Below are positions 1 through 35,492 of a DNA stretch of 35,492 nucleotides, piece by piece. The notes below the pieces were generated by a model. The model ran no database searches. It had not been told where the DNA came from and was given only the letters and a program-made list of their open reading frames with translations. The stretch comes from Xanthobacteraceae bacterium. Lineage in GTDB: Bacteria > Pseudomonadota > Alphaproteobacteria > Rhizobiales > Xanthobacteraceae. The translations under genes were made by a program, and so were the position numbers. How positions within the stretch are numbered: position 1 is the first letter of the stretch; each line of letters starts with the position of its first letter. The stretch lies in the NCBI GenBank assembly GCA_019747015.1, contig JAIERI010000144.1, positions 1 through 35,492 on the forward strand, written 5' to 3'.

Positions 1-94
1 GACCTGCGCGAGCCGCAACCTCCCAGATAATCAGAAGCACGACAGGCGTCAGCATGCCGACGAAACGCTCATAGCCCTGCAGCGCGCCCTTCAT
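1..94 (-). CDS. ABC transporter permease, N-terminal fragment (runs off the window)
   Basis: Reverse-strand ATG at 94..92 reads MKGALQGYERFVGMLTPVVLLIIWEVAARAG, a typical first TM helix of a TauC/SsuC-type permease; its ATG overlaps the TGA of the upstream ATPase gene (ATGA). Confidence 0.65.
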   Translation of the reverse strand, partial: MKGALQGYERFVGMLTPVVLLIIWEVAARAG

Positions 95-927
95 TGCGCC
101 GCCCCCTCGGTATTCAGCCGTGCGCGGTTGACCTCGTCGCGAAGCTGCTCCCAGATATCGACCACAAGCTCGCCATAAGCGGGCTTCTGCCGAAGCTCGA
201 GAACGTTGCGCGGACGCTCGAAGGGCACATCGATCAACGCCTTCATGCGCCCGGGGTTGGCCGTCATCACCATGATCCGGTCGCCGAGCGTCACCGCCTC
301 ATCGACACTGTGGGTGATGAAGACGACGGTTTTTTTCGTCGCTTCCCAGATTCTGAGCAGTTCTTCATGCAGCAGAAGCTTGTTCTGCTCGTCGAGCGCG
401 GAGAACGGCTCGTCCATCAAAAGAATTTCCGGATCGTTGGCGAAAGCACGAACGATCGACACCCGCTGTTTCATTCCGCCGGAGAGCTGGTGCGGATAGC
501 GATCGCGGAACCGCCACAGGCCCGTGCGCTCCAGCCAGATGCCAATGCTGTCGGCCACCTCCGGCTCGGCGACCTTGCGCATCCGCAAGCCGTAGGCCGC
601 ATTGTCGTAAACCGTCATCCAGGGAAACAGCGAGTCGCCCTGGAAGATCATCGAATTGGTCGGACGCGAGAGGTTCGCCTGCCGGACGTCGACCGTGCCT
701 TCGCTCTGCTCGTTGAGACCCGCCAGAATCCGCAACAAAGTGGTCTTGCCGCAGCCGCTTGGTCCGACGATCACGAAGAACTCGCCTTGCGGGATATCGA
801 TGGTGATACCGTCGAGCGCAACAAAACCCGTGGCGCCGAACCGCTTGCCGACATTCGACAGCGAGATTTGCGTCGGCCGGGGCGCTTGCGCGTCCTGCAC
901 CGCTTTCATGGCAGGCATCGTGTGCAT
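91..927 (-). CDS. ABC transporter ATP-binding protein, nitrate/sulfonate/taurine (SsuB/TauB) type
   Basis: Walker A GPSGCGKTT, signature LSGGMKQR, Walker B ILLMDEPFSALDE, H-loop THSVDEA. Confidence 0.93.
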   Translation of the reverse strand: MHTMPAMKAVQDAQAPRPTQISLSNVGKRFGATGFVALDGITIDIPQGEFFVIVGPSGCGKTTLLRILAGLNEQSEGTVDVRQANLSRPTNSMIFQGDSLFPWMTVYDNAAYGLRMRKVAEPEVADSIGIWLERTGLWRFRDRYPHQLSGGMKQRVSIVRAFANDPEILLMDEPFSALDEQNKLLLHEELLRIWEATKKTVVFITHSVDEAVTLGDRIMVMTANPGRMKALIDVPFERPRNVLELRQKPAYGELVVDIWEQLRDEVNRARLNTEGAAQ

Positions 928-929
928 CC

Positions 930-1970
930 TCAGCGCGCCTTGTACGGTCCGAGTTTCTTGACGGCGTTTTCGACAAACGACAGATCGACAACGTCGTTTG
1001 AGGTGACAGGCTTCTCGATCTGTCCCTGCGACTGGAAGAATTGCAGATCCTCGTCGAGGCTCTTCATGTTGACCGTGCCGTCCGGCGAAATGCCGTTCGG
1101 AATCATGTCATCGAACAGCTTGCGGTCGGAGATGCCGGTGGTCTTCATGATCAGCGCGATGATTTCCTCCGCGCCCGGCCCGGTGAAATGACCGCTGCCG
1201 GTGGCGTCGGTGTAGATGCGCGCCGCCCTCACATAGGCATTCATAAACCGCTGTCCGACATCGCGCCGCTTGGTCAGCAGATCATCGCCGTATAACAAGA
1301 CCGCAACCTGCTGGCCGGGATAAATCTGATCACCCGACATTCTGACCGCGACGCCGCTGTTGACGGCCTGACTCACCGACGGCTCGGTGGTGATCGAAGC
1401 GTCGATCGCTTTCGAGGTCAGCGCCACGACCTGCTGCGGATAACTCATGTTGACGATTTCAGCGTCTTTGTAAGTCAGGCCGCCCATCGTCAACGCGACA
1501 TTCAGTTTCGAATTGGTGGCGGAGCCCGGTCCCGCCGCTGCGAGCTTGAGGCCCTTGAGATCGGCGAAACTCTTGACCTTGCCTGAATCGACGAGATCCT
1601 TGCGCACGATCAGAGGCATGTAGTCATAGCCCGCCGGCGACGATCCCTTGTCGGCAACAATCTTGACGCCGATGCCGCGCGACACCGCATTGTAAAGACC
1701 GGCCGACGAAGCGCCCGCGCCGATGTCGATCTGACCCGCGCCGAGCGGCGCGATCATGCGCGGACCGGAATCGAAGGGAATGAGATCGACCTTGAGATTC
1801 TCCTCCGCGAAAAACCCGTGATCCTGCGCGATGTAGAACACCACATCGCTGATGACCTTGTTGACGCCAACCTTGACGGCGTCCTGACTGTGCGCGCTCG
1901 AGACGCCAACCGTCAAAAGAACCGCCGCACAGGCAGCGATCTTGTTCAGCTCAGAAAGACCCTTTTGCAT
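930..1970 (-). CDS. ABC transporter substrate-binding protein, NMT1/SsuA-like
   Basis: Signal peptide (AACAAVLLTVGVSSAHSQ) followed by an SBP fold: VKVGVNKVISDVVFYIAQDHGFFAEENLKVDLIPFDSGPRMIAPLGAGQIDIG. Confidence 0.9.
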   Translation of the reverse strand: MQKGLSELNKIAACAAVLLTVGVSSAHSQDAVKVGVNKVISDVVFYIAQDHGFFAEENLKVDLIPFDSGPRMIAPLGAGQIDIGAGASSAGLYNAVSRGIGVKIVADKGSSPAGYDYMPLIVRKDLVDSGKVKSFADLKGLKLAAAGPGSATNSKLNVALTMGGLTYKDAEIVNMSYPQQVVALTSKAIDASITTEPSVSQAVNSGVAVRMSGDQIYPGQQVAVLLYGDDLLTKRRDVGQRFMNAYVRAARIYTDATGSGHFTGPGAEEIIALIMKTTGISDRKLFDDMIPNGISPDGTVNMKSLDEDLQFFQSQGQIEKPVTSNDVVDLSFVENAVKKLGPYKAR

Positions 1971-2036
1971 TCTCTTCTCTCCCGATTGATTGCGGCTTTT
2001 GCCAGCTATTATTTTTGAAACCTGAAATCCGCCGTC

Positions 2037-3494
2037 CTATCCTGACAATATCTGCGCGGCGACTCCTTCGGCATCGTCGCTGAGGCATTGCACGAGATCG
2101 ACATCCTCTTCGCCCCTGACATGAATGCGCTTGAAAACCATCGGCTCGGCTTCGACCGGTTTTGTGGCATCGAGTCCCATCTTGGCGCCGATGCCGTTAT
2201 CGGTCGTGGGATCGAGCTTCGAGCCCAGCGCTCCGGAGACGACAAGCAGATCGCGATCGGCCTGGAAGCGGGTCGCGACCGCCCATTCGATTTCGTTCGG
2301 ATCGTCGATATCGACGTCCATGTCCACGACCACGACCTGCTTGAGATCGTAATGGCCGGCGAAGGCACCCATGATGATGTTCTTCGGCTCGCCGTTATTG
2401 GTCTTGTCCATCTTCACCGCGAGATGATAACGGCAGGTGCCGCCGCGGGTCAGCCGCACATCGCGCACCGACGGAAAGCTGCGCTGAAGATGTTCCAGCA
2501 TCGTGGCTTCGCGCGGAATTTCACCGAGTACCAGATGTTCCATGCCGCCGCCGGTGATGGTGTGAAAGATCGGCTTGGCGCGATGTGTAATCGCATCCAC
2601 CTGAATGACTTCTCGGTTGGCACGCGGACCGTAATATTGCGGGAATTCGCCGAACGGCCCCTCCGGTTCGCGAACGCGCGGCAGAATGCGGCCCTCAATC
2701 ACGATTTCGGCGTGAGCGGGCACGCGGACCTGATTGGTCCGGCATTTCACCATCTCGACGGGGTGCCCCAGCAGAGCGCCGGCGATTTCCATTTCGTCAT
2801 CGTCGACAGCCACGATAGCTTGCGATGCCAGGATGCAGGCCGGATGCACGCCGATGACAAGCGCGATCTCAAGCGCCTGCCCCGCCTGCTCCGCCATGTC
2901 GAAATAATGCCGGGTGTGGCGCGGCAGGATCAAAACACCGATGCGGTCCGGACCGCTGACCTGGCAGCGATGGATCGAGACATTCTGCACGCCGGTTTTC
3001 GGATTGCGCGCAATCAGAAGCGCCGCCGTGATGTAAGGCCCGCTATCGAGTTCGTTGTGCTTGGGGATCGGCAGCAGCTTCAACAGATCGATGTTGGATG
3101 TGTGCACCACGTCCTGCACCGGCGCGCTCTCGACCTCCACCCATGGCAGACGATTGCGGACTGCGTCCTGAAATCGCGTCAAGAGATCATTGGGATGCAC
3201 ACCGATCGATTCAGCAACCCAGCCACGATTGGTGAAAATATTGGACACGACCGGAATGGAATGCCCCTTGGGCGAGGGAAACAGGACTGCAGAAGTATGT
3301 TCGAGCCGCTTTCCGATAGCCGCAAGCTGATCAATCAGCGACACGCCACTGCGCGCGACCGCGAGCCGGTCCGTGGCCGACAACTTGCGAAGCCAGGTCC
3401 GCAAATCGGGCGACGCGTTATGTCCGGCGCCGGAAGGGACGCCATGGCGATCGGACCGTGAAGACACTTTCGAAGACACTTTTGTTTGTTCCAT
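2037..3494 (-). CDS. UbiD family (prenylated-FMN dependent) decarboxylase
   Basis: UbiD family motifs NVSIHRCQ (catalytic Arg region) and EPEGPFGEFPQYYGP (paired catalytic Glu); directly downstream of a ubiX homolog. Confidence 0.93.
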   Translation of the reverse strand: MEQTKVSSKVSSRSDRHGVPSGAGHNASPDLRTWLRKLSATDRLAVARSGVSLIDQLAAIGKRLEHTSAVLFPSPKGHSIPVVSNIFTNRGWVAESIGVHPNDLLTRFQDAVRNRLPWVEVESAPVQDVVHTSNIDLLKLLPIPKHNELDSGPYITAALLIARNPKTGVQNVSIHRCQVSGPDRIGVLILPRHTRHYFDMAEQAGQALEIALVIGVHPACILASQAIVAVDDDEMEIAGALLGHPVEMVKCRTNQVRVPAHAEIVIEGRILPRVREPEGPFGEFPQYYGPRANREVIQVDAITHRAKPIFHTITGGGMEHLVLGEIPREATMLEHLQRSFPSVRDVRLTRGGTCRYHLAVKMDKTNNGEPKNIIMGAFAGHYDLKQVVVVDMDVDIDDPNEIEWAVATRFQADRDLLVVSGALGSKLDPTTDNGIGAKMGLDATKPVEAEPMVFKRIHVRGEEDVDLVQCLSDDAEGVAAQILSG

Positions 3495-3499
3495 TTGAG

Positions 3500-4114
3500 T
3501 TACGCGATGCCCTTGCGGCGGCGAAGTTCCTGGTCCTCGCCCCAGCGGCTGACGACACCGACATCAATGCCGTACAGGTCCAGCACACGTCCCACGGTAT
3601 GATCGATCATGTCCTCGAGATTGTGCGGCTTGGCGTAGAACGCGGGCACCGGCGGAGCGATGATGGCCCCGATCTCCGACAGCGATGCCATCGAGCGCAA
3701 ATGGCCGGTATGCAGCGGCGTTTCGCGGACCATCAGCACGAGCCGGCGCCGTTCCTTGAGGGTGACGTCCGCGGCCCGCGTCAGCAGCGTCGTGGTGACG
3801 CCCGAGGCGATTTCCGACATCGAACGCACCGAACAGGGCGCCACGATCATGCCCATGGTCTGAAACGAACCGCTCGAAATCGACGCCGCCATGTCGTCGA
3901 TGGCGTGAACCTTGTCTGCTGCCGCCTTGACGTCGGCGATCTTCAGGCTGGTCTCATAGGCGAACGTCACCTCCGCCGTCTTGGACATCACAAGATGCGT
4001 CTCCACGCCGGCATTGCGCAGCAATTGCAGCAGGCGCACGCCGTACTGAACGCCGGAGGCGCCGGAAATTCCGACGATAAGACGACGAGGCGACGATTCC
4101 ATTTTTTGTTCCAC
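3500..4114 (-). CDS. UbiX family flavin prenyltransferase
   Basis: N-terminal RLIVGISGASGVQYGVRLLQLL; PCSVRSMSEIASGVTTTLLTRAADVTLKERRRLVLMVRETPLHTGHLRSM. Confidence 0.93.
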   Translation of the reverse strand: MEQKMESSPRRLIVGISGASGVQYGVRLLQLLRNAGVETHLVMSKTAEVTFAYETSLKIADVKAAADKVHAIDDMAASISSGSFQTMGMIVAPCSVRSMSEIASGVTTTLLTRAADVTLKERRRLVLMVRETPLHTGHLRSMASLSEIGAIIAPPVPAFYAKPHNLEDMIDHTVGRVLDLYGIDVGVVSRWGEDQELRRRKGIA

Positions 4115-4152
4115 TGAGACCCTGGCCCCCTCAGCCTTAGGACCGCCCGACG

Positions 4153-4199
4153 ATCAATTCAAATAATTGATTTTGATATATTTGATCACTATTATTGAT
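4153..4199. promoter_or_regulatory. Candidate LysR-type operator region between ubiX and the LysR gene
   Basis: Perfect inverted repeat ATCAATT-caaat-AATTGAT (4153-4171) and ATC-N9-GAT (4185-4199), both containing T-N11-A, in an AT-rich divergent intergenic region. Confidence 0.6.
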
Positions 4200-4223
4200 T
4201 GCAAATCCGGTCCGCGGGGTCGC

Positions 4224-5138
4224 ATGGATATAAAGCAGATGCAGTATTTCCTTTGCCTGGCCCAGGAAGGGAACGTGACCCGCGCCGCGCGCCGGCTCAA
4301 CATCGTGCAGCCCGCATTGAGCATGCAGATCGCCAAGCTCGAAACCTCGTTCGGCAAGAAACTGTTTTATCGCTCCGCTTACGGCGTGTCCCTGACAGCG
4401 GCAGGCGAGAAACTGGCGGAGCTCGCCAACGGACTCGTTCAAAACGCCGAGAGCGTCAAAGAAGAGATGGACCGTCTCGACGGCACCATTTCGGGCCGCG
4501 TCAGCATTGGAATGATCACATCCGCGGCACAAAGCACGCTCGCGGCCTCCACTGCCGAGGTCGCCGCCAAATATCCTGAAATCAGACTCTCGGTTTTCGA
4601 GGGTTATACCGAGACTCTCATGGAATGGGTTACTGCGGGGCAGATCGATATCGCGATCATCAACGTGCCGCCCACAAAGACATCCCTGTCCGTGCATCAT
4701 ATTGTCGATGAAGGAATGATGCTGGCCTGTGCGGCCGGGAGACCACGACCGAAGAGTCTGTCGTTCAGCAACCTGAACAACATGGATCTTGTCATTCCCT
4801 CCCGTCGGCATGGACTGCGCGGAATTCTGGACACGGTGGCCGCAGAAGCAAATATCAGTCTCAAACCGCGGCTTGAAATCGATACCCTGTCGGCGATCTG
4901 CGAAGTCGTGGCGACAACCGAGCTTGTGACGATCCTGCCCGGCATCGCGCTGCATCCGGCGCTCTCGGCCGGAACCATACAGGCGCATCGTTTGCGCAAG
5001 CCTTCGATCACCCGCTCGGTCGCGTGGATCACTCACCCGCGCCGTGTCGTATCGACGGCCATGGCGGCGGTCATGGAGATTATCGCGCACGATCTCAAGT
5101 CGGCCGCCGCGTCCGCAGCCCGGCACGTCAGCAGATAA
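4224..5138 (+). CDS. LysR family transcriptional regulator
   Basis: MDIKQMQYFLCLAQEGNVTRAARRLNIVQPALSMQIAKLETSFGKKLFYR is a classic LysR HTH; the ORF is open from 4167 but ATG 4224 fits the family start. Confidence 0.93.
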   Translation: MDIKQMQYFLCLAQEGNVTRAARRLNIVQPALSMQIAKLETSFGKKLFYRSAYGVSLTAAGEKLAELANGLVQNAESVKEEMDRLDGTISGRVSIGMITSAAQSTLAASTAEVAAKYPEIRLSVFEGYTETLMEWVTAGQIDIAIINVPPTKTSLSVHHIVDEGMMLACAAGRPRPKSLSFSNLNNMDLVIPSRRHGLRGILDTVAAEANISLKPRLEIDTLSAICEVVATTELVTILPGIALHPALSAGTIQAHRLRKPSITRSVAWITHPRRVVSTAMAAVMEIIAHDLKSAAASAARHVSR

Positions 5139-5162
5139 ACCGGCGCTGCTTTTCCAATAGTT

Positions 5163-6137
5163 TCAGGACGGCGGAGCAATCGCCGAAGGTGCAGTCAAAG
5201 TCTTTCTCCGCTCAAATATTTCCTTGGGACCGAGACCATATACGGAGCGGAGAATGGCGGCGGCCTCGTTATCGAGCATCGCGATCTCCAGATATTCCTG
5301 GCTCACCGTCCGCCAGATCGGATGGCTGCTGTCAACGAACAGCAGGGCCCGCGCCACCGAATCGGGATCGGTTGCGGAGTGGCGCGAAGACAATGCGTCG
5401 ATGGTTTCCCTGCTCAGCTCGGCGGTGTATTTCCGCAGAATGGATGCAAGCTCCCAATATGTCCGCTCCTGGTTTGCCGGCGAAGACAAATTGCTCGCGT
5501 GCAAACGATATTTGATAAACGGCGCATGCGAGATCGAGATTCGAAATCCAGCCAGAACCGCACGAATCCAGAGTTCATAATCCTGCAATTGAAACAAGGA
5601 ATCCAGGTGAAGCCCGACCTTGTCAACCACGGCGCGCCGCATCATGATGGATGGGGCACTTATGAAATTGCCAAGGAACAGCAGACGCCTCAAAACGTTT
5701 GGATTGCTCATATCATCCAGCGGCGCAAACACCGGCGACATCTGCTCGTTTACGACGGAATTCCCTTCACCGTCGATGAAGACGGGCACACTGCTAACGA
5801 TGTCTGCCTGCGTGTTCTGAAGATAGGCAAGACGCCTGGATATTCCCTGCGGCAATGAAATGTCGTCGCCGGACATGATGGCGATATATTCGCCAGTGCT
5901 GTGATTGATCCCGTGATTGAGCGCGGTGCTCGGCCCGCCATTTTGTTTGAATAGGACTCTTACGGAAGCATTGTTCAGGGTGCCAAGCTTGTCCCGCGTA
6001 TCATCCGTGGATCCGTCGTCCACGACCACCACCTCGCTGTTTTCCGGCAATCCATCCAACACACTCGCAATCGACTGAAGGATGTATTGCGAGTAGTTGT
6101 ATGTGATGAGAACGACGCTGATCGAGGCGGACTTCAT
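5163..6137 (-). CDS. Family 2 glycosyltransferase
   Basis: GT-A fold: ISVVLITYNYSQYILQSIASVL...VVVDDGSTDDT...LFKQNGGPSTALNHGI...GEYIAIMSGDD. Confidence 0.9.
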   Translation of the reverse strand: MKSASISVVLITYNYSQYILQSIASVLDGLPENSEVVVVDDGSTDDTRDKLGTLNNASVRVLFKQNGGPSTALNHGINHSTGEYIAIMSGDDISLPQGISRRLAYLQNTQADIVSSVPVFIDGEGNSVVNEQMSPVFAPLDDMSNPNVLRRLLFLGNFISAPSIMMRRAVVDKVGLHLDSLFQLQDYELWIRAVLAGFRISISHAPFIKYRLHASNLSSPANQERTYWELASILRKYTAELSRETIDALSSRHSATDPDSVARALLFVDSSHPIWRTVSQEYLEIAMLDNEAAAILRSVYGLGPKEIFERRKTLTAPSAIAPPS

Positions 6138-6280
6138 TTTATCCCCGTGCGGAAATATACAATCGCTGAACCATTCCGAATTATTATATTGTCAATTGAC
6201 GGGCATGCGAAAAATTCTACCCTAATCCAGCATAATATCCGCGCTAATGACCGGAAACATTTCCCCCTCTCCTGAAAACA

Positions 6281-7561
6281 ATGCGCCGCAGCGAAGGGAT
6301 ATACCCGGTGGGGCCCATATTGAACAAAGTTAGCGACAAAAAATTTCTTCAGGAACTGAGCATTCCGTTTGCGAGCACGCATTTTCTTGAAGCGATATCC
6401 AGTTCCCAGAACAATGCCTTTATCCGGGTCTGGATCGATGACCCCAATAGCCGGCCGCTTTTCATACCTGCAAGCGCACGAACAAAATTTGAAATCAGAA
6501 CTCACAGAAACGATATCGAGCTTTTCTTCGATCGCAGCGAGGTTGCGATCGAAGACTTCAGGCCCTGGCGGTTTCTTGATTTTCCAAAACGAATAGGCGG
6601 CCGGCGTTTCCGGAAATTCAGCCAGACCGAATTCGACAAGCGGCTGACAATAATTCCCCTGCTTCATCTCTCCGGCCCGGGCGGACTACAGGCTGCCCGC
6701 ACGATGCGAACACTTGCCAAGTGGGGTTTCGGCATTTCCTCCGGGAATCTGCAGGACACTCTGCTCTATGATTATGTCGAACAAGAAAAAGGTTCGAGCC
6801 ATCCGTTGGAGGAAAAGACACCCTCGACAGGCATCATCATCCACCTTCACTATCATGATCTGTGGCCCGACTTCGAACGCCGGCTTGCGCTCGTGTCGTT
6901 GCCTTTCAAGCTCATAGTGACACTGACCGCGGACGATCCCACGCTTCGCCGCAGAATCGCGGATCGTTTCCCTAACTCCGAATGTGTCATCTATCCAAAT
7001 CGCGGCCGAGACATTGGTCCCTTCATTCAATTATGGCGCGACGGGCACCTGAATAATCTCGATTTGATTTGCAAGCTTCACGGGAAGAAATCCGCGCCAT
7101 CGGGACCGCGGGCTTTCTTTGGAGACATCTGGAGAAAATCGGTGCTCAATGATCTGGTGGGATCGGATGCCATCGTCACGAACATTGTCGAGCGATTTAT
7201 GCAGCATCCCGAACTTGGCATGGTTGGATCGCGACGTTTCCATTTGCCGAACCGGTTCATGGAACTCGACGAAGCGTGGGGATCAAACCGGGAATGCACC
7301 CTTAAACTTGCGCGGGCGTTAGGTTTTCCGGAGGAGGAATTCCGGCTGGATTTTTTCGCAGGCACGATGTTCTGGATGCGATCCGAGCTTCTCGACCTGC
7401 TCAAGCCGCTTGATTTGTCTCAAAACAGCTTCCCGGAAGAAGCCGGGCAATTGGACGGGACGCTTCATCACGCTTTGGAGCGTTTGTTCGGAGCGCTGCC
7501 GAGGGCTTCCACGACCAGGATGACGACGGAAGACACCGTATGGCGGCATGACCATTCTTGA
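6281..7561 (+). CDS. RgpF-like (rhamnan synthesis F family) protein
   Basis: IIHLHYHDLWPDFERRL...CVIYPNRGRDIGPFIQLW...LICKLHGKKS...FFAGTMFWMRSELLDLL matches the RgpF domain pattern. Confidence 0.82.
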   Translation: MRRSEGIYPVGPILNKVSDKKFLQELSIPFASTHFLEAISSSQNNAFIRVWIDDPNSRPLFIPASARTKFEIRTHRNDIELFFDRSEVAIEDFRPWRFLDFPKRIGGRRFRKFSQTEFDKRLTIIPLLHLSGPGGLQAARTMRTLAKWGFGISSGNLQDTLLYDYVEQEKGSSHPLEEKTPSTGIIIHLHYHDLWPDFERRLALVSLPFKLIVTLTADDPTLRRRIADRFPNSECVIYPNRGRDIGPFIQLWRDGHLNNLDLICKLHGKKSAPSGPRAFFGDIWRKSVLNDLVGSDAIVTNIVERFMQHPELGMVGSRRFHLPNRFMELDEAWGSNRECTLKLARALGFPEEEFRLDFFAGTMFWMRSELLDLLKPLDLSQNSFPEEAGQLDGTLHHALERLFGALPRASTTRMTTEDTVWRHDHS

Positions 7562-7582
7562 ATTTTGCAGGCCGCCGCATCT

Positions 7583-8632
7583 TCATTTTTGGAAGATGGG
7601 GTCCAGCACTTTTGACAACGCGGTGAACTCTCTTTTTATCAACCCGGTCGTTGCATGATTTTTCTTCCCGACATCCTCAATTGCACTGGCATGATTGGCG
7701 ATGCATGTTTCCAGCCTGTCCAGCAGGCCGCTTGCGTCGGGCGCAGCCAGATCCGGTATAAAGAGATCAGAAGCCGAATAAGGCGTTGTGCTGGTGCAGA
7801 TCGGCACCAGACCTGCTGAAAGATAGTTGAGAAGTTTGATATCGGACTTTGCATCGAAGAATTTCTGCGCAGCGGCTGGCAAGCGGGACGGCAATGGCGC
7901 GATTCCGATCGCTCCCGCGCTAAACTTGAGGAACTCGCGATATGAGTCAAAATCCAGCCGCGGGATGTATCTGTATTTTTTGAAAGGCACTCCGCATTCA
8001 GGATCGAAACGGCCGATAAAAATCATTTCATAATCATGGCGATTGGCGATGTTGGCCAGATCATTCATGAAGTGAGGATAGTCCATGAGCACGAACGGAA
8101 AATCCCCCGACGTCCAGACAATCTGTTTCTTCAAACCGATTTGTACTGGCGGCAAAAAGCCCGTGTGTCCGTTTTTCAGAATGATTGGGTCTTTGGTCAA
8201 AAGTGCGCCGCTGCGAAGATCCCCGGCCAATTGCTCGTTCGTCGTTGTGACAAAATCCGCGCGATTCAGGCACCATTTGATTCTCCATACCGTGTTCGGC
8301 CTCCGCTTCATCACAAATTCCGGGACCGATGTCAGCAGATCGTCAATATCGTAGATGAGTGGGACGTTGGGGTGACTTTTCAAAAATCTGTACTGGGCAT
8401 ACGAGACGTTGCGGTGGCACCAGACGTGAGTAAACCGGGCAGTCTTGAGACACCCCAGGAGGTTCATTTTGCGGTCGGCGAATTGAAACGAGGCAATCAC
8501 GTCGCGAGCGAGCAATGCGCTCAGGAAAGGCCTGATACGTATTTCGCTTAGCTCCGCGTCCGATGAAAGCGCAACCACGCTCTTTTTTTTGTCGGAAGGC
8601 GAATAAACAAAACAGCGATTGTTAAATAACAT
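7583..8632 (-). CDS. Glycosyltransferase-like protein (GT-B / group 1 style)
   Basis: VPLIYDIDDLLTSVPEF, a Rossmann-like second half, and DIKLLNYLSAGLVPICTSTTPYS resembling the donor-binding E/D-x7-E region of GT-B enzymes. Confidence 0.7.
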   Translation of the reverse strand: MLFNNRCFVYSPSDKKKSVVALSSDAELSEIRIRPFLSALLARDVIASFQFADRKMNLLGCLKTARFTHVWCHRNVSYAQYRFLKSHPNVPLIYDIDDLLTSVPEFVMKRRPNTVWRIKWCLNRADFVTTTNEQLAGDLRSGALLTKDPIILKNGHTGFLPPVQIGLKKQIVWTSGDFPFVLMDYPHFMNDLANIANRHDYEMIFIGRFDPECGVPFKKYRYIPRLDFDSYREFLKFSAGAIGIAPLPSRLPAAAQKFFDAKSDIKLLNYLSAGLVPICTSTTPYSASDLFIPDLAAPDASGLLDRLETCIANHASAIEDVGKKNHATTGLIKREFTALSKVLDPIFQK

Positions 8633-8640
8633 GATCGAAG

Positions 8641-8660
8641 CCTAAAATAATTTGTTTAGG
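8641..8660. repeat. Inverted repeat between divergent glycosyltransferase and aminotransferase genes
   Basis: CCTAAA-ataatttg-TTTAGG, 6-bp arms, 8 nt upstream of the 8632 start codon. Confidence 0.35.
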
Positions 8661-8780
8661 TGCCGACTCAACAAGTCAACATTGGTTCTTTGCTGAAAGC
8701 AAGAACCGGAAATCCGGCGGTGCATGCCTAAAACGGCGCACGAAAGGTCTTTGCGCTATTTCAGAAGGATCGGCAAGCAA

Positions 8781-9890
8781 ATGAAACAAGCGCCCTCAGC
8801 AATTCCGTTCAACGATCTTTCGCGGCAGGCAAGATTATTCCAGTCCGAATTTGTCGCTTCAATCGCAAAGACAGTTCAAAGCGGACGGTATATCCAAGGC
8901 TCCGAACACAATCAATTCGAGAAGGAATTTTCAGAATATTGTGGCACACAATTCGCCATAGGGGTTGCAAACGGCTCGGATGCGCTGGAAATAGCTCTGC
9001 GAGCGGCTGGCGTTGAACGAGGACAATCTGTACTCACCGTCGCAAACGCCGGGGGGTATGCAACAGCCGCAATTCTGGCAATCGGGGCGCGCCCGCTCTA
9101 TGCCGATGTGGATATCGACACCCATTTAATCGATCTTGAGGCCTTCGCGAACCTGATCTCCTCGGCACCTGTAGCGGCCGTTGTCATCACCCATTTGTTT
9201 GGCCGGATGGCCGATGTCGCTCGTGTCACGGACACGTGCGCGCGCAAGGGGATTCCTGTCATCGAGGATTGCGCTCAAGCTCACGGGGCGCAGCTTGGCG
9301 GCAGGATGGCCGGGAGCATTGGTGCCGCAGGCTGCTTCAGCTTCTACCCCACGAAGAATCTGGGCGCGCTCGGAGACGGCGGCGCCATCACAACGAACGA
9401 CCCCGGGATCGCCGACAAAGCCCGATCGCTTCGCCAATACGGTTGGAATGGCAAATATAAAGTCGCGTTGAGTGGAGGCCGCAACAGCCGTCTCGATGAA
9501 ATACAAGCCGCGGTGCTTCGGATAAAACTTCCAAAGCTGCGGGACTGGAACGAGCGCCGCCGGGCCATCGCCAATCGATATTGTAGCGGGCTACGGCACG
9601 ACAAAATCCGATGCCTGGGGCCTTCCGGGCCGGGTGATGTGGTGCATCTCTTCGTGGCGCGGTGTAGCGACCGAGACGGGCTTCGCGATCATCTCCGTGT
9701 GGCCGAAATTGGCAGCGACGTGCATTATCCCATACCGGATCATTTGCAGCCGGCGTGGTCGCACATTAACCCAAACACCAGATTGCCGGTAACAGAACGG
9801 CTCGCGTCCGAAATCGTCTCTTTGCCCTGCTATCCTGAATTGAGCGACGATGAAGTGGACCGAATAATCGACCGCATAAATGGCTGGTAG
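8781..9890 (+). CDS. DegT/DnrJ/EryC1/StrS family PLP-dependent sugar aminotransferase
   Basis: IPVIEDCAQAHGAQLGGRMAGSIGAAGCFSFYPTKNLGALGDGGAITTND contains the PLP Lys motif (SFYPTKNLGA). The ORF is open from 8724; ATG 8781 is preceded by AGAAGGA and matches the family start. Confidence 0.92.
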   Translation: MKQAPSAIPFNDLSRQARLFQSEFVASIAKTVQSGRYIQGSEHNQFEKEFSEYCGTQFAIGVANGSDALEIALRAAGVERGQSVLTVANAGGYATAAILAIGARPLYADVDIDTHLIDLEAFANLISSAPVAAVVITHLFGRMADVARVTDTCARKGIPVIEDCAQAHGAQLGGRMAGSIGAAGCFSFYPTKNLGALGDGGAITTNDPGIADKARSLRQYGWNGKYKVALSGGRNSRLDEIQAAVLRIKLPKLRDWNERRRAIANRYCSGLRHDKIRCLGPSGPGDVVHLFVARCSDRDGLRDHLRVAEIGSDVHYPIPDHLQPAWSHINPNTRLPVTERLASEIVSLPCYPELSDDEVDRIIDRINGW

Positions 9891-10007
9891 CGCGGCCCCC
9901 TCCGTACTCGCTGGTGTATATGGAAACCAAGAGTCCGCATATCGTCCGTATGCCGTTTCGCCGTTCGGGCCGGGTGAGGATTGAGCGCTGGGCTTCGTTG
10001 AGCTTCA

Positions 10008-10979
10008 ATGGGACAACATGAAATGGGAGACGTTTTTATTCACGAGCAGGCGCTTTGCGAAAGCTCCGATATTGGACCCGGTACACGAGTCTGGGCCTTC
10101 GCCCATATTTTAAAGGGCGCGAAAATAGGCTCGAACTGCAATATTTGCGACGGCGTTTTTGTCGAGAACGACGTCACCGTCGGCGACCGCGTCACCGTCA
10201 AGAACGGCGTTCAATTGTGGGACGGCGTCACGCTCGAGGACGACGTTTTCGTGGGCCCCAACGCAACATTCACGAACGACCCCTTTCCTCGCAGCAAAAT
10301 TTATCCGGGAAAGTTTTTGCGTACAATTGTGAGACGCGGCGCTTCGATTGGCGCGAACGCGACAATTTTGCCCGGCATCGAGATCGGCACCGGAGCAATG
10401 GTGGGTGCGGGGGCCGTGGCAACACGCTCTGTTCCGCCCAATGCAATCGTCGTGGGAAACCCTGCGCGAATTGTGGGGTATGTGAATGCCGAAGAATTGC
10501 CGAAAACGAATGAGCTGAGGTCAACCGTGCCATCGGATGCGTCGGATATCGCTTATGTAGGCGTGGGAGATGTTCGCAGATATATGCTGCCCCGGTTCAG
10601 TGACATGCGGGGCCATCTTGCACCTGGAGAATTCGAGAAGAACCTTCCGTTTTTTCCGCGAAGATATTTTATCGTTTACAATGTGCCGTCGAAAGAGACC
10701 CGCGGCGAACACGCCCACAAAATCTGCCATCAATTTCTGATATGCACTTCGGGCTCGTGCGAAATCCTGGTGGACAACGGGACAGCGAGAAAAGTGTTTA
10801 CTCTTGATAGTCCGGCGGTTGGAATTTACGTCCCGCCCATGATCTGGAGCGCTCAATATAACTATTCTGCGGACGCCGTGCTCCTTGTGTTCGCATCGGA
10901 CCCCTACGACGCGAAAGATTACGTCCGGGAGTACTCCGAGTTCTGTGCGCTTGTCGCCGCCAACAGGCCGCCGAAATAA
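10008..10979 (+). CDS. WxcM-like bifunctional protein: N-terminal left-handed beta-helix acyltransferase + C-terminal dTDP-sugar 3,4-ketoisomerase (FdtA/QdtA-like cupin)
   Basis: Hexapeptide repeats [52 protein letters not shown]...; C-terminal [40 protein letters not shown]...[26 protein letters not shown]. Confidence 0.9.
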
Positions 10980-10985
10980 ACCGCC

Positions 10986-11003
10986 GGCCGGCAAATACCG
11001 GCC
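10986..11003. terminator. Hairpin between convergent genes, possible bidirectional terminator
   Basis: GGCCGG-caaata-CCGGCC between stop codons at 10979 (+) and 11005 (-); weak T-tracts. Confidence 0.4.
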
Positions 11004-11004
11004 A

Positions 11005-11859
11005 TCACGTATCCAGAATCCGCACCTGATCTCCGGTCCGAACAAATTTGCCGGACTGATCGCCGAATGGCCTCGTGTTGATCGCCACCCTGTAGAAGTG
11101 GTTGAACCGGGAGCGATCGGACCATACCGGCAGGGTTCGGCCGCGAAGCTCGGTGAAGCGCCGCACGAATGTGCGATCCCCTATTCCCGAGGCCGGTTCT
11201 CTCGTCGGAACCACGCACCGCTGACACGGGTTGACGCCTTCGAACCCGGCTTCTCCGATACGAAAGCGAACCACCATCCCGGCGGCGCCGAAGAGCCGGT
11301 CCTCCCAAAAGGGCGGCACGCCATCGATCTCAATATTGGTGCGAAAGCGCTGGCGAACCTGCTCCAAGGGAAGATCGAACCACCGGGCGATCTCCTGAAG
11401 GGTCGCGACGCTGATGAGCGTCGGCCCTGGAGACGCCGTATCGTCGGGAAACCCGGCGTCGCGGTTACTTTTCAGCTCGACGGGAAATCCAAAATAACGG
11501 CTCAGCCATTGTTGGATTTCGTCCCGATCTGCGGTCAAGGAGAAGGTGCGATCGACAGGCCGCCGCTCGCCTTCGTCCTGAAACGACACTGTTTGGTTTT
11601 GCACGTCCACTGAAGATCGCAATCGGTGAACGGCCGCATGACGCTTGCCGTTGACGAATTGTCCACTCATCTCGAGCATTGCCCACGTTCTGTCGTATTC
11701 CAGCGCACCGCTTGTCAAAATCCGCGCCTCACGCAAGACAGCCGCATCCAGCGATTTGATCGGAAATATCTGGACGCGAGATACAAACGCCGTATCGACC
11801 ACTGTGCAGGCCCTCGGTTCATTTCCGGAAATGCCAAAGAATCTCCGATGACGCGCCAT
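11005..11859 (-). CDS. MOSC domain protein with MOSC N-terminal beta-barrel
   Basis: VQIFPIKSLDAAVLREARILTSGALEYDRTWAMLE (MOSC N-terminal barrel) and NPCQRCVVPTREP (putative Moco-ligand Cys motif). ATG 11859 has the SD-like GGAGA 7 nt upstream; the ORF extends to 11922. Confidence 0.85.
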   Translation of the reverse strand: MARHRRFFGISGNEPRACTVVDTAFVSRVQIFPIKSLDAAVLREARILTSGALEYDRTWAMLEMSGQFVNGKRHAAVHRLRSSVDVQNQTVSFQDEGERRPVDRTFSLTADRDEIQQWLSRYFGFPVELKSNRDAGFPDDTASPGPTLISVATLQEIARWFDLPLEQVRQRFRTNIEIDGVPPFWEDRLFGAAGMVVRFRIGEAGFEGVNPCQRCVVPTREPASGIGDRTFVRRFTELRGRTLPVWSDRSRFNHFYRVAINTRPFGDQSGKFVRTGDQVRILDT

Positions 11860-11895
11860 CGAAGATTCTCCGGGAGAGACATGCTGTAAATAGTC

Positions 11896-11917
11896 CGGGA
11901 GCCCGCAAAGGCTCCCG
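11896..11917 (-). terminator. Hairpin between APC permease gene and second MOSC gene; terminator or attenuator candidate
   Basis: CGGGAGCC-cgcaaa-GGCTCCCG, perfect 8-bp stem, no strong U-tract. Confidence 0.4.
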
Positions 11918-11932
11918 AACATTGTTGGAAAT

Positions 11933-13339
11933 TCAGGCCACCCGTTGTGCCGCAGGCAGGATGCTGCCGACGTGTTCCTTGATCATCGCTGCCGTCAGCG
12001 GTTTGCGGAACCTGACAGACAGGATCCAGACCGCCCCGATCGCTAGGTAAGCCAGGAACAGATAGGGGAAGTAAAGCACCGGGGCATCTGGGATCGGATA
12101 GACGCTGCCGACCGTCGGGATCATCAGAAGCGCCAGTGCTACCCCGCAGACGGCAAGATCGACGTTGCGAAGTTCGCCGATCTTTTTCAGATAGACCGGC
12201 GCCGCTATCGTAATCATGATGTAGGGAACGATGAAGCCGAAAGCCGCCAGCGTTCCAACATAGTTGAAGAGATCAAGCGGTTCGAGGCCGGCCACAGCCA
12301 CGCTGACTGTCGGGATGATGAACGCAATCGCCGCGAGGGTCGTCACGGCAACATGCGGGGTCGCGTTGGTTTCATGCGAGTCGGCGGTCGCTGCATGGAA
12401 AAGACCGTGCCGGCCCATGGCGAATAGCACCCGGCTTCCCGCGTTGATGCAGGAGAGGCAAAGCGCGAAGAAGCTGACCATGGCTCCGAACGACAGCGGC
12501 GCCTGAAGAATGGGAAGATGTGCGAGAGTGGCCATGACGTTGAGCGGCGCATCGATCTTGTCGAGAGTGGGATCGGAGCCGTGCGTCGCCATCACCATGA
12601 CGTAGGACACGAAAACGAAGAAGCTGCCGGAGATCACGAGACTCCAGACAACGGCTTTCGGAATCGTCACGAGCGGATCCCTCGCCTCTTCACCGAACGC
12701 CGTGCAGCACTCGAAACCGACGAGGCTGAAGATCGCGACGACGACGCCGAGACCAAGGCCCGACAGGGGCAATGTCGACACGTCGAATTGCGCATGATCG
12801 ATCTTGAAGCCATGCTGCGCCAGCGTCACGATACAGAGGATCGCGATCAACAGCATGGAGGCGCCTTCCAGGATCAGCATCAGAATTGCCGAGAGCTGGA
12901 CGTTTTTCCATGCGCAGAACCACGAGATGCCGACACAGACTGCGAAGAGAAGTGAGAACGGAAGATGGAATCCAACCATCTCGAGCAGCTTGTCGGCGAA
13001 AATCGAAAAGCCGGTGACGCCAGCCATCGAGATTCCGAGATAGGCCCAGATCAGGGACCAGCCGCCGATCGCACCGGCGGAAATTCCAAGACCGCGGCAG
13101 ATATACAGATACATCGATCCCGCGGTGGCCGAACGCCGCGCGAACTGATTGAGGTTGAAGGCGACGAAAACGAGCATGATCGTTCCGAGCGCATAGGATA
13201 ACCAGCTCCAGTCGCCGGTGTTTCCATACATGACCGGAATGATCAGCGCCGCCGTCATGGTCGGCGAGATAAGAGCAATGCCCTGAGCGAGCAGCTCCAC
13301 GAATCCTAGACAATTTTTTCTCAGTGTTACGTCGTACAT
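11933..13339 (-). CDS. APC superfamily amino acid/amine permease
   Basis: About 12 hydrophobic segments; FSLVGFECCTAFGEEARDPLVTIPKAVVWSLVISG is the APC consensus. ATG 13339 is preceded by AAGGGGAAGATCC; the ORF extends to 13417. Confidence 0.9.
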   Translation of the reverse strand: MYDVTLRKNCLGFVELLAQGIALISPTMTAALIIPVMYGNTGDWSWLSYALGTIMLVFVAFNLNQFARRSATAGSMYLYICRGLGISAGAIGGWSLIWAYLGISMAGVTGFSIFADKLLEMVGFHLPFSLLFAVCVGISWFCAWKNVQLSAILMLILEGASMLLIAILCIVTLAQHGFKIDHAQFDVSTLPLSGLGLGVVVAIFSLVGFECCTAFGEEARDPLVTIPKAVVWSLVISGSFFVFVSYVMVMATHGSDPTLDKIDAPLNVMATLAHLPILQAPLSFGAMVSFFALCLSCINAGSRVLFAMGRHGLFHAATADSHETNATPHVAVTTLAAIAFIIPTVSVAVAGLEPLDLFNYVGTLAAFGFIVPYIMITIAAPVYLKKIGELRNVDLAVCGVALALLMIPTVGSVYPIPDAPVLYFPYLFLAYLAIGAVWILSVRFRKPLTAAMIKEHVGSILPAAQRVA

Positions 13340-13437
13340 GGATCTTCCCCTTTTTGCGCAAGACTCTGTCTGTTGATCCTTGAGTGTTCCAATCCCGGCT
13401 TTTGATGATTGCATCACGCGGAAGGGGAATGAGCGGC

Positions 13438-13466
13438 CTCCAGTTTAGACGTACCTGCTGGTCCAG
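13438..13466 (-). promoter_or_regulatory. Candidate MocR operator upstream of APC permease
   Basis: Minus strand CTGGACCA-N15-CTGGAG; same octamer and 23-nt spacing as at 15477-15507. Confidence 0.55.
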
Positions 13467-13571
13467 TTGAATTGCCGCAGGCACGTGTGGCCCGCAAAAG
13501 ATTAAGCGGCAACGTGCCGGCGATGGCTGTCGCCGGGCATTTCAAGACTTCAAGCCGGCGGCAGTTCACTC

Positions 13572-14387
13572 TCAGAAATTGAGTGCGATTTCGAGAGGAC
13601 TGCCCGCGCGCAGCGTCTTTCCGATACCGCCGGCCACCGCGGCATAATTGCCGAAGCGGACACCGACTTTCGAATTTCTGTATCGGCCCAGGGTCAATAG
13701 CGGCTCCTGTCCGAACTCCGCTTTTTCCTGATCGATGGTGGTCAGATTGCATCGGTAGCAAATGTCGATGAAACGAAGCGTGACGTCGCTCGTACTTGCC
13801 GATGCAAAGTAATCTTCGCCGTAAGGATCGACACCCTCGACGACGATATTGGGACGAAAGCGATTCATCGGGACTTCGGAAACGAGGCGCTTGTTCAGAT
13901 CGTTACGCGAAGCCTCGGAGATCACCAGGATTCCGTAATTGTCGACGAAACTGGTGGGAGCCTCATCGCGCGAGGGATACTGCACGCCGCCCTTGCGCAG
14001 GAATTGAGGATCGCAGGCCACAAGGCGATAATTGCCGCCCAGATATTTGCTGAACCATGATGACGCCTCGCTGCCTGCCGAAAGCGACGACACTTTTTCA
14101 CCGAACAATTCGGCTTCGGTGCGGTCCCCGCCTTGAATCGCGTGCGGAATGACAAGCTCCGGCATGCCCGGCGCATTGAGGAGGATCTTGTCCTTGAGAG
14201 GCTTGGGCTCGACGAGCGCAAGTTTGGGCTGTTCGCGCTGGCTCACGAACACACCGTGCTCGTCAATGACCATCCAGTTCCGGTCGCCAAGAAATCCTGT
14301 CGGCGACAGCTCGATTTCCTCCACGCGGACACCTTTGCAGGACTTGACCGGATAGACATACAGATCCTTGATCTTGATCATGACCAC
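13572..14387 (-). CDS. MOSC domain protein, mARC/YcbX-like without the C-terminal 2Fe-2S domain
   Basis: IKDLYVYPVKSCKGVRVEEIELSPTGFLGDRNWMVID (barrel) and NRFRPNIVVEG...IDICYRCNLTTIDQEKAEFGQEPLLTLGRYR, which aligns by eye to the RC-x-TT-D/S...EPL-TL motif of mARC/YcbX. Confidence 0.88.
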   Translation of the reverse strand: MVMIKIKDLYVYPVKSCKGVRVEEIELSPTGFLGDRNWMVIDEHGVFVSQREQPKLALVEPKPLKDKILLNAPGMPELVIPHAIQGGDRTEAELFGEKVSSLSAGSEASSWFSKYLGGNYRLVACDPQFLRKGGVQYPSRDEAPTSFVDNYGILVISEASRNDLNKRLVSEVPMNRFRPNIVVEGVDPYGEDYFASASTSDVTLRFIDICYRCNLTTIDQEKAEFGQEPLLTLGRYRNSKVGVRFGNYAAVAGGIGKTLRAGSPLEIALNF

Positions 14388-15442
14388 ACCTCTCTTGTGT
14401 TGAGCTGAGAATCCGCCGCGGGTCTCGACGGATGAAAACAGTCGGAGAAAAAACGATCGCGACGGGCGCCCCGCGCGAGCACGGCCTTATGTGCGGCATC
14501 GACCATCGCCGGACTGCCGCAGGCATAAATGTCGAAGGCGGACAGGTCATCGAAATCCTGCAACACCGCCTCGTGGACCAGTCCGGCACGGCCGCTCCAT
14601 GCGTCGGCGCGGTCGGAGACGACGGGGATATATGCGATGCCATGCCGTTCGCTGAATTCGCGCAGTTCGCGATCGAGATAGAGACCGCTTTGCGTGCGGC
14701 TTCCCCAATACACGTAAACAGGCGCGGCAAAAGAGTCGCCCGCCAGCGATTCGAGGATCGCGCGCACCGGCGCAATGCCCGTGCCCCCCGCAATGAAAAT
14801 CGCCGGCCGGACAACGGAGGCACAGGTGAAATTGCCGAACGGCCCGGTGACACGCAGGATGTCATTTACCCTGAGATGTTCGAAGACGTGGCCGGTGAAT
14901 ACGCCTCCGGCAACACGGCCGACGTGCAGGTCAACTGTCCCATCCACGCGTGGCGCATTGGCAATGGAAAACGAGCGGTCGAAGCCGTCGGAGTGACGAA
15001 GCCCGATAAACTGGCCGGGAATGAAATCGAGCGGATCGAGCGCGGAAAAGCGCAACGTCAATCGCATCACGTGCTCGCTCTCGCGGATCAGCCCGACCAC
15101 GCGCGCGGGCACGGCCGGACGCTCGCTCGGGGGCGGTTCGGGAAGCTCAGCGACATCAAGCTGAAGATCGCCCAATGCATGGGCGCGGCAAAGAAGAGCC
15201 GTGCAACCGTCCTGCTCCGCCGCGGATAATGCCGCTACCGAGCCGGCATGAAAGAAGTCACCGCTGGAAACCGTCACCTTGCAACTGCCACACGCACCTG
15301 TGCGGCACGCACTCGGAAGCCAGATACCGGCTTTGCCCGCCGCCTCCAGGATCGTTTCGTCAGACGCAACCTCGAAAGCGGTTCCCGTGGCGAGTGTCAC
15401 CGTCGCGGAACTGATCGGACGCAAGGAAAGCTTCAGGCCCAT
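14378..15442 (-). CDS. 2Fe-2S ferredoxin / FAD-NAD(P)H oxidoreductase fusion
   Basis: CRTGACGSCKVTV...LLCRA (plant-type 2Fe-2S), FIPGQFIGLRHSDGFDRSFSIANAP (FAD), FIAGGTGIAPVRAILE (NAD(P)H); overlaps the MOSC gene by 10 nt. Confidence 0.93.
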   Translation of the reverse strand: MGLKLSLRPISSATVTLATGTAFEVASDETILEAAGKAGIWLPSACRTGACGSCKVTVSSGDFFHAGSVAALSAAEQDGCTALLCRAHALGDLQLDVAELPEPPPSERPAVPARVVGLIRESEHVMRLTLRFSALDPLDFIPGQFIGLRHSDGFDRSFSIANAPRVDGTVDLHVGRVAGGVFTGHVFEHLRVNDILRVTGPFGNFTCASVVRPAIFIAGGTGIAPVRAILESLAGDSFAAPVYVYWGSRTQSGLYLDRELREFSERHGIAYIPVVSDRADAWSGRAGLVHEAVLQDFDDLSAFDIYACGSPAMVDAAHKAVLARGARRDRFFSDCFHPSRPAADSQLNTREVWS

Positions 15443-15476
15443 GCCATCAAATTATTGGGCCGATGAACCGGGCTCA

Positions 15477-15507
15477 TGATCCAGTTTTTGGATCGAATAT
15501 GGTCCAG
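15477..15507 (-). promoter_or_regulatory. Candidate MocR operator upstream of ferredoxin reductase-MOSC operon
   Basis: Minus strand direct repeat CTGGACCA-N15-CTGGATCA, about 35 nt upstream of the start codon. Confidence 0.6.
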
Positions 15508-15550
15508 GCAAACTTTATGCGGTCGGGTGTCTTCTAGCGCTCCGTGGGGA

Positions 15551-17029
15551 CTAACCGCCGATGGCGGCTTTCATGCGCCGCACGGCCTCCCGGATGCCCT
15601 GATCGTCCAGCCCGGCGAAACCCATTCTGATCCCTCGCCTGCCGTCTTCCTTTCCGGAAAAGCTGCGGCTGGGGAGAAACGAGAGGCCGAATGCCACGGC
15701 ATTTTTCTCAAGCCGGTCCAGATAGGCTTGCGTTTCGAATGTCAGCCAGAACGCCAGCCCGCCATCGGGCATCCGGAAATCGACGACGTCACCCAGTTCC
15801 GCGCGCAATGTGACGGCGAGCTTCTCGCGGCGGCTGGAATAGACGCGCAAGGCGCGGTTGGCATGTCTGCGCACTTCACCGGCATCGACCAGTTCGGCAA
15901 CCGCCTCTTCGGTGATCTGATCGCCCTGACGGTCGATCAGCAGAATCTCCTGCGCGGCCCGGTCGATGAATTTCTCCGGCGCTGATATGTAACCTATCCT
16001 CAGGCTTGGAGACAGAAGCTTGGACATCGACCCGATATAGAGGATGGCCGGATCGAAAGACGCCAGGGGAAGCAGTGGCTGATGCGCAAAGTGAAATTCA
16101 TGGTCGTAGTCGTCCTCGATGATCGTAAAGCCGAATTGCGATGAAAGCGCGAGAAGCCGGAGCCTTCGCGCCGGGTTGAGCAGCACGGTCGTCGGAAAGT
16201 GATGATGAGGCGTCAGATAGACGACACGTACGCGGTTTCGGCGGCACAGCTTTTCAAGGTTGTCGATATCGGTTCCGCCCTCGTCGACCTTCGCGCGAAG
16301 AATGGTGGCGCCGGCAGCACGAAAAGCCTCCCGCGCCGGCGGATAGGTGAGATCGTCGACGACGACGGCATCGCCGGTCCGGATCAGGATTCTGGATGCG
16401 AGGTAGATCGCCATCTGGCTTCCGCGCGTCAGACAAACCCTCTCCGGCGTGGTCGCCAATCCGCGGTCCATATTCAGCATGCGCGATATCGCGGTCCGCA
16501 GCACCGGGGATCCGCGAGGATCACCATAGCCGAGTTTGCCCACCTTCCCCGCGAGCGACATCGCGCTGCGATAGGCCCGCGCAAAACTCTCGGCCGGAAA
16601 CAGCCGGGTGTCGGGAGTGCCGTCATCGAGCAGAACGATACCGGGCTTTGGAAAGATGACCGGCACATCGAGCGCCGCAGCAAGGCGGCTGAACTGAGGC
16701 CCTTCGCCGCGCGTCTTCGAGTTATCGAGGACGGCCCGGTTGGGCTTGCTGCGCGACTCCGGCAGCTTGGTCGAAACGAATGTCCCCTTGGTGCCGCGCG
16801 AAACCAGCCAGCCTTGTGCGATCAACTCGTCGTAAGCCACGATGACCGTTTTGCGGTTCACGCCCAGCTCTTCGGCCATCTCCCGGGATCCGGGCAGCAC
16901 CTCGCCGGGAGTGAGCCGGCCCCGCCGGATTTCAGCAATGAGGCCGTGCGCGATCTGGACGTAGACAGGGCCGGCGCCGTCTCCGCGCTTCAGACCCAGC
17001 TTGAGATGTAACTTCCATTCCCGCAGCAT
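15551..17029 (-). CDS. MocR/PdxR-type GntR regulator with aminotransferase-like domain
   Basis: N-terminal wHTH (YVQIAHGLIAEIRRGRLTPGEVLPGSREMAEELGVNRKTVIVAYDELIAQGWL) plus fold-type I aminotransferase region (YIGSMSKLLSPSLRIGYI). Confidence 0.94.
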   Translation of the reverse strand: MLREWKLHLKLGLKRGDGAGPVYVQIAHGLIAEIRRGRLTPGEVLPGSREMAEELGVNRKTVIVAYDELIAQGWLVSRGTKGTFVSTKLPESRSKPNRAVLDNSKTRGEGPQFSRLAAALDVPVIFPKPGIVLLDDGTPDTRLFPAESFARAYRSAMSLAGKVGKLGYGDPRGSPVLRTAISRMLNMDRGLATTPERVCLTRGSQMAIYLASRILIRTGDAVVVDDLTYPPAREAFRAAGATILRAKVDEGGTDIDNLEKLCRRNRVRVVYLTPHHHFPTTVLLNPARRLRLLALSSQFGFTIIEDDYDHEFHFAHQPLLPLASFDPAILYIGSMSKLLSPSLRIGYISAPEKFIDRAAQEILLIDRQGDQITEEAVAELVDAGEVRRHANRALRVYSSRREKLAVTLRAELGDVVDFRMPDGGLAFWLTFETQAYLDRLEKNAVAFGLSFLPSRSFSGKEDGRRGIRMGFAGLDDQGIREAVRRMKAAIGG

Positions 17030-17060
17030 GGCCGGACAACTCAGTGGCCCATACCATAGG

Positions 17061-17087
17061 CTAGATTAGTCACACCCAATGGTCCAG
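17061..17087 (-). promoter_or_regulatory. Candidate MocR autoregulatory site
   Basis: Minus strand CTGGACCA with a degenerate CTAG half-site at the same 23-nt spacing; an additional TGGACCA lies at 17107-17113 (+). Confidence 0.5.
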
Positions 17088-17164
17088 AACTTTCCCTCTG
17101 CCTGTTTGGACCAAACCCGGCTTGCGAGACGCAGGCCTGTTTAAAGGCAATGCCCATATCCTGA

Positions 17165-17386
17165 TTATTTTTTCTCTGCCGCCGACAGCACTTTTTTGCA
17201 ATCCGGCGTGAGCTTGTCGCCTGCGGCGGACAGGCAGGCGATAATTCTCCCGCCACCCGGCGTCACGCCCTGGCAATATTTTTGATAATCGCCCATGCAG
17301 GCCGCGCGCTGCTCGGCGGTCAGGTTCTGTGAAAACGCGGCTCCGGATGCACAAAGAAAAGCAGCGATCAAAACCGTACGTAGCAT
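17165..17386 (-). CDS. Small secreted cysteine-rich repeat protein
   Basis: MLRTVLIAAFLCASGAAFSQ signal peptide; mature part with spaced Cys: CMGDYQKYCQGVTPGGGRIIACLSAAGDKLTPDCKKVL. Confidence 0.75.
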   Translation of the reverse strand: MLRTVLIAAFLCASGAAFSQNLTAEQRAACMGDYQKYCQGVTPGGGRIIACLSAAGDKLTPDCKKVLSAAEKK

Positions 17387-17427
17387 CTGTCCATTCCTTT
17401 CCGGATATGAGTCGATCAGCGGGGTCG

Positions 17428-17492
17428 GTGAATCATGTCAATGAGCCATGACGGAAAATCATGCCGGCAAGCCATGACAGTGAGTCATGACA
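17428..17492. repeat. 13-bp tandem repeat, five copies, upstream of RND efflux genes
   Basis: Units gtgaatCATGtca / atgagcCATGacg / gaaaatCATGccg / gcaagcCATGaca / gtgagtCATGaca; CATG at 17434, 17447, 17460, 17473 and 17486, exactly 13 nt apart. Confidence 0.8.
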
Positions 17493-17630
17493 AAATGACC
17501 GCCGCTCGCGCCCACTCAAAAGAATTTCGCCAGTTGCATCATTTTAGCTTTTGGGTTCCACCGCAAGCGGATTGTTGCTACAATTTTTCAACAACAAGCT
17601 TCCGCGGAATGAAATGGGGTGGGCACCGCA

Positions 17631-18833
17631 ATGAAGCCGAAGCATCGAGCGACAACTACCAACCTTCGCGGCATCCGCGAGCGCATTGCATCTCACGCTT
17701 TCCGTATGTCGTTCGCTGTCTATGCATCGGTGGTTCTCACCGCCTGCGAACAGAACAGTTTTGTGCAGCCGCCTCCGCCGAAGGTCGATGCCGGATTGCC
17801 GGTACAGCGGACCATCACCCGTTATCTGGCAGCTACCGGCAACACCGCTCCTTTCAAGAGTGTCGATCTGGTCGCACGCGTACAGGGCGTTCTCCAGACG
17901 ATCAATTATGAAGACGGCGCTTTCGTCAAGGAAGGCACAACGCTGTTCACGGTCGAGCCCGAAACCTACAAGCTGAAGCTGGAGCAAGCGCAGGCCGCTG
18001 AAGCCGGCGCGCAGGCATCGCTGAAACAGGCGGAGGCCGACTACGCGCGCCAGGCGACACTGGTCGGCAAACAATTTGCCTCACAGGCCACGCTGGATCA
18101 GTCCACATCCAACCGCGACAACGCCCAGGCCAATCTTCAACAGGCCCAGGTCAACACCAAAATCGCGGCGGTCAATTACGGTTACACCAATGTCGTGGCG
18201 CCGTTCGACGGCATCGTCAGTGCGCATCTCGTCTCCGTCGGCGAACTCGTCGGCGTTTCATCGCCGACCCAGCTTGCAAGCATCGTGCAGCTCGACCCGA
18301 TCTATGTGAATTTCAACGTCAACGAACAGGACGTCCTGCGCATCAGAGCCGCCGCCGTGCGCAAGGGCCTCACATCGAAAGACCTCAAGGAAGTCCCTAT
18401 CGAGGTTGGGTTACAGACCGAGACCGGCTATCCGCATACGGGCAAGCTCGACTATGCCGCGCCGACGATCAACCAATCGACCGGCACGCTTGCGGTGCGC
18501 GGCCTGCTGCAAAATGCCGAGCGTGTGCTGCTGCCCGGATATTATGTCCGCGTCCGTGTTCCTCTCGACCAGCAGCAAAACGCCCTGCTCGTCCCCGATG
18601 TTGCATTGGGTAGCGATCAGGCCGGGCGATATTTGCTGGTGGTCAACAGTGAAAACGTCATCCAGCAGCGCAAGGTCCAGACCGGGCCGCTCGAAGGCGA
18701 CCTGCGCGTGATCGAGAGCGGCCTTCAGGCCGATGATCGCGTCGTGATCGCCGGCCTGCTCCGCGCAATCCCTGGCCAGAAAGTCGACCCGCAACTGCAA
18801 AAGATCGAGCAGCCTTCCGCGTCTGCAAAGTAG
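17631..18833 (+). CDS. RND efflux periplasmic adaptor (membrane fusion) protein
   Basis: Lipobox-like VVLTAC, biotinyl/lipoyl half-motifs, RVQGVLQTINYEDGAFVKEGTTLFTVEPETYKLKLEQAQA; the ORF is open from GTG 17619 and ATG 17631 is the likely start. Confidence 0.92.
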   Translation: MKPKHRATTTNLRGIRERIASHAFRMSFAVYASVVLTACEQNSFVQPPPPKVDAGLPVQRTITRYLAATGNTAPFKSVDLVARVQGVLQTINYEDGAFVKEGTTLFTVEPETYKLKLEQAQAAEAGAQASLKQAEADYARQATLVGKQFASQATLDQSTSNRDNAQANLQQAQVNTKIAAVNYGYTNVVAPFDGIVSAHLVSVGELVGVSSPTQLASIVQLDPIYVNFNVNEQDVLRIRAAAVRKGLTSKDLKEVPIEVGLQTETGYPHTGKLDYAAPTINQSTGTLAVRGLLQNAERVLLPGYYVRVRVPLDQQQNALLVPDVALGSDQAGRYLLVVNSENVIQQRKVQTGPLEGDLRVIESGLQADDRVVIAGLLRAIPGQKVDPQLQKIEQPSASAK

Positions 18834-18841
18834 GACAGGCC

Positions 18842-21800
18842 ATGATTTCGAAATTTTTCATCGAACGGCCGGTTCTTTCCAACGTCATCGCGATCCTGAT
18901 GATGCTGATCGGCGGCGTCGCGTTGTTCAGCCTTGCGGTCGCGCAATATCCCGACGTGGTGCCGCCGACCGTGCAGGTCACGACGCGCTATCCCGGGGCG
19001 AGCGCCAAGACTGTCGTCGATACCGTCGCGCTGCCCATTGAGCAGCAGGTCAACGGCGTCGAGGACATGCTTTACATGCAGTCCTACAGCGCCGCCGACG
19101 GCACCTACACACTTACGGTGACGTTCAAGATCGGCACCGATTTGAACTTCGCGCAGGTGCTGGTGCAAAACCGCGTTTCCAGCGCGTTGTCGTCGCTGCC
19201 GCAATCGGTTCAAACCCAGGGCGTCACGGTCCAGAAAAAATCGACCGCGATCCTGCTGTTCGTAACCCTGACGTCCCCGAACAGCACTTACGACAGTCTT
19301 TATCTGAGCAACTACGCCACGATCAACATACGCGACGAGCTGTCGCGGCTGCCCGGTGTCGGCAACGTCAACGTGTTCGGCGCCGGCCAGTATTCGATGC
19401 GTGTCTGGCTCGACCCGAACAAACTGCAGGCGCTCGGACTGATGCCGCAGGACGTTATTCAGGCGATCCAGCAACAGAGCCAGCAGGTCACGGCCGGACA
19501 GATCGGAACGCCGCCGACCCCGCCCGGTCAGGCCTTCCAGTACACGCTGAACGTCAACGGCCGGCTGGACGACACGACCCAGTTCGACAATGTCATCGTC
19601 AAGACCGGCAACAATGGCGATGTCACGCGCGTGCGCGACGTGGGCCGCGTCGAACTCGGCGCCCAGACCTACAGCCAGATGTTTTCGCTCGACCAGCGCC
19701 CCTCCACCGGCATCGGCGTGTTCCAGTCACCCGGCGCCAACGCGCTTGAGGTCGAGCAGGCTGTAAAGAAAAAGATGACGGAGCTGGCTCGCGCATTCCC
19801 GCAGGATGTGAAGTACGACGTTCCGTTCGATACCACCAAATTCGTTTCTGCCTCGATCCATGAAGTCTACAAGACGCTGATCGAGGCTGGCCTGCTCGTC
19901 CTAGTCGTCATCCTTATCTTTCTGCAGGACTGGCGCGCCATGCTTGTCCCGGCGACGACGGTGCCCGTCACCATCATCGGCGCCTTCGCCGCGATGGCGG
20001 CGCTCGGCTTCACCGTCAACCTGTCAACGCTGTTTGCGATCGTCCTGGCAATCGGGATCGTGGTCGACGATGCCATCGTCGTCGTCGAAGGCGCCGCTCA
20101 CAATATCGAGCACGGCATGTCCGGACATGACGCCGCGATCAAGGCGATGGATCAGCTGTTCGGGCCGATCATCGGCATCACACTGGTGCTGGTCTCGGTG
20201 TTCGTGCCGGCTGCGTTTTTGCCGGGGATGACCGGACGCATCTACGCGCAGTTCGCGCTGGTGATCGCCGCGACCGCGCTGATCAGCGCAATCAACGCCG
20301 CGACCCTGAAACCGACACAATGCGCATTGTGGCTGCGGCGTCCGGTGCCGCCGGAACAGCGCAACTGGTTTTATCGCGGCTTCAATTCGATATACGACCG
20401 GGTGGAAAAGCGTTATGCCGCGCTGATCGACCGCATGGCCGTCCACAGCACCCTGTCGTTCGTCATTGCGCTGGTCCTGATTGCCATCGGCGGCTATGGC
20501 CTGTCGCGCGTGCCGACCGGCTTTATTCCGATCGAGGATCAGGGTTATCTGCTCGCGGCGGTACAATTGCCCGACGGCGCATCGCTCGACCGCACACAGC
20601 ACGTGCTCGATCAGGTCAGTGAGCTATCCGGCAAGACCCCGGGTGTGGCGCAGGTGATCAGCATCGCCGGCATATCGGCACTCGACAACAGTTCGAGTCT
20701 CGCCAACGCTGGTGTCGCATACATCATTTTGAAGGACTGGGACGCGCGCGGTGCCGGCGAGGATTTACGCTCGCTCGTGGTTGGGCTGAATCAGAAACTC
20801 GGAGCGATTCAGGAAGCGCGCATCTTCGTGCTGCCACCGCCTCCCATTCAGGGCATCGGCAACGCCGCCGGATTCGCCATGCAAATCCAGCTGCGCGACG
20901 GCAATTCCGATTTTAACAAGCTGCAGGCCATCACGAGCACGATGGTCGGCAGCGCGCAGACTCAAAGCGCCTTGCAGCGCGTGAGTTCGCCGTTCCGCTC
21001 CATGGTGCCGCAGTTCGACGTCGAGGTCGACAGGATCAAGACGCAGACGCTGCATGTGACGACCGATCAGGTGTTCTCGACGCTGGCCGCCTATCTCGGA
21101 TCGTCCTACATTAACCAGTTCAACAAGTTTGGCCGCACCTTTCAAATCTATACCCAGGCCGATGCGCCATATCGTCTGACGATCAGGGATATTGAGAACC
21201 TAACAGTGCGCAACCAGCAGGGCGACATGATCCCGCTCGGCACGCTGGCAAGCATCACGCCGACGGTGGGCCCGTCACTCATTAGTCTTTACAACCTGTA
21301 TCCATCCGCGACCATCATCGGTCTGCCCGCGCAGGGCTACAGTTCCGGTCAATCCATCGCATTGATGGAACAGATCGCCGACAAGACATTGCCGCCGGGC
21401 ACCGGCTACGAGTGGACGGCGATGTCGTATCAGGAGAAAGCCGTCGGCAGCCAGATCTACTACGTGTTCGGCCTTGCCATGCTACTGGTCTATCTGGTGC
21501 TCGCCGGACAATACGAAAGCTGGTTCGCGCCGATCGCGGTCATTCTGGCGGTGCCGCTTTCGCTGCTCGGTCCGATGGTAGTCCTGACGGGACTCAGAAT
21601 CGAGAACAATCTCTACACGCAGATCGGACTGATCCTGCTGATCGCGCTGTCGGCCAAGAACGCCATTCTCATCGTCGAAGTTGCGCTCGAACTTCACGTA
21701 CGCGATGGCAAACCGCTGCTTGAATCGGCGGTGGAAGCCGCGCGGGCGCGATTCCGGCCAATCCTGATGACGTCGTTCGCCTTTATCCTCGGCGTGGCGC

Positions 21801-22003
21801 CGCTGGTTATCGCGAGCGGTGCCGGCGCGAGCGCCCGCAAATCGATCGGCATCACCGTGTTCAGCGGCATGATCGCCTCGACCTGCCTGGCCGTGCTTTT
21901 CGTTCCGACGTTCTTTGTCGTGGTTCAGCGCTTTGAGAACTGGCTTGCCGAGCGGAAAACCAAAAAAGCCGGCGCGCAGACGATCCCGCAGCCGGGAGCC
22001 TGA
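18842..22003 (+). CDS. RND multidrug efflux permease, HAE1/AcrB family
   Basis: 1053 aa; MISKFFIERPVLSNVIAILMMLIGGVALFSLAVAQYPDVVPPTVQVTTRYPGASAKTV...GIVVDDAIVVVE...LILLIALSAKNAILIVEVA. Confidence 0.97.
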   Translation: MISKFFIERPVLSNVIAILMMLIGGVALFSLAVAQYPDVVPPTVQVTTRYPGASAKTVVDTVALPIEQQVNGVEDMLYMQSYSAADGTYTLTVTFKIGTDLNFAQVLVQNRVSSALSSLPQSVQTQGVTVQKKSTAILLFVTLTSPNSTYDSLYLSNYATINIRDELSRLPGVGNVNVFGAGQYSMRVWLDPNKLQALGLMPQDVIQAIQQQSQQVTAGQIGTPPTPPGQAFQYTLNVNGRLDDTTQFDNVIVKTGNNGDVTRVRDVGRVELGAQTYSQMFSLDQRPSTGIGVFQSPGANALEVEQAVKKKMTELARAFPQDVKYDVPFDTTKFVSASIHEVYKTLIEAGLLVLVVILIFLQDWRAMLVPATTVPVTIIGAFAAMAALGFTVNLSTLFAIVLAIGIVVDDAIVVVEGAAHNIEHGMSGHDAAIKAMDQLFGPIIGITLVLVSVFVPAAFLPGMTGRIYAQFALVIAATALISAINAATLKPTQCALWLRRPVPPEQRNWFYRGFNSIYDRVEKRYAALIDRMAVHSTLSFVIALVLIAIGGYGLSRVPTGFIPIEDQGYLLAAVQLPDGASLDRTQHVLDQVSELSGKTPGVAQVISIAGISALDNSSSLANAGVAYIILKDWDARGAGEDLRSLVVGLNQKLGAIQEARIFVLPPPPIQGIGNAAGFAMQIQLRDGNSDFNKLQAITSTMVGSAQTQSALQRVSSPFRSMVPQFDVEVDRIKTQTLHVTTDQVFSTLAAYLGSSYINQFNKFGRTFQIYTQADAPYRLTIRDIENLTVRNQQGDMIPLGTLASITPTVGPSLISLYNLYPSATIIGLPAQGYSSGQSIALMEQIADKTLPPGTGYEWTAMSYQEKAVGSQIYYVFGLAMLLVYLVLAGQYESWFAPIAVILAVPLSLLGPMVVLTGLRIENNLYTQIGLILLIALSAKNAILIVEVALELHVRDGKPLLESAVEAARARFRPILMTSFAFILGVAPLVIASGAGASARKSIGITVFSGMIASTCLAVLFVPTFFVVVQRFENWLAERKTKKAGAQTIPQPGA

Positions 22004-22015
22004 CGGAGCACAAGC

Positions 22016-22390
22016 TCACATGTTAACCGGCGTCCTTGCTGTCTCCGTCAGGTGGCGAACAAACCGGTTCTCTGCATCGACAAGAATCACGTTCGGCTCG
22101 ATGGGAGCCGTCACCAGCTCGAAACCCATAATAATGATTTGCTCGCCCTGCCCGATGAGATGCGCGGCCGCGCCGTTCATGCAGATCGAGCCGGAATTTC
22201 TTTCGCCCTCGATGACGTAGGTTTCCAGCCGCGCGCCTGACGTGTTCGATACGACCAGCACGCGCTCTCCGACCCACAATCCGGCTTTTTCAATCAGCTC
22301 CTTATCGATAGTAATGGAGCCGATGTAAGCGAGATTCGCCTCGGTCACGGTCGCGTTATGAATTTTCGAACGGATAACCCAACGCACCAT
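22016..22390 (-). CDS. panD: Aspartate 1-decarboxylase (PanD family)
   Basis: KIHNATVTEANLAYIGSITIDKELIEKAGLWVGERVLVVSNTSGARLETYVIEGERNSGSICMNGAAAHLIGQGEQIIIMGF; GS self-cleavage site present. Trimmed from the ORF start at 22546. Confidence 0.92.
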   Translation of the reverse strand: MVRWVIRSKIHNATVTEANLAYIGSITIDKELIEKAGLWVGERVLVVSNTSGARLETYVIEGERNSGSICMNGAAAHLIGQGEQIIIMGFELVTAPIEPNVILVDAENRFVRHLTETARTPVNM

Positions 22391-22458
22391 ATCCTCCCAG
22401 ACTGTAGGCGCTTCTCGCCTCACCGTAAAAAGTACGAGTCCATGCGCTGGACTTCCAC

Positions 22459-22499
22459 GGCGCAGAGAATCAGCCGGCCGCTCGCTTGGCCGCTGCGCC
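22459..22499 (-). other. Potential structured leader upstream of panD
   Basis: Outer arms GGCGCAG (22459-22465)/CTGCGCC (22493-22499) with nested CGGCC/GGCCG (22475-22479/22488-22492). Confidence 0.3.
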
Positions 22500-22670
22500 C
22501 GTCCACTCAAGAACAGCCAAGCTGTTGAGATGTTTGGTGAGCGCAATAGGCACCGAACCTACGGTCCGACGATCAAGAGTCAAGTTTTTACCCAAAAACA
22601 AGAGCTTGAGTGCAAATAATTGCGAAAGCCGTCAATAGATTTCAGCAGCCTTATCAAGACGCTTTGACGC

Positions 22671-23747
22671 TCAGTAGCCGGTCATTTCGAGATAGCCGAC
22701 GCCCGACTGACTTCCATGGATTCGTACTGGCCCTTCCCAATACGGGATCGTCGTCGCCATCCAGCTTTGCGGATTGAGCGAGACGATTTTTATTTTCAGG
22801 CCGCGCGATGGAATCTCGATGTCCCATTCCGTCGGGAGCATGCGCCCCTCGATCGAGTTTTGCGACGCCGGCGTCAAAGCGATCATGTTAGATGCAAGCA
22901 CTTCGGAGAGGCCATCCGCCCCGATCCAGTTGCCCGAGATAAAGTTTTTTCCATCGGACTGCCGCAGCCGGAACAACATCAGCTTCGTGCCCGAATCGAG
23001 ATGAAGTGAAATCCAGTCCCATCCCTTCTGGTCGGATGCCAGCGGCTGGCTGCTCCATTCACGATCCATCCACGCCTGACCTGTGACCTGAACGCGATGA
23101 CCGGATAACTCAATTTCACCACGAGCCTTGAAAAAGGGCTGGCTGTAATAATACGACGCCTGCCCCTTGTCCGACTTCTGGCTGTAGCCGGCATCCCCCT
23201 GCAAAACGAGAGCTTGCGATGCCTCCAGCTTCAGGTCGAAAGCAAAATCGTTCGCCGACGCAGTGAGCACCAGCGGCGAAATGGTCTGCGCAGACATCGC
23301 ATCAAGACCGCGCATGTCCCATGCATCGATCCACACATGAAACGGTTCGGCGTCGGCTCCGGCCTGACCGATGCCGCCTCGCGCCAATCGTTCACCAAAG
23401 TGATGCTCGCTTGCGCTGGTCACCGCGGCATGCCCCATCCAGATTTGCCGGCTGGCCCAGTTCTCGGCGTCCGGACCAGCTTCCATCGCCTGACGAAACA
23501 ACGTCCATTGCACGCCATACGGCGTGCCGGCCCCGTCGTGCAGATTGGCGGTGACGTACCACCACTCGATCCGGAATCGCGGATGCGGTCCGTGGTCGGC
23601 GGGAAATGTCAGCGCCCTGCCCTTCACCACCGGCTCGAACGCGCCAGCCTCGATGCCCAGTCCGGCGAACCCTTGAGCGAGCGAAGTCTTTGCATGGACC
23701 GCCGCGAGCAATACTCCCTGAACGAACGCCCGGCGGTTCGGAAGCAT
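22671..23747 (-). CDS. AttH/CrtC-like lipocalin-type protein
   Basis: Tat-like NRRAFVQG leader; FPADHGPHPRFRIEWWYVTANLHDGAGTPYGVQWTLFR and GQAWMDREWSSQPL are AttH/CrtC-family motifs; follows an ABC permease as in att-type operons. Confidence 0.85.
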   Translation of the reverse strand: MLPNRRAFVQGVLLAAVHAKTSLAQGFAGLGIEAGAFEPVVKGRALTFPADHGPHPRFRIEWWYVTANLHDGAGTPYGVQWTLFRQAMEAGPDAENWASRQIWMGHAAVTSASEHHFGERLARGGIGQAGADAEPFHVWIDAWDMRGLDAMSAQTISPLVLTASANDFAFDLKLEASQALVLQGDAGYSQKSDKGQASYYYSQPFFKARGEIELSGHRVQVTGQAWMDREWSSQPLASDQKGWDWISLHLDSGTKLMLFRLRQSDGKNFISGNWIGADGLSEVLASNMIALTPASQNSIEGRMLPTEWDIEIPSRGLKIKIVSLNPQSWMATTIPYWEGPVRIHGSQSGVGYLEMTGY

Positions 23748-23748
23748 C

Positions 23749-26229
23749 TCAGTGTTCCTCGGCGAAAATCTTGATCAGCCGCGAGGACGGCATGCGAAAC
23801 AGTTTCAGCACCGGAATCAATGTCGCAAGCAAGGCCGCCACCATCGACAGCCCGAGCAGTTCGAACAATTGCAACGGAAACACGTGCAGCGGCAGCCGCC
23901 AGCCAAAGGCGCGCACGTTAACCACCGCCAAAAGACACCAGCCCACAGCTAACCCCAAGGGAATCGCAAAAAGCGCCGTCATCAAGGCCATGGACATTGT
24001 CTTCACCAGTTCGACGAACGAAAGCCGCGGCAGCGTCAGTCCCATCGCCCAAAGCGGCGCAAGCCTCGGCAATCGCGCATTGCCGAGGGTCAGAAGATTG
24101 GTCAACAGCGCAATGGCTGCGACACCGAGCGTGAAGGCATTCAGCGCAGCAGTGACTGCGAAGGTGCGCTCGAAGATTCGTTTCGACTCGGTCTTGACCG
24201 TCGACTGATCCGCGATCTGCTGGTTGCCAAGGCTGAACCTGTCTTGCAGGGAAGCGATGAGCCCCGGAGCATCCGCGGGCGCCACCCGCAATCCGAGCCG
24301 CGTTTGCGGCGTTTGCGGAAATCTCTCGATGAGCGCGTCATAAGCCACCGCGATCTGGCCTTTCGGATTGCCGTAATCGGCGTACACCCCCACGATCTTC
24401 AAGGGCCAGTCGCCTTTTGGAGACGGCACATGCACCACATCGCCGAGCCTGATGCTGGATCGCCGCGAGAGCTGCTCGCTCACAAACGCCGCCCGGCCGG
24501 ATTGTATGCCGTCCCATGCGTGCGATGTTGCCTCAAGCAAAGGCCATTGATTGCGATAGGCGGCATGATCGGCGAGACCAAATAACTCCAGCGGCTCGGT
24601 GCCCAACGCCGACTGCGCGCGTGCCCCGGGCAAAATCGCGATGGTCTGCGGTTGCTGGCGCAGCCAGGCCTTGATGTCCGCCGCCTGGCTATCATTCGAT
24701 GCATCAAGATACACTTCCGCCGTCAGCCGTCTGTCCAGCCAGCTGGTAAATGTTTCGCGAAAGCTCCCGACCATGGTGGCGACGCCGACATTGACCGCGA
24801 TCGCGAGCAACAGCGCCATCAAGGCCAGCGACAACCCCGAGAGTTGCTGGCGGCTGTCGGCCCAGAACCATTTCACGAGCGGCCGCCCGGGAAGGGAATG
24901 CCCTGCCCATCGCTCGCCGAGCACAAGCAAGATGCTCAGCAGTCCCGGCAGTCCGAGCGCGGCACTAGCCAGCAAGCCAGCGAGCACGGCAAAGCCGGCA
25001 CCGAGAGACGTGCCGAGCCATAGCGCGCACAGCGCTGCGATAAATATCGTGCCGGCGATCACGCTTTGTCTTTTCAGCCACGTTTGCTGAACCTGTTTCC
25101 AGGCCTCCGGCTGGGCGGTGGCGAGGATCGGCAGCCGATTGAGCTTGAGAAAACTTTGCAACGCGGCCGCCACCGTGCCCGCGATGCTCATCGCCAAACC
25201 TGCGACCCACCATTCAGGCCGCAAGGTGAGTTGCCCGGGAATCTCGGCGCCATACAGTCCCCGCAAACTTGCTGCGACATCGGGAAGTAACGCGGCGGCG
25301 ACAAGGTAGCCACTGAGCAAGCCGATAAGACCAGCGCCGAGCGCCAGTGACACAAGCTCCACCAGCAATGTGACATTCAAGGAAAAAAGCGAGATGCCGC
25401 ATGCCCGCATGGTCCGAAACATCGGAAGACGTTGTTCGAACGTCAGGCCGATGGCGGAGTTGACGATAAAGATACCGACGGCGAAGGCGAGAAATCCGAA
25501 TGCCGTCAGATTCAAATGAAAACTGTCGGTGAGATGTTCGAGGCCGCTTTCCGCATCCGGCGCGACCAGCTGCAATTGATCGCCAACAATCGTTTCAAGC
25601 GGGCGCACCGGTCCAACCGGTTTCGGCGCGACAAGCAGGCGCGACACCCCGTCCGGCAATTCCAGCACGCGCTGGGCGACACCGATATCAACCACCAATA
25701 CACCGGGTGCCAGTGCGGGATTGAGCGCGAGCGGCGGGAGTGTCTTTCCATCCTTAAGCTGCGGCCGGTCGCCAGCCTTCAGACCAAGTTCGTGCAACGT
25801 GTCGAACGAGACAAGCGTCCGGTAAGGCGGCAGGAGAAAAGCCTGGAGATCTTTCGAACTCATTTCGGAGGCCGGGCCGGCCTCCTTCGGCATGGTGATT
25901 GGCTCGATTCCGATCAGCCTTAATGGACGCGAACCGACCTCGATGCGGCTTTCCAACACGGGCGAAACGGCCCAGCCGTGACGCCGCAAATCGACAAACA
26001 ACTTTTGGGAGAATGTCGGACCATGGCTTCCAACAAGAGTGGGGATGCGCGCGCCGCCGAATATCGCCGCGGCACGGTCATAACTGGCGCGGGCCTGCGC
26101 GTTCAACGCCTGCACGCCGCTCCACAATGCTGTCGCGCAGATCAGGCCGATCAGGAGCATGGCAAGTTGCATGGGATGCCAGCGCCAATGGCTGAGCAGT
26201 ATCTTGAACGTCCACGCGAAGCGGCTCAT
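23749..26229 (-). CDS. ABC transporter permease, FtsX/LolCE-like (MacB-type)
   Basis: 826 aa, multiple FtsX-like TM blocks; translationally coupled (ATGA overlap) to the LolD-like ATPase. Confidence 0.9.
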   Translation of the reverse strand: MSRFAWTFKILLSHWRWHPMQLAMLLIGLICATALWSGVQALNAQARASYDRAAAIFGGARIPTLVGSHGPTFSQKLFVDLRRHGWAVSPVLESRIEVGSRPLRLIGIEPITMPKEAGPASEMSSKDLQAFLLPPYRTLVSFDTLHELGLKAGDRPQLKDGKTLPPLALNPALAPGVLVVDIGVAQRVLELPDGVSRLLVAPKPVGPVRPLETIVGDQLQLVAPDAESGLEHLTDSFHLNLTAFGFLAFAVGIFIVNSAIGLTFEQRLPMFRTMRACGISLFSLNVTLLVELVSLALGAGLIGLLSGYLVAAALLPDVAASLRGLYGAEIPGQLTLRPEWWVAGLAMSIAGTVAAALQSFLKLNRLPILATAQPEAWKQVQQTWLKRQSVIAGTIFIAALCALWLGTSLGAGFAVLAGLLASAALGLPGLLSILLVLGERWAGHSLPGRPLVKWFWADSRQQLSGLSLALMALLLAIAVNVGVATMVGSFRETFTSWLDRRLTAEVYLDASNDSQAADIKAWLRQQPQTIAILPGARAQSALGTEPLELFGLADHAAYRNQWPLLEATSHAWDGIQSGRAAFVSEQLSRRSSIRLGDVVHVPSPKGDWPLKIVGVYADYGNPKGQIAVAYDALIERFPQTPQTRLGLRVAPADAPGLIASLQDRFSLGNQQIADQSTVKTESKRIFERTFAVTAALNAFTLGVAAIALLTNLLTLGNARLPRLAPLWAMGLTLPRLSFVELVKTMSMALMTALFAIPLGLAVGWCLLAVVNVRAFGWRLPLHVFPLQLFELLGLSMVAALLATLIPVLKLFRMPSSRLIKIFAEEH

Positions 26230-26888
26230 GTCAAAAACCCGCCACTCAAATGCAGGCGCCGGTCCATCGCTTGCGCCAGCCGTGTGCTGTGGGTTGCCAT
26301 CAGCAGACTGCAGCCGGTGTGCCGGACCAGATCGAGCATAAGCCGGAACACGTTATCTCCGGTCGTCTCGTCGAGATTTCCGGTCGGCTCGTCGGCAAGG
26401 AGCAGCTTGGGCCTGACCGCCAGAGCCCTGCCGATCGCAACACGCTGTTGCTGGCCGCCGGAGAGTTGCTCCGGATAGCGTCGCAACAAGTCTTCAAGAC
26501 CAAGCCGGGTGGCGAGTTCGTTCTGCCATGCCGTATCGAAACGAGCCGCAATCCGGGCCTGAAAGCTGAGATTGTCAGCCACGTTCAGGCTTGGGATCAG
26601 ATTGAACTGCTGGAATATGAGGCCGATACTTTCTCGCCTTATGTCGGCAAGCTGACTGTCGCTCATCGCGCTGAGAAGGGTGTTCTCCAGCCAGATCTCG
26701 CCGCCGTCCACGCGGTCCAGACCGGCGATCAAGTGAAGCAAGGTGCTTTTGCCGCTCCCTGACTCGCCGGTGAGCGCCACGCTCTCGCCGGATGGGATGG
26801 AAAGATCGATGCCGCGCAGAACGCTGACAGTCTCGTCAGCGGTGCGATAAGTTTTCCTGAGATCTTTAGCTCTTAAAACTACCGCCAT
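26226..26888 (-). CDS. ABC transporter ATP-binding protein, LolD/MacB type
   Basis: Walker A TGESGSGKST, signature LSGGQQQRVAIGRAL, Walker B LLLADEPTGNLDE. Confidence 0.95.
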   Translation of the reverse strand: MAVVLRAKDLRKTYRTADETVSVLRGIDLSIPSGESVALTGESGSGKSTLLHLIAGLDRVDGGEIWLENTLLSAMSDSQLADIRRESIGLIFQQFNLIPSLNVADNLSFQARIAARFDTAWQNELATRLGLEDLLRRYPEQLSGGQQQRVAIGRALAVRPKLLLADEPTGNLDETTGDNVFRLMLDLVRHTGCSLLMATHSTRLAQAMDRRLHLSGGFLT

Positions 26889-26907
26889 CGATTGTTTATG
26901 CCGGATC

Positions 26908-26934
26908 GACCGCTACGGTTCAATTGAAGCGGTC
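26908..26934. promoter_or_regulatory. Inverted repeat upstream of LolD-like gene
   Basis: GACCGCT-N13-AGCGGTC enclosing the palindrome TTCAATTGAA, 20 nt upstream of the ATPase start. Confidence 0.4.
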
Positions 26935-27144
26935 ATATCCGAAGCATTTAGTGCTGCCCGCTTGAAGCGAGAACAAAATCGCAAAACAGCCGCCACACCG
27001 GCAAATCAAAACGGCCAATCTGTCGGCTGTAAATTATAGCAAAATTGGGAATGCATTTCGTTAATATATTTCAATGGGTTACAGGATATTTGTAAATGCT
27101 GGCAGACTTGGCGGCCAGCCTCGCGGCGCCGCGAACAGATCAAT

Positions 27145-27204
27145 ATGGATCTGACCGACGACCTGCTGGACTTCAGGCCGCGGGCGGAGATGGCCGCCGA
27201 ATAA
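27145..27204 (+). other. Short GC3-rich ORF (19 aa, MDLTDDLLDFRPRAEMAAE), microprotein or gene remnant candidate
   Basis: Nearly every codon ends in G/C in an otherwise AT-rich intergenic region; stop is 16 nt before a strong hairpin. Confidence 0.3.
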
Positions 27205-27220
27205 TCTTAATCATCATGCG

Positions 27221-27251
27221 AAGGCCCGCGCCAATGTTGGTCGCGGGCCTT
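27221..27251 (+). terminator. Intrinsic-terminator-like hairpin
   Basis: AAGGCCCGCG-CCAATGTTGGT-CGCGGGCCTT, 10-bp perfect stem with additional CCAA/TTGG pairing, followed by TTAGCGTTTATT. Confidence 0.65.
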
Positions 27252-27315
27252 TAGCGTTTATTCGCACCGTCTCCGATCATGCCTGGGCGTCGCGAAAGTC
27301 GCGCGAGCCATCGCG

Positions 27316-28092
27316 CTAATTTTTCAATTCACCAGCGCGAGCCTTCGTCGAAACCCAACCACCATCTACCTTAAGCTCCGCGCCTGTAATGTAACTGGAC
27401 TCATCAAGTGCGAGAAAGACAGCAGCGTTTGCTACATCTTCCGCCGTACCCCATCGGCCCATCGGAGTTTCCCTCCCCCAATCGTTTGCTTTGTCGTTTG
27501 ATTGAGAAGCATTCATCGGTGAGTTAATCGACCCCGGTGCCAAGGCGTTGACGGTGATTCCCATCCGACCGAGGTCAATAGCCATGGCGCGAGTCATTCC
27601 CAGCAATCCCGATTTCGCTGAAACGTAAGCAACGCGATCGGGCCGACCCACAAAACTTGCGATCGAAGCCGTGTTGATAATTCTGCCGGTGCCGCTTTTT
27701 TTCATGTATGGCACCACAGCACGGGCGCAGAAAAATGGGCCCGTTAAATTCGTTGCGATCATTATATTCCAATCTTGATCCGAATGTTCAAGGAACGGCT
27801 TCGTGATGCGAACTCCGACATTATTGGCGAGGATGTCGATACGGCCGAATTCCCGATCGATCTCCGCTGCCATTTTATTGGCGGAAGTTGAATCTGTTAC
27901 ATCGACCCGAATACTCGTTACCCGTCCGTGAACGGCAACTTCTTTCGCTGCAGCCCGCGCTTTGCTTTCATCGATATCGGCAATAACAACGTTCGCTCCC
28001 TCTTTTGCAAATGCAGCGGACATTGCTTTGCCGATGCCGCTTGCACCACCCGTAACGATTGCCGTCTTGCCATCCAAACGCTTCATGATCAT
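27316..28092 (-). CDS. SDR family oxidoreductase
   Basis: TGGASGIGKAM, NNVGV, YVSAKSGLLGMTRAMA motifs. Confidence 0.94.
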   Translation of the reverse strand: MIMKRLDGKTAIVTGGASGIGKAMSAAFAKEGANVVIADIDESKARAAAKEVAVHGRVTSIRVDVTDSTSANKMAAEIDREFGRIDILANNVGVRITKPFLEHSDQDWNIMIATNLTGPFFCARAVVPYMKKSGTGRIINTASIASFVGRPDRVAYVSAKSGLLGMTRAMAIDLGRMGITVNALAPGSINSPMNASQSNDKANDWGRETPMGRWGTAEDVANAAVFLALDESSYITGAELKVDGGWVSTKARAGELKN

Positions 28093-28114
28093 TTCTCTCC
28101 AAGAAACTTGAAAC

Positions 28115-29110
28115 TTACGACACCTGCAAAAGCAGTTTTCCCTGTGTTTTTCCGGCCTCTAGAAACTGATGCGCCTGCGCTGCATCAGTCAGTGCGAATT
28201 TTTTATCTATTGTGACCTGTAGTTCTCCATCGAGATACAGACGAAACAGTTCGTCTGTCCGGCTTCGTATTTCGGACGCGCTTGCCATGTAATCGGCAAG
28301 ATGCGGCCGCGTGAAAAACACCGAACCGGCTTCAGCAAGCGCCAACGGCTCTATCGCATCAACCACACCGGAACTCGCGCCGAAAAGCACGCAAAGACCG
28401 CGACGACGGACCGAGCGAATACTTTTCATGATCGTGTCTTTTCCGACTGAGTCATAGACAACGTGAACACCTTTTCCATCCGTCAGGCGTTTGATCTCCT
28501 GCTCGAAGTCCTCGTTCCTATAAAGAATGCAGTGGTCGGCTCCTCGTTTTATGGCGACTTCCGCTTTGGCCTCGGTACTCACCGTTGTGAAAACCGTCGC
28601 GCCAGCCTTCTTCGCAAGCTGAATCAGCAATTGGCCGACGCCACCAGCTCCAGCATGAACAAGACAACTTTGGCCAGGTTTCAGCGGAAACGCCGAATGG
28701 CTGAGATAGTGAGCGGTGCATCCCTGCAGCATTAAAGCAGCCGCTATATCGAACGGCACCGCATCTGGAACGGGCACCAATTTCCATGCCGGGACAGCGA
28801 CGGCGTCGGCGTATGCGCCACGTGACAGACAAAAAGCCACACGCGCGCCAGGTTTGAGATCGGTCACGCCCTCGCCGACAGCGTCAATCACCCCCGCACC
28901 TTCCATGCCGATTACCATGGGAAGCGGAGTCCGGTAGGTGTGGGAGCGGGCGTAAGTGCCGTTCCGCATATAAACGTCGATGAAATTTACACCGGCATAC
29001 CCGATTTTCACGGTGGCTTCGCCGGGATCTGGTTGCGGGGACGGAACATCCCTAACCACGCAGACGGAAGGGTCGCCGAATTCTTGAATGCTGATAGCTT
29101 TCATTTTCAA
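28115..29110 (-). CDS. NAD(P)H:quinone oxidoreductase (zeta-crystallin-like MDR)
   Basis: MKAISIQEFGDPSV...GVNFIDVYMRNGTY...LVHAGAGGVGQLLIQLAKKAGATVFTTVST. Confidence 0.93.
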   Translation of the reverse strand: MKMKAISIQEFGDPSVCVVRDVPSPQPDPGEATVKIGYAGVNFIDVYMRNGTYARSHTYRTPLPMVIGMEGAGVIDAVGEGVTDLKPGARVAFCLSRGAYADAVAVPAWKLVPVPDAVPFDIAAALMLQGCTAHYLSHSAFPLKPGQSCLVHAGAGGVGQLLIQLAKKAGATVFTTVSTEAKAEVAIKRGADHCILYRNEDFEQEIKRLTDGKGVHVVYDSVGKDTIMKSIRSVRRRGLCVLFGASSGVVDAIEPLALAEAGSVFFTRPHLADYMASASEIRSRTDELFRLYLDGELQVTIDKKFALTDAAQAHQFLEAGKTQGKLLLQVS

Positions 29111-29113
29111 TTC

Positions 29114-29854
29114 TCAGAAATAGGGAGCCAAGCCCTTGATCATGACAAAAAGTCCCGTCGCGGCCACGGACAGAACCGAAATCAGCCGATATCTGCGCGC
29201 ATCAATACGAGTGAATATACGCGCGCCCAGAAACTGACCGACAAGAAGTCCCGGCAGACCCGCGATCGCGATAACGCCCGCGTCCCCTGTCATCAACCCG
29301 CTCAAAAAGGCGACAATCAGAGTTGCCACGGCAAGCAGCAGGAAGAAAAACGACAGCGTCGCACGGCATCGTGCGATCGGCCAGGATGATGCAAGAAACA
29401 GAACAACAACAGGCGGTCCTGACATTGCAACGGCGCCCTGCATGAGACCGCTGACCGCACCTGCAGCAAATAACTCTGACGTTCTCGGTGGCCGGTCGAG
29501 CCTCACTCCGCTGGCCAGGAAAACTGTCGACACAACAACGGTCATGCCGACGATCAGCCGCATTACGTCGGCAGAAGCGTGAGCGAGAATGTAGAAGCCG
29601 GGTATGAGCGCCGGTAAACTTGTCGCAAACATGATGCTCGCGATGCGAAAGTCCGTATCGGCCCAGTCAGTGATGACAATCGGCAAGCCGGCGGGTATTT
29701 GCAAAAGCATAGATACCGGCACCGCCACTGAAGGTGGCAAGACTAACGCGAGCAGCGGAGTTGCAACGACGGCGAAACCGAATCCGGTTACACCACGCAA
29801 AACGGACGCCAAGGCGATGATAAATGCGGCGGCTGAAATGATCGCCCAGTCCAC
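29114..29854 (-). CDS. TauE/SafE (DUF81-type) membrane protein, putative anion exporter
   Basis: Multiple TM helices; LRGVTGFGFAVVATPLLALVLPPSVAV and GLPGLLVGQFLGARIFTRI. Confidence 0.87.
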   Translation of the reverse strand: MDWAIISAAAFIIALASVLRGVTGFGFAVVATPLLALVLPPSVAVPVSMLLQIPAGLPIVITDWADTDFRIASIMFATSLPALIPGFYILAHASADVMRLIVGMTVVVSTVFLASGVRLDRPPRTSELFAAGAVSGLMQGAVAMSGPPVVVLFLASSWPIARCRATLSFFFLLLAVATLIVAFLSGLMTGDAGVIAIAGLPGLLVGQFLGARIFTRIDARRYRLISVLSVAATGLFVMIKGLAPYF

Positions 29855-29887
29855 AAAACTAACCTTTCGAAACGCTAAAGGCGACCA

Positions 29888-30502
29888 TTACGGTTTGCCG
29901 ATCGCGACGTATTTTTGAAAGCCTGCGCGCTCCGAGTTATCCTTATGATATTGCCTTACGCGGTCTTCGAGCGAGGCTGCGTCAAGCAAAGACACGTATC
30001 GGTGCAACATGATGCCCAGACAGATGTCAGCGGCGGTCACGGACTTCCCAAACATGAATCCATGCGGCGGCAACGCGCGTTTGAGTACGGTATTCAAAAG
30101 CTTTGCGAGATTTGCCGAAACATCGGCCACGATCTTCTGGTCGCTTTTTTCTCCCAAACGGATTTGCACAAAAAGCGATTGCGCCAGCGGATTAAGCGTT
30201 CCGAGTTGCCAATCCATCCATTGCGAAATCTGAGCGGCCTCACGACTGCTGGCGCCCGCAAATCCCTTATTCGGTGAGCGGGTCGCCAGATAGCGGATGA
30301 TAGTATTCGATTCCCAGATCGCCGCGTCGCCGTCGATCACCACAGGAACTAGCCCGGTGGGATTCATGCAACGATATTCCTCGGTGTCAGTCTTGCCGAA
30401 CGATCCGCCGTAATCTTCTCGAACAATCTCTATGCCCATCTCATCCATTGCCCACAGGACTTTTCTGACATTGAGCGAATCTGCACGCCCGAGAACCTTC
30501 AT
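29888..30502 (-). CDS. Glutathione S-transferase family protein
   Basis: MKVLGRADSLNVRKVLWAMDEMGIEIVREDYGG...NPTGLVPVVIDGDAAIWESNTIIRYLA. Confidence 0.93.
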   Translation of the reverse strand: MKVLGRADSLNVRKVLWAMDEMGIEIVREDYGGSFGKTDTEEYRCMNPTGLVPVVIDGDAAIWESNTIIRYLATRSPNKGFAGASSREAAQISQWMDWQLGTLNPLAQSLFVQIRLGEKSDQKIVADVSANLAKLLNTVLKRALPPHGFMFGKSVTAADICLGIMLHRYVSLLDAASLEDRVRQYHKDNSERAGFQKYVAIGKP

Positions 30503-30557
30503 CCTACTCTCCTACGTATTTCGTTGATCGCCAGGCACTAAACCGCTTCTTAGAAAA

Positions 30558-30878
30558 CTACACGCGGATAAACCACGCTCCGTTTTCCTGTCGTAATTCA
30601 AAAACCGCGAGGGGTTCTTCGGCAATTCCGATCGCTTCTCCGGTGTTGATATCCCACTGCCAAAAATGCAAAGGGCATGTCAGAACATCTCCTTCGAGCA
30701 TTCCTTCCGCTAACGGCGTATCCTGATGTGGACAATCTGCACAGCACGCATGCATGCCGCTTTGCGTTCGGATGAGCAGGACCAGCTTTCCATCCGGCAG
30801 CGTAACTTCCTTTTTGTCGCCTATCTCAAGATCGTCGAAAGTGCCGAGCGAGTGCCACGTATCAGCCAAAACGGTCAT
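30558..30878 (-). CDS. Rieske [2Fe-2S] ferredoxin (TmoC/NDO-ferredoxin-like)
   Basis: CPHQDTPLAEGMLEGDVLTCPLHFWQWDINTGEA; start trimmed to MTVLADTWHSL at 30878. Confidence 0.9.
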   Translation of the reverse strand: MTVLADTWHSLGTFDDLEIGDKKEVTLPDGKLVLLIRTQSGMHACCADCPHQDTPLAEGMLEGDVLTCPLHFWQWDINTGEAIGIAEEPLAVFELRQENGAWFIRV

Positions 30879-31923
30879 ATCGAATCTCCGTTGTGCGGAC
30901 TTTGCATTCGGCAATAAGCATACGCATGGTCGCATCGACCATCGCTGGAGGGCCGCCTGCGAAAAACAGCGGATTATCCAGATTCATGAAGGCCGGCCCC
31001 CCGCCTTCCTTCAAAGCTGCGCCGGCAACATCGTGGATAAAGCCATCAGCAAATTGGATTGATGAAAAGCGTTCGCTAAATACAGCAGGACACGCCATAT
31101 CCGAGAAGGCGACCGTCACTTTCAGCTTCCCGTTTGTCCGATCCACCATTGATGCCAGTTCGTCGAGGAGATAGCTGCTCTCGGCGTCGCGTAAGCCGAA
31201 GAACACATGTGATCGATGCCGTTCGAAATGCCCGTTCTCCAAAGCATGATCCAGAATCGAGAGCATGCCGGCGATACCCGAACCGCCAGCGATTGCGACG
31301 AAGGGCCGGTTCTCGCCGCTCAAGAACGTCGCCCGGCCCAGCGGCCCGAAAACGGTCACATCCTTGGTCACCGAAGGATCATCAAAAAGCGCCTTGGTGA
31401 AAGCACCGCCGTGGCTTTTGCGAATGAGAAAATGCAATTCCGCCTGTTGGGATTTGTGCCGGATCATCGAGTAAGCCCGAGGCCCGTCAACTCCCAATCC
31501 GCCGAGCAAGACAAATTGGCCCGGCTGGTAAGATATCGGATTTTTCAACTCCACCACGAAGGTCGAAATTTCCGAGGTCAATCTGCGATCGAGCGATATT
31601 TTGCCCGACATCGCTTTGCACTGAGGATCGCATGGCGCCGTGAAAGCGGATCGCAAAGTCAGTTCGAGAGAACTTTTCGCGACCGCCTGGCACAACAATA
31701 CCTCATTGGCATTGCGAAGAACCTTTTTGCCGGGTGCTTCCGGCCACAAAACTCTGACGTCGCCATTGACGATCGTCGCCTTGCAATTGCCGCAAGAGCC
31801 CGTCGCACACTCATAAGGAAGGCCCAATCCGGCCGCCAATCCAGCTTGCAATAATCGCTGGCCCGGGGCCGGCTCGAAAGATCGTTGCACGTTGTTCTTG
31901 TCAGATATCTTGACGGCGATCAT
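30862..31923 (-). CDS. Oxygenase-type electron transfer reductase (2Fe-2S ferredoxin + FAD/NAD(P)H domains)
   Basis: CATGSCGNCKATI, YQPGQFVLLGG...RAYSMIRH, FVAIAGGSGIAGMLSIL. Confidence 0.92.
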   Translation of the reverse strand: MIAVKISDKNNVQRSFEPAPGQRLLQAGLAAGLGLPYECATGSCGNCKATIVNGDVRVLWPEAPGKKVLRNANEVLLCQAVAKSSLELTLRSAFTAPCDPQCKAMSGKISLDRRLTSEISTFVVELKNPISYQPGQFVLLGGLGVDGPRAYSMIRHKSQQAELHFLIRKSHGGAFTKALFDDPSVTKDVTVFGPLGRATFLSGENRPFVAIAGGSGIAGMLSILDHALENGHFERHRSHVFFGLRDAESSYLLDELASMVDRTNGKLKVTVAFSDMACPAVFSERFSSIQFADGFIHDVAGAALKEGGGPAFMNLDNPLFFAGGPPAMVDATMRMLIAECKVRTTEIRYDRFG

Positions 31924-32285
31924 AAAGTGACCACGACGTCGTTGCCCTCAACTTTCGCGTCGAAGATTCGCAAATTCATTGGCCAATTCTTAGCACCCGG
32001 AACGACGGGGCAACCGTCGATCAACGAGAACTCAAAACCGTGCCAGGGACAGCGAAGCGTTTCTCCATAGTTACAGAACTCCATTTCGTTCGGAGTGTCG
32101 CTTGAAGTCCTTCCGGAGATGCGTCCGTGCTCAAGCGCGGCGCCTTGATGGGGACAACGGCCACCAACGACGCGAACTTCTCCAGAAGGAAGCTTCGAGA
32201 CGATAACTTCCGATCGCCCGATTTTTCCCGGTGTGATTTTTCCGACATCGAGCTCGTCGAACCGGCAAACAACATGCTTGACCAT
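31920..32285 (-). CDS. Rieske [2Fe-2S] domain protein (second ferredoxin)
   Basis: CPHQGAALEHG...CPWHGFEFSLIDGCPV; start trimmed to MVKHVVCRFDELD at 32285; overlaps the reductase start (ATGA). Confidence 0.88.
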   Translation of the reverse strand: MVKHVVCRFDELDVGKITPGKIGRSEVIVSKLPSGEVRVVGGRCPHQGAALEHGRISGRTSSDTPNEMEFCNYGETLRCPWHGFEFSLIDGCPVVPGAKNWPMNLRIFDAKVEGNDVVVTL

Positions 32286-32287
32286 TT

Positions 32288-33361
32288 TTATTCTGCCGCC
32301 TGGCTGGGCATCGTGCTGCCGTGAAAGTCGAGTTCGTAAAAGTTCGCCGCATTCTTCCAAAGAATTTTCTCCCTCACCCCCTGGGGTAGAGCTTTGGGAA
32401 TCGCGACATGGGGATCGTCGAAATCGAAATGCGGGTAATCAGTCGAAAACACCAGCATTTCGTCGGTTCCCATCAAGTCGATGAGCTTCATCCACTCGTC
32501 GCTGGAAATATCCTCGGTGGGCTGCGTCGAAAGCCGTAGGCGCTCGCGGCAATGCTGACTAGGAAGTTTCTTGAGCCACGGAACTTCGATCCGTCCTTGA
32601 CGATATTCACGATCCATTCGCCACATCACATGCGGCAACCAGCTAAATCCGCCCTCGAGAATCATGAAGCGCAGATTTGGGAAGCTGTCGAATACGCCAT
32701 TGATAATCAGGCTTATGACCTGCGGCATCAGTGAGATCGGTATCAAGCAGTGTCGCTCGATATAATGCAGCCCCATGCCGTAGGGTCCTTGCGCATGGAC
32801 AGTGTGATGAAACGCAACCATCAGGCGATTGCGTTCTGCAGCGGCGAAGATCGGCCGGTACATCGGATGGCCGTAAGCAATATCATCCACGACAGGGAGC
32901 ATGACCTGACGCATTTTCGGGTGTGCTGCCATGCGATCGATTTCACGTGCGGCAGCTTCCGGATCGCGTGCGTTGACCTGGATGCTTCCAAGGAATCTTT
33001 TGTCCTTGGATATCCAATGATCAATGACGTAGTCGTTGTAGGCCTTCGCCAGAGCGGTCGCGAGACCATATTGGAGCTTCAGCATCGTTGGATAGAAATA
33101 TCCAGTGAGCACCGCATAAGACAAATCATAATGATCGATCAGTTGCGTGCGCATCAGATTGTAGTCAGACACGGATGCAGATCCGTCATCAGCCAGTACG
33201 TCAGCTCGGTTTCCGAGCCCGGGCGACGTATAAGCAAATGGCTGGCTGAAGCCGCGCCACGCGCCCGCTGCTATCCAGCCTTTGTATGGCTCCGGTAAAT
33301 ACGGCACCAAATCCTTTACGCCGGAAAAGCTTTCATGCACGTCGGTGTCGATAATTCGCAT
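32288..33361 (-). CDS. Amidohydrolase-related (amidohydrolase 2 / ACMSD-like) metal-dependent hydrolase or decarboxylase
   Basis: N-terminal [44 protein letters not shown]. Confidence 0.88.
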
Positions 33362-33419
33362 AACGATCTCCTGTAGGACTTCACTTCCGGCGCACCATCG
33401 CCGTCATATCTGCTCAACT

Positions 33420-34961
33420 TTACTGTCCGGGCACTTGCGCAAGGCTGGACGGAATCTCCGTCAACGGCTTGCTCTTAAAAAACACCGACCTGATAGTCGG
33501 GAATACCAGAGATAAAAGCGATAGGACTATCAGCGTCGCGCTGATCGGGGACTGCACGAACACCGTCCAATCATTGTGGAAAGTGATCATGCTGCGCGTA
33601 AACGAATCTTCAGCGATTGGGCCAAGGATTGCACCGAGCACCATTGGTGCAATCGGCAATTTCAGACGCTCCATCGACCAGGCGATCACGCCGAAGACCA
33701 CTACGGTCCAAACGTCCGAAATGCTGTTTCGATCGGCGAAGGCACCCACCAAAGCAAACATCACGATGATCGCGACCAGAATTCCCTGAGGCACCGACAA
33801 GACCCGAATGACAACGCGTATCCAGAGGAAACCGAGCAAACACATGCCGATCACCGAGACAAACATCGACGCCAAGATCGTATAGACCGTCAGTGCAGAT
33901 TCCGGATTCTTCAACATAAAGGGCCCGGGCTGAACGCCATGCAGAAGAAAGGCCGCCAAGATAACCGCGGTGGCGCCGCTACCCGGCAAACCGAGGGTCA
34001 GGAGCGGAACGATGTGGCCAGCGACAGACGCCGTCGATGCGATTTGAGGCGCAACAATTCCTTCGGGAATTCCCGTGCCAATTTCCTTTCCCCGCCGGCC
34101 ATATTGTTTTTCAATACCGTAAGAGACGAACGATGAAATGGTGGCACCTGCTCCCGGAACGAGTCCCAGGAACGTACCGATCAGCGTGCTTCGTAAAAAT
34201 GTGGGTTTCAGATTCCATATTTCCTTCCATGAAGGAAAACTGGTCTTGGTGCTTCCCGGAGCCGGCTTGGTCGTGATTTCCGTTCCGTGTCCGATCTTGG
34301 CAAGAATTTCACCAAACCCGTACATGCCCACAAGCACCATGACGAAAGGAATGCCGTTGACCAGAATGTTTGAACCGAAGGTAAACCGCTCGGAGCCGTA
34401 AGTGCTGTCGATGCCGACAACCGAGACAAGCAAACCAAAACACATGCTGATCAGCGCATTGGGGAGCGATTTACCCGCAAGCGCAACGACCGTCGTCAAG
34501 CCGAAGAAGACGGCTGCAAAATATTCCGGCGCGCCGAAACTCAGGGCCAGCTGACTGAGCGGGCCTGCCATGCTGACCATGACAGCGGAAGATACCAAGC
34601 CTCCGGTGAGCGCGGCGACCAGAGCCCATCCTAACGCCTTTGCCGCTTCGCCGCGTTTAGTCATACCCCATCCATCCCACAGGAGTGGAACGTCCATGGG
34701 TTCGCCCGGGATACGATAGAGGATAGTCGTAAAACATCCGGCATATGTGCCTGACATATAAATTGCAGTCAGCAGGATGATCGACGTCTCAAGATTCATC
34801 GAATAGGTGAAGGGCAGCGCGAGCACGACGCCCATCACAAGACCCAATCCCGGCATGATCGACACCGCCATGCCGATGACAAGGCCAATCACGAGCGCGA
34901 CGAGATCCTGCCATTTGAAGACTTCAGTGAAGCCAGCGATTAGAAGATGGAAGCTGTCCAT
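33420..34961 (-). CDS. Tripartite tricarboxylate transporter permease, TctA family
   Basis: IGLVIGMAVSIMPGLGLVMGVVLALPFTYSM...LGLVPGAGATISSFVSYGIEKQ...LGLPGSGATAVILAA. Confidence 0.95.
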   Translation of the reverse strand: MDSFHLLIAGFTEVFKWQDLVALVIGLVIGMAVSIMPGLGLVMGVVLALPFTYSMNLETSIILLTAIYMSGTYAGCFTTILYRIPGEPMDVPLLWDGWGMTKRGEAAKALGWALVAALTGGLVSSAVMVSMAGPLSQLALSFGAPEYFAAVFFGLTTVVALAGKSLPNALISMCFGLLVSVVGIDSTYGSERFTFGSNILVNGIPFVMVLVGMYGFGEILAKIGHGTEITTKPAPGSTKTSFPSWKEIWNLKPTFLRSTLIGTFLGLVPGAGATISSFVSYGIEKQYGRRGKEIGTGIPEGIVAPQIASTASVAGHIVPLLTLGLPGSGATAVILAAFLLHGVQPGPFMLKNPESALTVYTILASMFVSVIGMCLLGFLWIRVVIRVLSVPQGILVAIIVMFALVGAFADRNSISDVWTVVVFGVIAWSMERLKLPIAPMVLGAILGPIAEDSFTRSMITFHNDWTVFVQSPISATLIVLSLLSLVFPTIRSVFFKSKPLTEIPSSLAQVPGQ

Positions 34962-34971
34962 TACGTTACCC

Positions 34972-35492
34972 TCAATGCACGCCGACGAGATTCATAACGG
35001 TGAGCGAGACCTTCTCGAAAGGTCCCTGCCCTAGTGGCAACGCGACAAAAATCAACTTCATGAAGATGAAAGTGAAGAGAAAGCTGAGTCCAACAGCGAC
35101 AGGAATGAAAATCGTCGGCTTATGAAGACCGCCTAGCCACATCAAGCACGCGGAATAGACGATCGTCGAACTGAAGAAGCCACAGAAGTCCAGCATGAAA
35201 AGATAGGCAACGGTGACGACGATCGTGCCGACCACGCGGCCAGGCTGCGTCGTGTGTGGCATCGCAAGATCTGCGTCCAAATCTTCCGATTCTGAAGTCT
35301 CGTCGCGGGCGGCGTCGCCCGCGACAAGCCTTCGGACAATCTCAAAGCCGCACACAAAAAAGAGTATGCCGATGATCATTTTCGGCCATCGATCCGGGCC
35401 TATCTGATCCGGGATAGCTGTGTAGGCGATGTGGTCGGCGACGTAGTAAAGTCCGACCGCAGCGCCCATGATCAAGACGTACGGCACAAGAT
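34972..35492 (-). CDS. Tripartite tricarboxylate transporter small permease, TctB family (5' end probably outside the window)
   Basis: About 4 hydrophobic helices, PDQIGPDRWPKMI motif, immediately upstream of TctA; the reading frame is open to the window edge (GTG at 35487 is possible but not convincing). Confidence 0.82.
   Translation of the reverse strand, partial: LVPYVLIMGAAVGLYYVADHIAYTAIPDQIGPDRWPKMIIGILFFVCGFEIVRRLVAGDAARDETSESEDLDADLAMPHTTQPGRVVGTIVVTVAYLFMLDFCGFFSSTIVYSACLMWLGGLHKPTIFIPVAVGLSFLFTFIFMKLIFVALPLGQGPFEKVSLTVMNLVGVH

Follow-up and report, generated by a model that had tools for sequence, protein, structure and literature searches.

A candidate MocR-controlled reductase-MOSC gene pair for N-oxygen reduction in a Xanthobacteraceae genome

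Genes and protein features of the locus

Five minus-strand genes lie together in the window (the whole stretch of 35,492 nucleotides analysed here), and each stands where the sequence-only reading had placed it and belongs, by Pfam, to the family named there (Table 1). The starts of the permease gene and of MOSC2 were refined to the points where their homologues begin.

Table 1. Genes, candidate operators and RNA hairpin at the locus
Feature	Position	Strand	Description
MocR-type regulator (MocR)	15551..17029	(-)	GntR wHTH + PLP aminotransferase-like domain (Pfam: GntR + aminotransferase I/II), 492 aa
FNR, plant-type 2Fe-2S + FAD + NAD(P)H reductase	14378..15442	(-)	Pfam Fer2 + FAD_binding_6 + NAD_binding_1, 354 aa
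MOSC1, mARC/YcbX-like, without 2Fe-2S domain	13572..14387	(-)	Pfam MOSC_N + MOSC; likely ATG 14381
APC-superfamily amino acid permease (APC)	11933..13417	(-)	Pfam AA_permease; probable ATG 13339
MOSC2, second MOSC_N + MOSC protein (CQRC)	11005..11922	(-)	Pfam; probable GTG 11799, 264 aa; probably peripheral member
Candidate operator before MocR	17056..17087	(-)	CTGGACCAT-N14-CTAGCCTAT; extra box TTTGGTCCA at 17114; 0/2000 shuffles
Candidate operator before FNR	15476..15507	(-)	CTGGACCAT-N14-CTGGATCAT; 0/2000 dinucleotide shuffles
Candidate operator before APC, weaker	13435..13466	(-)	CTGGACCAG-N14-CTGGAGGCC; reached by 47/2000 shuffles
Strong RNA hairpin between APC and MOSC2	11893..11920	(-)	12-pair stem, -23 kcal/mol, z -4.5

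MOSC1 carries the MOSC_N and MOSC domains (110 and 60 bits in Pfam) and the conserved MOSC cysteine of mARC/YcbX-type proteins. The motif of that group, claimed earlier for this protein, was found as CYRCNLTTID...EPLLTL, and its first part aligns with CSRCILTTVD of human mARC1, the closest solved structure (E 3e-31; 146 MOSC-domain residues aligned). Both cysteines of the CxRC motif, Cys208 and Cys211, are invariant in four aligned proteins. The MOSC cysteine of mARC1 is Cys273 according to a recent review (PMC10637980), and Cys211 would be its counterpart, a pairing made by alignment of the CxRC motif and not by residue-by-residue mARC1 numbering. Pfam finds no Fer2 domain in MOSC1, in agreement with the claim that the C-terminal 2Fe-2S ferredoxin domain of YcbX is lacking; the protein has 269 aa from its likely ATG, as against 369 aa in E. 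coli YcbX. It does not have the YiiM architecture either, in which a MOSC domain is joined to the YiiM 3-alpha domain without MOSC_N. In a tree of MOSC proteins, from which one out-of-frame translation (the G022 copy of MOSC2, on a long branch apart from MOSC1) was disregarded, the MOSC1 proteins form a single clade with support of 98/100, outside that of E. coli YcbX. AlphaFold models of MOSC1 and MOSC2, built from four-row alignments, were set aside on account of their mean pLDDT of 48 and 40.

The overlapping neighbour had been said to supply a 2Fe-2S plus FAD/NAD(P)H module, and this holds: the TGA stop of FNR (14380-14378) sits inside an ATGA shared with MOSC1, whose ATG lies at 14381. 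FNR possesses the 2Fe-2S ligands Cys46, 51, 54 and 85 (C-x4-C-x2-C...C) and the FAD and NAD motifs RSFS and GGTGIAP of a Fer2-FAD-NAD(P)H electron-transfer reductase; its PDB matches are reductases of P450s and dioxygenases. MocR has the composition of its subfamily, a GntR winged helix-turn-helix followed by an aminotransferase domain with a probable PLP lysine, Lys337 in GSMSKLL, and its best PDB matches are GabR structures. The NCBIfam PdxR model was barely passed (328.7 bits, cut-off 320), and no pdx or PLP gene was seen at the locus. APC is covered over most of its length by an AA_permease domain (residues 71-432), as in APC transporters.

Conservation of the trio and its candidate operator

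Close relatives of MOSC1 occur in Bradyrhizobium BTAi1 (70%) and in the Xanthobacteraceae MAG JOPF206 (57%); a search of 399 genomes from the family added G272, G279 and G288 (54-58%). The clade is present in 4 of these 399 genomes, a rarity that is an estimate from sampled genomes. The sample of the phylum contained no close copy (at most 40% identity), and at the 29 loci examined there, with 1.5 kb flanks, no adjacent FNR was seen beyond YcbX-type Fer2 tails; the sample of the class gave no match at 1e-50. Since the G288 locus is apparently identical with that of JOPF206, five distinct loci were compared (window, BTAi1, JOPF206/G288, G272 and G279). In each of them MOSC1 lies behind FNR and MocR adjoins both, colinear at two and divergent at three, so that FNR orthologues stand beside MOSC1 in 5/5 loci despite two orientations of MocR, orthologues of which were found at all four loci outside the window. 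MocR, FNR and MOSC1 thus make up a core conserved in every genome found with the MOSC1 clade. The main evidence that this trio is a unit is that it stays together while gene orientation and flanks change around it.

Recurrence of the core in other genomes indicates that the gene set is not a product of chance. The sequence-only reading had named loss of the neighbourhood in related genomes as the main ground for abandoning its proposal, and the neighbourhood recurs; its view of a mARC-like MOSC protein with a dedicated reductase next door likewise agrees with the adjacency at all five loci. The co-occurrence of all five families is upheld for the three-gene core but not for the larger set, in which APC is optional and MOSC2 restricted to the genus.

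An orthologue of APC (67-68%) stands only at the JOPF206/G288 locus of MOSC1 (2/329 genomes, the window's own included). APC is not beside MOSC1 in BTAi1, G272 and G279, which indicates that import is no fixed part of the system, and homologues of APC with some 40% identity or less did not point consistently to a substrate. MOSC2 was found at 1e-40 in the window genome (G000) and in G022, of the same genus, among 329 family genomes. The G022 locus is decayed: a 3' piece of FNR is followed by a 3' piece of APC and then by an intact MOSC2 (58%). The order of these remnants suggests that the genus has long had the arrangement FNR-APC-MOSC2, and that MOSC2 can outlast FNR and MOSC1. The same remnant argues against a chimeric assembly of the window genome (85.5% complete, 3.3% contaminated). 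The hairpin between APC and MOSC2 is likely to be a terminator or attenuator. Because MOSC2 is genus-restricted, has no operator and follows this strong hairpin, it is probably peripheral. The idea of a five-gene unit is not supported in its original form: MOSC2, which has no operator, survives by itself in G022, a genome in which FNR and MOSC1 are damaged or missing.

The claim of control by MocR is supported by a conserved candidate operator. In the 35 kb window the 8-mer CTGGACCA has three copies, all of which are on the minus strand: one each before MocR, FNR and APC. A direct repeat, CTGGACCAT-N14-CTGGACCAT, precedes FNR in four loci and, in weaker form, in the fifth; the weaker version of JOPF206 overlaps the MocR start. 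The period before FNR is 24 in BTAi1 and 23 in G272 and G279, and these repeats were unmatched in 2000 dinucleotide shuffles, a count which, like those in Table 1, is optimistic because the sites scored are those that had given the consensus. Among spacings of 14-35, the summed repeat score was highest at 23. On sequence conservation alone, these candidate sites conform to the direct or inverted repeat operators of MocR-type regulators, and CTGGACCAT resembles the consensus published for TauR, a MocR-family member, which is CTGGACYTAA in direct repeats (PMC5320631).

MocR homologues of Caballeronia (45%) and Acinetobacter (39%), left out of the derivation of the consensus, served as a second outside check beside the TauR sequence. 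Both have CTGGACC...CTGGAT repeats with a period of 23, reached by 8/500 and 1/500 shuffles, respectively; no such repeat was found at the homologues of Novosphingobium, Ciceribacter and Rhizobium. The Caballeronia and Acinetobacter repeats face divergent operons with aldolase/DHDPS-type genes, which suggests an operator shared by a MocR group with varying targets. As homologues of MocR control other operons elsewhere, the regulator allows no firm conclusion on the substrate. The MocR of JOPF206 clusters with Novosphingobium in the MocR tree. A genome-wide operator scan for further regulon members gave five matches outside the locus, apparently inside open reading frames in the loci checked, and none was retained.

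Proposed function and its alternatives

Building on the observed gene content, residues, linkage and operator conservation, we propose, with a probability of roughly two in three, that the locus encodes a dedicated, inducible, Moco-dependent N-oxygen reductase, namely a MocR-regulated pair of FNR and MOSC1, with import by APC in some strains. MOSC1 would bind the molybdenum cofactor, for whose synthesis the window genome has MoaA and MoeA, through Cys211 as its MOSC cysteine, and would strip oxygen from an N-hydroxylated amino compound such as a hydroxamate, N-hydroxy-amide, hydroxylamine or oxime. Electrons would pass from NAD(P)H via FAD and the 2Fe-2S cluster of FNR to Mo in MOSC1, and from there to the N-oxygenated substrate. 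MocR would carry PLP in the aminotransferase-like domain, bind a pair of CTGGACCAT boxes arranged head to tail with a period of 23 bp, and switch FNR-MOSC1, its own gene and, in some strains, that of APC, which probably takes up the N-hydroxylated compound or the amine from which it derives. Accessory N-reduction may be the role of MOSC2 and, in one relative, of a YiiM-type MOSC-reductase fusion. Cofactor loading, electron flow, N-reduction, import and inducer are deduced here by analogy, with family knowledge as the basis for catalysis, electron transfer, transport and sensing. The candidate substrates (hydroxamates, N-hydroxy-amides or ureas, hydroxylamines and oximes) would fit the scope of mARC; all MOSC proteins assayed in vitro show N-reduction, and mARC and YcbX depend on a flavoprotein plus b5 or 2Fe-2S chains (PMC10637980).

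Electron transfer from FNR to MOSC1 receives support, by analogy, from MOSC-reductase fusions elsewhere. At the JOPF206 locus, a 564 aa fusion of MOSC with FAD, NAD and 2Fe-2S modules directly follows APC, and a Methylobacterium plasmid encodes a 611 aa fusion with a MOSC2-type head and the same modules. A second, unrelated operon of the window genome, comprising an XRE-cupin regulator, RidA, a small MOSC, a FAD/NAD/2Fe-2S reductase, an MFS transporter and DJ-1, follows the same logic as the MOSC1 locus, its reductase gene again lying in an ATGA overlap. That FNR might serve another oxidoreductase and adjoin MOSC1 for unrelated reasons, MOSC1 being a carrier or sulfurase-like protein, is consistent with its likeness to reductases of oxygenases and P450s; we find this highly improbable in view of the 5/5 linkage, the ATGA overlap in the window, the natural fusions and the lack of an oxygenase gene at the locus.

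Three further readings concern the purpose of the reduction. Sensing and salvage of a natural N-oxygenated amino compound, which MocR would recognise, perhaps through reaction of PLP with the aminooxy or hydroxylamine group of the compound, APC would import and FNR/MOSC1 would reduce to a usable amine or amide, is a tentative idea that we hold to be unlikely. RidA is a guard of PLP enzymes, and its presence in the second MOSC operon would agree with a role in detoxification, in which MOSC and FNR reduce PLP-attacking oximes and hydroxylamines (hydroxylamine, canaline, aminooxy compounds) while MocR senses oximes on its own PLP. The PdxR model as the closest to MocR (328.7 against 320) and the retained PLP lysine point the same way, as does the reduction of oximes and hydroxylamines by mARC (PMC10637980); the locus nevertheless has no pdx or PLP gene, and oxime sensing by a MocR protein was not found in the literature examined, so that we consider such a role rather unlikely. 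A housekeeping function, with MOSC1 as the lineage's YcbX against N-hydroxylated bases (6-hydroxylaminopurine) and its reductase split off, would accord with the similarity of MOSC1 to mARC/YcbX and with the resistance of this kind conferred by E. coli YcbX and YiiM (PMC10637980). It seems quite improbable for a protein that is rare and patchy, has a dedicated regulator and at times a permease, forms a clade separate from E. coli YcbX, and belongs to a genome with other MOSC proteins.

Relation to known systems

All the parts are known (MOSC enzymes, fusions of MOSC with a reductase, MocR regulons), and the locus appears to be a new arrangement of them. E. coli YcbX shares MOSC_N, MOSC and the CxRC motif with MOSC1 and receives electrons from the flavoprotein CysJ (PMC10637980); it combines its own C-terminal 2Fe-2S domain with a shared donor, whereas here a separate, linked FNR provides both 2Fe-2S and FAD, MOSC1 falls in another clade, and MocR control is added. 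Eukaryotic mARC is likewise a carrier-less MOSC protein that draws its electrons from a separate chain with an NADH flavoprotein, but through cytochrome b5 and NADH-b5 reductase instead of a 2Fe-2S cluster within a single FNR chain encoded in a bacterial operon. MOSC-FAD-NAD-2Fe-2S fusions (YiiM-like Q89NR8; Vibrionales YcbX; PMC10637980) unite the functional modules of FNR and MOSC1 in one chain, with Fer2 last in the fusions compared here, while in the split locus Fer2 comes first in FNR. MocR is similar to TauR, PdxR and GabR in architecture, PLP lysine and direct-repeat operator, near the TauR consensus; as a target, a MOSC N-reductase pair is unmentioned in the main text of the MocR regulon survey, as far as consulted (PMC5320631). 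In the open-licence PMC literature, no description was found of a split, operon-encoded reductase under MocR with a conserved operator, which is weak evidence of novelty.

What mARC/YcbX enzymes reduce under physiological conditions is still a matter of debate (PMC10637980). The question would become testable with a MOSC enzyme that has a donor and an inducer-sensing regulator of its own, as the inducer of MocR should point to the substrate; salvage, if true, would give a mARC-type enzyme a physiological role and a defined inducer. FNR and MOSC1 would also offer biochemistry and biocatalysis a simple N-reductase of two proteins, probably soluble and driven by NAD(P)H.

A literature search for a canavanine/hydroxyguanidine link gave no MOSC connection. 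Neighbouring FmdA/FmdB and amidase genes were discounted as a hint to hydroxamates or N-hydroxyurea, G272 and G279 being close relatives and the operons convergent. In these two genomes MOSC1-FNR and the genes for formamidase FmdA and for FmdB meet tail to tail, in G279 behind a urea-type ABC transporter, and amidase genes adjoin a Caballeronia MocR homologue. In Hymenobacter, a YiiM-type MOSC gene lies directly 3' of a MocR homologue.

MOSC-reductase pairs and fusions

A second operon, which shares the logic of the studied locus but is built of different families, lies on contig C140 of the same genome and consists of genes for an XRE-cupin regulator, RidA, a small MOSC protein, a FAD/NAD/2Fe-2S reductase, an MFS transporter and DJ-1/PfpI, the small MOSC and reductase genes being joined by an ATGA overlap. 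Fusions of such modules occur elsewhere. In the JOPF206 locus, the APC gene is immediately followed by one encoding a YiiM-type MOSC fusion, and a conjugative plasmid of Methylobacterium indicum bears a MOSC2-type fusion, annotated merely as a 2Fe-2S protein and neighboured by genes of the Rieske, ATP-grasp and iron redox enzyme types. Within the window's own genus, a decayed version of the locus retains FNR and APC as remnants and MOSC2 intact.

Gene surroundings in relatives and other bacteria

In G272 and G279, MOSC1-FNR is placed tail to tail with formamidase (FmdA) and FmdB, which in G279 follow a urea-type ABC transporter (UrtA, UrtD); this neighbourhood might hint at N-hydroxy amides or ureas.

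On a plasmid of Hymenobacter volaticus (Bacteroidota), a MocR homologue (45%) is directly followed by a YiiM-type MOSC gene. A CTGGACC direct repeat of 23-bp period separates MocR homologues of Caballeronia and Acinetobacter from divergent operons carrying DHDPS/aldolase-type genes.

Other genes of the window

Upstream of MocR, a small, secreted-looking, cysteine-containing protein (~73 aa) is encoded. The window also encodes an additional Fer2-FAD-NAD reductase. Its neighbours include a GST, a TauE-type exporter, a zinc-binding dehydrogenase, an amidohydrolase and TctAB; no oxygenase was seen near it.

Coordinates of the features, local to each stretch
Feature	Stretch	Coordinates	Strand
C140 operon	L034	3463-8146	
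Small MOSC	L034	4537-5061	
FAD/NAD/2Fe-2S reductase	L034	5058-6002	
YiiM-type MOSC-FAD-NAD-2Fe-2S fusion, JOPF206	L006	7536-9230	
MOSC2-type-FAD/NAD/2Fe-2S fusion, M. indicum	L065	6043-7878	
Decayed locus	L033	8898-10201	
MOSC1-FNR and FmdA/FmdB, G272/G279	L032; L116	1000-7831; 750-2628	
MocR homologue and MOSC, H. volaticus	L124	3977-6235	
Repeat, Caballeronia/Acinetobacter	L120; L125	4647-4985; 3800-4000	
Small cysteine-containing protein	window	17165-17386	-
Three adjacent genes: CrtC-like lipocalin protein, FtsX/MacB-type permease, ABC ATPase	window	22671-26888	-
Additional Fer2-FAD-NAD reductase	window	30862-31923

Follow-up and report, generated by a model that had tools for sequence, protein, structure and literature searches.

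Two MOSC proteins, a ferredoxin-type reductase, and an amino acid permease are encoded beside a gene for a MocR-type regulator in a Xanthobacteraceae bacterium. What ties these genes together? The stretch of DNA analyzed here, referred to as the window, is 35,492 nucleotides long. The initial annotation noted that one and the same box, CTGGACCA, precedes three transcription units of this cluster, each time with a second half-site 23 nt downstream, and proposed that the three sites are operators of one MocR regulon that includes mocR itself. Our own reading is close to this: the three sites are very probably operators of the cluster's own MocR, and mocR, fdr-mosc1, and perm-mosc2 are predicted to form one regulon. 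Binding, the direction of control (activation or repression), the ligand, and a role in import and reduction are what we infer from the sequence.

The genes of the cluster

The regulator is 492 amino acids long and contains both PF00392 and PF00155, the architecture of the MocR/GabR subfamily. It matches GabR structures over its full length (closest solved structure, 4n0b/4mgr), and by analogy with GabR the motifs SMSK, EDDYDHEF, and GIRMGFA would serve as the PLP-lysine and ligand-carboxylate arginine motifs. Among 80 relatives, S[ML]SK is found in 79 and EDDYDHEF, which was one of the search seeds, in all 80; the motif NRKT of the helix-turn-helix is likewise invariant (80 of 80). The host genome (2.67 Mb in 253 contigs) yields no other full-length MocR protein at the search threshold, though another could be missing, because the genome is 85.5% complete.

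The features of the cluster are collected in Table 1. The division into three units, each preceded by a site, holds up, but the units themselves are refined to mocR, fdr-mosc1, and perm-mosc2, since the second MOSC gene comes after the permease. COG2258 is a MOSC family. The permease most likely starts at the ATG at 13342, with a GTG at 13417 as the alternative. The cluster (11005-17029) is patchy in its distribution: in 28 genomes of the same genus, the best match to mosc1 is a distant MOSC protein (E 1e-4), whereas Rhodopseudomonas and a Xanthobacteraceae metagenome-assembled genome do have close orthologs. Horizontal gain or repeated loss is the likely cause. Outside the cluster, positions 17434-17491 hold imperfect direct repeats built on CCATGAC/TCATGAC, in three 19-nt copies with spacings of 26 and 13. 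They lie immediately upstream of an RND-type efflux operon (17619 onward) and may be the operator of another regulator.

Table 1. Genes, operator boxes, and putative promoter elements of the MocR cluster (positions in the window)
Feature	Position	Strand	Comment
mosc2: MOSC_N + MOSC	11005..11922	-	10 bp after perm; predicted same operon
perm: APC-type amino acid permease	11933..13342	-	PF00324, E 7e-24
Weak -10-like AATCAT, perm	13405..13410	-	56 nt past box A start; putative
Box B AAACTGGAG, permease operator	13438..13446	-	CTGG begins 23 nt after box A
Box A CTGGACCA, permease operator	13459..13466	-	Rank 1 of 70,882, methylotroph-only matrix
mosc1: MOSC_N + MOSC (YcbX/mARC-like)	13572..14387	-	Overlaps fdr end; predicted same operon
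fdr: 2Fe-2S / FAD / NAD(P)H reductase	14378..15442	-	Fer2, FAD_binding_6, NAD_binding_1
-10-like AATAAT, fdr	15451..15456	-	51 nt past box A start (ortholog peak 53); putative
Degenerate candidate box C CCGGTTCA, fdr, at +36	15464..15471	-	Weak score, rank 1247; orthologs: CTGGTCCA
Box B AAACTGGATCA, fdr operator	15477..15487	-	CTGG begins 23 nt after box A
Box A CTGGACCA, fdr operator	15500..15507	-	Rank 2 of 70,882, methylotroph-only matrix
mocR: GntR-type winged helix + aminotransferase-fold (MocR/GabR) regulator	15551..17029	-	Domains, GabR structure match, NRKT in HTH
-10-like TATGGT, mocR	17053..17058	-	29 nt past box A start; putative
Degenerate box B CTAG, mocR operator	17061..17064	-	23 nt after box A; alone ranks 277 of 70,882
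Box A CTGGACCA, mocR operator	17080..17087	-	A+B rank 3 of 70,882, methylotroph matrix
Palindromic 13-nt box GTTTGGACCAAAC	17104..17116		27 nt upstream of mocR box A

Rarity of the paired boxes

How unusual are these boxes? The window has three copies of CTGGACCA, all on the minus strand, against 0.61 expected, and 3 of 100 shuffles reach that number. The initial annotation placed all three copies correctly, and the window holds no other. The second half-sites are also where it put them, with CTGGAGG from 13443, CTGGATCA from 15484, and CTAG from 17064. The pair with up to two mismatches is found four times in the window against 2.0 expected and is not enriched there, so that window statistics alone are no proof. 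The weight of the evidence comes instead from rarity in the whole genome and from conservation at orthologous loci.

In the host genome, the single box has 100 copies. The exact pair has only two, those upstream of the permease and fdr; when one mismatch is allowed there are nine pairs, the three window sites among them. The fuller pattern YTGGWCCM-N12-AAAYTGGA finds only the permease and fdr sites with no mismatch, nothing further with one, and four sites elsewhere with two. Across 60 related genomes (roughly 240 Mb), the exact form CTGGACCA-N15-CTGGA appears only 8 times. The genome-wide count suggested by the initial annotation thus bears it out that the paired form is uncommon elsewhere.

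Conservation beside MocR relatives

We compared 80 loci encoding MocR relatives that are 46 to 60% identical. A TGGWCC box followed at a spacing of 23 by a TGGW box lies upstream of mocR at 37 of them, whereas random segments of the same loci would give 1.9, and no other spacing is found at more than 8. With a slightly broader pattern, the pair stands upstream or just 3' of mocR at 61 of the 80 loci and 22 times elsewhere in 968 kb. Phylogenetic footprinting, another of the checks that had been proposed, finds the pair conserved at orthologous promoters. Orthologous mocR genes of alpha-, beta-, and gammaproteobacteria have the pair next to them with the 23-nt period kept, and at several loci the site is directly 3' of mocR and ahead of the next gene, which is the fdr layout in the window. 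The sites thus consist of at least two boxes, set about whole helical turns apart and conserved within an orthologous group, as expected of MocR operators.

Which genes do these operators face? In two Rhodopseudomonas loci (L004 and L005), mocR is divergent from fdr-mosc1. A Xanthobacteraceae metagenome-assembled genome (L011) has mocR, fdr, mosc1, and perm together, with a site before the permease. In nine loci (L006, L008, L009, L021, L035, L044, L048, L072, and L079), mocR and the permease gene diverge; a permease 60 to 70% identical to that of the window lies beside mocR in these loci as well as in L007 and L011. The intergenic regions concerned carry CTGGACCA, then at 23 nt AAACTGGA(T/G)G, in many cases followed by CTGGTCCA at +36. 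In every locus inspected, boxes A and B are ordered toward the target gene. For the exact cluster, the footprint comes from L004, L005, L011, and partly L007, because mosc1 orthologs are rare: no further close mosc1 cluster turned up in the 28 same-genus genomes or in the class and phylum samples. As a separate observation, L008, L021, L035, L044, L048, and L072 often carry a small M24-fold protein (about 230 amino acids) plus a ferredoxin or ferredoxin reductase, and some permease-type loci also have a class-I glutamine amidotransferase, making up a conserved, uncharacterized gene set near the operator.

The operator core can be written as YTGGWCCM-N12-AAAYTGGA(T/G)G and is frequently joined by a third box, inverted, at +36. 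The initial annotation spoke of direct repeats. That is right for the two head-to-tail boxes, which resemble published MocR operators (PMC5320631; PMC4494728), but it is incomplete, as many orthologs add the inverted box.

Recognition by weight matrices

Can loci with other target genes pick out the sites? A matrix built from 13 methylotroph loci with unrelated targets (MoxR, DUF58, and VWA proteins) puts the permease, fdr, and mocR sites at ranks 1, 2, and 3 of 70,882 positions with scores of 32.7, 28.7, and 12.2, while in 60 shuffles the best score averages 7.0 and never exceeds 17.5; these figures should be read with the knowledge that training sites were picked with the box seen in the window and that some loci are close kin. 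With a matrix from the permease-type loci, the permease site again comes first and the fdr site second, and no shuffle scores as high. With the sphingomonad matrix, the window sites do not stand out; box B upstream of sphingomonad mocR genes is mostly TTGGTGCT. The 23-nt pair was imposed in choosing these clade-wise sets. In the first training set, neither the 23-nt spacing nor the AAA before box B was imposed, and box B emerged as AAACTGGA although it had not been used in picking those sites. The fdr and permease sites are very well supported because their scores exceed the shuffle maxima, and the mocR site is supported by its rank and position, not by its score alone.

Promoter geometry and a proposed mechanism

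In 20 ortholog loci, -10-like hexamers peak at about +53 from box A, a position that suggests activation of the targets. A scan with the sigma-70 consensus finds no promoter at the operators, and the assignment of -10 elements rests on positional enrichment. We propose that MocR would bind as a head-to-tail dimer to the head-to-tail boxes CTGGACCA and CTGGA[T/G], whose 23-nt spacing is about two helical turns. Upstream of fdr-mosc1 and perm-mosc2, the boxes would lie some 50 to 55 nt before the -10-like element, with box B beside the -35 region and near -40, where an activator would touch polymerase. MocR would most likely activate both units in response to an amino-acid-like ligand held at its PLP-bearing, aminotransferase-like domain. 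At mocR itself the sole -10-like hexamer is at +29, so the operator would overlie the core promoter, an arrangement that fits self-repression by the degenerate copy.

Alternative readings

Could the boxes simply be chance matches in a GC-rich genome? The single box is common enough, and pairs with two mismatches do not exceed expectation in the window, but the exact pair is found at this locus only, and both spacing and sequence are kept at orthologous loci far beyond random segments of those loci. The conservation results refute chance for the fdr and permease sites, and we give the idea practically no credence. A different regulator with a similar box might also bind here, for example a TauR-type MocR, whose published box in the text of PMC5320631 is CTGGACYTAA and shares CTGGAC with our half-site. 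The search of the 85.5%-complete genome, at its threshold, found no second full-length MocR, and the operator tracks the window's MocR family across classes despite differing target genes. This makes another regulator very improbable, and the cluster's own MocR remains the preferred candidate for all three sites. How that MocR acts on its targets is a further question. It might mainly repress them, with the inverted box at +36, between -35 and -10, blocking polymerase, and with a switch between direct and inverted boxes of the kind proposed for PdxR (PMC5320631). Many orthologs have a clear box C (L006, L008, L009, L060, and the permease site of L011), but in the window the fdr copy is weak and the permease site has no recognizable one, and methylotroph operators lack the box. 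Repression is a minority option in our estimate, and we continue to favor activation of fdr-mosc1 and perm-mosc2.

What about the autoregulation that the initial annotation predicted? In its favor, the mocR site has a perfect box A close to the mocR start (51 to 58 nt upstream), and a matrix drawn from distant loci puts the full site third in the window. Against it, this is clearly the weakest site, box B is degenerate, and the site would overlie the mocR promoter. It would then be conceivable, though on balance unlikely, that genuine MocR operators exist only at fdr and the permease, that the mocR box is a chance match or a relic, and that mocR is not autoregulated. CTAG in place of CTGG, the poor rank of this box B by itself, a total score inside the range of the shuffle maxima, and six pairs with one mismatch elsewhere in the genome all speak for such a view; the orientation of the site also differs from that in orthologs, where mocR and its target share a divergent operator. 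On the other hand, none of 152,438 positions in the host genome around 30 unrelated CTGGACCA boxes reaches 12.2, and upstream of the mocR box A there is a further TGGWCCA box, a palindromic one. We therefore regard mocR autoregulation as plausible, but weaker than the prediction for the other two units. The palindrome, GTTTGGACCAAAC, is missing from the initial annotation, and its spacing does not fit the 23-nt code.

What the regulon may do

YcbX/mARC-type MOSC proteins are described as reducing N-hydroxylated compounds. The host genome has MoaC, so the molybdenum cofactor can probably be made. In L011, the gene after the permease encodes a single protein with MOSC, FAD, NAD, and 2Fe-2S domains, a fusion that supports the pairing of MOSC protein and reductase; fdr could supply electrons to the MOSC proteins. 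The regulon would import an amino compound, and the MOSC proteins, fed by the ferredoxin-type reductase, would reduce this compound or its N-oxygenated derivative. That an N-oxygenated amino compound is taken up and then reduced can be put forward as a sensible guess, not as more than that.

The putative targets vary among the loci: MOSC and reductase genes, the APC permease with an M24 protein, MoxR/DUF58/VWA genes in methylotrophs, and TonB receptors and amidohydrolases in sphingomonads. One might speculate that this is a cross-class proteobacterial MocR group with a fixed 23-nt two-box code and changing targets, serving here an undescribed import of an N-oxygenated amino compound and its reduction by MOSC proteins and ferredoxin reductase, a broad proposal that we hold as distinctly doubtful. 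In 15 loci of Methylophilaceae and similar bacteria (L036, L041, L042, L045-L047, L050, L051, L055, L058, L065, L067, L068, L071, and L073), the same 23-nt operator, with the -10-like hexamer TACATT at about +53, stands before a MoxR ATPase/DUF58/VWA/TPR operon. This operon resembles mxaRSACKL, of methanol dehydrogenase maturation; the likeness makes it a candidate identity, and the literature searched contained no account of MocR control of mxaRSACKL-like genes.

Why should such a regulon matter? Orphan genes (two MOSC proteins, a reductase, and a permease) are brought together as a single predicted regulon whose operator can be tested, and the group-specific consensus offers a way to search many proteobacteria for targets of related MocR regulators. 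Little is understood of MOSC enzymes, so that a dedicated reductase and a dedicated transporter, both under the same regulator, would help in finding a physiological substrate.

Comparison with known systems

MocR regulators combine a GntR-type helix-turn-helix with an aminotransferase-like domain, and according to the main text of the regulon survey by Suvorova and Rodionov (2016; PMC5320631), their operators have two to four boxes at helical-turn spacing, most of which have TGT or TGG as their core. The commonest structure given there is two direct boxes plus one inverted box, which the inverted +36 box of the orthologs matches; this box is degenerate at fdr and absent at the permease. The same text lists a COG2258 protein and transporters in PdxR regulons and oxidoreductases in other MocR regulons. 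A regulon of fdr, MOSC, and APC-permease genes is not described in that main text, and the group may stand in its supplementary tables. A literature search with the box sequence returned only unrelated items among the matches listed.

Which characterized regulator comes closest? TauR of Rhodobacter capsulatus shares the direct repeats and a similar box (as given in the text of PMC5320631 and PMC4494728), but the cluster in the window has no taurine genes, its second box is AAACTGGA(T/G)G, and its targets are unrelated. Membership in the TauR group was not accepted, on account of the targets (fdr, MOSC, and APC permease) and of a box A, CTGGACCA, that is followed by variable bases; a paper on Sinorhizobium meliloti taurine promoters gives no operator. 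PdxR was considered as well. With the NCBIfam PdxR model (NF052282; cut-off, 320), the window MocR reaches 328.7, but L004, a close relative with the same targets, reaches 317.8 and a methylotroph relative with unrelated targets 383.4, so that the model does not separate the group. A search for pdxST (PF01680) found nothing in the 85.5%-complete genome, the cluster carries no pdx gene, and PdxR membership was not accepted either. GabR of Bacillus subtilis, the closest solved full-length structure, is a head-to-tail dimer on direct repeats (per the text of PMC5320631) and differs in its box, ATACCA (per that of PMC4494728), and in having GABA genes as targets. MocR regulators with direct-repeat operators are thus a known kind, and the predicted regulon in the window is a new, conventional example of it.
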